This document shows, piece by piece, positions 1 to 46,036 of a DNA stretch of 46,036 nt. The stretch covers positions 1-46,036 of the IMG/VR virus record IMGVR_UViG_3300010396_000018; one strand, 5' to 3'. The stretch comes from a virus. Under the pieces are notes generated by a model. It worked only from the letters and a program-made list of their open reading frames with translations. It did no database searches and was not told the DNA's origin. Numbering within the stretch: the stretch's first letter is position 1; each line of letters opens with the position of its first letter. Position numbers and translations under genes: made by a program.

Positions 1-123
1 TCAGCGCCGCCTCACGCGTGACGTGATGTGCCGAGGCAGCGGCCTTCAACGCGCCGGCAAGCGACACATCCCGAAGCAGCACGTCGAGATTGTATTGACT
101 CATTTCCGCGCCGTGCATCTCGA
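1..123. repeat. terminal direct repeat (left copy)
   Basis: Positions 1-123 are identical, base for base, to 45914-46036. The sequence lies inside a leftward gene that reads continuously when the ends are joined, so the repeat is most simply the overlap left by assembling a circular or circularly permuted molecule. The non-redundant unit is then 45,913 bp. A true packaged terminal redundancy cannot be excluded from sequence alone. Confidence 0.95.
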
Positions 124-433
124 TTAGGCGATGTGCGACCTTGCCGAAACGGGCGATGGCCCTGCGCGTGCCCCGAAACTTGATCGCCGAAACCTCTCCG
201 GAGTTATCAGGGCTCGACAACACCACGCCCGCGCCCTTCTTCGCGATGTACGGGCACTTGAGGCGACGCAATGCGACCCGCAGCAACACCGCCAGCGATG
301 CATGCGAAACGCCAGTTGCTTGAGCCGTTTCGACGTACCCAATGTACGTTCCGGGCTTTTGCTTCGCCAGGTAGTCCACCAAGAGCTGCACTTGTTGTTC
401 CCGTTCGGGGACCGGTGTAAAGTTCATGGTCAT
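1..433 (-). CDS. winged-helix-like protein, split by the contig ends (N-terminal part)
   Basis: The gene starts at ATG 433 (TAATG overlap with the upstream frameshifted gene; a second in-frame ATG lies at 427) and runs off the left edge. Joined to the right end it stops at 45870, giving 477 bases and 158 residues. Residues about 15-65 look like a winged helix-turn-helix: a helix, ETAQATGVSHASL, then a basic helix and a KKGAGVVLS wing. No family is recognised with certainty. It is the last gene of the leftward early run before the integration module. A transcriptional regulator, possibly even the lysogeny repressor, is an inference only. Confidence 0.75.
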   Translation of the reverse strand, partial: MTMNFTPVPEREQQVQLLVDYLAKQKPGTYIGYVETAQATGVSHASLAVLLRVALRRLKCPYIAKKGAGVVLSSPDNSGEVSAIKFRGTRRAIARFGKVAHRLIEMHGAEMSQYNLDVLLRDVSLAGALKAAASAHHVTREAAL

Positions 434-1018
434 TACTCCGCGGCGAGTTCCGCCTCGCTCCATTCGATCGATTTGACAGCAAACCGTCCGTAAAAGCCCC
501 GGCTCTCGGGCCGGAACCGGCCCAAGCCCACGACGAGGCCCGCGGACACGAGCACTTGCCGAAACACCTCTTCCGTGATGATGTCGTCGAAAATGTAAAA
601 CGTGACGTTTCCGCGCCCATTCATCGATCCGCGGAAAGTACTTCGTGACGCGCTTGCCACCGCCGGGCCGGCCGTCACTCGGCACGAAAAGCTTGTCGCA
701 CGGGACGTCGTCGGCCTTGAGGTCGAGCGTGATTCCATCGGTGCACATGACGCCGGCCTCGAAATATTTCGTAAACTCGACGCGGCCCTTACCCGGGACC
801 TGCAACTTGAGGCGCTTCGCGGCCGTTTTGAGGCAATTCGCGAACGCGGGGCCGGGGATTTGAACGTGCCCTTCTTTGTCGACGTGCATACGGTTTCGCC
901 AGGTGCGCTCTTCGTACGCGTTCGGGAGTTCCTTCGTCAGCTTGGGGACATCGTCAGCGTAGTGACGCGACTGCGAATAAGGACTCGTGCTTTCCAAGTG
1001 TGCGATTGCCATTTTCAT
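433..1018 (-). CDS. conserved phage protein interrupted by a single-base frameshift
   Basis: The start at ATG 1018 overlaps the upstream stop as ATGA. The frame reads through a convincing protein (MKMAIAHLESTSPYSQ, later LQVPGKGRVEFTKYF and RVTKYFPRIDEW) and then meets nonsense after about position 618. The sequel, GNVTFYIFDDIITEE and GRFRPESRGFYGRF, continues one base out of register and stops at 433. Dropping one G from the GGG run (plus-strand CCC at 616-618) joins the halves as IDEW-R-GNVTF, a natural 194-residue protein. From memory, the GRFRP...GFYGRF ending is typical of a conserved phage family of unknown function, vaguely RAMP-like. The cause is either a homopolymer sequencing error or a real mutation. 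Confidence 0.75.
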
Positions 1019-1173
1019 TGCCTTGCTCCTGTCTTGATGTTGTGCTTGAAGTTCGTACTACGCTGTTTTCGCCGAGTCTTTATAGTGCAGGTCACTTCGA
1101 GTCGGTTGTTGACAACATTCTCGCGTTTCTTGATGTGCCAATCCGTCGGGTAACCGCAGTGAGAGCAAATCAC
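1015..1173 (-). CDS. small zinc-ribbon-like protein
   Basis: This is a 52-residue product from GTG 1173, which overlaps the methyltransferase stop as GTGA. Its own TGA overlaps the next start as ATGA, so it is translationally coupled on both sides. The N-terminus has CSHC (residues 3-6) and a third Cys appears in VTCTIK near residue 28; the rest is Lys/Arg-rich. Half of a zinc ribbon is visible, not a complete four-ligand site. The function is unknown. Coupling, rather than a recognised fold, is the main support for the gene. Confidence 0.6.
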   Translation of the reverse strand: MICSHCGYPTDWHIKKRENVVNNRLEVTCTIKTRRKQRSTNFKHNIKTGARQ

Positions 1174-2462
1174 GCCGCCTCCCCTTCCCCCGTCGCCTCG
1201 GGACACCAATGCCGCAACCTGGCCCGTGCGATCTCGGCGTACTCGGCCTCGCGCTCGATCCCGAACACCCCTCCCCCGTTCCGTCCCCACCCGGCCTTCA
1301 GGGCGCCGATCATCTCACTCCCCGCGCCCGCGAACGGGACCAGGAGCACGGCGCCGGGCGTGGGCGGCAGAATGAGCCGGGTGAGCCACGTCGTGAGGCT
1401 GATCGGCTTCAGGGTCGGGTGAAAGTTCCGGCACCCGGATCCGCGACCAGCGCCGGCTTGCGGGCGATTCGCGCCCGCCGTGCCCTCGCGTCGGTTCGTG
1501 GCTTGCGCGGCGGTCTTGAGCGCCAGGTGCTCGCACCCGGCCTCGCGCTCTTTCCGTGAGACCTTCGTGCAGTAGAAAAAGCGCGAGGCCCCGCCCGTGT
1601 CTTTCAGCCCGCCCGCGGCCCGGGCCGTGAACGGGAGCACGGCGCCGCCGGCGACGTTCGCGCGGAAGGGATTCGACGGGCGCTCGCCCGACTGCTCGTC
1701 GAGCTGACGAATCGGGCACGCGGGCGAGCACACGTCGCCGCAGTCTGCGGCGTGCGAAAAGATGACGTTCGCCGGCCAGCAACCTTCGTTGATCCTGCGC
1801 GGGTTCTCGTGTGTCTTCCTCGGGAGCTGGCACCCGGCGATGTCGAGGCCCCCCACGCCGTGGGTCAGGACATTGTGCGCGATCGTGCCGTCGAACGGCT
1901 TGCACGCGAGGGCGATCGGCTCGTGACTCGGGCGCAGGGCGTGCCCGAACCCTTCCCATTGCGCGGCCTCGGGCGAGCCCGGGGCCGTGACCGCGATCTC
2001 GTCCCGTAGCTCGCCCTCGTCGTAGTTCCCTTCGACCGCTTCGACGGTGTACCCACCCCCGCCCTTGATCCTGGCCGTGCCTTGCAGGCGACGAGATCCG
2101 ACCACGGGCCGATCGACGCCAAGGGCCGCGTCTATGTATTTGTCCGTCGTCGTCGCGGGCTTGGGCATTCCCTTGGCGTAGATCCATTCGAGCTTGTCGC
2201 AGAGCTCGAACCCGGCGTCTTCGATGCCACACGCGAGCCGGTGATACGTCCGCGCGCCGCCGAAGGCCAGCAGCGGCGCGCCAGGCTTCAGGACCCGGAG
2301 ACATTCGCGCCAGAGGGCCGCCGAGGGAACGTCGTAGTCCCAGGCCTTGTTCATGAAGGAGAAGCCGTAGGGCGGATCGCACGCGAGGGCGTCGAATGAG
2401 TTGTCGCGGAAGTCGGCGAGGACTTTCGTGACCTCGCCGACGGCCAGGGAGTAGGCGCTCAT
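1170..2462 (-). CDS. DNA adenine/cytosine-N4 methyltransferase (beta-type motif order)
   Basis: This is a 430-residue enzyme from ATG 2462, chosen because it overlaps the preceding stop as ATGA. DPPY (residues 29-32) is the catalytic motif IV, and the S-adenosylmethionine loop VPFAGAGSE lies near the C-terminus. Catalytic motif before cofactor motif is the beta order of amino-methyltransferases, which methylate exocyclic N6 of adenine or N4 of cytosine. HPTLKPISL just before the cofactor motif is also typical of the family. A Cys-rich stretch (CGDVCSPACP) lies in the middle. No restriction partner is seen nearby, so protection of phage DNA from host nucleases or regulation are likelier roles than a restriction-modification pair. 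Confidence 0.9.
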   Translation of the reverse strand: MSAYSLAVGEVTKVLADFRDNSFDALACDPPYGFSFMNKAWDYDVPSAALWRECLRVLKPGAPLLAFGGARTYHRLACGIEDAGFELCDKLEWIYAKGMPKPATTTDKYIDAALGVDRPVVGSRRLQGTARIKGGGGYTVEAVEGNYDEGELRDEIAVTAPGSPEAAQWEGFGHALRPSHEPIALACKPFDGTIAHNVLTHGVGGLDIAGCQLPRKTHENPRRINEGCWPANVIFSHAADCGDVCSPACPIRQLDEQSGERPSNPFRANVAGGAVLPFTARAAGGLKDTGGASRFFYCTKVSRKEREAGCEHLALKTAAQATNRREGTAGANRPQAGAGRGSGCRNFHPTLKPISLTTWLTRLILPPTPGAVLLVPFAGAGSEMIGALKAGWGRNGGGVFGIEREAEYAEIARARLRHWCPEATGEGEAA

Positions 2463-3025
2463 ACGCGCCTCGGCATGATGACGCCTTCCCAGCGGGCCGC
2501 GTCCGTTTCGAGGCGCCAATACCAAGGATCGAGCGGATCGGACGGCGAGGTCCAGATCGCGCATTGCATGGTCTTCAGGTTCGTCCGCTTCTCCTTCGCG
2601 AGCTTCACCGACCACCCGACCGGGGGCACGAAATCCTCAGCGGCACGGTGTCCCGCCGCGCGTTCGACGTCGCCGACGCGGGCGACGTAGTCGGGATTGA
2701 TCCCGTAACCGGGGGCGACGTGGCCCGGCCGCGGGGCCTTCATGACCTGATACCAGGCCGTCGGCTTGGTAATAGTCGCAAAAGCCTCGCCCTGCTTGTC
2801 GACGGCGAAGGCTTCGAGCTTGGAAATGTCGGCGAGCACCATGGTCCGGTGCGAGCCCGAGCGACGGATGATTTCCGTGTGGCCGTCCGTCGCCACGTAG
2901 GTGGCGCCGCCTTCGCTCGAGTAGGCCCAGAGCGTCGCCAGGTGTTGGCGCGTCTCGTCCGTCGAGACGAACAGGTAGAGGGCGCGGAGTTCCTTCTCGT
3001 TCGGCAAGAGCGGGTCGAGGTTCAC
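2459..3025 (-). CDS. DnaN-like (sliding clamp-related) protein, putative
   Basis: The 188-residue product is read from GTG 3025, preceded by a GGAGG ribosome site four bases upstream and coupled to the previous ORF (GTGA). Two features recall the bacterial beta clamp: YVATDGHTEII, like the TDGHRLA strand of DnaN, and the very C-terminus GVIMPRRV, like the VVMPMRL tail. The length is about half of a normal clamp, so it would cover roughly one or two of the three repeats. Placed in a cluster with a DNA polymerase and primase-helicase, a processivity or clamp-mimic role is plausible. The similarity is short, so the call is tentative. Confidence 0.5.
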   Translation of the reverse strand: MNLDPLLPNEKELRALYLFVSTDETRQHLATLWAYSSEGGATYVATDGHTEIIRRSGSHRTMVLADISKLEAFAVDKQGEAFATITKPTAWYQVMKAPRPGHVAPGYGINPDYVARVGDVERAAGHRAAEDFVPPVGWSVKLAKEKRTNLKTMQCAIWTSPSDPLDPWYWRLETDAARWEGVIMPRRV

Positions 3026-3138
3026 GGCGCCTCCAGCTCGCTGTCGAGAACGTACAGATAAACGAGCCATGAGTTGCATTGGCGCGCCGTGCGTACGGCT
3101 GCTTCGACGCGCCAGGTCTCGTGGAATTTGAGGTTCAT
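3022..3138 (-). CDS. 38-residue hypothetical protein
   Basis: The ORF starts at ATG 3138, overlapping the upstream stop as ATGA, and stops at 3022, overlapping the GTG of the clamp-like gene. It reads MNLKFHETWRVEAAV and ends DSELEAP, with an aromatic NSWLVYLYVL stretch in the middle. It also carries the ribosome site of the next gene. No domain is recognised. Coupling at both ends supports it as a translated link in the operon. Confidence 0.55.
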   Translation of the reverse strand: MNLKFHETWRVEAAVRTARQCNSWLVYLYVLDSELEAP

Positions 3139-3716
3139 TCGACCGCCTTTCGATCGACGATGACCGCTTTCGTAGGACGGCTAAAAAGCGCAAAATGCGG
3201 TTCACGGCCGCTCTTCAAGCGCGCATCGAACTGCACAACGTCGCCGACTTCGATTGCACTTCCAGCCACATTCGGCTTACTGCCCCACGCCAGCCAAGAA
3301 CCGTCGGGCGTTTCGATTTTCACTGTAATGCGAATCGAGATGCCGAAATCGGATTCGTAGCACTTCGAGCTCACAACCCGCCCCCGGACGGTTTGACGCC
3401 CGTCGGCAATCGGCGCGGGAACGAGTTTTTCTGGCGGTTGCCTTCGTTTTTCCTTCACCTCACGAGCAATCTTGTGAGCGAGCGCGACTTGAGCCGGGCT
3501 GAGCGACCCGTAGCGCCCCAACTTGTTAGCGAGGTCCTTCAAAATGTGATGCTCTTCGGAAAGAGCTTCTTCGATCCCGGGGTTGCTACTTACGAAGGCT
3601 TCTCTCCTGTCTCGATTGACTTTGGCGGTAATGGCGGTCGAACTTCGGGCATCCCCCACGGGGGTTCGTTCGACGAACCCAGCCCCGGGACGATGAACGT
3701 CCGATCGCGCGCTCAC
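3135..3716 (-). CDS. OB-fold-like conserved phage protein
   Basis: The 193-residue product starts at GTG 3716 (GTGA overlap with the upstream gene). The N-terminal half is helical and polar. The C-terminal half, from about residue 105, is a run of beta strands: VRGRVVSSKCYESDFG, ISIRITVKIETPDGSWLAWG, then VGDVVQFDARLK and FSRPTKAVI. That alternation of strands with a VGDVV turn is typical of small beta-barrel (OB-like) domains found in phage proteins of unknown function. It may bind nucleic acid or assist replication, but no catalytic motif is visible. Confidence 0.7.
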   Translation of the reverse strand: MSARSDVHRPGAGFVERTPVGDARSSTAITAKVNRDRREAFVSSNPGIEEALSEEHHILKDLANKLGRYGSLSPAQVALAHKIAREVKEKRRQPPEKLVPAPIADGRQTVRGRVVSSKCYESDFGISIRITVKIETPDGSWLAWGSKPNVAGSAIEVGDVVQFDARLKSGREPHFALFSRPTKAVIVDRKAVE

Positions 3717-3901
3717 GACGCCACCTCGTACCGTTCCGCGGTCGGCGAAGGCACCGTGGGCATGGTCGCCACGTTGGCGACGCGCACCTCGTTCGCGTCC
3801 TCCGCCATCGACGCTCCACGAATGGCGTCGAGTTGCAGGAAGAGGGTCAAGCCGCCCCGGATCGAGATGGCGGCGTACAGGTCTTCGATCGTCGGGTACA
3901 T
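3713..3901 (-). CDS. 62-residue hypothetical protein
   Basis: The ORF starts at ATG 3901, sharing ATGA with the sigma-like gene upstream, and ends with TGA overlapping the GTG of the next gene. The N-terminus MYPTIEDLYAAISIRGG is a plausible short helix and the C-terminal half is Ala/Pro/Val-rich. No family is recognised. Its place in an unbroken chain of coupled genes is the main evidence. Confidence 0.6.
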   Translation of the reverse strand: MYPTIEDLYAAISIRGGLTLFLQLDAIRGASMAEDANEVRVANVATMPTVPSPTAERYEVAS

Positions 3902-4560
3902 CAGACCTTCTCCGTCCTTTCGGCGCGGGCCTTCGCCTCGGCGTCTCGGAACGCCGCGCGAGCGCGCGACACGATCGTCCTGTAGTGACGAGCGGATCGC
4001 CCCGACGGACGCTCGGCCAGCGCCGTTTTCCGTTCGTCCTCGGTCAGCGCCAGAACGAAGCCTTCGACCTGCGCGCGCAGCTCCGCTGCGATGACCAAGG
4101 CCTCGGGCGAGTTCTCGTCAACGCGATGATCTTCGTCGTCCTGATACTCGACATGCAGCGCGTGAGTCCTCGCCGCTTCGCGATTCGCGGCCCTGGCCTC
4201 GCCCCTCCCTCGGTTCGGCGTTTTGCGCCAGTACACGCCGACGTCGATCCAGCGCTGGATCTCGTTCATGACGTGGAACCGGGCAAATCCCCAGAAGGCG
4301 CCCCCGCGATCCGCCTCGGCCTCGGCGGGTCGGTACTCCCGCAAGGCCACGAGCAATCCCAGGGCGCCGACTTGCTCAGCTTCGGCCCAGTGCTGCGGCG
4401 TGCGGAGCACGCGACGGACGACGGCCGCGATCCGCGGCTTGTAAGTGTTGAGAATCTCGGCGGTAAGGCGCCTGCGTTCCTTCGGATCGGGGGATCGAAC
4501 GAAGAGAGAAATCAGGTTCTCGGCCTTGGCGCCTTCGGCGCCTTGCGTTAGGCTGGACAT
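3901..4560 (-). CDS. sigma-70 region 2-like protein (first of two sigma-type genes)
   Basis: This is a 219-residue protein from ATG 4560, with AGGAG nine bases upstream. Residues about 30-105 match sigma region 2: a helix leading to AEAEQVGALGLLVALREYRP (core-binding 2.1/2.2) and GAFWGFARFHVMNEIQRWI (2.3/2.4, promoter melting and -10 recognition). The C-terminal helices around ALTEDERKTALAERPSG could form a weak region 4, but the helix-turn-helix is not clear. It may be a divergent sigma factor or a sigma-derived regulator. The coding sequence contains one copy of the GTCACTACAGG element (3979-3989). A second, more complete sigma factor lies at 6951-7496. Confidence 0.75.
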   Translation of the reverse strand: MSSLTQGAEGAKAENLISLFVRSPDPKERRRLTAEILNTYKPRIAAVVRRVLRTPQHWAEAEQVGALGLLVALREYRPAEAEADRGGAFWGFARFHVMNEIQRWIDVGVYWRKTPNRGRGEARAANREAARTHALHVEYQDDEDHRVDENSPEALVIAAELRAQVEGFVLALTEDERKTALAERPSGRSARHYRTIVSRARAAFRDAEAKARAERTEKV

Positions 4561-4830
4561 AGACGTGCTCCTGGCTTGACGGTCGGTGGGTGCGGATAGG
4601 CCGGGACGCGAGGGTTGCCGCCTTCGCGCTGGCCGGGGCAGGAGCGAGCGAGGGACCATCCCGCGCCCGCTCCTCCCTTTTTGGGCCGGTCGGGAGTTGC
4701 CGCTCCTGCCGGTTACCGTTCAACCTCGCTCCACCTGGCGGACCCGTCGAGGGGAAATTCACGCGCCGACGTCGAATCGTCGGGGCTTTCTCCACACGGA
4801 CGTTGAACCGTTTCTCGACCGCACTACGCC
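4561..4830. other. 270-base gap with no convincing gene
   Basis: Between the metallophosphoesterase stop and the sigma-like start no frame has both a credible start and protein-like composition; open frames here are Arg/Pro-rich shadows. It holds the ribosome site AGGAG of the sigma-like gene and the inverted repeat at 4640-4674. A leftward promoter for the sigma-like operon could lie here, but I cannot point to -10/-35 boxes. Confidence 0.5.
4640..4682 (+). terminator. terminator-like hairpin, rightward orientation
   Basis: AGGAGCGAGCG (4640-4650) pairs with CGCCCGCTCCT (4664-4674) with one mismatch. It is followed by CCC and five T residues on the plus strand (4678-4682). No rightward gene precedes it, so it would stop antisense or read-through transcription from the opposite direction if it works at all. 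It could also be a chance inverted repeat in GC-rich DNA. Confidence 0.3.
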
Positions 4831-5886
4831 TTAGGCCGAGGCCCGGACCCAGATCGGCGACTTGCAGGTCTTCCCGCGCTTCGAATCGAGCAGGTAGAAG
4901 AACTGTTGCGGGGGTTCCGGCGCCGCCTTGATCGCCATGGCGTACGCGTTGTACCCGATGACCGACCCGTTGACGACGATCCGGCCCGAGTCCGTGTATT
5001 GGTGCCAGTGGCCGAAATGGTGATAATGCGCTTTCCTGGCCTGGTCCCATTGTGCAACTGCCTTGTTCAGCGGGATCATGATCCCACCGACCCCGCCTTG
5101 GTAATTCGTCTCGTCGCCGTGATGAAAGTGGAGGTCGTACTCGTACGCTTTGACGTACTGATGGGCGCTTCGGTCTGCCAGGAATTGGACACGCGGGTTG
5201 CCTTCGTACATGGATGCGAGCCACTGGTAGAGCAGCCACTCGTACGAATGCGATGCTCCCAACGCTCGGTAGGGCTTGGCCGTATTCCGGCCGTGATTCC
5301 CGTACGAGCACGGGATCACGAGCCGTTCGATCTGCGAGTCCTCGAGCAGCGAGTCGATCCCTGCCAGGAGCCGTTCCCGGAGCCACAAGAGCGTCTCGAT
5401 CGGGGGCGTCGAGGTGTTCTCTTTCAGCTCTTCGTGGATATGCCCCGACATCAGATCACCCCCGAGCCAGCACACGACGTCCCGGATCTGGAACTTCGCC
5501 CGGTGCATGTCGATCAGCCAGCGAAGGCCGGCGAAGAATCGGCCTATCGACCGTTCAGCAATCTCGAGGCTGTATTCGTTCCCTACGGGCGTCTCGCCCT
5601 TGCGCACCTTCTCTTCGCAATGCACGTCCGAAAGTCCGGCGATGGCCGTGGCCTCGCGCAGGCCCGAGCCGAGCTCGCGCCGGACGATGGGCCGCAGCGG
5701 GGTCGACGTCGCGGCCGAGAGGGCATCGAAGACGCTTCGGAGACGGTGAAGATCGCGCTCGAGGGTCTTCACGCGCGAGGCCTCGGCCCTGGCCTGCAGC
5801 GCGTTGGCGTACTGCGACAAGGACACGGCGAGCGTCGAATCGACGGCGAGCGGGGAACGGGGCGTGACCTTTCGAGCGTTCTTCAC
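4831..5886 (-). CDS. calcineurin-like metallophosphoesterase
   Basis: The 351-residue enzyme starts at GTG 5886, with AAGGA upstream and a GTGA overlap with the previous gene. All five metal-binding blocks of the family are visible: LSDVH (D87, H89), LGGDLMSGHIHEE (D144), YGNHGR (near 196-200), HHGDE (H256) and FGHWHQ (H293, H295). These bind two divalent metals that hydrolyse a phosphomonoester or phosphodiester. An N-terminal extension of about 80 residues is helical. Phage members of this family occur near replication genes and may act on DNA ends or nucleotides (SbcD/Mre11-like or nucleotidase). The substrate cannot be told from the sequence. Confidence 0.9.
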   Translation of the reverse strand: MKNARKVTPRSPLAVDSTLAVSLSQYANALQARAEASRVKTLERDLHRLRSVFDALSAATSTPLRPIVRRELGSGLREATAIAGLSDVHCEEKVRKGETPVGNEYSLEIAERSIGRFFAGLRWLIDMHRAKFQIRDVVCWLGGDLMSGHIHEELKENTSTPPIETLLWLRERLLAGIDSLLEDSQIERLVIPCSYGNHGRNTAKPYRALGASHSYEWLLYQWLASMYEGNPRVQFLADRSAHQYVKAYEYDLHFHHGDETNYQGGVGGIMIPLNKAVAQWDQARKAHYHHFGHWHQYTDSGRIVVNGSVIGYNAYAMAIKAAPEPPQQFFYLLDSKRGKTCKSPIWVRASA

Positions 5887-6044
5887 GTGGGATCCTTGGG
5901 TAAGAGAAGGGCGCGCAGGACGGCGACCGCCTGCAGTGCGAGACGGACCTCGGTTCGACGCTCCCGGTCGCGTTGCTGCTTCCGGAGCCGCTTCGCGCCC
6001 GAACATTCCTCGGCATAGGGGCGCGTTCGGTGTGAGCGAGGCAT
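5883..6044 (-). CDS. 53-residue basic hypothetical protein
   Basis: The ORF starts at ATG 6044 (TAATG overlap, with GAGG just upstream) and ends with TGA inside the GTGA of the metallophosphoesterase gene. The sequence is basic and helical: MPRSHRTRPYAEECSGAKR, then KQQRDRERR and a hydrophobic helix ALQAVAVLRALLLP. No family is recognised. An amphipathic DNA- or protein-binding peptide is possible. Confidence 0.6.
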   Translation of the reverse strand: MPRSHRTRPYAEECSGAKRLRKQQRDRERRTEVRLALQAVAVLRALLLPKDPT

Positions 6045-6409
6045 TACCTCGACCCCCTCGACGGCGCCTTGCCGAGGCGCCGCTCTTCGAGCTCCTGCAG
6101 CTTGGCGAGGGCACGCCACGCCAATGCGGCGGCATCTTCGTATTCGCCGTCGGTCAGGGTCTCGACGTCGATCAGGTGCCGCGCAATGCAGTCCTCGTGG
6201 TCCGTGGACTTCCCGCGGGCCCAGTGCATCAGCTGTCCCGGGTTGTGCTGGTCGTTCCCGCGCTTTGACACGCGCGCGACGGCGGCAATGGCCAAGGGGA
6301 AATAGTTCAGGACCCCGGAGAAGATCGGGATCTGCTTTCTCTCGTCCGAGTCGGTCGGAAGGACCATGTTTTTCGTCGCGGCGCTCGCTTCCACACTGCG
6401 CTTCTTCAT
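6044..6409 (-). CDS. dATP/dGTP diphosphohydrolase N-terminal-like protein (DUF5664 type)
   Basis: The 121-residue product starts at ATG 6409 with GGAGG eight bases upstream; the ORF opens further but without a ribosome site. The segment RKQIPIFSGVLNYFPLAI, then KRGNDQHNPGQ and DHEDCIARHLID, is the signature of the dATP/dGTP diphosphohydrolase-like domain common in phages. The two acidic/His-containing helices are expected to form the metal site. The likely role is removing or remodelling deoxynucleotide pools during replication, in line with the HD phosphohydrolase gene two bases upstream. Confidence 0.75.
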   Translation of the reverse strand: MKKRSVEASAATKNMVLPTDSDERKQIPIFSGVLNYFPLAIAAVARVSKRGNDQHNPGQLMHWARGKSTDHEDCIARHLIDVETLTDGEYEDAAALAWRALAKLQELEERRLGKAPSRGSR

Positions 6410-6411
6410 TT

Positions 6412-6954
6412 TCAGCCTCCAAGATCGTAAAAGCGTCTCAAGAACTCGTACTTCGCCACATCGGCGCCCCACGGGCGGATCCGCTCGTGGACCGGCGTCG
6501 CCGTGATCTTCTTCCAGTAGGACCGATCGCCGTGCATCAGGTCCCGGACCTCGGTCGCGAGAAGCCGGGCGTCTGCCTCGCGCACGGCCGTGGGCTCCCG
6601 AAACGGAAGGCCGAAACGCTGACAGACGGCCCGCATGACCCTCTTCTCGGCGCGCCGGTACACGTCAGCGAACTTCGGGTGGACCTTTAGCGGCGTCGGT
6701 AGGTCTACCAAGTAGGCCTCGCTCGCGTCGTGCAGGAGGCCCCACAACTGCACCGGGACAGGCTTCCCGGCGCCGGCCAGGAGCTCAGACACGCGCACCG
6801 AATGCTCGGCCACCGAGTACCGGAACCTCGTGTGCCCGGAGAATCGGCCCTGATTCGAGAGGGCGTGGGCGATGTCCTCGATCCAAATGTCCACGGAATT
6901 CGGCGCCAGGGGCGCGAAGGTGTGACCCGTGAAGGTCTCGATAAAGGGCTTCAT
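6412..6954 (-). CDS. HD-domain phosphohydrolase (YfbR-like nucleotidase)
   Basis: This is a 180-residue protein from ATG 6954, sharing ATGA with the sigma factor gene. The HD metal site is complete: VAEHSVRV (H51), LLHDASEAYLVDLPTPLK (H75, D76) and READARLLATE (D128). This spacing matches the YfbR/HDDC family of deoxynucleoside 5'-monophosphatases, which hydrolyse dNMPs to deoxynucleosides. With the neighbouring DUF5664-type gene it makes a small nucleotide-pool module in the replication operon. A different nucleotide substrate is possible. Confidence 0.85.
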   Translation of the reverse strand: MKPFIETFTGHTFAPLAPNSVDIWIEDIAHALSNQGRFSGHTRFRYSVAEHSVRVSELLAGAGKPVPVQLWGLLHDASEAYLVDLPTPLKVHPKFADVYRRAEKRVMRAVCQRFGLPFREPTAVREADARLLATEVRDLMHGDRSYWKKITATPVHERIRPWGADVAKYEFLRRFYDLGG

Positions 6955-7496
6955 GACTGCTCTAAACACGAAAGCCGAAGATAGAGGTGATCGAGCGCGC
7001 TCTCGAGGATCTGCCGCACGCGCTCACGACAGACGCCGATCACGTCGCCTATCTGTGCAAGGGTCATTTCGTCGAAAAACGCCATGCGCACGATCCGCCG
7101 ATCGCGCTCGCGAAGGCCCTTCAGCGCCGATCGCACACGCTCCCGGCGCTGCACAGTGGCTGTGTCGTCGAACGGGCTCGGCTTCTGATCCGCGAGCAGA
7201 TCGTGCAACGTAAGGCCGTCGGCTGTCGGTGCGTCGAGGCTCACGGTAGGGCGCCTCTTGCGGCGCCGCGTCGGCGTCCGTAGTTGCTTTTGAATTTCGG
7301 CCTCGACCCAATAAAAGGCATAGGTGCGGAACTTGCCTCGGCTCGGGTCGAACCGCTCGACGGCTTTCATCAGGCCGATCGTTCCGATCGACATCAAGTC
7401 CCCGAGCTCGAAACCGAGCGTCGCGGCGTGCCTGACATACCGCTTCGCCACGGCGCCGACGATTCCGATATGATCGGCGGGGTTCACGCTGCCCAT
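6951..7496 (-). CDS. sigma-70 family RNA polymerase sigma factor
   Basis: The 181-residue protein starts at ATG 7496 with GGGAGG eight bases upstream, just inside the 3' end of the polymerase gene (13-base overlap). Region 2 is clear: VAKRYVRHAATLGFELGDL, IGTIGLMKAVERFDPSRG and FRTYAFYWVEAEIQKQL. A short region 3 linker follows. Region 4.2 is a canonical helix-turn-helix, MTLAQIGDVIGVCRERVRQI, preceded by LKGLRERDRRIVRM. It should redirect host RNA polymerase to phage promoters, probably for late genes. Region 1 is absent, as in small group 3 sigma factors. With the gene at 3901-4560, the phage has two sigma-type proteins. Confidence 0.92.
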   Translation of the reverse strand: MGSVNPADHIGIVGAVAKRYVRHAATLGFELGDLMSIGTIGLMKAVERFDPSRGKFRTYAFYWVEAEIQKQLRTPTRRRKRRPTVSLDAPTADGLTLHDLLADQKPSPFDDTATVQRRERVRSALKGLRERDRRIVRMAFFDEMTLAQIGDVIGVCRERVRQILESALDHLYLRLSCLEQS

Positions 7497-9661
7497 GGCG
7501 CGAGCCTCCCGTTTTCGAAAACCTGCTTCGCCTCTTTCGACCATACCCGCATGAGAGTCGGCTCCATTTTGGCGATCGGAATCGGCACGTCAGGCAGGAA
7601 CTCGTTCGCCCCCTGGACCATGAGCCTCGCGAGCTCGAGCGCCGCGTCGTGTGCGCCGGGGCCGTCGTCCGTCTCGGCAATGATCTCGTCGTGTACGAAT
7701 GCGACGGTCCGGGACCCATACAGGGGGGACCGCGTGTCGCAGTACTCCGCCTCGGCCACGAGGCAGAGAGCACGCTTCGCGCAGTCGACGCCGAGGGCCT
7801 GGAATCCGTTATTGCACGCGGCGCAGTACGTCGCGCCGCCCCGGTGCCGCTGGGTGAACAGGGTCTCGACGGACGCGCGTTCGACGTCGTCGCCGAAAAG
7901 CGCGTTGACCCGGGCGAAGTACGCGCGCATTTCGGGAAACGTCTGATGCCATTGCGCCGTGTAGCGCTCACATTCGCTCGTGGTGAGATTCACGCCGTAG
8001 GTCTTCCGGGCGAACATGATCAGCTTCGCGTTGCCGAGACCTCCGGGCTTTCCGAAGTTGAAGACCTTCCCGATCTGGCGCGCGTGGTCGACGTCTTCAC
8101 GCTTCTTGTTTGCCTTCGCCTCGTCGTACGAGATCCCGAGGACCGTTGCCGCCATGGCCAGGTGCGGATCGAGTCCGCCATTCAGGGCCTCGGCCAGTTT
8201 CGAGAACCCGAGCCAGGACATGCAACACTGGGCCAGGGTGTACAGCTCCAGTTGCGGGAAATCGGCCTGGGCGAAGACCTTCCTCGGCCTCGGGACGAAC
8301 GCCTGACGCACGCCCGGGCGCAGGCGCTGGGCCGTCGAGGCCTTGTTCTTTATTCTTCCCGTGTTGAGATTTTGGATATTCGGCTTGCTGCTCGTGGTGC
8401 GTCCGGTCTCGGCGATGTCATAACGGGTGTGGACCGGGTAGACGACGCCTTGCTTGAGCATTTCAACGTCGTTCGAAAGCATCTTCGTCAAGGCGACGAA
8501 TTCGGCGTAAGACGCGAGCGCCGCGCCGGCGCCGTCGTCGGGCAGCGGCACGCCAGCGATGTCTTCGCCGTGGGCGTGCAGCACGGCTTCGCACGCATCG
8601 CTGTCGAGAGAGACGTGCTCTTCACAATAATCGATCGGAAGCCGCCCTTTGCCGTCGCAAAAGTCGCATGTGGTCTCGGCCAGAAACCCAACGCCTTTGC
8701 ATGTCGGGCACTGAGGCCCTTCGCACTTCTGGTGCGCGTCGGTGCGCCTTACCGGGATGCCCTTCGCGCGGCACGTGTCGATCATCAGCCGCTTTACGGC
8801 CTTCATGTCACGCGTCCCGTCGGTGCGCACGAGGCCGAGCGCCTGCAACTCCCCCGCGAGCTCGTCGTGCGCCGTCTGCAGCTCGGCGCGCAGGGCCTCG
8901 ACGCCCTCGGCGTTCGTCCGGAGCCCCCACGCGCTTGAGAGATAGAGCACGAAGTCAGCGTACGCCTGGCGATACTGGTCTTTCAGGAACTCGGCGTGCT
9001 TCTCCTGCGCGAGGTACACGCCCAGCGTCGCGGACGCATCCTCGAGCGGGTAACGGATCACGCCCTCGGGGACGTCGGCAATGATCGCGTCGAGGTTCTT
9101 GATCTCGAAAGCCTCGGGAGCGTCCTTGTCGACGACGGCCGGGAGCTCGGCCCGACGGGCCCTCGCGCGGGTCTGCAAGAGGGCCGCTTGCCGGGGCCAC
9201 TCGGCGATCGGCGTCGTGAGGAAATTCGCGTACTCGAGCCGCCAGCCGTCTTTCTGCATCGGCTTCCCCAGGTGCCGGCGCGAGAGCGCTTCCAGGGTGT
9301 ACTCGTGCGTGATCCATCGCCCCTTCTCGCCGACGCGGCCCCGGAACACGCCCCCGGCGATGTCCAGGAGTTGCTGCCGCTTCTTCGTGCAGGTCACTCG
9401 GCCCGAGCGGTACGCCGCGAAGACCAGCGGCACGAGGTCCGGGAACTGCGCGCAGATCACGGCCATGTCGTAGGCGGCGAAGTGGCCGACCAAGAGCGCG
9501 TCGCGGTCCAGGAGCCAGGAGCGAATCAGCGGCTTGGCGTCCGTCACGTGCTGGATCCGGGCGTCGAGCCCGGGGCGCTGCCACGTGACGCACACCATGG
9601 GCGGTGCCAGGAGCGCGGGGCGAATCAGGGCTGTTTCGGTGTCGAAGGCGAGGGGAGTCAT
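7484..9661 (-). CDS. family A DNA polymerase with 3'-5' exonuclease and a DnaJ-like zinc module
   Basis: This is a 725-residue replicative polymerase from ATG 9661 (ATGA overlap). Exonuclease motifs are AFDTET (D7, E9), LLVGHFAAYDMAV (D65) and YPLEDAS (D208). Polymerase motifs are RTTSSKPNIQNL (about 421-432), motif A QADFPQLELYTLAQ (D467), motif B ARQIGKVFNFGKPGG (R528, K532) and motif C FVHDE (H657, D658). Motif A has Tyr where most family members have Arg after the Glu-Leu. Between the exonuclease and motif A, residues 313-346 contain six Cys with two DnaJ-type CxxCxGxG repeats (C318/C321 and C332/C335), which is unusual. It heads the sub-run with the sigma factor downstream. Confidence 0.95.
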   Translation of the reverse strand: MTPLAFDTETALIRPALLAPPMVCVTWQRPGLDARIQHVTDAKPLIRSWLLDRDALLVGHFAAYDMAVICAQFPDLVPLVFAAYRSGRVTCTKKRQQLLDIAGGVFRGRVGEKGRWITHEYTLEALSRRHLGKPMQKDGWRLEYANFLTTPIAEWPRQAALLQTRARARRAELPAVVDKDAPEAFEIKNLDAIIADVPEGVIRYPLEDASATLGVYLAQEKHAEFLKDQYRQAYADFVLYLSSAWGLRTNAEGVEALRAELQTAHDELAGELQALGLVRTDGTRDMKAVKRLMIDTCRAKGIPVRRTDAHQKCEGPQCPTCKGVGFLAETTCDFCDGKGRLPIDYCEEHVSLDSDACEAVLHAHGEDIAGVPLPDDGAGAALASYAEFVALTKMLSNDVEMLKQGVVYPVHTRYDIAETGRTTSSKPNIQNLNTGRIKNKASTAQRLRPGVRQAFVPRPRKVFAQADFPQLELYTLAQCCMSWLGFSKLAEALNGGLDPHLAMAATVLGISYDEAKANKKREDVDHARQIGKVFNFGKPGGLGNAKLIMFARKTYGVNLTTSECERYTAQWHQTFPEMRAYFARVNALFGDDVERASVETLFTQRHRGGATYCAACNNGFQALGVDCAKRALCLVAEAEYCDTRSPLYGSRTVAFVHDEIIAETDDGPGAHDAALELARLMVQGANEFLPDVPIPIAKMEPTLMRVWSKEAKQVFENGRLAPWAA

Positions 9662-10056
9662 CGGGTTCGTTCGCAGTAGTCAGCAATGAAGGGGATAGAG
9701 ATCCAGAGCAGGGATGTCGCGAGAGCGATCCCATTGAAAACGCCGAGCCTCGCGGCGATCGTAAAGGACACGACGTTGATCACGAGCATCACTAGGCACA
9801 AGACGACGAATGGCTTCATGGCCACCACCTGGCATCGTACTTCTGACAATCGGGACGGCCTGGAGTTGTTGCCCTTCGGGAATCGGTAGTGCGCCGGCCC
9901 GGCTGTCGGACTCGGCTTCGGATCGCCCTCGTACACGTACCGTTTGCAGGTGCACGACATGGCGAGGCACGAGCCGCAGACCGGCGGCCGCGCGTCGTGA
10001 TCGACGTAGTGCGTGGCCTTGTCGTGGCCACAGTGACAGGTTTCGCGAAGGCTCAT
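9658..10056 (-). CDS. small membrane protein with Cys/His-rich N-terminus
   Basis: The 132-residue product starts at ATG 10056, with GAGG nine bases upstream, and its stop overlaps the polymerase ATG as ATGA. Residues 7-37 carry CHCGH, CGSC and CTC, which could hold one or two zinc ions. A Pro/Ser-rich linker follows. Two hydrophobic segments (about 81-102 and 109-127) are likely membrane-spanning helices. A cytoplasmic zinc knuckle anchored to the inner membrane is the simplest reading. No family is recognised. Confidence 0.65.
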   Translation of the reverse strand: MSLRETCHCGHDKATHYVDHDARPPVCGSCLAMSCTCKRYVYEGDPKPSPTAGPAHYRFPKGNNSRPSRLSEVRCQVVAMKPFVVLCLVMLVINVVSFTIAARLGVFNGIALATSLLWISIPFIADYCERTR

Positions 10057-10073
10057 TGGGTGACCTCGAAAGT

Positions 10074-10121
10074 GGCTCGGCCCCGGGGCGGAGGGAGACG
10101 CCCGCGCCCCGGGGCCGAGCC
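10074..10121 (-). terminator. 17-bp perfect hairpin after the AT-hook gene
   Basis: GGCTCGGCCCCGGGGCG (10074-10090) and its exact complement (10105-10121) flank a 14-base loop, directly after the stop of the gene ending at 10124. There is no T tract on either side, so it may be a transcript-stabilising or Rho-type structure rather than a simple intrinsic terminator. It separates the polymerase sub-run from the helicase/ssDNA-binding sub-run. Confidence 0.6.
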
Positions 10122-10123
10122 TG

Positions 10124-10393
10124 TCACGCCGCCGGCACCTCGTCGGCGGGGGACGTCTCAGGCGTCGGCTCGACCACCGGCTTCGCCTTCGGCGGGCGCC
10201 CGCGCCGCTTCGGGGCGGAGGGCGCGCCCTCGGTCGGCGCCGGCGCGGGAGCGGCGCGCTTCGTGTACTTGCGCTTGGGCTTCTCTTCCGACGACGCGGG
10301 CGCGCCGCCGATGGTCTTCAGAATCGAGGCCTGCACGACCTTCACGATCTCATCGGACGCGTTCTTCAGAATCTTGTCGATCTCGGTCTTCAC
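10124..10393 (-). CDS. AT-hook DNA-binding protein
   Basis: This 89-residue protein starts at GTG 10393, which overlaps the preceding stop as GTGA. The N-terminal 25 residues form an amphipathic helix (KTEIDKILKNASDEIVKVV). The rest is a Lys/Pro/Ala tail with one classic AT-hook, PKRRGRPPK, which binds the minor groove of AT-rich DNA. The 30 bases encoding the hook are exactly repeated in the nuclease gene (12955-12984). AT-rich DNA is scarce in this genome apart from the candidate origin, so origin binding or nucleoid-like packaging are attractive but unproven roles. Confidence 0.75.
   Translation of the reverse strand: MKTEIDKILKNASDEIVKVVQASILKTIGGAPASSEEKPKRKYTKRAAPAPAPTEGAPSAPKRRGRPPKAKPVVEPTPETSPADEVPAA
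10187..10216. repeat. 30-bp exact repeat encoding an AT-hook (copy 1)
   Basis: Thirty bases identical to 12955-12984. Both copies are in the same orientation and reading frame and encode the APKRRGRPPK core of an AT-hook tail in two different proteins. Identity at the base level suggests recent copying or gene conversion within the genome. Confidence 0.9.
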
Positions 10394-10905
10394 GTTCCTT
10401 CACCTCCGCCGGTCGTCGAGTCGACCGGAGTCCACCGCATGTTCGTGACGTCGCCGCCCTTTTTCGACTTGCCCGGAATCGCCTCGGCAAACACCTGGCG
10501 TCCCGCAAGGAAGTTCTCGGGCAGGCCAAGGCGCTGCCGCTCGCCGTCGTCGCGCATGGCGACGTACATGTCCACGGTCGCGTCCTCGGCCTCCTTCGGA
10601 ATCTTCGAGTCCGGATCGACGCCGACGAGAGCGAGCATCAGAGCCTTGAGCCGAGGGAGCCAACCGGCGTGGGAACACGAGAACACCGTGGATCGCGTGC
10701 TCCCGATCTCGACGTCGGCGCGAGAGCTGGCGAGCACCTTGAATTCACAGATGAAGTTCTCTTTCGAGGATCCGTCGATGAAAGTCTTCTTGTAGAAGAA
10801 CTTGATAACCTCCAGGTGATAGCGGCCCTCCTGGAAATACTGGCCTTTCCCGAAGACCTGCGCCGCGCGCATGGACTGTCTGAGCTGTTCGATTTCAGAA
10901 GACAT
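10390..10905 (-). CDS. conserved phage replication protein, putative ssDNA-binding
   Basis: The 171-residue product starts at ATG 10905 with AGAAAGG nine bases upstream. It has a strand-rich core: QYFQEGRYHLEVIKFFYKK, then ENFICEFKVLASS and RSTVFSCSHAGWLP, followed by helices and a short Gly/Thr tail. Such compact beta proteins next to phage polymerases and helicases are often functional SSB analogues, but I cannot name the family. A GTCACTACAGGA element lies 20 bases before the start, so a separate leftward transcript probably begins here. Confidence 0.7.
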   Translation of the reverse strand: MSSEIEQLRQSMRAAQVFGKGQYFQEGRYHLEVIKFFYKKTFIDGSSKENFICEFKVLASSRADVEIGSTRSTVFSCSHAGWLPRLKALMLALVGVDPDSKIPKEAEDATVDMYVAMRDDGERQRLGLPENFLAGRQVFAEAIPGKSKKGGDVTNMRWTPVDSTTGGGEGT

Positions 10906-10925
10906 GTAAGCAGCCTTTCTAAGTA

Positions 10926-10937
10926 TCCTGTAGTGAC
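10926..10937 (-). promoter_or_regulatory. GTCACTACAGGA element upstream of the ssDNA-binding-like gene
   Basis: One copy of the 12-bp element lies in the 42-base gap between the helicase stop and the next gene, reading toward that gene and ending 20 bases before its ATG. It is the same sequence as the arms of the inverted repeat at 14897-14927 and the site at 17393, with A in place of the last G. The function is unproven. Confidence 0.65.
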
Positions 10938-10947
10938 AAGGCGGGGA

Positions 10948-12645
10948 CTATCGTTGCCACCTCGGCGTCATCAGACGATCGATCTCCCCCTCGCTCGAGA
11001 GGGTCACATCAGCAATCATCAGCTTCTGGACCTTCCCGGTCATCTCCTGGATCGCCTGCGCCCCGGCGATCGCCTTCAGGCACGCGTCGTAGTTCTCTCG
11101 GCACCCGATCAGGACATCGACCGTGACCTCGTCGGCCTCTTGGCCAGGCCGGTGCGTCCGGGCGATCGTCTGCTCCCACCACGCCGCGGACGTTGGGGGA
11201 CACACCAAGAGGTTCCGACTCCAGAGCTTTTGGAGGTTCTTGCCCTCGCGGTTCGCGTCGATGCTCGCGATGGCGCTGCCCTTCGGGGCGTCTTCGATGT
11301 AACGCCCTTGCGAGTCGAACCCGCCGGCACCGAAGTACGGGATCCCTGTCATCTTCGACAGCGCCTCGGCGAAGAACCCATGCTCGGTCCAGATCAGACC
11401 CGGCGTCTTCGCCCACTCGGCGCAAGCCTTCAGCGCCGAGTCGTCACACCACACCGCCTTGACGGCCGGCGTGTACGTGGGTCGAAGCCGGCGCCAGGCC
11501 TCGAGCGCCGTAGCGTCGAGGCGCCCGGCATCGCACGCGTTCGCGACCTGGAGCTCGGAATCGTACGTTCGGCCGCGGGAGATGACATCGCGAACGAACC
11601 TGTTCCAGGCCTTGCGCGCCTCGCGCCACTCGGTCGGCGGGCGCGGGTCCCACACGTAAAATAGCCCTAAGGCCAACTCTTGCGCGTGCCGCCAGACGTC
11701 GACGGCGGTCATGAGCTGCCAATCGTCCGGTGTTGCCCATTCCGTACGAAGTTTTGCGAAGTTCCGTTCGGTGACCTCGGCGACCTTGTGCCGGATCTCC
11801 CTGACATAGATGGAGCAGTCCACGTGCTCGCCGGCGCCGATCGTGGCGACGACGCCCGGCGTCTCGATCAGCCGGCGCCGGAACCCATGACGAGCGGCAA
11901 TCCATGGGTGCTCCGCCTTTTCCTCCGCCGAGCAAAGCTCCAGCAAGGCCCCGGCACGACGGCGCGCCATGGGGTCCACGCTCTCGTCGAGCGCCTCGGC
12001 CCATTCCTCGGTTTCTTCGTTCGTAACCGGGATCGGGGCTTGGAGCTTCAGGACCCATCGAAGAATGTGGGCGAAGTCCTTCAGCGACTTGTCCATGATC
12101 GTGCCGGACAAGCCACAAAATTTCGTGTAGGGATTGTCGTGCATGTACCGCGCGACGCGGCGAGTGACCGCCGCCCGGCGGTTTTTCAGGCGATGTACCT
12201 CGTCACATATGATCGCTTCCGGTCGAAATCGTTCGAGTTCGTCGGCTGCCTGAACCCGGCCGAGCATGTCGTAAGAGAAGATCCGGAGCGTGTTCGGGAT
12301 CCGCCAGTGCCTCGAGAGGATCGCCCGCTCCCTTTGGGTTTTCTCAATCAACCCCGCGGGCAACAGGAGAAGCCCTCGCACCGCGCCCAGGACGACGAGA
12401 AGAAGCAGGGTGATAAGGGTTTTGCCCTCGCCGACGCCGATCGCCCCGAAAAGTCCGCCCTCGGTCCCGGCGTCGTGTAAGGCGAGCGCCTGGACGGGAC
12501 GGAGCACCATCGTCCCGCCAGGCGTTCGAAGGATCGAAGTCAAGGAAGCGGTAAGCGAAGCCAGGTCCTCGGCCGACCACACACGCCGCGGGAGGGAGGC
12601 GATGCGCCGGAATTCGGCAGTGTGGGCGACTGAGGGAAGGGACAT
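10948..12645 (-). CDS. SF2 (SNF2-like) DNA helicase
   Basis: This is a 565-residue protein from ATG 12645, placed directly after the small basic gene. Helicase motifs are visible in order: RPVQALAL (Q-like), GAIGVGEGKTLITLLL (Walker A), ICDEVHRLKN (DEVH Walker B), FCGLSGTIMD (motif III), then IASIDANREGKNLQKL (motif V-like) and WWEQTIARTHRPGQEAD (motif VI). The order and the RTHRPGQ box match the SNF2 branch of superfamily 2, ATP-driven DNA translocases. In this cluster it is likely to load or remodel DNA for replication or recombination, working with the nuclease upstream. Confidence 0.9.
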   Translation of the reverse strand: MSLPSVAHTAEFRRIASLPRRVWSAEDLASLTASLTSILRTPGGTMVLRPVQALALHDAGTEGGLFGAIGVGEGKTLITLLLLVVLGAVRGLLLLPAGLIEKTQRERAILSRHWRIPNTLRIFSYDMLGRVQAADELERFRPEAIICDEVHRLKNRRAAVTRRVARYMHDNPYTKFCGLSGTIMDKSLKDFAHILRWVLKLQAPIPVTNEETEEWAEALDESVDPMARRRAGALLELCSAEEKAEHPWIAARHGFRRRLIETPGVVATIGAGEHVDCSIYVREIRHKVAEVTERNFAKLRTEWATPDDWQLMTAVDVWRHAQELALGLFYVWDPRPPTEWREARKAWNRFVRDVISRGRTYDSELQVANACDAGRLDATALEAWRRLRPTYTPAVKAVWCDDSALKACAEWAKTPGLIWTEHGFFAEALSKMTGIPYFGAGGFDSQGRYIEDAPKGSAIASIDANREGKNLQKLWSRNLLVCPPTSAAWWEQTIARTHRPGQEADEVTVDVLIGCRENYDACLKAIAGAQAIQEMTGKVQKLMIADVTLSSEGEIDRLMTPRWQR

Positions 12646-12647
12646 GA

Positions 12648-12794
12648 TCAGTACAGGCGCCGGAGCGCGCGGCGACGGGTACGACGCTCTGCGTGTTTGG
12701 CATCAAGCACCGGACCTTGAGTCCAGCGCCGTCGACCGCGCATGTTCGAGCGTCGAAGCAGCGACGCCGCGTGTCGGCGATCGAGACGATTCAT
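12648..12794 (-). CDS. 48-residue Arg-rich hypothetical protein
   Basis: The ORF starts at ATG 12794, sharing ATGA with a 15-codon ORF upstream, and stops two bases before the helicase ATG. It is very basic: MNRLDRRHAASLLRRS, NMRGRRRW and RRTRRRALRRLY. It is probably a nucleic-acid-binding peptide. Similar tiny Arg-rich ORFs are frequent in GC-rich phages, and some are artefacts of composition; the tight coupling favours a real gene. Confidence 0.5.
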   Translation of the reverse strand: MNRLDRRHAASLLRRSNMRGRRRWTQGPVLDAKHAERRTRRRALRRLY

Positions 12795-12838
12795 GCCGTC
12801 ACCTCGCACATCCGCTCGATCACCGGACCGAGGTTCAC
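12791..12838 (-). CDS. 15-codon coupled micro-ORF resembling another gene's C-terminus
   Basis: GTG 12838 overlaps the nuclease stop (GTGA) and the TGA overlaps the next ATG (ATGA). The peptide is VNLGPVIERMCEVTA. Residues VIERMCEV recur exactly near the C-terminus of the tetrapeptide-repeat protein (encoded around 14046-14080). It may be a remnant of a duplicated, then deleted, copy, kept because it links translation of its neighbours. Confidence 0.4.
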   Translation of the reverse strand: MNLGPVIERMCEVTA

Positions 12839-14022
12839 GACACACCCCCTTCCAGCCACACGGCGAGCGCGCGCAGAAACGCCGCCGCCTCGGCGCGGGG
12901 GAAGCCCTCGATTGGGTCGGCGTCGCTCGCGACGGGCGCGGTAGTGCCAGCCGTCTTCGGCGGGCGCCCGCGCCGCTTCGGGGCCTCGGCCGGGGGGGCC
13001 GCCGCAGCCGGCGCCGGGGCCGACGTGACCGGGGGCGCGGGCGGCAAGGCCGACTCGGGCGGGTTGATGGCGGCGCGGTGCAGCGGGTCGACCGGCGCCG
13101 TCGCCCACGCCGGGAGTCCCGCCGGCGCGGGGACCTGGGCGTCGGACGGAACGGCCGCGGGGGCGACCGGCGCAGGGGCCGGAGCCGGCGGCGCGGGTGA
13201 GGCCTGCTTTCGCAAGCCCGCCAAGAAGTCAGTCGTCTTCGCAGAATTCATCGTCACGGCCTCCATGTTCACGGCCGTCGCGAATACGGACGGCGCTAGG
13301 TTGCATTTGTGTCGGTAAGGGCATCCGCCGTAGGCCTCGCACATTCGGGCGTTCGGCGGCAGTTCGTCGGTGGTAGGCTGGGCCAGCCTTATGGCAACAA
13401 CCTGAGATCCTATTTCGTCGATGCGCTGAAACTGTTCGACGACATGAGATCCGTTCACTCGTAGGTGAACACGCTGCGCGCGGTGCGGTCTCCGGGTTCG
13501 GACGTAAAACCAGACCAGGTCGAGTTCATCAACGCCGTCTTCGAACATCAGCGCTGTCGCATAGAGCTGGGCCTGAATATCTGTCGCCAATGTCTCGGGC
13601 GTTTTCGCGTAGGCAAGATTGGACGTTGTCTTGAAATCACCGAGAAGCGGGCGGCCTCCCTCGAGCCCCGGCACGACACCCGAATCCGGGGCCCACAAGT
13701 CAATGAAGCCGAGATATCCAAAGCCGCCGCGCGGCGACGGGATCTCGAACCGGCGCTCGACCCGGAGGCCGGGCGTCTTCGAGGCCGGCAGTAAAGCCGT
13801 CAGAGCGTTCGCGATCTCGCCGCTCGGCCGGGTGAAATCGAAGCCTCGGCCCTCGATCAGGTAGGGGCCTAGTTGGTGCTCGTGCACCTCGGTCCCGAGC
13901 GCCGCCGAGGGGTGTTGCGGTACCTCGATCTTCTCGAGGTACTTGAAGCCCCACTTCCGCTGGCACTCGGTGAAGACGGAGATCTGTGAGGCCGAAAGCA
14001 GGATGTTCGCGGACGCGGTCAC
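12835..14022 (-). CDS. Cas4/AddB-like Fe-S PD-(D/E)XK nuclease with AT-hook tail
   Basis: This 395-residue protein starts at GTG 14022 (GTGA overlap). The RecB-type nuclease fold is visible: GTEVHEH (H47), FIDLW (D108), LLGDFKTT (D129, K131) and DIQAQLYA (Q149/Q152). Four Cys at C20, C228, C234 and C240 have the one-plus-three layout that holds a 4Fe-4S cluster in Cas4 and AddB nucleases. After residue 250 a Pro/Ala-rich linker leads to an AT-hook, APKRRGRPPK, and a final helix. Phage homologues process DNA ends for recombination or replication. The AT-hook tail is an uncommon addition, encoded by a 30-bp sequence copied in another gene. Confidence 0.9.
   Translation of the reverse strand: MTASANILLSASQISVFTECQRKWGFKYLEKIEVPQHPSAALGTEVHEHQLGPYLIEGRGFDFTRPSGEIANALTALLPASKTPGLRVERRFEIPSPRGGFGYLGFIDLWAPDSGVVPGLEGGRPLLGDFKTTSNLAYAKTPETLATDIQAQLYATALMFEDGVDELDLVWFYVRTRRPHRAQRVHLRVNGSHVVEQFQRIDEIGSQVVAIRLAQPTTDELPPNARMCEAYGGCPYRHKCNLAPSVFATAVNMEAVTMNSAKTTDFLAGLRKQASPAPPAPAPAPVAPAAVPSDAQVPAPAGLPAWATAPVDPLHRAAINPPESALPPAPPVTSAPAPAAAAPPAEAPKRRGRPPKTAGTTAPVASDADPIEGFPRAEAAAFLRALAVWLEGGVS
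12955..12984. repeat. 30-bp exact repeat encoding an AT-hook (copy 2)
   Basis: Identical to 10187-10216 and in the same reading frame, here within the C-terminal tail of the Fe-S nuclease gene. Confidence 0.9.
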
Positions 14023-14891
14023 GACGAGACCGGGCGCACCGTCGCCGGCTCACCGACCTCGCACATCCGCTCAATCACCCGGACCAACGACGCCTGAAGC
14101 TCCGCCACGACCGGCGCCAGGCACTTGGCGCCCTTCGTGTAGGCCGCGTTCCGGGCCGCGTTCCGGGCCGCGTTCCAGGCCGCGTTCACGGCCGCGTTCA
14201 CGGCCGCGTTCACGGCCGCGTTCACGGCCGCGTTCACGGCCGCGTTCTCGGCCGCGTTCTCGGCCGCGTTCTCGGCCGCGTTCCGGGCCGCGTTCTCGGC
14301 CGCGTTCTCGGCCGCGTTCTCGGCCGCGTTCTCGGCCGCGTTCTCGGCCGCGTTCTCGGCCGCGTTCCGGGCCGCGTTCTCGGCCGCGTTCTCGGCCGCG
14401 TTCCGGGCCGCGTTCTCGGCCGCGTTCTCGGCCGCGTTCCGGGCCGCGTTCCAGGCCGCGTTCCAGGCCGCGTCGGTGGCGGGGAGCGCGGCGTCCAACG
14501 TGGCGCCGTCGACGATCTCCGGCAGCGTCTCGAGCGCCGCCGCGTGGGACTCGAAGCCCCCGACGCGCAGGAAGGCCGGGGCGTACGTCCGGATCTGCCA
14601 GTCGATCACGAGCCACATCCGACGAAGGAGCACCGCATCGTTCTTCTCGACCCTCGTTCCCATCAACCTAGGGAGCAACGGCCGGAGGATCCGCGTGCGC
14701 GTCTCGTCGTCCGTGATCGAGTCGTTCCAACCCCTCACGACCGCCGCGATGACCGGGCAGACGCACTGAGGGTGATCCGTGTGGCCCTCGCCCGCGAGCC
14801 AGGCCACGGCCTCCATGGCGCAAAGGCCTTCGTCGCGGGAGGTGTGGGATCCGTACTTCAGGGTGATCGAGTCGAGCTTGTCGAGGTGCAT
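14019..14891 (-). CDS. phage protein with 27 tandem XNAA tetrapeptides
   Basis: The 290-residue product starts at ATG 14891, five bases after a GTCACTACAGGG element. The N-terminal domain carries LCAMEAVAWLAGEGHTDH and PQCVCPVIAA, a signature (C-ME-VAWLAGE-H-D-P-C-V-P) I recall from phage and actinobacterial proteins of unknown function. Residues about 142-249 are 27 tetrapeptides of the form X-N-A-A, where X is Glu, Arg, Val or Trp. A C-terminal domain (CLAPVVAELQASLVRVIERM) follows. The repeats should form one long helix or solenoid with charged and hydrophobic faces. It is the first gene of the leftward early operon. The open frame continues upstream of 14891, but that part runs through the operator. 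Confidence 0.85.
   Translation of the reverse strand: MHLDKLDSITLKYGSHTSRDEGLCAMEAVAWLAGEGHTDHPQCVCPVIAAVVRGWNDSITDDETRTRILRPLLPRLMGTRVEKNDAVLLRRMWLVIDWQIRTYAPAFLRVGGFESHAAALETLPEIVDGATLDAALPATDAAWNAAWNAARNAAENAAENAARNAAENAAENAARNAAENAAENAAENAAENAAENAAENAARNAAENAAENAAENAAVNAAVNAAVNAAVNAAVNAAWNAARNAARNAAYTKGAKCLAPVVAELQASLVRVIERMCEVGEPATVRPVSS
14146..14469. repeat. 27 x 12-bp tandem minisatellite inside the XNAA gene
   Basis: The array is 324 bases of perfect 12-mers (GCGTTCNNGGCC on the plus strand) with variation only in the two bases that set the first residue of each tetrapeptide. Variants are clustered: five Val units in a row, runs of Glu units broken by single Arg units, and Trp/Arg units at the edges. 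Unit length keeps the frame, so copy number can change freely by slippage. Confidence 0.97.
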
Positions 14892-14896
14892 ACAAG

Positions 14897-14927
14897 CCCT
14901 GTAGTGACAAGCTCCGTCACTACAGGG
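14897..14927. promoter_or_regulatory. perfect inverted repeat operator between divergent early operons
   Basis: CCCTGTAGTGAC (14897-14908) and GTCACTACAGGG (14916-14927) are exact inverted copies around a 7-base spacer. They fill the 42-base gap between the leftward XNAA gene (ATG 14891) and the rightward primase gene (GTG 14934). Each arm ends 5-6 bases before a start codon, so AGGG could also act as ribosome site. The arrangement suits a dimeric repressor or activator controlling both early operons, or a phage-specific promoter/translation signal. Confidence 0.8.
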
Positions 14928-14933
14928 CCCCGT

Positions 14934-16985
14934 GTGCACTTCACTCTTTGGCCGTCCCTGACCGCTCGCGAGGGAGGCCACGCCGAGATCTCTTGGGAGA
15001 GCTTCGTCTCGTTCGTTGCGTCCCCCACGATCGCAGTGGATAAGTCCTCGCTCGAGGGCTGGTCGCCCGCGCGATTCCGCGAGAACACGCGCGCGAAGGC
15101 GAACGTCGAAGTCGTTTCGGCCCTGGCGCTCGACGACGATGCGAGCATGTTGCCGACCGCGAAGCTCACGGAGATCTGGGCCGACGTCGCGGGCTTGATC
15201 CACACGACCCATTCGCACGCGGACACCGCGCCGAAGCACCGCCTCGTGTTCCGCGTTTCGCGTGACATGACGCCCGACGAGCACGCGCGCGTTTGGCGCC
15301 ACGTGCGAGACCTTGCCGCCAGCCGTGGCCAGAAGATCGACGAAGCGACCAAGGACGCTAGCCGGTTCTGGTACGTCCCGGGGCACGCGCCCAATGCGCC
15401 CTACGCGTGGTGCGAGCTCGCGGGCGCCCCGCTCGACGTGGACGCGATCCTCGCCACGACGCCGATCGAGCCCGAGCCCACGGCCACCGCCCCGGCCCCG
15501 GGTGCGGTTTCACCCGATCCGTCCCGCCGCGAGCGCGTGAAGGCTTCGATGGAACGTGCTCTCGAGGAACACGAGGGGACGCTCCGCCGACTCGCTGAGT
15601 CTGACCGACGTCGCCCCGTGGCTGCCATGCTTGGCGCCGCGTGGCCCGCGAAGGGCCGGCACGAAGCGCAACTCGCCTTGGCCGGCGCCCTGCGCGCCGA
15701 GGGTTGGTCGGCCGAAGAGACCGTGGAGTTTCTCTGCGACGTCTGTCGCGCCGCGGGCGACGAGAACCGCACGAAGCGTGAGGCGACGGTAAGGCATACG
15801 TGGTCCCGGCCCGAGGGCTCTCCCCTCACCGGCTGGACCAGGCTCAAGGCCCACGTGGATCCCGTCGTCGTCGACGCAGCCCGGGGAGCCCTCGGTCGCG
15901 ACGCCGAATGGACCGAGCGCACGACACGGCGGCTCGCCGAGCTTGCGGCGGCACTGCCGCCGGCCGAGCCACATGCGCCGGTTCCTGTCAGCGTTGACGG
16001 AACGGCGACCATCGATGCGGGGCCTTTTCGCTTTCACGTCGGAGGCCTTGACGCGCCGATACCGCCGCTGACGTGGCAGATCGACGGCATTATCTGCAAG
16101 TCGGACGTGGTCATGCTCGTGGCTCACGGCAATAGCCTGAAGACCTGGCTCGCGTTCTCGCTCGCTCTTTCCGTGGCGACCGGGCGACCATGGCTCGATC
16201 GGTTCGCGTCCATCCGCGGGCGCGCAGGCCTGATTGATTTCGAGAGCGGCGATCCGGAAGTCCGTCGGCGTCTGAAACTCTTGGGCGCGCAAGACACGCA
16301 GATCGACGGCAGGCTTTTGCGTTGCTCGTACCCTGGCGCGCAACTCACGGACCCCGATACCTGGATCGCCCTGGCTGAATTGCAGCTGGAATTGATCGTC
16401 GTTGATTCTTTCAGTGCATCGTCTCCGTCGACCGACGAGAACGACGCGCGCGCGGCGCTCGTGCTCCAGTTGGCCGGCCGGTTCGCCAACGCGACCGGGT
16501 GCACGGTGATTTTCATCCATCACGCCAGGAAGGGTTCCGGCGGCGACCGACGCGAGGTTGTGCGAGGATCGACCGCGCTCTTCGCCGCGTGTGATCGCGT
16601 GTTCGAGTTCGCGGACCTCGAAAAGCTCGACGGCGGGATCGTTCGCTCGACCATGCGTAGCGTGAAGGACGGCTCGGGCAAAGCTCCCGGCGATGTTCGA
16701 GTAGAGCTGAGCGACTCGGGCCTCAAATTCGTCGACGTCGTGAAAGAGCCAAGCGAAGAGGCTTCGACCCCGGAGCGAAACAGAAAGCTCGTGCTCGAGG
16801 TGCTGAAGCAGCACACGGCCGGGATCACGAAGGCGGACTTGATCAACATCATGAAGGGTAAACGAGAATCCAAGTACGAACTCCTATCGTCCATGCTGAT
16901 TGCCGGGATTACGGTCGAGTTCGAGGATCGGGCCGTGAAGAAGACGATCGTCATGCTGAACCCGACTGGCGACGAAGAACGCTGA
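14934..16985 (+). CDS. primase-helicase (AEP-type N-terminus, RepA/AAA_25-like C-terminus)
   Basis: The 683-residue protein starts at GTG 14934, six bases after the GTCACTACAGGG arm; the longer open frame upstream crosses the operator and repeat array and is not used. The N-terminal third has archaeo-eukaryotic primase features: VVSALALDDD (catalytic acids), TTHSHADTAPKHRLVF (sxH-like) and DEATKDASRFWYVPG. A helical middle domain follows. The C-terminal ATPase has VAHGNSLKTWLAFSLAL (Walker A, GxxxxKT with Leu before Lys) and ELIVVDSFSAS (Walker B), like RepA-type hexameric helicases, then HHARKGSGGDRREVVRGS. It should prime and unwind DNA at the origin, which probably lies just downstream. 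Confidence 0.9.
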   Translation: MHFTLWPSLTAREGGHAEISWESFVSFVASPTIAVDKSSLEGWSPARFRENTRAKANVEVVSALALDDDASMLPTAKLTEIWADVAGLIHTTHSHADTAPKHRLVFRVSRDMTPDEHARVWRHVRDLAASRGQKIDEATKDASRFWYVPGHAPNAPYAWCELAGAPLDVDAILATTPIEPEPTATAPAPGAVSPDPSRRERVKASMERALEEHEGTLRRLAESDRRRPVAAMLGAAWPAKGRHEAQLALAGALRAEGWSAEETVEFLCDVCRAAGDENRTKREATVRHTWSRPEGSPLTGWTRLKAHVDPVVVDAARGALGRDAEWTERTTRRLAELAAALPPAEPHAPVPVSVDGTATIDAGPFRFHVGGLDAPIPPLTWQIDGIICKSDVVMLVAHGNSLKTWLAFSLALSVATGRPWLDRFASIRGRAGLIDFESGDPEVRRRLKLLGAQDTQIDGRLLRCSYPGAQLTDPDTWIALAELQLELIVVDSFSASSPSTDENDARAALVLQLAGRFANATGCTVIFIHHARKGSGGDRREVVRGSTALFAACDRVFEFADLEKLDGGIVRSTMRSVKDGSGKAPGDVRVELSDSGLKFVDVVKEPSEEASTPERNRKLVLEVLKQHTAGITKADLINIMKGKRESKYELLSSMLIAGITVEFEDRAVKKTIVMLNPTGDEER

Positions 16986-17007
16986 CCTGATTCCAGCTAC
17001 TTACAAG

Positions 17008-17043
17008 AGCCCGCGCGGGTCGAAGGACTCGCGCGGGCTTTTT
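17008..17043 (+). terminator. intrinsic terminator after the primase-helicase gene
   Basis: AGCCCGCGCG (17008-17017) pairs perfectly with CGCGCGGGCT (17030-17039), with a 12-base loop, and five T residues follow (17039-17043). It lies 22 bases after the stop codon. This is the clearest Rho-independent terminator of the early rightward operon. Confidence 0.95.
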
Positions 17044-17392
17044 GCATTTGTTCCTCAATAAATCCGCATTTCTAGCTATTTTTGATCGTAAATCGTGAGG
17101 CTTGTTCAGTATCGCGAGCGTCCGGACTTGAATTGATTCTCAATGATTACGGGTTTCTACCTATTTTCTGTCGACTTGTTCAGGTTGCAGTTCCCGCGAT
17201 CAAGTCGGGAACTGACCGGGAACCGATGCCAAGTTCCCGGCGCAGTTCCCGGGAACTGAAACGATTTCGTAGACTTAGATAGTAGTCAGTTCCCAAAGGG
17301 AGGGCTGCAGTTCCCGCTCGCGTGGGTCTTAGACCCACGCGGGAACTGCGACCCTGAGACAAGAGGCCTTCACTTGCTCGAGGTTTGCAGTT
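17044..17392. other. candidate replication origin: AT-rich segment plus GTTCCC iterons
   Basis: No gene is seen here. Positions 17044-17180 are strikingly AT-rich for this genome and contain two related blocks, TTTCTAGCTATTTTT (about 17068) and TTTCTACCTATTTTC (about 17154), each followed by CTTGTTCAG. From 17186 to 17392 the core GTTCCC or its complement occurs eight times, with a ninth truncated GCAGTTC at 17386. They include a 16-bp perfect palindrome CAGTTCCCGGGAACTG (17242-17257), an inverted pair at 17187-17213, and a large imperfect palindrome at 17306-17348. Iterons beside an AT-rich unwinding region are the classic plan of a theta origin. Operator clusters are the alternative. Confidence 0.65.
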
Positions 17393-17404
17393 CGTCACTA
17401 CAGG
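17393..17404 (+). promoter_or_regulatory. GTCACTACAGGG element upstream of the resolvase gene
   Basis: An exact copy of the operator arm lies six bases before the GTG of the RuvC-like gene and directly after the last, truncated iteron (GCAGTTC). The spacing from element to start codon is the same as at the primase gene, which argues that position relative to the start matters. Confidence 0.7.
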
Positions 17405-17410
17405 GCAGAC

Positions 17411-17875
17411 GTGTACGTCACGATCGATCCCGGCCTGCAGACCGGATGGGCAATCTGGCGGTCCAACCGACTTGTCGCGTGCGGTCTCGGCGACCCACGC
17501 TCGAGCAAGAAGCACGTCGTCCACGCGCCCGATGGCGTCGATGCCGACGTGATCGCGGACCTCTGGATCGAATCCCAGATCATCTACCCGCGCTCGAAGG
17601 TCCCGCCGGACGACATCCGGAAATTGGCCTTCGAAGCCGGGCGCTGGGCCGGCATTTACGAAACCCTTGGCTGCGACGCGCATTGCGTCGCGCCGTCGGA
17701 ATGGAAGGGCCAGGTCCCGAAGGACATTCACCACGCCCGGATCCTCGCGGTCCTGACCGAGACCGAGCGCACGGCGCTGGACGAGGGGGTGCGCGGCGTC
17801 GCGCCGTCGAAGCAGCACAACGTCCTGGACGCGGTCGGCCTCGGGCTCTGGGTCGCGAAGCGGGTAGCGCGATGA
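17411..17875 (+). CDS. RuvC-like Holliday junction resolvase
   Basis: The 154-residue product starts at GTG 17411, next to the GTCACTACAGGG element. The RNase H-fold active site of RuvC is visible: VTIDPGLQTGWA (D6), IADLWIESQIIYPR (E54) and SKQHNVLDAVGLGLW (H136, D140). The length matches phage RuvC-like enzymes, which cut branched DNA before packaging or resolve recombination intermediates. It begins a short rightward operon whose next two genes are coupled by ATGA overlaps. Confidence 0.9.
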   Translation: MYVTIDPGLQTGWAIWRSNRLVACGLGDPRSSKKHVVHAPDGVDADVIADLWIESQIIYPRSKVPPDDIRKLAFEAGRWAGIYETLGCDAHCVAPSEWKGQVPKDIHHARILAVLTETERTALDEGVRGVAPSKQHNVLDAVGLGLWVAKRVAR

Positions 17876-18036
17876 TCTACGGACGCCTCGAAGAGCGCCG
17901 AATCATCGTCGCGTTCTTGCGCAAGTACACGCATCTGTACGCGCTCGCGCAGTTGCTCGAGGACGGGGTGCACCTGAAGCACCCGCTCGAGATTCGCGCG
18001 TACGCCGAGAAGCGCGAGATCGGGGCGTTGCGATGA
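17872..18036 (+). CDS. 54-residue hypothetical protein
   Basis: The ORF starts at ATG 17872, sharing ATGA with the resolvase stop, and ends with TGA inside the ATGA of the next gene. It is helical and charged: IYGRLEERRIIVAFLRK, then LYALAQLLEDGVHLKHPLE and RAYAEKREIG. No family is recognised. Coupling to the resolvase suggests an accessory or regulatory role. Confidence 0.65.
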   Translation: MIYGRLEERRIIVAFLRKYTHLYALAQLLEDGVHLKHPLEIRAYAEKREIGALR

Positions 18037-18422
18037 ACGTCGATTCGTTTTCTTCGGAGCTCGCCGCCATCGAATCGGCCGTGGCTTCGGTCGCGGATCT
18101 CTTGCGCGGGGTCCCGGCCGAGACGCGTTGGGAGCTGAAACAGGAGCTGCGACAAGAGCTCGCGCTGAAGCTCCTGGAAAAGAAGCTCACCCCGAACGGG
18201 CTTCGCGTTGCGGCGTCGAATTGGCTATTGGATGCGTTCAAAAAAGAGCGCGCCCGACGAGAGACGGAAGACGACTACGCGAGGAAGACCGGGAAGCGGT
18301 ATCGCTGCGGCCCGATGTGGGGCCCCGAGTGGTATCCACCGCACCCTGACGCGGTCCGTCACGCGTGGCTGGCGTGCGATGGCGCACGCATGATGCATGT
18401 CAAAGGGCGCGACAATGCTTAG
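18033..18422 (+). CDS. 129-residue hypothetical protein
   Basis: The ORF starts at ATG 18033 (ATGA overlap). The N-terminal 55 residues form amphipathic helices (AAIESAVASVADLLRGV, then LKQELRQELALKLLEKK). A basic helix (AFKKERARRETEDDYARK) follows. The C-terminus is aromatic: KRYRCGPMWGPEWYPPHPDAV. No family is recognised. Basic helical parts suggest a DNA- or protein-binding role in the resolvase operon. Confidence 0.65.
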   Translation: MNVDSFSSELAAIESAVASVADLLRGVPAETRWELKQELRQELALKLLEKKLTPNGLRVAASNWLLDAFKKERARRETEDDYARKTGKRYRCGPMWGPEWYPPHPDAVRHAWLACDGARMMHVKGRDNA

Positions 18423-18492
18423 TTTTTACGATTGTTGCGAAAGTAGCCGCGGAAAAGATCGCGAGCGTCGTCTCTTGTGTTGTGGGGGAACG

Positions 18493-19188
18493 ATGCGCCT
18501 CTTCGTTGTCGCCGCTACCTTCGTTGCCCTCCTGGGGGGCTGCTCTCATGCCTGTTCGCCCTCCCATGAGCGGCTCGCTTACGAGCTCTCAGACGAGACC
18601 GTGGCCCTAGTCGATGCGGACGATCAGCACGTGTTCTGTTCGGGTGTGTGGGTCTCGACACACGAGATCCTGACCGCGCAGCATTGCGTGGACGATTCGG
18701 AGCCAGGCGACACGGTCGATTACGCCGTCCAGGATGATCTCACGATCGCGCCCGACGGCGAGACGAACGTGGCCTCGCGCGAGGCCGTTCTATCGGCCGT
18801 CGACAAGGATCACGATCTGGCGCTCCTGTACGTCGCGGATCCACCGCTGCACCACACGGCTCTCCTGTCCCGGGACGAGATCCGTCCCGGACAGCCAACG
18901 TTCTGCGTATCGAACCCGCTGGGACTCGGGTGGTCGTACTCGAGCGGTGAGGTCGCGCAGATCAGGTTTCTGGGCGACACCGGCGGGACGTCTGAATGGT
19001 ACGTGCAGACGACGGCGCCGGTCTCGCCCGGATCGAGCGGGTCGGGGCTCTTCGACGCCAACGGGCGGCTGATTGGGATTGCGCGCATGGTGGTGACGGC
19101 GGGCCAGAACCTGAACCTGTTCGTTCATCGCGATCATGTTCTCGCGTTCATGACGAACGCGCACGCCGGCGCTCGGGGGCTGCCGTGA
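18493..19188 (+). CDS. trypsin-like serine protease lipoprotein
   Basis: The 231-residue protein starts at ATG 18493, with GGGGGAA as ribosome site; the open frame extends 96 bases upstream without a signal peptide. A lipoprotein signal (MRLFVVAATFVALLGGC) puts the lipid on C17, so it is exported and anchored in a membrane. The chymotrypsin-fold triad is complete: ILTAQHCVDD (H64), DKDHDLALLYV (D108) and SPGSSGSGLFD (S182). No PDZ domain is present. It sits between replication and packaging genes with no link to either, so it looks like a moron acting at the host envelope, for instance in superinfection exclusion or lysogenic conversion. Confidence 0.9.
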   Translation: MRLFVVAATFVALLGGCSHACSPSHERLAYELSDETVALVDADDQHVFCSGVWVSTHEILTAQHCVDDSEPGDTVDYAVQDDLTIAPDGETNVASREAVLSAVDKDHDLALLYVADPPLHHTALLSRDEIRPGQPTFCVSNPLGLGWSYSSGEVAQIRFLGDTGGTSEWYVQTTAPVSPGSSGSGLFDANGRLIGIARMVVTAGQNLNLFVHRDHVLAFMTNAHAGARGLP

Positions 19189-19238
19189 GCACGGTGGAGC
19201 GAATCAAGCGCGAGTGCCCTGGAGTCTTGCCGTCGTGA
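19185..19238 (+). CDS. 17-codon coupled micro-ORF
   Basis: GTG 19185 overlaps the protease stop as GTGA, and the TGA at 19236-19238 overlaps the next GTG in the same way. The peptide is STVERIKRECPGVLPS after the start residue. It may only be a translational bridge that carries ribosomes to the peptidase gene, like the 15-codon ORF at 12791-12838. Confidence 0.35.
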   Translation: MSTVERIKRECPGVLPS

Positions 19239-19567
19239 AGCTTCTTCGAGTGGCGAACCTGAATGGGATCGAATGGTCCGTGTTCGAGGTCGAACCCGGC
19301 GACACGTTGCCCGAGGGAATGGACGCCGACACGATGGGCGTGGCCCTCACGGACAGCGCAAGGATCTATTTCCGTCGGTCTGCGAACCCTCGGGTAACTC
19401 GCGTCACCGCCGCGCACGAATGGATGCACGCCCTACTTGACGCGTCTGGCGGCGCCTCGCTCCTGGCGGCCCTGGCGAAGGCCTCAAACCTGGATCCCGA
19501 GGCCGTCGAAGAAGCTCTTGTGTCGGTGCTGGCCCCTGTGCTGGCATCGTTGCTTGAAACCTACTGA
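19235..19567 (+). CDS. small HExxH metallopeptidase-like protein
   Basis: The 110-residue product is read from GTG 19235 (GTGA coupling); an in-frame GTG at 19214 is the alternative. The zinc-binding motif HEWMH is at residues 61-65, preceded by RVTRVTAA, as in short ImmA/IrrE-like peptidases. The domain is shorter than usual, and the third zinc ligand is not obvious; an Asp/Glu in the C-terminal helix could serve. ImmA-type peptidases cleave phage or ICE repressors, so a role in the lysogeny switch is conceivable. The last 35 residues are an Ala/Leu helix. Confidence 0.65.
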   Translation: MKLLRVANLNGIEWSVFEVEPGDTLPEGMDADTMGVALTDSARIYFRRSANPRVTRVTAAHEWMHALLDASGGASLLAALAKASNLDPEAVEEALVSVLAPVLASLLETY

Positions 19568-19720
19568 ATGGTCGAGAGAAAAACGTTAGGGGATATACGG
19601 GGTTAGCGCGTCTCAAGAAATCGTGCACCATTCGTTCGAATTGAGACGAATTCCGAAACGTACCGAAACAGACCGACCACTGAACACGACCAGCATTCAA
19701 AACACCGACGAACGAACGCA
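19568..19720 (+). promoter_or_regulatory. gap before the terminase genes with tandem CCGAAAC repeats
   Basis: This is the only sizeable gap ahead of the late rightward genes. It holds CGAATT-gaga-CGAATT and, 10 bases apart, CCGAAACGTA (19653-19662) and CCGAAACAGA (19663-19672), followed by another CCG. Repeats on one helical turn suggest a regulator-binding site or a phage-sigma promoter for the late operon. No consensus sigma-70 boxes are evident. Confidence 0.4.
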
Positions 19721-20251
19721 ATGGGCCGACCTGAAAAACCGCTACCTTACGAAGTTCAGGCCGAAATCGAGCTCAGAATCCGACGCAACGAGTCCCTGGA
19801 CACGATCGTGAACGCCCTGCGGGGCAGGGTCAGCCGAAGCAAAGTCGATCGCTTTCGAACGAAGTTCTTGAACGGTACCGCGGCGCCGGCAGCGGCGTCG
19901 ACTTCGAGGTCTCCCGCGATCGTCACCACGTCCCCGGCCCCTGTCGTGGAGGCATCCGACCCGGCCGAGGTGCCGGAGGAGATCCCGGCAGACGCGCCAA
20001 TGGACGTGTTGAGGCGCTGGCTCGTACGGGTGGAGAAGGGCGCGGTCAAGGCCGAAGAGGCAGAGAACTGGCCGGCCTTGTCTTCGCTGGCGATGCGCGC
20101 CGCGTCGATCTCGGAAGCGATTCGGAAGGCGACGCCGCTGCCGAAACCGGACCCGAACGAGAACCCGGACATGCGGGCGCTCGCTGATCAGGTCAAGAAA
20201 CGCCTTTTCGCGCTCGTTGATGAACTCCACACCCCAACAGGCAGCCCTTGA
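19721..20251 (+). CDS. terS: terminase small subunit, putative
   Basis: This 176-residue protein starts at ATG 19721 and overlaps the large terminase gene by 32 bases. The N-terminus (MGRPEKPLPYEVQAEIELR, then ESLDTIVNALRGRVSRSKVDRF) is a basic helix-turn-helix suited to recognise the packaging site. A Pro/Ala/Ser linker follows, then a helical oligomerisation region (about 90-170: PMDVLRRWLVRVEKGAVKAEE and SSLAMRAASISEAIRKA). Position and architecture support the call more than sequence identity. Confidence 0.75.
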   Translation: MGRPEKPLPYEVQAEIELRIRRNESLDTIVNALRGRVSRSKVDRFRTKFLNGTAAPAAASTSRSPAIVTTSPAPVVEASDPAEVPEEIPADAPMDVLRRWLVRVEKGAVKAEEAENWPALSSLAMRAASISEAIRKATPLPKPDPNENPDMRALADQVKKRLFALVDELHTPTGSP

Positions 20252-21761
20252 TCATTCGGTTGCCTCGGCGCTGGTCGAGCGTTTCCGTCCTTTCGGGCCT
20301 GAAGGTGCGAAACGGGTGCTCGGCGCGTTCCTGGCGAAGTTCTCACCGGTCGAATTGGCTGCGCTGGCTGCAGATTGGTCCTTCTGGGGGCGCTCGAAGC
20401 AGCTACCACCGCCGGGTAACTGGCGCACGTGGGGGTTTCTGACCGGCCGAGGATTCGGAAAGACGATCGCGGCCTCGAATTTCATCAACGCCGAGGTCGA
20501 GGCCGGACGCGCGGCGCTCATTTGCCTCGTCGCGCAGGACGAACAGAGCTCAGTTGACATTCAGGTGCTCGGCCCGAGCGGTCTAATTGCGACCGCGCCG
20601 CCGTGGAATCGGCCCGTGTGGGAGGCCTCGGCCTTGCAACTCGTGTGGCCGAACGGCTCGCGCGCCTACGTGCGCACCCCGGAGGTCCCCGGAAAGATTC
20701 GAGGCCTCGAATATCACCTGATCTGGGCATCGGAGCTGCAATCGTGGCCCACGACGACGCGTGACGAGGCCTGGACGAACGTCGAACTTTCGGCGCGAGT
20801 CGGCTACGGCCGAATAGTCTGGGATGCGACGCCGAAAAAGCGCCACCCGATCCTGAAGGCGCGCCTCGCCGATCATGATCTGGATCCGAAAAAGTACGCG
20901 ATCGTTCGAGGAACGACCCACGAGAACGCGGCGAACCTCGGCGACGGGTACGTAGAGAATCTTCAGCGGAAATACGGCGGGACCCAAAGGGGCCGAGAGG
21001 AATTGCTCGGGGAAATGCTCGAGGATTCTGAGCTTGCCCTGGTCAAGCAGGACTGGATTGACCGCTCGCGGCGCGCGATGCCGGCGCGGTTCACCCGCCG
21101 GGTGATTTCCGTCGACCCCGCAGTCACGAACCGAAAGGGATCCGACACGACGGGGATCGTGGAAGTCGGTCTAGGGGCCGACGGTCAGGCGTACGTGCTC
21201 GCGGATCTCTCTGGAAAGATCGACGTCGGCCGGTGGGCCGAAATCCTTCTGGACAGGTACGTGAAACACGAATGCGATCTCGTGATCGCAGAGACGAACA
21301 AGGGCGGTCAGCTCGTAACGCAGAACCTTCGAGCCGCCGCGAAAGAGCGCGGGCTTGACGTGATCGTGGTCGGGAAGGACGAGCGCCCGCGCCCCGTGCC
21401 CGGGAAGGTGTTTGTCAAGGAAGTCTACGCGCGCGGTGCGAAAGAAGAGCGCGCGGAACCCGTGGCCACGGCGTACGAACGTCGGCGGGTCTCGCACGTG
21501 AACGGCGCGGACCTCGCGTCGCTCGAAGACACACTCACGACCTGGGAGCCAGCGCCGAACGCGGACAGCCCCGGGGATCTCGACGCCCTCGTTCACGCGT
21601 GCGTCGAGCTCCTGGATCTCTCGAGCAACGTGCCAGACCCCGCGGCAGGCTTCGTGGGGATCGAACAGGCCGCGAAGCAACTCCAAGCACCCCCTAAGTC
21701 GACGTCGATCTCCACGTCGCTGACCGCTGTCTTTAGAGGGGGTCACACCGGACGAATTTGA
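20220..21761 (+). CDS. terL: terminase large subunit
   Basis: This is a 513-residue packaging motor from ATG 20220 (a TTG at 20217 is also possible). The ATPase has GRGFGKT (Walker A, residues 76-82) and HLIWASEL (Walker B, 167-173; Ser stands where Asp is usual, the catalytic Glu is kept), then WDATPKK (coupling motif III). The nuclease domain has VISVDPAVTNRKGSDTTG (D299), VIAETNKGGQL and DLDALVHA. It cuts concatemeric DNA and drives it into the prohead through the portal encoded next. Confidence 0.95.
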   Translation: MNSTPQQAALDHSVASALVERFRPFGPEGAKRVLGAFLAKFSPVELAALAADWSFWGRSKQLPPPGNWRTWGFLTGRGFGKTIAASNFINAEVEAGRAALICLVAQDEQSSVDIQVLGPSGLIATAPPWNRPVWEASALQLVWPNGSRAYVRTPEVPGKIRGLEYHLIWASELQSWPTTTRDEAWTNVELSARVGYGRIVWDATPKKRHPILKARLADHDLDPKKYAIVRGTTHENAANLGDGYVENLQRKYGGTQRGREELLGEMLEDSELALVKQDWIDRSRRAMPARFTRRVISVDPAVTNRKGSDTTGIVEVGLGADGQAYVLADLSGKIDVGRWAEILLDRYVKHECDLVIAETNKGGQLVTQNLRAAAKERGLDVIVVGKDERPRPVPGKVFVKEVYARGAKEERAEPVATAYERRRVSHVNGADLASLEDTLTTWEPAPNADSPGDLDALVHACVELLDLSSNVPDPAAGFVGIEQAAKQLQAPPKSTSISTSLTAVFRGGHTGRI

Positions 21762-21773
21762 GGCTGGTCAAAA

Positions 21774-23186
21774 ATGGGAGCAGCCTCGAAACGAGCCAAG
21801 CGGATTCGGCAAGCTGCCGAATTCGATATGAAGAGGCTCGAAGCGCGCCTTCGGATGCCGCGCGACGGACGCACGGCGCTCGACGCGTGGTCTCTCGAGC
21901 AGATCTTCATCGCGCGCGACGAGCAAATGCTTGGTCAATTCGTGCTCCCGTCACGAATGGCCGAGATGATGCGCACGGACGATGCCCTTGCCGTCGCGCA
22001 CTGGAACCGGCTCGCCCCCCAGCGGGCGATCCCGGTCAAGATCGAATCCGCGGGCGGCGCTCGGGGGGACTCGATCGCAAACGAGGCCGACGCGCTCTTT
22101 GGTCCGAACGGAGTGGGCATTCACGCCGATACGCTCGCAGATATTCACGCGTGTCTCGTCGATCACGGCGTCGCGTTTGGGTGCATCGACGCGACCCCGC
22201 GCGAGGACGGCTCCCGGGTCGACATGGAGCTTCGGTACTGGCCCATCGAATACGTTCGGTGGGATCCAGTCTTCCGACTTTTCAAAGCCCGGGCGGATCC
22301 GAACACGGTGCAGCCAGGCGACCTGCCGCAAACGGACCTGAACCCCGGCGGCTTCGATTCGTCGGGCGTCGAGTACGGCTTCGTCGGCGGCTTCTGGATC
22401 CCGGTCGTCCACGGTGACGGCCGTTGGGTCATTTTCAAGAAACACGACCTCGAGCCGTTCCGGAAAGAAGCCGCGATCCTTCCGGCGGCCCTCGTGTGGG
22501 CTCGACACGCGTTCGGGAACCGAGACTGGGCCAAAGGCTCGAAGGCTCACGGCTCCGCGAAAGTCGTGGGCGAGCTCCCGCAAGGGGTGCCGCTGCAGAA
22601 CGGCGACGGCAGTCTTTCGAACGAAGCGGCGGCATTCGTCGAGCTCTTGCGCTCGATCGCGACCGAGGATTCGCCCGCGGGCATTCGCCCCGCCGGATCG
22701 AAGACTGAGTTCCTGACGAACAACTCCACGGCGTGGCAGGTCTGGCAACAACTCGTCATGAACGCGGAGCGAGCCGCAGCCAGGATTTACCTGGGAACCG
22801 ACGGGACCCTAGGAACGCAGGCCAACGCGCCGGGCGTGGACGTCGATGCGCTCTTCGGCGTAGCGGCGACTCGCGTGAGCGGTGACCTCGAGTGCCTCCA
22901 GCGCGGGATCGACACGGGGTTGATCGAGCCCTGGACCGCGATCAACTTCGGCGACTCCCGATTGGCGCCCAAGCGAAAGTACCTGATCCCGAACAAGGAT
23001 CAGCAAGCGGTCGACGACGACTTTGCAAAGCGCAATGACGCGTTCATGAAGGCGCTCGTCGATGCGAAGCAGGCCGGGATCCAGCTGAATCCCGTCTACA
23101 TCGCCGAACTTGCGACGAAGTACCGCGTTCTCGTTCCGGCCATCGACGCCATGGCGCCAGCGACGGCGCCGGCACCCTCGAAATGA
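21774..23186 (+). CDS. portal protein (Mu gp29-like)
   Basis: The 470-residue protein starts at ATG 21774, 12 bases after the terminase stop, and overlaps the next gene as ATGA. It has the layout of DUF935-type portals: an N-terminal helical start (DAWSLEQIFIARDEQMLG), a mixed core with PIEYVRWDPVFRLFK and VEYGFVGGFWIPVVHG, and a helical stem/crown near AWQVWQQLVMNAERAAARIYLG. The last residues are Ala/Pro-rich. Twelve copies would form the DNA gate and the docking site for the terminase. Position between terminase and protease strengthens the call. Confidence 0.85.
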   Translation: MGAASKRAKRIRQAAEFDMKRLEARLRMPRDGRTALDAWSLEQIFIARDEQMLGQFVLPSRMAEMMRTDDALAVAHWNRLAPQRAIPVKIESAGGARGDSIANEADALFGPNGVGIHADTLADIHACLVDHGVAFGCIDATPREDGSRVDMELRYWPIEYVRWDPVFRLFKARADPNTVQPGDLPQTDLNPGGFDSSGVEYGFVGGFWIPVVHGDGRWVIFKKHDLEPFRKEAAILPAALVWARHAFGNRDWAKGSKAHGSAKVVGELPQGVPLQNGDGSLSNEAAAFVELLRSIATEDSPAGIRPAGSKTEFLTNNSTAWQVWQQLVMNAERAAARIYLGTDGTLGTQANAPGVDVDALFGVAATRVSGDLECLQRGIDTGLIEPWTAINFGDSRLAPKRKYLIPNKDQQAVDDDFAKRNDAFMKALVDAKQAGIQLNPVYIAELATKYRVLVPAIDAMAPATAPAPSK

Positions 23187-24463
23187 TCCGAAAACGCGCC
23201 ATCAAGCTAGCGGTCGACGGCGGCGAGCTCCCGACCGAGTTCCGCCTCTTCGTCAAGGGCTGGAACGAGACCGAAAACGGACGCTTTCTCTTCGACGATG
23301 CGGCCGCGAAATCGGTCATGGCCGCGTACAAGTCGTGGGGCGTCGACGTGATGATCGACCTCGAGCACGGGATGCTTGAGGTCGAACCGGGAGCCCCGGA
23401 TCCCACGGCGCGCGATGCGCGCGGGTGGTGCGCCCTGGAGCTGCGCCCCGACGGCTCGCTTTGGGCCGTGGACGTGCGCTGGACGCCGGATGGCGCGCAG
23501 CGTCTCGAGCAGAAACGTCAACGATACATCTCGCCCGCTTTCGAAACGGACCCGAAGACGAAGCGGGTCGTTCAAATCATCAACGTTGCGATCACCGCGC
23601 TGCCGGCGACGCACAAGACGCCGGCGCTTGTCGCCGCTTCAAAAGGGAAAAACGGAATGGACCCGAGTCTGGTCAAGCAGGCACTCGAAGCGATCGAGAA
23701 GGGCGACGCGAAAGCGGCGCTGGACATCCTCAAGGGCCTTGTCGCCTCGGCCGCCGGCGCGGATCCGGACGCCGATGGCGACGATGACGGCTCAGAGGGC
23801 GACGGCGCCGAGGGCGTGGCGCCGCCCGAGACCGAGGCCGTCGAGGATCCCGAGGTCGTGGAGAACGACGCCGCCGACGGCGACGGGCCGCCCTCGAGCA
23901 AGAGCGGATCGGACGACGATGACGATGGCCCCCCGGCGAAGAAGGCCGCGCGCAAGGCGCTTCACGCAATGCTTTGCCGGATTACCGGGAAGAAGACCCT
24001 CGCCGAGGCGGTGGCTGAGGTGGACGTATTTCGGGCGTCGCACCTTACGCTCGAGACCGAGCGTCAGAAGCTCGCCAAGGAGCGCGCGACCCTCGAGAGC
24101 GCGGAGCGTCGAGGTCTCTGCGCGGAGCTCGTGCGCCTCGGCGCCGAGTTCCCGTCCACGGTGTGGGCCGATCCCACTTCGAAACAGCCGGTCAAGCTGA
24201 AGTCTCGTTGGCAGAATATGCCACTCGAAGAGCTGCAGTCACACGTGGCCGAGCAGCGGGCCGCGCGCGGAAACAAGGCGCCCGCGGCGCCGAAGCCGCC
24301 TCACGGTAAGGCCGGGGCGGAGGTGACCGAACTGGCCGTAACTCTCGACGACGGGAAGATCGTTCAGCTCTCGGCCGACGAGGTTCGCATTTGCAAATCT
24401 CACGGCGCGGATCCGAAGGACTTTGCGGCGCTGAAGGTTCGCCGAGACAGCGCGAAGGGGTGA
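23183..24463 (+). CDS. Mu I-like prohead protease with scaffold-type C-terminus
   Basis: The 426-residue product starts at ATG 23183 (ATGA overlap). Residues 1-155 match the Mu protein I protease domain: FRLFVKGWNETENGRFLFDD, VDVMIDLEHGML (catalytic His region), DARGWCALELRPDGSLWAVDV, RYISPAFETD and VAITALPATHKTPAL. After about residue 160 the chain becomes Asp/Glu/Ala/Pro-rich (DADGDDDGSEGDGAEG) and then coiled, as expected of a scaffold that is digested during maturation. Mu makes the scaffold (Z) from an internal start in I; here ATG 23657 (M159) could serve the same purpose. Confidence 0.9.
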   Translation: MIRKRAIKLAVDGGELPTEFRLFVKGWNETENGRFLFDDAAAKSVMAAYKSWGVDVMIDLEHGMLEVEPGAPDPTARDARGWCALELRPDGSLWAVDVRWTPDGAQRLEQKRQRYISPAFETDPKTKRVVQIINVAITALPATHKTPALVAASKGKNGMDPSLVKQALEAIEKGDAKAALDILKGLVASAAGADPDADGDDDGSEGDGAEGVAPPETEAVEDPEVVENDAADGDGPPSSKSGSDDDDDGPPAKKAARKALHAMLCRITGKKTLAEAVAEVDVFRASHLTLETERQKLAKERATLESAERRGLCAELVRLGAEFPSTVWADPTSKQPVKLKSRWQNMPLEELQSHVAEQRAARGNKAPAAPKPPHGKAGAEVTELAVTLDDGKIVQLSADEVRICKSHGADPKDFAALKVRRDSAKG

Positions 24464-24470
24464 ATTGATC

Positions 24471-25202
24471 ATGTCGAATCTTACGAAGGGTCAGGCGCCG
24501 AAGCCGTATGGTCAGGGCGGCCGATTCGCGGTTCTGCCGATGAAGGCGAGCGCTCAGGTTTACCAGGGCGCGATGGTCGCAGAGATCAGCGGCGCGGTGT
24601 GCACCGGGACGACCGCGGGCGCCGGTGATTGCATCGGCGTTGCGGAAGCCGATGCGCTCGGGGGCGCGAGCGACGGCAGCACGCGAGTCCAGGTCTGGTA
24701 CGACAAGATCTTTCGCATGGCCGCGGGCACGAACGCCCCGACTGATGCGACGCCGATGTTCGCGCCTCTCTACATGGAGACGGACAACACGGTCGGCACG
24801 GGTGCGGCGGGTCAGCGGCTGGCCGGCTATTTCATGGGCTTCGAAGACGACGGCTACGTGCGCGTCTATTTCGGGAAGCTCGGTGGAAATCAGCTCGTGG
24901 CCGTGAACGGTGCTGCGCTGGCCGATACGGCGACGCAGACCGCCGAAGTACAGGGGCCCGTCAACCGGTTCACGTTCGCGACGATGTCGCAAAACTCGAC
25001 CGTAACGCTGTCCACGACCGGCGCGGTCGCGGGGGACGTCGTCACGATCTCGCGCACCGACACGAGCGCGCACACGCTCGCCGTCGTCGACGGCGGCACG
25101 GGTACGCCGACCCTCGCAACGCTGGTCGCGTCGAAGGTCGGTTTCGTCAAAGCCTGGTTCGACGGCACGAACTGGCATCTTGATTCTTGCTCGGGCACCT
25201 GA
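24471..25202 (+). CDS. capsid decoration protein with added C-terminal beta domain
   Basis: The 243-residue protein starts at ATG 24471, after AAGGGG. Residues 1-145 resemble small head decoration or cement proteins found between protease and capsid genes: FAVLPMKASAQVYQGAMVAE, GDCIGVAEADALGG, RLAGYFMGFEDDGYVRVYFG. From about residue 155 a second domain, STVTLSTTGAVAGDVVTISR to FVKAWFDGTNWHLDS, has the pattern of a beta domain appended to many phage surface proteins. It probably sits on the outer capsid face. Confidence 0.75.
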   Translation: MSNLTKGQAPKPYGQGGRFAVLPMKASAQVYQGAMVAEISGAVCTGTTAGAGDCIGVAEADALGGASDGSTRVQVWYDKIFRMAAGTNAPTDATPMFAPLYMETDNTVGTGAAGQRLAGYFMGFEDDGYVRVYFGKLGGNQLVAVNGAALADTATQTAEVQGPVNRFTFATMSQNSTVTLSTTGAVAGDVVTISRTDTSAHTLAVVDGGTGTPTLATLVASKVGFVKAWFDGTNWHLDSCSGT

Positions 25203-25225
25203 GCGAACTGAAGGGACACTAGAAA

Positions 25226-26341
25226 ATGCCTCTCAATCCGTTTTTCGTTCAGGATCAGCTTCCGGCAACCTCGCAGGCGGCGATCCGTGAATTCAACGAT
25301 CGCTACCTCGCGGTTCTCGCGGCCTCGAAGCCCTCCGGGTGGGCCGACACTCTCGGCGAGATGATTCCGACGGATCGTCCCGAGGTCACGTTCCCGATCA
25401 ATCAGCTCCGTACGCAATACAAGCGGACCGAGGGCGAGAGCGGGTTCAAGAAGCTCCTTGAGTCGAGCTTCGACGTCAAGACCGAGGAATTCGACGACGG
25501 TTACGAGGCAAAGCTTCGTGATCTGCTTCTGAAGGTCTTCGCCTATCGCAACTGGCAGAAGGCCCCCGAGCGCCTCGTGCTCGCCGAGGAGCAGCACAGG
25601 CACAATCAGATCGCGATCATCCTGGACGGCTCCGGGACCCGCGGCGGCGCGGTTGGGAGCGCGAACGATCCGGGCGGCGTCGGCCGGACGTGCGTGGACG
25701 GCGTCGACTTCTTCTCGCCTTCGCACCCCGTGAACATGGGCGATAGCTCGGTCACGATGAAAACGACGGGTTCGGCGACTTGGTCAAATTACCAGTCGAG
25801 TGCGAAAAACGTGCTCGGCTCGCTCGCGTCCGGCAACACTGGGACGTTCGCAATCGACTACCTCCAGGCTGAGGTTACGTCGATGCAGAACGGCGTTCCG
25901 GACGAAAACGGCATTCTGCTGGGCGCCGACCCGGATACGATCGTTATTCCTAACGATTATGCCGAGCCCCTGCGCATCGGCCTGGCAAACTCGCGCATGC
26001 TCGCGAACATCCAGGTGAACAGCAATCAGGCCGTTGGCGCTGCTGCGCTTGATAACCCGTACGTCGGCCGCTTCAACGTCGTCGCCGCGAAGGAATTCAC
26101 CCAGGCGAGCGGCTCGACCGCGGACTGGTATCTGATCGACTCGAAGCTGATTCGCGCCGGGATTTCGCCGTGGCTGTCTCTTCGCGAGACGGTGCCGCAG
26201 TCCCTCGCGCTTCGCGTTTTTGATGAGAGCACGGACTACTTCAAGAACACCGGGAATATCAAAATGAGTTCCCATATCTGGTACGGCTTTTCTCTCGTGC
26301 TGCCGCACGCGATTCGCCGTATCAAGGGGCCCACGCGGTGA
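25226..26341 (+). CDS. major capsid protein (Mu T-like)
   Basis: The 371-residue product starts at ATG 25226, after a GAAGGGACACTAGAAA leader. It has the features of Mu gpT: an N-terminal helix (AAIREFNDRYLAVLAAS), E-loop region with YKRTEGESGFKKLLES, YRNWQKAPERLVLAEEQHRH, an FFSPSHPVNMGD segment, and the A-domain ILLGADPDTIVIPNDYAEPL followed by NPYVGRFNVVAAKEF and WYLIDS. The fold is expected to be HK97-like. It ends with GTGA coupling to the next gene. Confidence 0.92.
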   Translation: MPLNPFFVQDQLPATSQAAIREFNDRYLAVLAASKPSGWADTLGEMIPTDRPEVTFPINQLRTQYKRTEGESGFKKLLESSFDVKTEEFDDGYEAKLRDLLLKVFAYRNWQKAPERLVLAEEQHRHNQIAIILDGSGTRGGAVGSANDPGGVGRTCVDGVDFFSPSHPVNMGDSSVTMKTTGSATWSNYQSSAKNVLGSLASGNTGTFAIDYLQAEVTSMQNGVPDENGILLGADPDTIVIPNDYAEPLRIGLANSRMLANIQVNSNQAVGAAALDNPYVGRFNVVAAKEFTQASGSTADWYLIDSKLIRAGISPWLSLRETVPQSLALRVFDESTDYFKNTGNIKMSSHIWYGFSLVLPHAIRRIKGPTR

Positions 26342-27003
26342 CCGCTTACGCGGCGATCAGTGACGTGTACAGCTATGGGCTTCCCCGGGGTGCCCTCGGC
26401 AACCCGGGGCGGCTCGTGGACTCGTCCCTCGCCGCGACGAGCGCGATCACTCTCTCTGAGCACGGGTTCGTGGCCGGCGACGCGGTCTCGCTCCGGGCGA
26501 CGGCGGGCGGGAACCTTTCCGCGCCCCTCGTCGCTGGGACCACGTATTACGTCCTCCCCCTCGACGATTCTACGTTTCAGCTTTCGTCGACTCCGAACGG
26601 AAGCCCGATCACGCTGACGTCGGACGGCGTGTCCGTGGTCGTGACCGCCGATCTACCATTCGCTGCGTTGCTCGAGTTCTACTCGCGCTTCGTGGACGGG
26701 TTCCTCCCGGCGCACATGGTGCCGCTGCCCGCGCCGTATCCCGTGACCGTCGTGGGCATCGTCGCCCAGCTCGTGGCGGCGCGGGTCCAGATCCTCTCGG
26801 GCATGACCTCTGGGTCGATGCGCGAGGCCGAGCTATCGGCCAAAGCGCAGTTGGAGCGGTGGACCGCCGGCCTTCCGGTGCGCGATGCGGCACCGACGAC
26901 GGTCTCGACGAACCTCGCCGTTGTGAAGTCGGACCGACACGAGAACAGAATCGGGCGACCCTTGTACGGCTGCGGATCCGGTTGGGGCGAGGGCTGGGAA
27001 TGA
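26338..27003 (+). CDS. head completion protein (Mu gp36-like) with inserted beta domain
   Basis: The 221-residue protein starts at GTG 26338 (GTGA overlap). Its two ends fit the DUF1320/Mu gp36 neck family: YAAISDVYSYGLPRGAL at the start and LLEFYSRFVDGFLPAHMV to AKAQLERWTAGLPVRD at the end. Residues about 30-108 are an insertion, ITLSEHGFVAGDAVSLRAT, TTYYVLPLDDSTFQLSS and GSPITLTSDG, a small beta domain related in pattern to those in other virion proteins here. The insert should project from the neck or capsid. Confidence 0.75.
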   Translation: MTAYAAISDVYSYGLPRGALGNPGRLVDSSLAATSAITLSEHGFVAGDAVSLRATAGGNLSAPLVAGTTYYVLPLDDSTFQLSSTPNGSPITLTSDGVSVVVTADLPFAALLEFYSRFVDGFLPAHMVPLPAPYPVTVVGIVAQLVAARVQILSGMTSGSMREAELSAKAQLERWTAGLPVRDAAPTTVSTNLAVVKSDRHENRIGRPLYGCGSGWGEGWE

Positions 27004-27383
27004 AATCGCTCGCGCAGTTCTCCCAGGATCTTCGGCGCCTGCCTCGCGTTGTCGCGCAGAAGGTCGCGGCTGCGGCGGCGCCGGTCCTGACGGAGCTCGC
27101 GAAGAGCACCTTCGACGCCAGCGAGGACGCGTACGGTATCGATTGGGCGCCGGGCGCGAGAGGGCAAAAGGTCACCCTCCGCCGATCAGGTGACCTCGCG
27201 ACGTATATCCGGTACGTCGCGATCGGGACGAAGCTTCGTGTCGCCCTCGGGGTGAAGTACGCGAAATATCAGGTGGGCAAGCGCCCCGTGTTCCCGAAGC
27301 AGCATGGTGAGCTCCCAGACGCGTACGTGCAGGCGCTTCAGCGGACTGCCGTGAGAGTCGTGAAAGAAGAAATGGGCCAGTAA
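27000..27383 (+). CDS. neck/tail completion protein (Mu G-like)
   Basis: This 127-residue protein starts at ATG 27000 (ATGA overlap). It has an N-terminal helix bundle (LAQFSQDLRRLPRVVAQKV, APVLTELAKSTFDAS) and a strand region (VTLRRSGDLATYIRYVAIG, LRVALGVKYAKYQVGK) ending in a helix. The pattern, including RSGDL and the KYAKYQ box, is that of the virion morphogenesis proteins that connect head and tail. The exact homologue is uncertain. Confidence 0.7.
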   Translation: MKSLAQFSQDLRRLPRVVAQKVAAAAAPVLTELAKSTFDASEDAYGIDWAPGARGQKVTLRRSGDLATYIRYVAIGTKLRVALGVKYAKYQVGKRPVFPKQHGELPDAYVQALQRTAVRVVKEEMGQ

Positions 27384-27407
27384 GGCGCCTAGCGCCGTGG
27401 AGGCGCC

Positions 27408-27995
27408 GTGATTCACGAGATCGGGGTACAGCTCCAAGCGGCGCTGCAAGCGAAGGGCTGTCCGTTCGTCGTGATCGACGGCCCCGAGCGTCGCCCTACG
27501 ACGACGTTCGCGCGCGAGCGCGTGGTGATCGAGCGCGACATGAGCGCCGGTGATACGTTCGCCGCGACGCACCTGCCAGGCAAAAATCCGGTTACGCGTC
27601 TTACGCGGCTGATCGGGTGCAAGATCACGATTTACGCCCGAGCCCCAAGCAAAGGCGCGCTCGAATTCGAGCATTTCCGTCGCGCCGAACAGGTTCTAGA
27701 CGTGGTGCTGATTGCGCTCTACGGGATCGCGAAGGGTCGACAGAATCAAGTCGCGTTCACGTCAGGAAAGTTCGTCGAGCCGCCGGATCTCACCGAGGGC
27801 GAGACGATGGGCGGCGCCGTTTACGAACTTCATTTCACTTTCGATCGTGGCGTCGCAGACCGTACTTGGGCGGGGGCCGCGCAGCCGACCGCGAACGTCG
27901 CGTCTGGGACCATTCAAAGTACAACGAACGTTTCAGGGATCGTCGAGGGCGGCGGTTCCGAGTCCGAAACCGCGTGCGGTAACGGCGGCACTTAG
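27408..27995 (+). CDS. tail terminator-like protein
   Basis: The 195-residue protein starts at GTG 27408, with GGAGGC five bases upstream. The core, residues 1-150, has LQAALQAKGCPFVVIDGPE, IGCKITIYARAPSK, FRRAEQVLDVVLIALYGIA and GAVYELHFTFDRGV, the alpha/beta plan of phage minor tail or terminator proteins found before the sheath. The last 45 residues are Gly/Ser/Thr-rich and probably disordered. Confidence 0.65.
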   Translation: MIHEIGVQLQAALQAKGCPFVVIDGPERRPTTTFARERVVIERDMSAGDTFAATHLPGKNPVTRLTRLIGCKITIYARAPSKGALEFEHFRRAEQVLDVVLIALYGIAKGRQNQVAFTSGKFVEPPDLTEGETMGGAVYELHFTFDRGVADRTWAGAAQPTANVASGTIQSTTNVSGIVEGGGSESETACGNGGT

Positions 27996-28019
27996 CGCGT
28001 TACGCGCTTGAGGAAAAAC

Positions 28020-29939
28020 ATGGAGCTTCTTCCCTCGGCCACTCTGCAGATCAATGAAGCCGCCGGCGCTCCCGCGGGCGGCTCCGGTTACGCCGTCGTC
28101 ATGGCGTGCGTGGCGCAAAATGCCGACTTCGTTCCGCGCGTGATGTCGTCGACGCAAGACCTCCTCGACGAGTACACATATTCGCCTGGCGTGGATTACT
28201 GCGCGCTCCATTTCGCGCAGACCAAAAAGCCGATCATCTTCGTCGGGCTCCCGATCGTCACTCAGGGAACCGTGAGTCAGCTCGACACGTCCGCCGTCAC
28301 GGGTACGTCGGCCGTTTCCGTGACGGCCGGAGCAAACGGCGCGATGGAGGAGACGGACGGAGTCCTGACCGTCGTCTCTGGAGGCACTGTCGGGACGGAT
28401 CAGATCACGTTTGATCTCTCGCTTGACGGCGGGACGACGACTCAGCGGGTTCGGCTCGGGACGAATTCGAGCTACACGATCCCCTATGTCGGCCTGACGT
28501 TGAACGTCGGTGGCGGAACGCTGAACGCCGCCGACGAGGTAACCTGGCACTCGAGCGCTCCCATGTGGGGCTCGACGGCCATCGCCTCGGCGCGCGCCGC
28601 GCTCGCGGCCCAGCAAAACCCCGCGCGTTCGTGGCTCGTCGAGGGCGAGCTCCCGACGAGCACCTTCGCCGGCTACGTCGTGACCGAGGCGGCGAATTAC
28701 GAGACGACGAACGAGCGATACGTCTACGCGCGGGCGCAGGTGGCCGACCGGCACCTTGCGAAGAAATCGAAGAGCGCCGTCCACATGACGGCGGCGAGCG
28801 TGACCTTCGACGGCACCGGCCACACGATCACACGCGCGGCCGGGTCCTTCCTGACCGACGGCTTCGCGGTTGGGGACGCGGTCTCTATCGCCGGCAGCAC
28901 GTCGAACAACGGCGTGAAGGCGATCACGGCGCTGAGCGCGACCGTGATGACCTTCGCGTCGGGGGTCACGAGCGAGGGCCCGGACGCCACCGGCGTTTCG
29001 ATCACCGGATCGGCTGCGATCACGTTCGCTGCGTCGGGATTCACGGTCACGCGTTCGAGCGGGTCATGGACCGCCGACGGCTTTGCGGTCGGTCAGTCGG
29101 CGACGTTCGCCGGCACCACGTCGAATAACTTCACGGGGACGATTACGGCTCTCTCGTCGACGGTCATGACGTTCGCGTCCGGCGTCGCGGACGAGGGGCC
29201 GCTTCTCGATTCGACCGTGTCGTGCGTGCAGAATCTGACGATGGCCGCATGGGTGTCCGCGCAGACCGCGGCGTTCGCGACGATCGACGCAGACAAGCGC
29301 ATCGACCTCGGGCTCGGGCGCGCCCGGGTGCAGTCGCCGATCCATGGCTGGGAGCTCCGGCGCCCGTGCCAGTGGGCGGTATCTATCCGGGAGTATCAGC
29401 ACGACGTCCAGATCCCGACGTACCGCAAGGCTGACGGTCCGCTTACCGGGTTCTCGCTCACGGACGACAACGGGAACACGGCGGAGTTTGATGAGAACAT
29501 CGACGGCGGCGGGCTCGCGGGGCGCTTCACGTGCCTCCGGAGCTACAGCAATGGCCCCCTCGGCGCGTTCGTCGCGCTCTCGCTCACGAGGGACACGGAA
29601 GGGGCGCTTCTGTCCCGTACGCACAACATGGCCGTTGCGAACGTCGCATGCACGACGGTGCAGGCCGAGACAGAGAACGCGATCGGGCAGGTACTCGTGC
29701 TGAACGCCGATGGCACGGGTACCGATGCGTCTCTCTCGCTGATTGAACAGCGGGTGAACACGCAACTGCAGAACGCCCTATTGCAAAATTTCCAGGAGGG
29801 CCCGCGCGCGAGCAAGGCCGTTTGGACGGCGAGCCGCACGGACGTTCTCTCTGCGCCCGGTGCGACCCTCAACGGGACTGTCGCCTTGGAGCTGAATGGA
29901 ACTCTCGAGCAGATCGCGACGTCGGTCGCCGTTTCGTAA
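28020..29939 (+). CDS. contractile tail sheath protein with two inserted surface domains
   Basis: The 639-residue protein starts at ATG 28020, with GAGGAAAAA upstream. Sheath features are LLPSATLQINEAAGAPAGG at the N-terminus, PIIFVGLPIVTQG, and a C-terminal domain with SLIEQRVNTQLQNALLQNF and GTVALELNGTLEQIATSVA. Residues about 258-403 hold two tandem copies of a domain with the pattern VTFDG-GHTITRAAGSFLTDGF-AVGD-STSNN-ALSATVMTFASG-EGPD. A third copy is in the tailspike gene. These are likely decorations on the outside of the sheath. Sheath subunits contract to drive the tube through the envelope. Confidence 0.9.
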   Translation: MELLPSATLQINEAAGAPAGGSGYAVVMACVAQNADFVPRVMSSTQDLLDEYTYSPGVDYCALHFAQTKKPIIFVGLPIVTQGTVSQLDTSAVTGTSAVSVTAGANGAMEETDGVLTVVSGGTVGTDQITFDLSLDGGTTTQRVRLGTNSSYTIPYVGLTLNVGGGTLNAADEVTWHSSAPMWGSTAIASARAALAAQQNPARSWLVEGELPTSTFAGYVVTEAANYETTNERYVYARAQVADRHLAKKSKSAVHMTAASVTFDGTGHTITRAAGSFLTDGFAVGDAVSIAGSTSNNGVKAITALSATVMTFASGVTSEGPDATGVSITGSAAITFAASGFTVTRSSGSWTADGFAVGQSATFAGTTSNNFTGTITALSSTVMTFASGVADEGPLLDSTVSCVQNLTMAAWVSAQTAAFATIDADKRIDLGLGRARVQSPIHGWELRRPCQWAVSIREYQHDVQIPTYRKADGPLTGFSLTDDNGNTAEFDENIDGGGLAGRFTCLRSYSNGPLGAFVALSLTRDTEGALLSRTHNMAVANVACTTVQAETENAIGQVLVLNADGTGTDASLSLIEQRVNTQLQNALLQNFQEGPRASKAVWTASRTDVLSAPGATLNGTVALELNGTLEQIATSVAVS

Positions 29940-29951
29940 GGAGCTGACATC

Positions 29952-30449
29952 GTGGTAAATCAGGCATACCCCAGCTTGAATGATGTTGAGCCGTCGTGGG
30001 CCGACATCGCCGTTACGTTCACCGTGACCGGCGGATCGCTGATCACGATGGCCGATATCAAGGCGCTGAAATGGTCTCGCAAGGTCGACGTCGGAGAGAA
30101 GCGCGGAGCGTCCGGCGGGCGCGTCATGGCGCGCACTACGGGCCAGGGCTCGCAGGAAGCTTCTGCGACGCTCTATCGGAGCGGCGTGCGGAACCTGATC
30201 AAGGGCTTGGTCTCGCAGGCGCCGACGCGAGGCAATCAGGCGATCATCTCCCTGGTCTCGTTCGACATCCTGATCCAGCACACGCCGCCCGGCGAGACCG
30301 AGATCTATCAGACGAAGATCAAGGGGTGCCGGTACCTCGGCGACTCGGACGACATGAAGGAAGGCACCGACGCTGACACGTTGGAGTTGACCCTCAATCC
30401 AATCGAGATCGCGAACATCATCAACGGCCAGGAAGTGGTGCTGTTGTGA
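29952..30449 (+). CDS. tail tube protein
   Basis: The 165-residue protein starts at GTG 29952 after AAGGAG. It directly follows the sheath gene, and its sequence is strand-rich with the usual tube features: VEPSWADIAVTFTVTGGSL, KALKWSRKVDVGEKRGASGG, TGQGSQEASATLYRSGV, QTKIKGCRYLGDSDDMKEG and a final LELTLNPIEIANIING. Hexameric rings of this protein stack under the sheath to form the DNA channel. Confidence 0.85.
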   Translation: MVNQAYPSLNDVEPSWADIAVTFTVTGGSLITMADIKALKWSRKVDVGEKRGASGGRVMARTTGQGSQEASATLYRSGVRNLIKGLVSQAPTRGNQAIISLVSFDILIQHTPPGETEIYQTKIKGCRYLGDSDDMKEGTDADTLELTLNPIEIANIINGQEVVLL

Positions 30450-30510
30450 CGTGTCGTCGACCGGCGACGTTTCGTGACGTCGCCGATCGCTTACTTTCTT
30501 AGGAGGAATC

Positions 30511-30942
30511 ATGTCGACGCTCGAAGAAATCGAAAAACGCCGCGCCGAACGGCGCGCGAAGCACGACCAGGATCGTCTCGCGCAAGAGGCCCTGGATCTC
30601 GAAGCGATCGACGCGCTCGAGGCCTCAAGCGGCGAACCGCTACACACGATGACCGCGAACGGCTTCAAGCCCGGTGTCTCGGTCAAGATTGCGTTTCGCG
30701 CACCCACGGCGCTCGAGTACAAGCGTTACGCTGACATGATCGGCCGGGCGTCGCAGAAGAACGACCCCGCCGAGCGTCGGCGCGCTGCCGAGCTCCTTGC
30801 GGCGGCGTGCTGGGTTTATCCGGCAAAGGATACCGAAGAGCGCGCGGCGATGCTCGAGGCCTTTCCCGGCGTTCTGATTTCTCTTTCGATCGAGGCGGCG
30901 AAGGTCGCCGAGCTCCGGGCCGAAGACGAGGGAAAAGGCTGA
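30511..30942 (+). CDS. tail assembly chaperone (gpG-type), zero-frame product
   Basis: The 143-residue protein starts at ATG 30511, with AGGAGG six bases upstream. It is mostly helical and charged: LEEIEKRRAERRAKHDQDR, EYKRYADMIGRASQKN, ERRRAAELLAAACWV and AAMLEAFPGVLISL. It lies between tube and tape measure genes, the usual place for G-type chaperones that bind the tape measure protein. Its last codons contain a slippery heptamer (30930-30936) that allows production of a longer frameshifted form. Confidence 0.85.
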   Translation: MSTLEEIEKRRAERRAKHDQDRLAQEALDLEAIDALEASSGEPLHTMTANGFKPGVSVKIAFRAPTALEYKRYADMIGRASQKNDPAERRRAAELLAAACWVYPAKDTEERAAMLEAFPGVLISLSIEAAKVAELRAEDEGKG

Positions 30943-31100
30943 AGGCCCGCGTCGGCGAGGCGCAAACAAGCCCCGGCGCGCTGGCCGCTTGCTTCCTGGC
31001 GTGGCTCCCGCCCCCTGACGACGGCGTCGACCCCCGCGCCGCCGCGTTCGTGCTCGCCGAGACCGTCTTGCTCCATCGCCGAAGCCTCACACGAAAGTAA
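30930..31100 (+). CDS. frameshift extension of the tail chaperone (gpGT-type)
   Basis: The heptamer G GGA AAA at 30930-30936 has the X XXY YYZ form that promotes -1 slippage, close to the lambda G-GT site G GGA AAG. After slipping, translation continues from 30936 through RLKARVGEAQTS, ALAACFLAWLPPPDDGVD and AFVLAETVLLHRRS to the stop at 31100. This adds 54 residues for a fusion of about 196. The second frame has no start of its own. A small fraction of ribosomes is expected to shift. Confidence 0.85.
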   Translation, partial: GKRLKARVGEAQTSPGALAACFLAWLPPPDDGVDPRAAAFVLAETVLLHRRSLTRK

Positions 31101-31115
31101 AGCGGGCCTTTACCT

Positions 31116-33029
31116 ATGAGCGACGATTCGGCCACCTTTACCATCGATATCCCCGTCAACGCGCCGGGGGTCGATGCCGCTGCGTCAGCGATCGAGCGGC
31201 TGCAGGCCCAGTTGGACGCCGCGAGCAAGGCGGCGCTCGCGGCGTCCGATGCCGTGAAGGCGGGCGAGGCGTCGTACAGCGCGGCCCAGCGCTCGGCCGA
31301 CAACGCGGCGAAGGCCCTCGAGCGGATTGGGATCGCGGCCGAGGCCCAGCGCGGGAAGCTGCAGGCGGCGATGGACGCCGGAGACATGAAGGGTGCCGAG
31401 CGCGCGGCCTCGACGCTGCAGAACCTCATCCAGCGTCAGGCCGAGGCGGCAGCGAAGGCGCAGGCCGCGAAAACCGCGCTCGACGCGCAAGCCGCGTCCC
31501 TCGACAAGTTGCAGGCCGAGGCGAAGAAGGCCAGCGACGCCGAAGAGGCGTTGACGAAAGAGCTCGCGGCGGCCGAGAAATCAGAGAAGAACGATTCGAA
31601 AGCTGAAGAGAGCGTGGGCGAGGGTTTCAAGTTCGAAGGCCTCGAACGGGGCCTAAACAAGCTCGGGGGCCCTCTCGGGACGTTCGGCGCGAAGATCGCG
31701 GGCCTCGGCTCGGGCTACGACAAGCTCCAGAAGTCTCTTGGTGACTCCGCGCCTGAGGTGATCGCGGCGGTCGGAATCGCGGCCGTGGGCGCGGCGCTCG
31801 TCGCCGCCGCAGCCGCCGCGGTCGTGGCCATCGCGAAGATCGCAGAGTGGGCGATCGGGCTCGCGGACGCGAACCGGAACGCGCTGCTTCTCTCCCAGGG
31901 GATCACTCGAAGTATCGCGGGCGGGACCGCTCTCAACGGAGAGATCAATTCCCTGACGAAGACCCTTCCTCTGACTCAGGAAGAGCTTCAGGGGATGGCG
32001 CAGAACCTCGCAAACTCGGGGCTTCGGGGCCAGGCCCTGAGCACCGCCCTGGATCGAGCGGCGACGAACGCCGCGCGCCTGAAGTTCGGCCCGGACTTCG
32101 CGAAAGAGATGCTGTCCTTGGATCAACAGTCCAAGGTCTTTCAGGCGAACATCGCGCAGGTCTTCGGGGGCCTGAAGACGGACGCCCTCATGGAGGGGCT
32201 TCAGAAGCTGATTGCCCTGTTCGATCAGAATACAGCGAGCGGCAAAGCACTGAAGGCGCTCTTCGAGAGCCTGTTTCAGCCTCTCGTCGACTGGGTCGCG
32301 AAGCAGGCGCCGAAGATCGAACGGTTCTTTCTCCAGTTGGAAGTCTGGGTCATGAAGGGAATGCTGATGATCAAGCCCTACGGCTCGACCATTGGCAAGG
32401 TGCTCGAGGCGTTGGCGATCGGAATTGGCGCCGTCGTCGCGGTGGTCGCCCTGTTCGCGGCGGGCGTAGTAATGGCCATCGGGGCGATTCTCGTGGTCAT
32501 CGGCGGACTCGTCGCCGGGGTCGTGTGGCTCGGCGTCGAGTTCGTGAAGGCTCAGACGGCCGTCGCGAATTTCTTCAAAGGCCTCGACCTCGGTGCCATG
32601 GGCAAGAACTTGATCGATGGTCTCGTGAACGGGATCAAGAACGGGGCGACCGCCGTCTTGAACGCGATGAAGGGCGTGGTCCAGGGCGCGATTGATGGGG
32701 CGAAGAAGCTCCTGGGGATCGCGTCGCCGTCGAAGGTCTTCGCCGAGATCGGAATGCAGACCGGCGCCGGCATGCAGGGCGGCGTCGAGAAATCGGCGGG
32801 CGGCGTGCAAGGCGCGCTCGAGTCGATGGTCTCGCCCCCGCTCGCGAGTGCGGGGAAGGGCGGCGCGATGCCGGCCGGCGGAGGCGCCGGAGCGAAGGGC
32901 AGCCACACGTTCCAGATCATCATCAACGGCGTCGCCGGGGCCGAGGAAGCGGTTCAGCAAATCGTTGAGTCGGTGACGCGGATCTTGGAGGGCGATACGT
33001 CGCAAGTCGGCGCGGTCGCTCCAGGCTGA
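31116..33029 (+). CDS. tail tape measure protein
   Basis: The 637-residue protein starts at ATG 31116. Residues about 20-165 are Ala/Lys/Glu-rich coiled coil (AASAIERLQAQLDAASKAAL and similar). Hydrophobic segments lie near 210-245 (VIAAVGIAAVGAALVAAAAA) and 425-475 (two to three predicted membrane helices, IGIGAVVAVVALFAAGVV). A C-terminal amphipathic region (NAMKGVVQGAIDGAKKLLG) and Gly-rich tail follow. Using the usual rule of about 0.15 nm per residue, the tail would be near 95 nm long. Confidence 0.93.
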   Translation: MSDDSATFTIDIPVNAPGVDAAASAIERLQAQLDAASKAALAASDAVKAGEASYSAAQRSADNAAKALERIGIAAEAQRGKLQAAMDAGDMKGAERAASTLQNLIQRQAEAAAKAQAAKTALDAQAASLDKLQAEAKKASDAEEALTKELAAAEKSEKNDSKAEESVGEGFKFEGLERGLNKLGGPLGTFGAKIAGLGSGYDKLQKSLGDSAPEVIAAVGIAAVGAALVAAAAAAVVAIAKIAEWAIGLADANRNALLLSQGITRSIAGGTALNGEINSLTKTLPLTQEELQGMAQNLANSGLRGQALSTALDRAATNAARLKFGPDFAKEMLSLDQQSKVFQANIAQVFGGLKTDALMEGLQKLIALFDQNTASGKALKALFESLFQPLVDWVAKQAPKIERFFLQLEVWVMKGMLMIKPYGSTIGKVLEALAIGIGAVVAVVALFAAGVVMAIGAILVVIGGLVAGVVWLGVEFVKAQTAVANFFKGLDLGAMGKNLIDGLVNGIKNGATAVLNAMKGVVQGAIDGAKKLLGIASPSKVFAEIGMQTGAGMQGGVEKSAGGVQGALESMVSPPLASAGKGGAMPAGGGAGAKGSHTFQIIINGVAGAEEAVQQIVESVTRILEGDTSQVGAVAPG

Positions 33030-33568
33030 TGCCGAACGTAATCGATGACGAGGATCTGTATAACGTGATCGTGCTAGGGGGCGTCTCGTCCCCGGGCAAG
33101 GTCACGTTGTCAGGCCACGACCGTGTCACGAACTGGGACGTGAAAACGTCCCCGTATCTCAACGGCGCCACGACGACGTTGAAAGGCACCCCACCGATCG
33201 AGTTCTCGGCCTCGTTCTACTTGGTCAAGGACGTGGCCCAGGGCACTGACGATTTCGCGGACTGGGACACGTTCGTCCAGATCATCAATACGACGGTCGC
33301 CGGGAACAAGCCGAAGGCCCTCGACATTTATCACCCGGACCTCGCTGCGAACGACATCAAGAGCGTCGTCAAGGCCTCGATCGGCGGCATGGTCTACGAC
33401 GGCAAGGGCGGCGGCACGGTCCTCGTCAAGTTTCAGGAATACCGGCCGCCGCGGATTCAGGGCGGTACACCGAAGGGCAGCGGCAAAGGCGGACCGGATC
33501 CGAATCAGGACCTGAAAAACGAACTCAATCAGCTCACGAATCAGTACCAGAACACACCATGGGGATAG
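33029..33568 (+). CDS. tail tip/baseplate protein
   Basis: The 179-residue protein starts at ATG 33029 (TGATG overlap with the tape measure stop). It is beta-rich: EDLYNVIVLGGVSSPGKVTL, HDRVTNWDVKTSP, PIEFSASFYLVKD, KSVVKASIGGMVYDGKGG and VLVKFQEYRPPR, then a Gly/Lys/Gln-rich tail. The place between tape measure and hub genes is that of LysM or hub-adaptor proteins in contractile tails, though no LysM motif is seen. It overlaps the hub gene by 10 bases. Confidence 0.65.
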   Translation: MPNVIDDEDLYNVIVLGGVSSPGKVTLSGHDRVTNWDVKTSPYLNGATTTLKGTPPIEFSASFYLVKDVAQGTDDFADWDTFVQIINTTVAGNKPKALDIYHPDLAANDIKSVVKASIGGMVYDGKGGGTVLVKFQEYRPPRIQGGTPKGSGKGGPDPNQDLKNELNQLTNQYQNTPWG

Positions 33569-34815
33569 CGGCTTCGCTCAACGGAAACCGCGTCACGGAC
33601 GTGCGCTCCACGATCCCCGGTTGGGGGGTCTCGTACCACGACGTGACCGTGGACGGGAACGTGACCCTCTCCGGCGCCGTGACCCTGGTAGTCGCGGACC
33701 TGACCATCGCCGGAACGATCCTGACGGGCGGTTCGTCGGGCGCGGGACGTTCTTTCTTCCGCCTCGTCGCCGGTGCCGGGGGGTGGGGGAAGCAGCTCCC
33801 GGCGAAGAGCTACTCGAACGATTTCGGGGTCAAGCTCCTGACGGTCCTGCAGGACGCGGCGACGGCCGTGGGCGAGACGCTGGACACGACCACGATCGAT
33901 CCGAAGGCGACCTTGGGGCCGTTCTTCGTCCGCCCTGCGGGGCCTGCGTGCCGGCTCCTGGAGCAGCTCTCCTCAAGCTCCTGGTACATCGGCGAGGATG
34001 GGAAGACGCGCCTCGGTGCCCGCCCGGCGACGACGCTCTCCACGAAGGTCACGTACGTGGTCCCGCTCGACCTCGCGCGGGGGACCGTCACGATCGCGAG
34101 CGAGACGATCGCCAACATCCTGCCGGGCCTCGCCGTCGACGGGCTCACGGCGGTCGACGTGGAGCACGAGTACTCGGCGGCGAACGGGCTCCGGTCGAAG
34201 ATCTGGGGGCGGCAAGGTGGGGCGGCGTCGCGTCGGATCTCGGCGCTTCGGGCACTTGTCGATCAGCTTGACCCCGACCGGGCTTTTCGCGGGACATGGG
34301 AATACCGGATCGTGACCCAGGACGGCGTTCGTCTGAACCTGCAGCCGGTGCGTGCGTCGTCCGGTATGCCCGACCTCGCGCGCGTCATGGTGCGCCCCGG
34401 GGTCCCCGGCTTCAGCGCTCAGCACATGCTCGGCGCCCGGGTGCTCGTCACGTTCGTGGACGGTGACCCGAGTCGGCCCGTTGTCGTGAGCTTCGAGGAT
34501 GCCGAGGGCTCGGGCTTCTCGCCGTCGTCCGTGTCGATCAGCGCGGGCGGCATGGCGGCGACCGAGCACGTGACGACGATCGAAGCCGTCGTGAATTTGC
34601 TGATGGCACTCATGCCGGCGGTCATTACCGGCGGCTCGCCGGCGCCATTGACCGATCCGCAGTTGGCCGCAGCCGTTGCGGCTGCAGCTTCGGCGGACCT
34701 GACTACGTCAGCGCCTCTGTCTATGGCCGCGATTCTGACCGCCCTATCGGCCAAATCAAGCGATCAGACCGGGACGAAGCCAGGTGTCGGATGTCCGAAT
34801 CTGAAAGTCGGATAA
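33559..34815 (+). CDS. baseplate hub/spike protein
   Basis: The 418-residue protein starts at ATG 33559. The first 230 residues look like a hub domain (LNGNRVTDVRSTIPGWG, FGVKLLTVLQDAATAVGE, LLEQLSSSSWYIGEDGKTR, AANGLRSKIWGR). Residues about 270-325 resemble the OB-type domain of gp5/gpV spikes: LARVMVRPGVPGFSAQHML, ARVLVTFVDGDPSRPVVVSF. The C-terminus is Ala-rich and ends with GVGCPNLKVG. It should sit on the tail axis under the tube and help pierce the envelope. Confidence 0.75.
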   Translation: MGIAASLNGNRVTDVRSTIPGWGVSYHDVTVDGNVTLSGAVTLVVADLTIAGTILTGGSSGAGRSFFRLVAGAGGWGKQLPAKSYSNDFGVKLLTVLQDAATAVGETLDTTTIDPKATLGPFFVRPAGPACRLLEQLSSSSWYIGEDGKTRLGARPATTLSTKVTYVVPLDLARGTVTIASETIANILPGLAVDGLTAVDVEHEYSAANGLRSKIWGRQGGAASRRISALRALVDQLDPDRAFRGTWEYRIVTQDGVRLNLQPVRASSGMPDLARVMVRPGVPGFSAQHMLGARVLVTFVDGDPSRPVVVSFEDAEGSGFSPSSVSISAGGMAATEHVTTIEAVVNLLMALMPAVITGGSPAPLTDPQLAAAVAAAASADLTTSAPLSMAAILTALSAKSSDQTGTKPGVGCPNLKVG

Positions 34816-35042
34816 TGCAAGTCGCTGATCTGACCGACGACGAGGCCCAAACCGCGGCCTACATCGCCGGGATCTTCGACTGGCGCGACCGAGACCACTT
34901 GAATGCACTTCTCGAGGCCTGGCCTTGCCTTCCCCTGCCCCCGTCAATTTCGGAACCGATACCTCGTGTACGGATTCCCTCCGAACCGGGCGCCTCGTCT
35001 CCGGCCCCCGGCTCGTCGCCGAGGCCTGTTACCGGCGCCTGA
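34815..35042 (+). CDS. 75-residue hypothetical protein overlapping gp25
   Basis: ATG 34815 overlaps the hub stop as TAATG. The first 40 residues read like a protein (MQVADLTDDEAQTAAYIAG, FDWRDRDHLNALLEAW). The rest is Pro/Ser-rich and overlaps the gp25 gene out of frame by 118 bases. The gp25 start may instead be reached by a frameshift from this frame near 34920, giving a longer fused protein. I favour a separate small gene, with modest confidence. Confidence 0.45.
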   Translation: MQVADLTDDEAQTAAYIAGIFDWRDRDHLNALLEAWPCLPLPPSISEPIPRVRIPSEPGASSPAPGSSPRPVTGA

Positions 35043-35341
35043 TCACACCTCGAGGCTCCCTCTTTGGGGGCGACGATGAAGCGAATTACGGGCTCGATCT
35101 CGCGGACCTAATCGGCTCCGTCTCGACGAAAGCGCAAGTCGCCGCGCTGCCCGGGCAGATTCAGACCGAGCTTCTCAAGGACGAGCGGATCACGTCGGCG
35201 TCCGCGACGGTCACGGCGTCGAAGTCCGGGCCCTCGGTCACCTACCAGATCTCGATCAGCGCCCAGACGGACGCCGGGCCGTTTTCGCTCGTCCTTTCCG
35301 TGTCTGACGTCACCGTATCGCTTTTGGGAATGCAGGCATGA
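34925..35341 (+). CDS. baseplate wedge protein, gp25/W-like
   Basis: The 138-residue protein is read from TTG 34925, with GAGG nine bases upstream; no ATG or GTG fits the family N-terminus. FGTDTSCT, LVSGPRLVAEACYRRLITP, RGSLFGGDDEANYGLDLADL and the C-terminal strand ISISAQTDAGPFSLVLSVS are typical of GPW/gp25 wedge proteins. These join baseplate wedges to the hub and start sheath assembly. Confidence 0.85.
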   Translation: MPSPAPVNFGTDTSCTDSLRTGRLVSGPRLVAEACYRRLITPRGSLFGGDDEANYGLDLADLIGSVSTKAQVAALPGQIQTELLKDERITSASATVTASKSGPSVTYQISISAQTDAGPFSLVLSVSDVTVSLLGMQA

Positions 35342-36513
35342 GCCAGACCCCCAGCCTGGAAAGTTTGCTGATCCAGCAAACTCAACCCCAGATCTACGCG
35401 GCGGCCCTGCAGATCGCGCAGACCCTCGGTCTGCCCGTCTCGTCCTGGCAGGCGGGCGATCCGACCCGGTCTCTCTATTATCTCGAGTCGCAGATCCTTG
35501 CCGCCCTGGAGCAAGTCGTCGTCGGCTACATTCAGTCCGGTTTTCTGGACTACGCCTCGGGTACGTGGCTGCAGATCCTCGCGCAACAGGTGTTCGGGGT
35601 CACGGTCCCCGCGGCGACGTACGCCGAGACGAGCGTCACCCTCACGAATTCCGGCGGCGCCGTTTATATCCTCGAGGCGGGCGATCTGACGTTCCGGAAT
35701 TCGACGACGGGGGCCACGTATCACAACACGTCCGGCGGCACGTTGCCGGCTATCGTCGGCAGCACGCCCGGGACCCTGTCCGTCACGGTGACCGCGGACC
35801 AGGCGGGCTCCGCGGGCTCGGCATCAGCGGGCGAGATCGACGCGCTCGTGACTACGCTCCTGGGAGTCACCGTCACGAACCCAGCGGCGGCCGTGGGCGT
35901 CGATCAACAGGACGATTCGGTGACCCGGCAGCAATGCCGGAACAAGTTAGGATCCCTCTCGCCCAACGGCCCCGCGTCCGCGTACTCGTACGTCGCGCAG
36001 AATTCAACCCTTACCGGGATCCAGACGGTCACGCGCTCGCGCGTGTATCCGGACTCAGACACCGGCGACGTTCAGATTTACGTGGCTGGCCCGAGCGGCG
36101 GCGTCTCCTCGGGCGACGTCGCCGCCGTTCAGAGTGCGATCGAGAAGTGGGCAACGCCCCTGTGTATCACGCCGACCGTTTCGAGCGCGAACAACGTCAC
36201 GGTGAACGTGACCTATACGCTTTGGGTTTACCAGAGCATCAATCAGACCTCGTCGCAGATACAGGCGTCCGTGCAAACGGCCCTCGAGAACCTGTTCGCA
36301 GCCCGGCCCATCGGCGGCGACATCATTCCGCCGGCGACGACGGGCGCCATGTACGTCTCCCTGATCGAGTCCGCGATTCGGAACGTGGTCGACCCTCAGG
36401 CCTTTCGCGTGTCCGTCTCGGCGCCCTCGAGTGATACGGCGCTCGGAAACGGTGACGTGCCGGTGCTCGGGACCGTGATGGCAACAGTGACCTTCGTACC
36501 CGACCCCCAGTGA
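35338..36513 (+). CDS. baseplate J-like protein
   Basis: The 391-residue protein starts at ATG 35338 (ATGA overlap). Features of the J family are a helical N-terminus (LESLLIQQTQPQIYAAALQ), YASGTWLQILAQQVFGV, the beta domain AAGDLTF-like (ILEAGDLTFRNSTTGATY), then NKLGSLSPNGPASAYSYVA, VQIYVAGPSGGVS and a C-terminal VNVTYTLWVYQS. It forms the wedge ring around the hub. GTGA joins it to the next gene. Confidence 0.88.
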   Translation: MSQTPSLESLLIQQTQPQIYAAALQIAQTLGLPVSSWQAGDPTRSLYYLESQILAALEQVVVGYIQSGFLDYASGTWLQILAQQVFGVTVPAATYAETSVTLTNSGGAVYILEAGDLTFRNSTTGATYHNTSGGTLPAIVGSTPGTLSVTVTADQAGSAGSASAGEIDALVTTLLGVTVTNPAAAVGVDQQDDSVTRQQCRNKLGSLSPNGPASAYSYVAQNSTLTGIQTVTRSRVYPDSDTGDVQIYVAGPSGGVSSGDVAAVQSAIEKWATPLCITPTVSSANNVTVNVTYTLWVYQSINQTSSQIQASVQTALENLFAARPIGGDIIPPATTGAMYVSLIESAIRNVVDPQAFRVSVSAPSSDTALGNGDVPVLGTVMATVTFVPDPQ

Positions 36514-37334
36514 CCCCAGCAATGAACACGAACTTTCGCTCGGCCCGGAAGTTCATGGGGCCCGCATGGCTCACGACCGAGGGCGATTCGGGACTCGTCG
36601 GCTATTCGCTGGACGCGGTCAAAGACGCGTTCATGGAGCGCCTTCGGCAAGGTCTCCTCGCGCGCCTCCCGCAGAACGAACCCACGGGACAGACGACACC
36701 CGCGGACGACGCCTTGGCGGCGATGGGCCGGGACCGGCGAATCGTCCGGGGGCTGAACGAGGTCGCTCCGACGTACGCCGCGCGGCTCCTGCGCTGGCTC
36801 GACGACTGGCAGACGGCCGGGAACCCGTTCGCCTTGCTGAAACAGTTGGCGGCCTACTGCGGGGACGGCCCGGCTTTTCGAACCGTCGACGCACGCGGGA
36901 ACTGGTACTCGCTCGCCGCTGACGGAACGCCCTCGGTTCTGGTCAATCAGGCTAACTGGGATTGGGACTCGGACCCTTCGGCGCTCGCGAAATGGTCCCG
37001 GTTCTGGGTCATCATCTACCCGAACGGCCTTTGGCTACCGGGGCCGACTTATGGCGCGTCCGGCATCGCGTGGGGTGACACTGACCGCACGTGGGGCTCG
37101 ACGGCGACACCGGAAGAAGTGGCGAGTGTTCGTGGCATCGTCTCGGACTGGAAGCCGGCCGGGACCCGGTGCGTGAACATCGTCTTGGCTTTCGATAACA
37201 CAAGCTTCGATCCCGCGACGACGCGCGACGGGACCGGCCTCCCAGACGGGACATGGGGGCGCTGGAGCAAGGTCTCCGGCGGCGCCTACGTGCCCTCTCG
37301 TCTTTCGAGTGCTCGCTATTGGGATGGGGTGTAA
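36510..37334 (+). CDS. gpI-like tail/baseplate protein
   Basis: The 274-residue protein starts at GTG 36510 (GTGA overlap); ATG 36522 is an alternative. It has short helical and strand parts with many Trp: LLRWLDDWQTAGNPFALLK, VNQANWDWDSDP, WSRFWVIIYPNGLWLPG and WGSTATPEEVASVRGIVSDWKP. Such Trp-rich proteins with PEEVASVRGIV near the C-terminus follow J in phages of myxobacterial and actinobacterial type and link fibres to the baseplate. Confidence 0.7.
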   Translation: MTPAMNTNFRSARKFMGPAWLTTEGDSGLVGYSLDAVKDAFMERLRQGLLARLPQNEPTGQTTPADDALAAMGRDRRIVRGLNEVAPTYAARLLRWLDDWQTAGNPFALLKQLAAYCGDGPAFRTVDARGNWYSLAADGTPSVLVNQANWDWDSDPSALAKWSRFWVIIYPNGLWLPGPTYGASGIAWGDTDRTWGSTATPEEVASVRGIVSDWKPAGTRCVNIVLAFDNTSFDPATTRDGTGLPDGTWGRWSKVSGGAYVPSRLSSARYWDGV

Positions 37335-37335
37335 C

Positions 37336-39336
37336 GTGGCCGTTGATCAATCCTGGGCTGAATCGCTTATCGCCGGCTACAAGGCGATTCAGGTCAGCGG
37401 TGTTGCCCTCCCTGCACGCAATTCGCTGACCCTCGGCGCCGGTCTCTCTGCCGTCGACGATCCGACGAATCAGGCGACCGTCCTGAGCGTGCCTCAGCTC
37501 GACGGTCTTCAGATAAACGTGCGCGCCGTCGGAGCGCTCGGGAACGGCACCCACGATGACACGTCAGCCATTCAGGCGGCGGCGACCGCGCTGTCTCTCC
37601 TTGGGGGCGGCAAAGTCAAGCTCCCGTCCGGGAATTACCTGGTCTCGAATCAAATCAATGCGCCCGCCGGCGTTTCTTTCGAGGGCGATGGTCGAGGCAA
37701 CACGACGATTACGTGCTCGGGGACAGCGGCGGTCTTCCACCTGTTCTCCGCGACATCCCAAAATGGAGTTTCCTTCCGAGACTTCTCGGTCATCGGCAAC
37801 GGCAACGCCCCGTCCTCCCTTGGTCTCGCCAACGGGATCAACCTGACGAACTGCAACGGCGTAGTGATCCAAAACGTGTACGTCACCGGCAGCGGCGGCG
37901 CCGGAGCGTTCTTGGACACCTGCAACGACGTGGTCATTGCCGACAGCACTTTTTACGAGTGCGGTCAGTCGCCAAACACCGAGGACCATGGAGTTGGCAT
38001 CGCGGCGACCAGTGGCCCGATCGACAACTACCGGATCACCGGATGCACGTTTTCGAACAGTGCTCGCAAGGGTCTGGGCTGGGACGGATTTGGTAACACC
38101 GTCACCAACTTCGTCGTGGCCGGGTGCACGTTCGAGAACAACGGCCTGAACGGAATCGCGTTCAACGGCTTCTCGTCGTCTCAGAACAACAACGCTGGCA
38201 CCATTTCCGGATGCAGCTTCTACGAAGAGGTCAACCCGATCCAGTTGGGCAGCCTGGCTGGGTTCACGATCTCCGGCTGCACGATGTTCAAGACGCGAGG
38301 CAGCGCCCAAGTTTACTTGGACGACTGCCATCAGGGATCCATCGTAGGTAATTCGATGGGCAACCCGTCCGTGTCGATGACCGGCTCGCCGTCTATCACC
38401 TTCGCGAGTGGTGGGCACACGATCACGCGCGCGACCGGGTCCTTCATTACGGACGGATTCGTTGTCGGCAACACGGTGACAGTCGGCGGATCGACGTCGA
38501 ACAACGGCACGCACGGACCGATCACGAGCCTGTCTGCGACCGTCATGACGTTCGCGAGCGGGATCACCACCGAAGGCCCCGACAGCGGGGTCACCATTGC
38601 CGTCTCGAACGACACTAACGGCGTTCTGTGCCAAGATAACATCGCCGTATGCACGTTTCTCTCGCTGGTCGGCAATACCATCTACAACCTGACCGACACG
38701 GGTATCGTGTTGGTCGGTGTCACGGACAGCGTAATTGCCAGCAACAACATCAACGGCAACGCCTACGGCATCAAGGAAGAAAGCGGCGCAACGCGTAACC
38801 TTATCTACGGCAACAACTCCAGCGGAAACTCGACAGCAAATTACGTCCTTCTCAGCTCGGCCTCAGTCGAGGCGCCGTCGATCACCTTCCCCGGGACGTC
38901 AGCGGCTAGTGGGCTTCTGCGCGGGCCGACGGCAAGCAATTGGATCGCGGTGCGCAACTCCGGCAACAGCGCGGACGTCGTAATTGTCCAAACGGACGCC
39001 TCGGCTGACGCGTTCTTCGGGGCCCCGGGATTCGCCGGCGCGTCAGGGATCCCCACGGCCACGCTGGGGGCAGACTCCGCCGTCTGGATCGGAGTTGACG
39101 GCTCGAAGTACATCGTCTGCAACACCACGGGAATCGGGTTCTATCCAGGGACGACGCCAGTCGCGCAACCTACGCGAGTCGGTCAGCTCACGAGCGGCGG
39201 GGGCAGCGCAGGCAGCGGGACGACCGACGTCGGATCGAGCTTCAGCCAGTCGACTCTGAACAACAACTTCACGACTTTGGTCGCAAGGATCAATGCTCTG
39301 GAGCTTGTCCTGCACAACGTGGGGCTTACGCAATGA
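37336..39336 (+). CDS. beta-helix tailspike (pectate-lyase-like fold)
   Basis: The 666-residue protein is read from GTG 37336, with TGGGGTG just upstream; ATG 37324 is possible. A short N-terminal adaptor is followed by NVRAVGALGNGTHDDTSAIQ and KVKLPSGNYLVSNQINAPAG, the entry of a right-handed beta-helix. Repeating strands (ITGCTFSNSARKGLGWDG, VVAGCTFENNGLNGIAF, ISGCSFYEE) continue to about residue 500. Residues about 351-425 hold one copy of the domain duplicated in the sheath. The C-terminus (STLNNNFTTLVARINALELV) is a trimerisation-type helix. It should bind or cut a host surface polysaccharide; no catalytic residues can be assigned. Confidence 0.88.
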   Translation: MAVDQSWAESLIAGYKAIQVSGVALPARNSLTLGAGLSAVDDPTNQATVLSVPQLDGLQINVRAVGALGNGTHDDTSAIQAAATALSLLGGGKVKLPSGNYLVSNQINAPAGVSFEGDGRGNTTITCSGTAAVFHLFSATSQNGVSFRDFSVIGNGNAPSSLGLANGINLTNCNGVVIQNVYVTGSGGAGAFLDTCNDVVIADSTFYECGQSPNTEDHGVGIAATSGPIDNYRITGCTFSNSARKGLGWDGFGNTVTNFVVAGCTFENNGLNGIAFNGFSSSQNNNAGTISGCSFYEEVNPIQLGSLAGFTISGCTMFKTRGSAQVYLDDCHQGSIVGNSMGNPSVSMTGSPSITFASGGHTITRATGSFITDGFVVGNTVTVGGSTSNNGTHGPITSLSATVMTFASGITTEGPDSGVTIAVSNDTNGVLCQDNIAVCTFLSLVGNTIYNLTDTGIVLVGVTDSVIASNNINGNAYGIKEESGATRNLIYGNNSSGNSTANYVLLSSASVEAPSITFPGTSAASGLLRGPTASNWIAVRNSGNSADVVIVQTDASADAFFGAPGFAGASGIPTATLGADSAVWIGVDGSKYIVCNTTGIGFYPGTTPVAQPTRVGQLTSGGGSAGSGTTDVGSSFSQSTLNNNFTTLVARINALELVLHNVGLTQ

Positions 39337-40061
39337 GACTTGGACTCGGTCTCAATAGAGAGGGTCAGACTGGAGCGGAAATGTACCGCTTCCGACCCTC
39401 CATGATTGCGGGTAACACGTTGTGGCTGTCCGGTGGTCTAGGTGTCGTCGGATCGCCTGTCTCACGTTGGAATGACCAAAGTGGACAAGGAAACGACTTC
39501 GTTCAGAGCTCGTCCGGCGCACGACCGACCTTCAGCGCCGCGGGGGGACCGAACGGCTTACCCTGTTTGACTGGTAACGGTTCGTCCCAGTTCTTGATCA
39601 GTACTTCGCTGCCCGCGCAGCCTACGGCTTGTTCGATCTTCACCGTTCAGAAGGCAAGTGCACGTACGCCGCTGGGTTGCTCGTTTTCGATCGGAAACAA
39701 CAACGGCATTGCGGCGGCAGTCGATGGTACAGGCAACGTTGAGCGTGATGTGCTCGCGGGCGGTGTGGCGTGGATACAGGACTCAACCCTGAGCGACACC
39801 ACATCGTGGGAAAAATGGACGATTACGGGCAGTGCAGCACCGCTGCAGACTCTTCGCGTCAACGGAGCCGCCCGAACGATTAGCCCGAGCAATTCCTCGA
39901 CAATAGCGGCCACCACGGGGTCCACAATTTTCTCGCAGACTGCGGCCGGGTCGTCTTTCTGGAACGGCTCCGTTGCCGAGATCATCGTTTTCGACCGCGT
40001 TTTGAGCGCCGCCGAAATTGCGCGAGTCGAAGGCTACTTGAGTTGGAAGTACGGCCTGTAA
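39333..40061 (+). CDS. concanavalin-like (LamG-type) tail protein
   Basis: The 242-residue protein starts at ATG 39333 (ATGA overlap). NTLWLSGGLGVVGSPVSRWN, DQSGQGNDFVQSSSGARPT, WEKWTITGSAAPLQTLRVNG and FWNGSVAEIIVFDRVLSAAE with a final GYLSWKYGL are the hallmarks of LamG/concanavalin beta-sandwich domains. These bind sugars. Adjacent to the tailspike it is probably a second receptor-binding or fibre protein. Confidence 0.85.
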   Translation: MRLGLGLNREGQTGAEMYRFRPSMIAGNTLWLSGGLGVVGSPVSRWNDQSGQGNDFVQSSSGARPTFSAAGGPNGLPCLTGNGSSQFLISTSLPAQPTACSIFTVQKASARTPLGCSFSIGNNNGIAAAVDGTGNVERDVLAGGVAWIQDSTLSDTTSWEKWTITGSAAPLQTLRVNGAARTISPSNSSTIAATTGSTIFSQTAAGSSFWNGSVAEIIVFDRVLSAAEIARVEGYLSWKYGL

Positions 40062-40078
40062 GGCCAGAGGGTGACAGG

Positions 40079-40384
40079 ATGACGACTACTGGAGCAAGTC
40101 TCGAACCGGTCGATCCGGTAAACCTTCTCACGTCCACGACCGGCGCGGTGCAAACCGTCGGCGCGTCAGACGTGCTTATGAGCGCGGTCTTCTCGAATAG
40201 TGCCGGCGTCGCGCACCGGATTTATTGCTGCTCGACGGGCAACCTGGCGATCAAGCGAGTGAACGATTCGGCGTTCGTCGTGTACCCGGTTTTTGCCGGT
40301 CAGTACATCGACGGCCGAATCGTCGCCGTCGGGGGCACCGGCTCCGGCTCGACCTCGGGCGCGACGTACATCCCGGAGGTCTGA
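40079..40384 (+). CDS. small virion-associated protein
   Basis: The 101-residue protein starts at ATG 40079, with GAGGG eleven bases upstream. It is strand-rich and has the pattern of small phage beta proteins: EPVDPVNLLTSTTGAVQTVG, LMSAVFSNSAGVAHRIYCC, AIKRVNDSAFVVYPVF and GQYIDGRIVAVGGTG. It may form part of a fibre tip or attach to the LamG-like protein. No family name can be given. Confidence 0.65.
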   Translation: MTTTGASLEPVDPVNLLTSTTGAVQTVGASDVLMSAVFSNSAGVAHRIYCCSTGNLAIKRVNDSAFVVYPVFAGQYIDGRIVAVGGTGSGSTSGATYIPEV

Positions 40385-40386
40385 CC

Positions 40387-40569
40387 GTGAGCAGCTCCGA
40401 ACAGGGCGGCGCGTCGATCCTAACCGGCGTCGTGACAGCATTCGTCGTGTCAATCCCGTCGCCAGTCATTACGTACGCGGAAAAACTTGTGTCGGCCCTG
40501 GTCCTGGCGATGGTCGCCGAGGGCGGCCGACGTCTCGTGGCTTTTCTTTGGAAAGGTAAGAAATCGTGA
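40387..40569 (+). CDS. 60-residue membrane protein, possible holin partner
   Basis: The ORF starts at GTG 40387, two bases after the upstream stop. The middle is hydrophobic (SILTGVVTAFVVSIPSP, then KLVSALVLAMVA) and the end is basic (GGRRLVAFLWKGKKS). One or two membrane segments with a positive tail are typical of holins and their antagonists. Its stop overlaps the next GTG. Confidence 0.6.
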   Translation: MSSSEQGGASILTGVVTAFVVSIPSPVITYAEKLVSALVLAMVAEGGRRLVAFLWKGKKS

Positions 40570-40859
40570 ACCTGAAGGCTATCCACTACGTGATCCTCGT
40601 CCTGAGCGGGATCGTCTCCGTTTGCCAGTTCGTGGCGCAGCAATTCCCCGCCGAGGCGGCCCTTGCGGGCGCCATTGCCGGGATCTGCGCGTCTCTTACG
40701 GCGACCCTCGGGATCCTGTCCCCGGGTGCGTCGACGCCCGCGGCGGCGCTGCCTGCCCCTTCGCCCGCTCCGGCTCCTGCGCCGTCGGTGCAATCGTCCG
40801 TCGCGTCGCAGACGGCGCCCGGCGTCGCGGCCCTGCAGGCGAGCGAGGTGAAGTCGTGA
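40566..40859 (+). CDS. holin-like two-helix membrane protein
   Basis: The 97-residue protein starts at GTG 40566 (GTGA overlap). Two membrane helices are seen, about residues 6-24 (IHYVILVLSGIVSVCQFVA) and 33-52 (LAGAIAGICASLTATLGIL), followed by a Pro/Ala-rich tail. It ends APGVAALQASEVKS, close to the end of the 58-residue gene at 41353-41529. Two helices with a soluble tail fit class II holins, which form the membrane lesion for lysis. Confidence 0.65.
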   Translation: MNLKAIHYVILVLSGIVSVCQFVAQQFPAEAALAGAIAGICASLTATLGILSPGASTPAAALPAPSPAPAPAPSVQSSVASQTAPGVAALQASEVKS

Positions 40860-41353
40860 ACGCCCTTAGCGCCGTGAAGCGGCTCTTCCTCGGGCTCGTG
40901 CTCTGCGTCTCCGTCGCCGCGTGCTCACTCTTCGGCCTCGGCTCGGGCGCGTCGGCGCCGGGCCTTCCGCCGGACGCCTCGGCCGCCCAGGTCAACGCCG
41001 ACGAGGTCGTGCAGGGGCTCGCCGATGCCTGGAATGCAGCCGTACCGGTGTGCCTCGGCGCCGAGAAGGCGGGCGCGTTCCCGGCCGGGTCCTGCGCCAA
41101 GGTGCTCCTCCCCGCACACGATGCGCTTCTCGCCGCCGGCGCAGGCATCGACGCGTGGAATCAGGGACAGCAAGGGAACTTCGCCTGCGCGGTCGGCGAA
41201 GTCGCGGTGGGCCTCGGAGACGTCGCAAAGCTCCTGGAGAGCGTGAACGTCGCGGTCCCCCCGCCGATCCCCGCGGGCCTGGCCATGGCCGAGGGCTTGG
41301 CCGGTTACTGCCCGGCCCCGAAGGCCCCGCCCCTCGACGGGGGCGCCGGCTGA
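40856..41353 (+). CDS. lysis-cassette lipoprotein
   Basis: The 165-residue protein starts at GTG 40856 (GTGA overlap). The N-terminus KRLFLGLVLCVSVAAC is a lipoprotein signal with the lipid on the Cys of VAAC. The mature part is Ala/Gly/Val-rich helical with several Cys (VPVCLGAEKAG, GSCAKVLLP, FACAVGEVAVGLGDV, YCPAP). It is larger than a usual outer-membrane spanin, so spanin function is only possible. Position between holin-like and endolysin genes points to lysis or envelope modification. Confidence 0.7.
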   Translation: MNALSAVKRLFLGLVLCVSVAACSLFGLGSGASAPGLPPDASAAQVNADEVVQGLADAWNAAVPVCLGAEKAGAFPAGSCAKVLLPAHDALLAAGAGIDAWNQGQQGNFACAVGEVAVGLGDVAKLLESVNVAVPPPIPAGLAMAEGLAGYCPAPKAPPLDGGAG

Positions 41354-41529
41354 TGCCCTCGGCCCTGATCGCGTTTCTCGTCGCTGTGATCGACGAGACC
41401 CCCGACATCCTCGACGAGCTCGAAAAGCTCGTCTCCACGAAGAGACAACAGTACCCGAGCGTGCGCGCGTCGATCGTCGGTGAGACGGCGGCCGGCGTCG
41501 CGGCGCTTGAGGCGACGGAGAGAAAATGA
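41353..41529 (+). CDS. 58-residue hypothetical protein in the lysis cassette
   Basis: ATG 41353 overlaps the lipoprotein stop as TGATG, and the TGA overlaps the endolysin ATG as ATGA. It has a hydrophobic start (MPSALIAFLVAVIDETP), an acidic helix (DILDELEKLVSTKRQQ) and the C-terminus TAAGVAALEATERK, which matches the end of the holin-like protein. The function is unknown; an antiholin or lysis accessory is conceivable. Confidence 0.6.
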   Translation: MPSALIAFLVAVIDETPDILDELEKLVSTKRQQYPSVRASIVGETAAGVAALEATERK

Positions 41530-42242
41530 TCTTCACGCTTCCCCCGTGTTGGGGCGTCGACACGAACGCCAAGCTGACGGCCGCACAGGCGAAGGCTCTC
41601 GCCGACGCCCAGGTCAACGGCCAGCCGATCAAGTTCGTGTTCCGTTACGTGAGCCTCGGCGCCCCGAGCCCTGCGGACATCACCGTCGCCGAACGCGATG
41701 CGATCCTGGCCTCGGGCCTGGCGCTCGGGCTCGTGCAGCACGTCAACTATCCCGGGTGGGTCGCCTCGCAGGAGAACGGTGCCGCGCACGGGGCGGCGGC
41801 AGCGGCCCATGCAACGCTCGTCGGCTACGCGCCGAATGCGATGCTTGCCGTCGACATGGAGGGGGTCAAGGACGTCGGTCAACCCGTGATCGACTACGTC
41901 ACGGCGTGGGCGAAGGCCGTGCACGCGGCCGGGTTCCGCGTGCTCCTGTACGTCGGGTATTGCTGCGGTATCAGCCCACAGCAACTTGCGGCACTTCGAT
42001 CGGCTGGCGTTGTGGACGCCTTTTGGGCGGACTACGGGCCTCGCGCTGAGCCTCCCGGGTTCGGCTTCATCGTGAAGCAGCACGCGCAGACGACGATCGC
42101 CGGGATCTGCGTCGACCCTGACGAGTGCTTCGGGCACGATGACTCGAATCAGTGGATCGGCCTGATGGCGGCGGACGCCGCGCCGACCATCGCCCCCGAA
42201 GACGTCTTCCCTCACGTTGACCTGACCGAGGTTCGCCGGTGA
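41526..42242 (+). CDS. DUF1906-type glycoside hydrolase-like endolysin
   Basis: The 238-residue protein starts at ATG 41526 (ATGA overlap). It has the Rv2525c/DUF1906 TIM-barrel pattern: WGVDTNAKLTAAQAKAL (D12), KFVFRYVSLG, GLALGLVQHVNYPGW, AHGAAAAAHATLVGY, MLAVDMEG (D110, E112), FRVLLYVGYCCG and VVDAFWADYG. These domains are thought to cut peptidoglycan glycan strands. There is no signal peptide, so access through the holin is expected. It is the most likely endolysin of this phage. Confidence 0.82.
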   Translation: MIFTLPPCWGVDTNAKLTAAQAKALADAQVNGQPIKFVFRYVSLGAPSPADITVAERDAILASGLALGLVQHVNYPGWVASQENGAAHGAAAAAHATLVGYAPNAMLAVDMEGVKDVGQPVIDYVTAWAKAVHAAGFRVLLYVGYCCGISPQQLAALRSAGVVDAFWADYGPRAEPPGFGFIVKQHAQTTIAGICVDPDECFGHDDSNQWIGLMAADAAPTIAPEDVFPHVDLTEVRR

Positions 42243-43126
42243 GCACCCAATACAACGGCCTTCCGGCGAACGTCGCGCAGCACCTACCCGGCTCGGTCGC
42301 GATCACGGCGGCGTCCAACGCGTCGCCGATCGTCGTGACCGTGGCCGGGCACGGGTGCACGACCGGCGACGTCGTCGACGTGCAGGAGGTGCGCGGCAAC
42401 ACGGCGGCGAACGGCCGATGGGCCGTCGTGGTCGTGGACGCGAACGACGTGCAGCTCTGGACCCTGGCCGGCGCCGCGTCGACGGGGAACGCGGCGTTCA
42501 CCGCCGGCGGCTCGCCGCTCCTGATCCCGCGCTCGTTCGGGGTCACGTACGCGATCCCGTCTGACGGCGACGATCCGGATGGGGCCTCAGTCGACGTCGC
42601 GCTCGAGGCGCTCGGGGACCGGACGGCGCACCTTGAGATGGCCGGGGGCTCGTACATCGTCGCGTCGGAGGGGGCGATCACGCACGACGACTCGGGTCTG
42701 ACCGACGCGTGGGGCAGCATTACCACGAACACGACCAACTACACGGTCAACGCCACGTACTGGACGATCCCCGGGCTCCAGGTCGGGGACGTTCTGCACG
42801 TCGAGCTCACGACGACGGGGTTTTCGCTGGGCGCGAGCGGTTACAATGCGCTGGCCTTGGACTCGTCACCGATCACGCCTGGCGGAACGCCGTCGGTATG
42901 GACGAAGCTCGCCGGCTCGGGCGTGACGTTGACCACGTCCGGATCCGCGTCGCCGAACGCCGTTTCTCTGCAAGGGCGCCTGGCGTTGACCGGAACCCCG
43001 TGGGGGGCGGGGGTCTCGGGCGGCTCGGTGTGCATCGCGACGGCCGCGCAGGCGACGGCGACGGCCGGCTCGATCTCGTTCACCGGCGACTACTGCCTCC
43101 GGTACAAGGTGCTGCGGGCGGTGTAA
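42239..43126 (+). CDS. virion surface protein with N-terminal beta domain
   Basis: The 295-residue protein starts at GTG 42239 (GTGA overlap). Residues 18-85 (VAITAASNASPIVVTVAGHG, TTGDVVDVQEVRGNTAANG, WAVVVVDANDVQLWTL) form the FCCH-like beta domain often fused to phage tail proteins. The rest is strand-rich (YTVNATYWTIPGLQVGDVL, LHVELTTTGFSLGAS) and ends GDYCLRYKVLRAV. It is the last gene of the late operon, placed after lysis genes, and may be a fibre or capsid decoration. Confidence 0.7.
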   Translation: MSTQYNGLPANVAQHLPGSVAITAASNASPIVVTVAGHGCTTGDVVDVQEVRGNTAANGRWAVVVVDANDVQLWTLAGAASTGNAAFTAGGSPLLIPRSFGVTYAIPSDGDDPDGASVDVALEALGDRTAHLEMAGGSYIVASEGAITHDDSGLTDAWGSITTNTTNYTVNATYWTIPGLQVGDVLHVELTTTGFSLGASGYNALALDSSPITPGGTPSVWTKLAGSGVTLTTSGSASPNAVSLQGRLALTGTPWGAGVSGGSVCIATAAQATATAGSISFTGDYCLRYKVLRAV

Positions 43127-43141
43127 GGCGGGAAAATGGGG

Positions 43142-43178
43142 AAGGCCCCGGGATCCGAAAGGGTCCCGGGGCCTTTTT
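43142..43178. terminator. strong intrinsic terminator ending the late operon
   Basis: AAGGCCCCGGGA (43142-43153) pairs perfectly with TCCCGGGGCCTT (43164-43175), with a 10-base loop, and the T run extends to 43178. It closes the rightward late genes. The leftward lipoprotein gene ends at 43214, and the AA at the other side of the stem gives a weaker bidirectional effect. Confidence 0.95.
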
Positions 43179-43213
43179 CGTTCCAGAGAACCCCGCCGCG
43201 AGGGGCGTTCGGG

Positions 43214-43597
43214 TCAAAGGCACGTGCCCGTGGCTGTGCTGTACTGCTCCGTTACGACGCACGGCATCCCCCGAGGGCAGGTCGCGCGCTTCAGCCCCTG
43301 AGAGTCGGCCGTGCAGGAGCCACCGATCCACGTGATCCCGGGGGCGACGATGGTCGTGAGCTCGTCGCTGGACAGGACAACGGACGGCGGGTCCCCGAAG
43401 CACCCCTCGTACGCCCGGCGTTCAGCCGGCACGTAGCAGAGCACCGGACGGTAACCGCCGTCGGTCGGGATCTCGGGCAGGCCCTCGAGGGCCCCGGCGT
43501 CCGGGGCGTCCTCGGAGCCGGCCGACGACGTCGGGGCGATGCATCCGACCGAGAAGAGGGCAAGGGCGAGGAGAGCGAGAGCAGCGAAGAGCTTCAT
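43214..43597 (-). CDS. Cys-rich lipoprotein (moron) next to attP
   Basis: The 127-residue protein starts at ATG 43597, chosen for its signal peptide MKLFAALALLALALFSVGC; C19 is lipidated. The mature start is Ser/Asp/Gly-rich, then six Cys follow in VLCYV, EGCFGDP, GGSCTAD, ATCPRG, MPCVV and GTCL, probably three disulfides. No ribosome site is clear, but GTGGAC inverted repeats and a 12-bp palindrome lie just upstream (43600-43626). A surface lipoprotein expressed from the prophage, for exclusion or host conversion, is likely. Confidence 0.8.
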   Translation of the reverse strand: MKLFAALALLALALFSVGCIAPTSSAGSEDAPDAGALEGLPEIPTDGGYRPVLCYVPAERRAYEGCFGDPPSVVLSSDELTTIVAPGITWIGGSCTADSQGLKRATCPRGMPCVVTEQYSTATGTCL

Positions 43598-43599
43598 GT

Positions 43600-43626
43600 G
43601 TGGACAGACGGTCGTCCACGCGTGGA
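43600..43626 (-). promoter_or_regulatory. overlapping palindromes upstream of the lipoprotein gene
   Basis: GTGGAC (43600-43605) pairs with GTCCAC (43614-43619), and TCCACGCGTGGA (43615-43626) is a perfect 12-bp palindrome sharing the second half-site. The cluster starts three bases from the ATG. It may be an operator or an RNA hairpin that hides the start codon. Confidence 0.45.
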
Positions 43627-43648
43627 ATGCACTGCCGAACGCTCTTTT

Positions 43649-43838
43649 GGGATACGATTCGGGATACGCTACCACCCGAACCTTCGTGCGAACGGAGGGA
43701 GTTGAACCCTCACGAGAGTTACCTCGCCAGAACCTGAATCTCCGAACAAGCATCGAAACCCTCGCTTTTCTCGGTGCTTTTGGGGTCTGAAGTGCCCAGC
43801 CGGGGCCGCTCAGGGCCCCCTTCCGGGATACGTATCCC
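43649..43838. other. attP region with GGGATACG arm-type sites
   Basis: GGGATACG occurs at 43649-43656 and 43661-43668 (12 bases apart) on one side, and as the palindrome GGGATACGTATCCC at 43825-43838 on the other. They flank the tRNA-like core at 43687-43741 and lie between the integrase stop (43847) and the lipoprotein gene. Short repeated sites on both sides of a tRNA-derived core are the usual layout of arm-binding sites for a tyrosine integrase. No gene is seen in 43598-43846. Confidence 0.75.
43687..43741 (-). other. attP core: 3' half of a tRNA-Leu(CAG) gene
   Basis: Read leftward from 43741, the sequence gives the anticodon loop TTCAGGT (anticodon CAG, Leu), the 3' stem, a long variable arm with CGAG/CTCG pairing around GTAACT, the T arm GAGGG-TTCAACT-CCCTC, and the acceptor strand CGTTCGC plus A. 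The 5' half (acceptor GCGAACG, D arm) is missing upstream. A tRNA fragment from the anticodon to the 3' end next to an integrase gene is the mark of a phage that integrates in that tRNA gene and restores its end. Confidence 0.85.
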
Positions 43839-43846
43839 GATCGGGA

Positions 43847-44908
43847 TCACACCCTCCCCCGCCGCCCGATGACCGCCCGCGCCGCATCCTCGCCCGTGGT
43901 GACGTATCGCGCCGTCGTGGACAGGTGCTTGTGCCCGACCAGGAACATGACGCCCGTCAGGGGCGCGCCGCTGTTCGCATCGTGCGTGATGCGCGAGTGC
44001 TTGAAGTCGTACACGCCGATGTTCCGGTCACTCAACCCGGCCTCACGCACCGCGGCAGCGAGCGAGAAGCGGAGCGAGGCCTCGTCGGCGTCGAAGAGCT
44101 TCCCCGCGCCTGACTTGGGGAAGACGAGGTCCAGGGCCCTCGTTGCGGCTGGCGAGATGGGGATCCGGCGCTCGAAGCCCTCCTTGTCAATCTCGCGCGA
44201 GATGAACAGGGTCTTCGCGCCACGCTGGTAGTGCGTGGGCGCCTCGAGAGCGAGGACCGTAATCGGTCGCAGGCCGGTCTCCCACAGCACGACAAACAGC
44301 GGTCGGACCCAAGCCCCCGTGCGACGCGAGCGCTCGGGCATGGCCGCAAGGATCTTCTTCGCCTCGCGCGGCGTGATCAGGGTCGCCTTCGGCTTGCGCG
44401 CGTTCTTCGACCGAACCCCGGCGTGTCCATGCTTCGGCAAGCGCGGGATCTCGTCGATCGTCACGCCGCGGGTCGAAAGCCACTCGCGGAACTGACGGAG
44501 CGCTGAGAGCTCCTTACGCAACGTGCTGCGGGTCACGCATTGGATGCGGTCGGCGACGAAATCTGAGTAACTAAGCTTCGTGAAGCGATCGAGCGAACGA
44601 AAGAACGGGATGAATTGCGCTCGGAAATAGTCTTCCACCGTGCCCGCGGTCCCTGCTTTGTGTGTCGCCGCGTAGTGCAGCAAGAACGCGGCGACGTGTT
44701 CCTTCAGGTTCCCTGCTACCGGGGCGAGGTCCGCCTTTCGTCCGCTGACGGTTTCGGCGTAGATGCGCGCGGCTTCCGCTCCAGCCGCTTCACGATCGCT
44801 GCAACCCGTGGATCGGAAATGTCGGACGCCCTTCCACCGGAACCGGACCGCGTAGATCGTGCGCCCTGGGAGGAGAACGAGTTTCCAGCCTTCTGCTTGT
44901 CGCGCCAT
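43847..44908 (-). CDS. int: tyrosine-family integrase
   Basis: The 353-residue protein starts at ATG 44908, inside the excisionase frame. An N-terminal arm-binding part (WKLVLLPGRTIYAVRFRWK) is followed by a core-binding SAM-like domain (TVEDYFRAQFIPFFRSLDRF) and the catalytic domain: ETGLRPITVLALE (Arg I), FERRIPIS (beta region), VYDFKHSRITHDA, FLVGHKHLSTTARYV (box with His and the nucleophile Tyr). In box II, Tyr and Lys stand where His and Arg are usual. It catalyses recombination of attP (just downstream) with the host tRNA-Leu gene. Confidence 0.93.
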   Translation of the reverse strand: MARQAEGWKLVLLPGRTIYAVRFRWKGVRHFRSTGCSDREAAGAEAARIYAETVSGRKADLAPVAGNLKEHVAAFLLHYAATHKAGTAGTVEDYFRAQFIPFFRSLDRFTKLSYSDFVADRIQCVTRSTLRKELSALRQFREWLSTRGVTIDEIPRLPKHGHAGVRSKNARKPKATLITPREAKKILAAMPERSRRTGAWVRPLFVVLWETGLRPITVLALEAPTHYQRGAKTLFISREIDKEGFERRIPISPAATRALDLVFPKSGAGKLFDADEASLRFSLAAAVREAGLSDRNIGVYDFKHSRITHDANSGAPLTGVMFLVGHKHLSTTARYVTTGEDAARAVIGRRGRV

Positions 44909-45066
44909 CGGATCAGGTCCGCCCGATCGTAGCGCCGGAGCGTCCCGACCTCAATCGCCGGCACGTGCGGCCTCACCCAGCGCTTGAACGAGGTGAGGGA
45001 CAGGTTCAGAAACGCCGCCGCTTGACGGGGCGTGAGGGGCGTGTCCGGGTCGGGGGGCAGGGTCAT
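44716..45066 (-). CDS. xis: excisionase / recombination directionality factor-like
   Basis: The 116-residue protein starts at ATG 45066 (ATGA overlap). Residues 10-60 are a MerR/excisionase-type winged helix: LTPRQAAAFLNLSLTSFKRW, VPAIEVGTLRRYDRADLIRW. A polar C-terminal tail (DISDPRVAAIVKRLERKPR) follows. The gene overlaps the integrase by 193 bases in another frame. It should bend attachment DNA and favour excision, or act as a small regulator. Confidence 0.75.
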   Translation of the reverse strand: MTLPPDPDTPLTPRQAAAFLNLSLTSFKRWVRPHVPAIEVGTLRRYDRADLIRWRDKQKAGNSFSSQGARSTRSGSGGRASDISDPRVAAIVKRLERKPRASTPKPSADERRTSPR

Positions 45067-45437
45067 GGAGCCTTGCGCCGTCCCCTCTTCGGGGCCTTCA
45101 GCGCTTCGAGCTCGTCTTGAGCCTGATCGCGAAGTTCGAAGGCACGGTCACGCTCCTTCTTCAGGGCTTCGACGTCTTCGCCTCCGGCCTTCGCGTCCTT
45201 CAGCTCCTGTTCGAGGTCTTCGACGTCGCCCTGAAGCTCGTCGATCTCCTTTCGGTGCTCGTTCCCCGGAACGGAGTCGGCCAACCTCGCCGACGCGTCG
45301 AGCAGCGCCGAGTACGCGGCCTGCAGAAGGTCGACGACGTCGTCGTAGGCGTTGACCCGAAGCAGCTCTTCGCGCGCCAGGTTCGTGGCCTCGGTATGAC
45401 AATGGGTCGTGTCGAAGTCGTCGGTCGGGTGATTCAT
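45063..45437 (-). CDS. 124-residue coiled-coil protein
   Basis: The protein starts at ATG 45437, with AAAGGGG seven bases upstream; the open frame continues into the low-complexity repeats and is not used. Residues 1-55 are helical (NLAREELLRVNAYDDVV, DLLQAAYSALLDASARL). Residues about 60-110 form a heptad coiled coil (EIDELQGDVEDLEQELKDA, EALKKERDRAFELRDQAQD). The end is basic (KAPKRGRRKAP). No family is recognised. It is the first gene of the integration sub-run. Confidence 0.75.
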   Translation of the reverse strand: MNHPTDDFDTTHCHTEATNLAREELLRVNAYDDVVDLLQAAYSALLDASARLADSVPGNEHRKEIDELQGDVEDLEQELKDAKAGGEDVEALKKERDRAFELRDQAQDELEALKAPKRGRRKAP

Positions 45438-45869
45438 GCCTGCCCCTTTCACATCGAAGACGAAAGAAAGCCCTTGCCTCGCCGCGCCATGCCTTGCCAT
45501 GCCCAGCTGTGCCATGCCCGGCCGCGATTTAGTGGATTGGGTTTGAGGTCATCTCGCCCAATCCGTCCTTGCCTTGCCCTGCCTTGCCCTGCCTTGCCGA
45601 GACGCGCCCAGCCTCGCCACGCCATGCCTCGATTAGTGGATTGGGTTTGAAATCATCTCGCCCAATCCGTCCTTGCCTCGCCTTGCCCTGCCACGCCGCG
45701 CCGAGACGCGCCCAGCCCTGCCACGCCGCGCCAGGCCCAGCCCCGCCTGGCCTGGCCTGGCCTTGCCCCGCCGCGGTCAGTGGATTGGGTTTGAAGTCAT
45801 CTCGCCCAATCCGTCCTTGCCTTGCCGTGCCTCGCCCTGCCATGCCAAGCCGAGCCACGCCTCGCTACG
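45438..45869. repeat. 432-base gap of CCTTGCC low-complexity DNA with three 43-bp repeats
   Basis: No gene is supported. The DNA is built of irregular pentamers and hexamers such as CTTGCC, CTGCC, ACGCC and ATGCC. Embedded are three near-identical 43-bp units at 45531-45573, 45635-45677 and 45779-45821, which differ only at two bases in the loop. Each carries GGATTGGG and CCCAATCC separated by 15 bases, so each can form an 8-bp hairpin, and each ends CGTCCTTGCC. The last unit starts 91 bases from the stop of the joint-spanning gene. A regulatory or recombination role is possible. Confidence 0.85.
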
Positions 45870-46036
45870 TTACACCTTCTTCGGCAGCATCGGCGCCGGC
45901 GGCTTCCCGGACGTCAGCGCCGCCTCACGCGTGACGTGATGTGCCGAGGCAGCGGCCTTCAACGCGCCGGCAAGCGACACATCCCGAAGCAGCACGTCGA
46001 GATTGTATTGACTCATTTCCGCGCCGTGCATCTCGA
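45870..46036 (-). CDS. winged-helix-like protein, C-terminal part at the right contig end
   Basis: This is the right-end portion of the gene whose start is at 433. It reads through the duplicated 123 bases (45914-46036) and ends LTSGKPPAPMLPKKV with TAA at 45870-45872. The complete protein has 158 residues once the ends are joined. The C-terminal half, from MHGAEMSQYNLDVLLRD on, is helical. Confidence 0.75.
   Translation of the reverse strand, partial: EMHGAEMSQYNLDVLLRDVSLAGALKAAASAHHVTREAALTSGKPPAPMLPKKV
45914..46036. repeat. terminal direct repeat (right copy)
   Basis: Identical to positions 1-123; see the left copy. Removing one copy leaves a closed circle of 45,913 bp with an intact gene across the joint. 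Confidence 0.95.

Follow-up and report, generated by a model that had tools for sequence, protein, structure and literature searches.

Half of a tRNA-Leu(CAG) gene as the probable attachment core of a metagenomic phage, pointing to myxobacterial hosts

Why does a phage genome carry the 3' half of a leucine tRNA gene beside its integrase, and what does this fragment say about the host? We addressed this question in a window that is a full IMG/VR virus record of 46,036 bases. An earlier note, made from the sequence alone, had read the fragment as the attP core and had predicted a host tRNA-Leu gene with acceptor GCGAACG as the integration site. Its interpretation of the segment, of the role of this segment and of the kind of host gene is supported by the results described below.

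The half gene and its neighborhood

The window begins and ends with a direct repeat, which indicates that the genome is circular or its assembly complete. It encodes a large terminase, a tape measure protein and a family A DNA polymerase, together with a weakly matched major head protein and tail spike. Two repeated regions lie elsewhere in the window: a 12-bp unit (GGCCGCGTTCTC) present in 27.7 tandem copies with 94% matches (14142-14473), near the start of a 999-aa AAA/primase-helicase-like ORF, and, between the integrase/HTH genes and the contig end, three diverged copies of a 104-144-nt unit with AGTGGATTGGGTTTGA..TCATCTCGCCCAATCCGTCC among 5-bp low-complexity repeats (45467-45858). The main features are as follows.

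1..123, no strand: terminal direct repeat of 123 bp, identical to 45914-46036
43687..43741, minus strand: very probable attP core, the 3' 55 nt of a tRNA-Leu(CAG) gene (AGATTCAGGTTCTGGCGAGGTAACTCTCGTGAGGGTTCAACTCCCTCCGTTCGCA), based on sequence, relatives and host tRNA
43687, minus strand: discriminator A
43688..43694, minus strand: 3' acceptor strand CGTTCGC, pairing with host GCGAACG
43732..43738, minus strand: anticodon loop TTCAGGT, predicted 7-bp overlap, with the flanking AGA/TCT of the anticodon stem as predicted core-type integrase half-sites
43847..44908, minus strand: tyrosine recombinase integrase, 353 aa (PF00589, 3.1e-10, 40.5 bits; phrog_1 integrase, 1.4e-28)
44716..45066, minus strand: HTH_17/excisionase-type small DNA-binding protein, overlapping the integrase start (PF12728, 2.4e-6)

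The integrase displays the R...K...HxxR...H...Y pattern in its PF00589 domain, and its catalytic residues (R214, K242, H304, R307, H326 and Y335) are invariant in alignment A1 of its relatives. The HTH_17 protein, which also matches phrog_66 (excisionase and transcriptional regulator, 6.3e-6), is a candidate directionality factor. The integrase gene ends upstream of the core on the same strand, and its frame does not cross the core. With the stop codon at 43847-43849 and the core edge at 43741, 105 bases separate the two, within one base of the 106 counted in the earlier note.

Read 5' to 3' on the minus strand, the segment comprises the last 3 nt of the 5' anticodon stem (AGA), the anticodon loop with its CAG, the 3' anticodon stem (TCTGG), a 15-nt variable arm (CGAGGTAACTCTCGT), a perfect T stem-loop (GAGGG TTCAACT CCCTC), the 3' acceptor strand and the discriminator. 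It is a tRNA half of class II type in which CCA is not encoded. Identity to tRNA-Leu(CAG) starts with the AGA of the anticodon stem and extends as far as the discriminator. Its 5' limit, position 43741, is the base at which identity to the myxobacterial tRNA described below ends (AGA is preceded by cgg in the window and by acc in the host), 3 nt 5' of the anticodon loop. At the 3' end, phage and host tRNA have one extra C in common (43686), and the core length could be 56 nt if this base is counted.

That the segment is the 3' part of a tRNA gene with its 5' half missing was evident on direct reading. ARAGORN detected no complete tRNA in the 46,036-nt window, and neither did Rfam at gathering score; the best sub-threshold Rfam match over the core is a weak tRNA-like alignment of 19.9 bits, as expected because the core is half a gene. 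A 52-mer of the core is found once in the window, against 0.00 copies expected with up to 3 mismatches. This single copy and its exact recurrence in two other phages argue against a chance match.

Both flanks of the core hold additional elements. On the phage side, 20-45 nt 5' of the core (43750-43785, minus strand), a GGGTTYCGA-like motif and a CACCGAGAAAARCGA motif recur near the core of one relative (L005) and possibly form an accessory-factor or excisionase site. On the other side, a gene for a putative lipoprotein of 127 aa (MKLFAALALLALALFSVGC...; 43214-43597, minus strand) starts 89 nt 3' of the core, co-directional with the tRNA. The protein has no Pfam match and is not evidently kept in the relatives L002 or L003. 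In a lysogen, its gene would sit directly downstream of the rebuilt tRNA-Leu and might use the host tRNA promoter.

Conservation of the core, flanking repeats and integrated relatives

Among 2.9 million viral contigs, the exact 52-base pattern occurs in two copies, in IMGVR_UViG_3300047497_000036 (L002) and IMGVR_UViG_3300043778_000073 (L003/L004). The full 55 nt are identical in the window, L002 and L003, and all three copies lie beside related integrases. The L002 and L003 integrases are 70-71% identical to that of the window, and their core copies are located in the same place, downstream of the integrase gene. The core flanks are largely diverged among the three phages. L002 is also collinear with the window over the structural module (terminase 71%, portal 70%, head protein 72%). 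An ARAGORN tRNA-Leu call in L002 was rejected as a real gene, its acceptor and D arm being mispaired.

Repeats with an ATCCC motif flank the core and are putative arm-type sites of the integrase, of the kind expected in a lambda-type heterobivalent attP, judging from their sequence and spacing:

43649..43666, minus strand: putative arm-type integrase sites on the 3' side, TATCCC GAATCG TATCCC, spacing 12 bp
43825..43847, minus strand: putative arm-type sites on the 5' side (ATCCCGATCGGGATACGTATCCC), one copy degenerate in the window

Apart from the 3'-side pair, no two ATCCC copies in the window are closely spaced, and a pair is found at the matching offset in L002, L004 and a further viral locus, L116. 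In relatives, the sites corresponding to those on the 5' side form 9-bp-spaced pairs, at a distance of about 101 nt from the loop. Counted from the loop start, L002, L004 and, within 2 nt, L116 share a 9-bp-spaced pair at about -101 and a 12-bp-spaced pair at about +71. The 9-bp pair at about -101 is also present in L005 and in the bacterial genome G129; in these two, 12-bp pairs made of other repeat sequences are located at +112 to +119 on the 3' side. Shuffled flanks reproduce the arm-repeat geometry at a rate of at most 0.005. In the window, where no full set was found, both copies on the 3' side and one clear copy on the 5' side are retained, three out of four.

Integrated relatives were observed in two bacterial genomes of one genus, G128 and G129. 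On contig 33 of G129, an integrase 57% identical to that of the window lies beside a whole tRNA-Leu(GAG) gene (C33:14561-14642), and a second copy of the 3' half of this tRNA is found 7.4 kb from the integrase and whole gene, at 21961-22012. Contig 61 of G128 has a whole-plus-half tRNA pattern too, with 7.0 kb between the two. In these relatives, identity starts one base before the loop TTGAGGT. The G129 layout shows the configuration predicted for the window phage, with a rebuilt gene at one end and a displaced half at the other. The G129 element (L103, G129:C33, 2560-10020, 7.4 kb) carries a 1220-aa weak STAND/NACHT-like NTPase and an AbiEii-family nucleotidyltransferase, and looks like a mobile defence island sharing the integration system of the phages.

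Fragments of tRNA genes are common in prokaryotes, and we may ask whether the tRNA half is a passive relic of imprecise excision or transduction that happens to lie beside an integrase. That no lysogen of the window phage has been seen would fit such a relic. However, the 55 nt are unchanged in three phages whose integrases differ by about 29%, arm-like repeats lie on both sides of the core, related integrases repeatedly adjoin the equivalent half of tRNA-Leu(GAG) or (CAG), and an integrated relative uses the equivalent half. We thus consider a relic very unlikely. The segment could also act as a functional phage RNA, such as a tRNA mimic or a tRNA-derived decoy, rather than as an attachment site. 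The poor full-length tRNA-Leu called in L002, with its mispaired 5' part, and the tRNA-Sec-like character of the weak 19.9-bit Rfam alignment over the window copy could be taken this way; but conservation is lacking in the 5' part, the window and L004 copies give no ARAGORN call, and the sequence stops at the host gene boundary, as it should in an attP. A functional RNA is the least probable of the readings weighed here.

Very probably, then, positions 43687-43741 are the attP core of a temperate phage, which the integrase recombines with a myxobacterial tRNA-Leu(CAG) gene across the anticodon loop. The role proposed in the earlier note is supported by the adjoining integrase, the putative arm-type repeats on the flanks, the conservation in two relatives and the integrated relative. 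By analogy with the class (PMC8371274), the 7-bp strand-exchange (overlap) region would be the loop TTCAGGT. The host gene would keep its promoter and 5' half and gain the equivalent phage 3' half; as loop, 3' stem, variable arm, T arm and acceptor strand would all come from the phage, the tRNA would stay intact. The displaced host 3' half would remain as a fragment at the other, integrase-proximal end of the prophage. In the resulting junctions, attL would join the 5' half GCGAACGTGGCGGAA...CACC to the window core and its 3' flank, and attR would join the integrase-side flank to the core and host DNA. Neither attL nor attR of the window phage itself was seen, and we infer its integration by this tRNA-Leu mechanism.

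Candidate host tRNA genes and their occupants

Comparison with known phages gave little information on the host. A near-DNA search with the window found no match; the best match of the integrase has 33% identity and is uninformative, and the terminase has diffuse matches (Gordonia, Vibrio and Microbacterium phages) without host signal. The portal is more specific: a comparison with 50,697 phage records matched Myxococcus phage Mx4 (two records) and no other phage.

The earlier note had proposed a search for bacterial tRNA-Leu genes with the same 55 bases. No exact copy was found in a scan of the genomes of 84,980 species with 52 nt, and this part of the expectation failed; a near copy does exist. 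A relaxed pattern retrieved 30 genome contigs, mostly from Bifidobacteriaceae and with four from Deltaproteobacteria/Myxococcales metagenome-assembled genomes (MAGs). The nearest chromosomal tRNA-Leu(CAG), in the Myxococcales MAG BP9.bin63 (G001; GCGAACGTGGCGGAATTGGCAGACGCACC + AGATTCAGGTTCTGGCGGGGTAACTCCCG...), is identical to the core at 53/55 positions. The A to G and T to C differences affect the two partners of a single variable-stem pair, so that pairing is preserved. The MAG palsa_1150 (G002) has five mismatches to the core. Searches of the order (184 genomes) and of the phylum (379 genomes) found nothing nearer than BP9.bin63, and a phylum-wide pattern with variable-arm positions left free matched G001 alone. 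The tRNA genes of BP9.bin63 and palsa_1150 have exactly the GCGAACG...CGTTCGC acceptor predicted in the earlier note, with a CCAGA/TCTGG anticodon stem. Joining the 5' half of the BP9.bin63 gene to the 55 nt of the window yields a perfect ARAGORN tRNA-Leu(CAG), with 7/7 acceptor and 5/5 anticodon stem pairs; in this recombinant-tRNA test, the host/phage chimera remains a good tRNA.

These results point to myxobacteria of the order of BP9.bin63 and palsa_1150 as hosts, a proposal based on sequence comparison. In agreement with this, G128 and G129, which belong to the same order as G001, contain structural modules collinear with that of the window. In GTDB terms this order is probably Polyangiales. 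Since the nearest tRNA matches at 53/55 and the differences amount to one compensated variable-stem pair, the exact host species is most likely absent from the collections.

Could the same attP serve a host outside the myxobacteria, for instance in the Bifidobacteriaceae or another lineage with a GCGAACG tRNA-Leu? Most relaxed-pattern matches are indeed Bifidobacteriaceae tRNA-Leu(CAG) genes with the same acceptor and partly the same T arm. Yet these genes have at least 9 mismatches over 52 positions, some of them in the anticodon stem, whereas the Myxococcales MAG has 2; genomes of the order of this MAG contain related structural modules and integrases, and the portal matches Mx4 only. We rejected the Bifidobacteriaceae as hosts on the mismatch count, and view a non-myxobacterial host in general as highly improbable.

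The tRNA-Leu(CAG) genes of G001 and G002 were themselves considered as empty host sites and discarded, each being joined to an integrase, with a 5'-half fragment at the other end in G001. BP9.bin63 is a low-coverage MAG whose tRNA-Leu(CAG) is occupied by a different element. In both MAGs the tRNA gene is preceded by an integrase 33-37% identical to that of the window, and the integrase frame enters the tRNA (in G002, the overlap lies at L065 2340-4080). The G001 element has a 42-bp repeat (CACGCGAACG...CAGATTCAGGT) at both ends: at the left end, the 5'-half fragment (L064:4845-4886) adjoins a dihydroorotase-like gene, and at the right end lies the whole tRNA. By its sequence, this element carries the 5' half and would cross over in the same tRNA-Leu(CAG) loop with a handedness opposite to that of the window. 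When its attP is joined, the integrase frame remains open with a different C-terminus (522 vs 484 residues). Integration likewise changes the integrase C-terminus of Myxococcus phage Mx8 (PMC6070905), which the G001 and G002 elements resemble in this respect. Elements with 5' fragments are an uncommon but known class, as Islander lists 159 such islands against 3760 with 3' fragments (PMC4383910).

The integrase family and known systems

An integrase-profile search of the viral contigs returned 14 loci, 13 of them (all except L124) beside a whole gene or 3' half of tRNA-Leu(CAG/GAG); the 14 include duplicates, L112/L113 being L003/L002 again and L114/L115 a near-identical pair. On a maximum-likelihood tree, the CAG/GAG label requires at least 3 changes. 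The position of the integrase gene varies too. The window, L002 and L003 form a clade (100/99 support) in which the gene is 5' of the core and co-directional; G129 and the other viral relatives have it on the 3' side, facing the tRNA. In L116 (CAG) it is also on the 3' side, at a distance of about 1.6 kb. Both arrangements occur among more distant chromosomal integrases (33-40% identity). These few genomes suggest that the integrase gene switched from one side of attP to the other, with no change in the internal geometry of the site. In another locus, L118 (IMGVR_UViG_3300046824_000128, about 4240-4300), a tRNA-Leu(GAG) 3' half appears inside the 3' end of the integrase frame, which is a candidate for a frame extending across attP.

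We lean slightly towards a broader scenario. The integrase lineage may be a specialist of leucine-tRNA anticodon loops in myxobacterial hosts that switched several times between CAG and GAG. In the window clade, its gene would have moved from the 3' side to the 5' side without any change in arm-repeat spacing (9-bp pair 5', 12-bp pair 3'). Mirror-image 5'-half elements would use the same tRNA-Leu(CAG) loop as well; their integrase frame runs into the tRNA, and integration would swap the integrase C-terminus as in Mx8. Such a family would amount to a small experiment of nature, in which integrases take up a new target isoacceptor and an integrase gene changes sides of attP. Furthermore, a host group can be assigned to an otherwise orphan metagenomic phage lineage, myxobacteria having very few sequenced phages, and the integrase with its attP could become an integration tool for these bacteria.

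The principle is textbook, and the window phage adds a well-supported case of a mechanism already known. Archaeal integrases of the pTN3 type also recombine around the tRNA anticodon region (PMC8371274). Myxococcus phage Mx8 (and Mx9) is a temperate myxobacterial phage with its integrase beside attP, as is proposed for the window phage (PMC6070905); however, the Mx8 attP lies inside the integrase gene, the 3' end of which is altered by integration, whereas the window gene ends before the core. The tRNA-dependent lysogeny described in other phages needs a phage-encoded complete tRNA (PMC10865867), and the window encodes none. The Boilgate-type mycobacteriophage attP in tRNA-Lys(TTT) involves another tRNA and another host phylum, but is otherwise similar: its common core overlaps the 3' half of the host tRNA, some differences between the two being compatible with folding, the core lies between arm-type sites, and the host tRNA is rebuilt at attL (PMC10865867). 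Finally, Islander counts 2083 islands of the anticodon-centred type, and 3760 islands that carry a 3' tDNA fragment (PMC4383910). Like the anticodon-centred (subsite A) attP sites (Williams 2002; Islander, PMC4383910), the window has the 3' tRNA half in the element, identity from the anticodon stem and an adjacent integrase gene; it shows no essential difference from these sites, here in what would be a poorly sampled lineage of myxobacterial phages.
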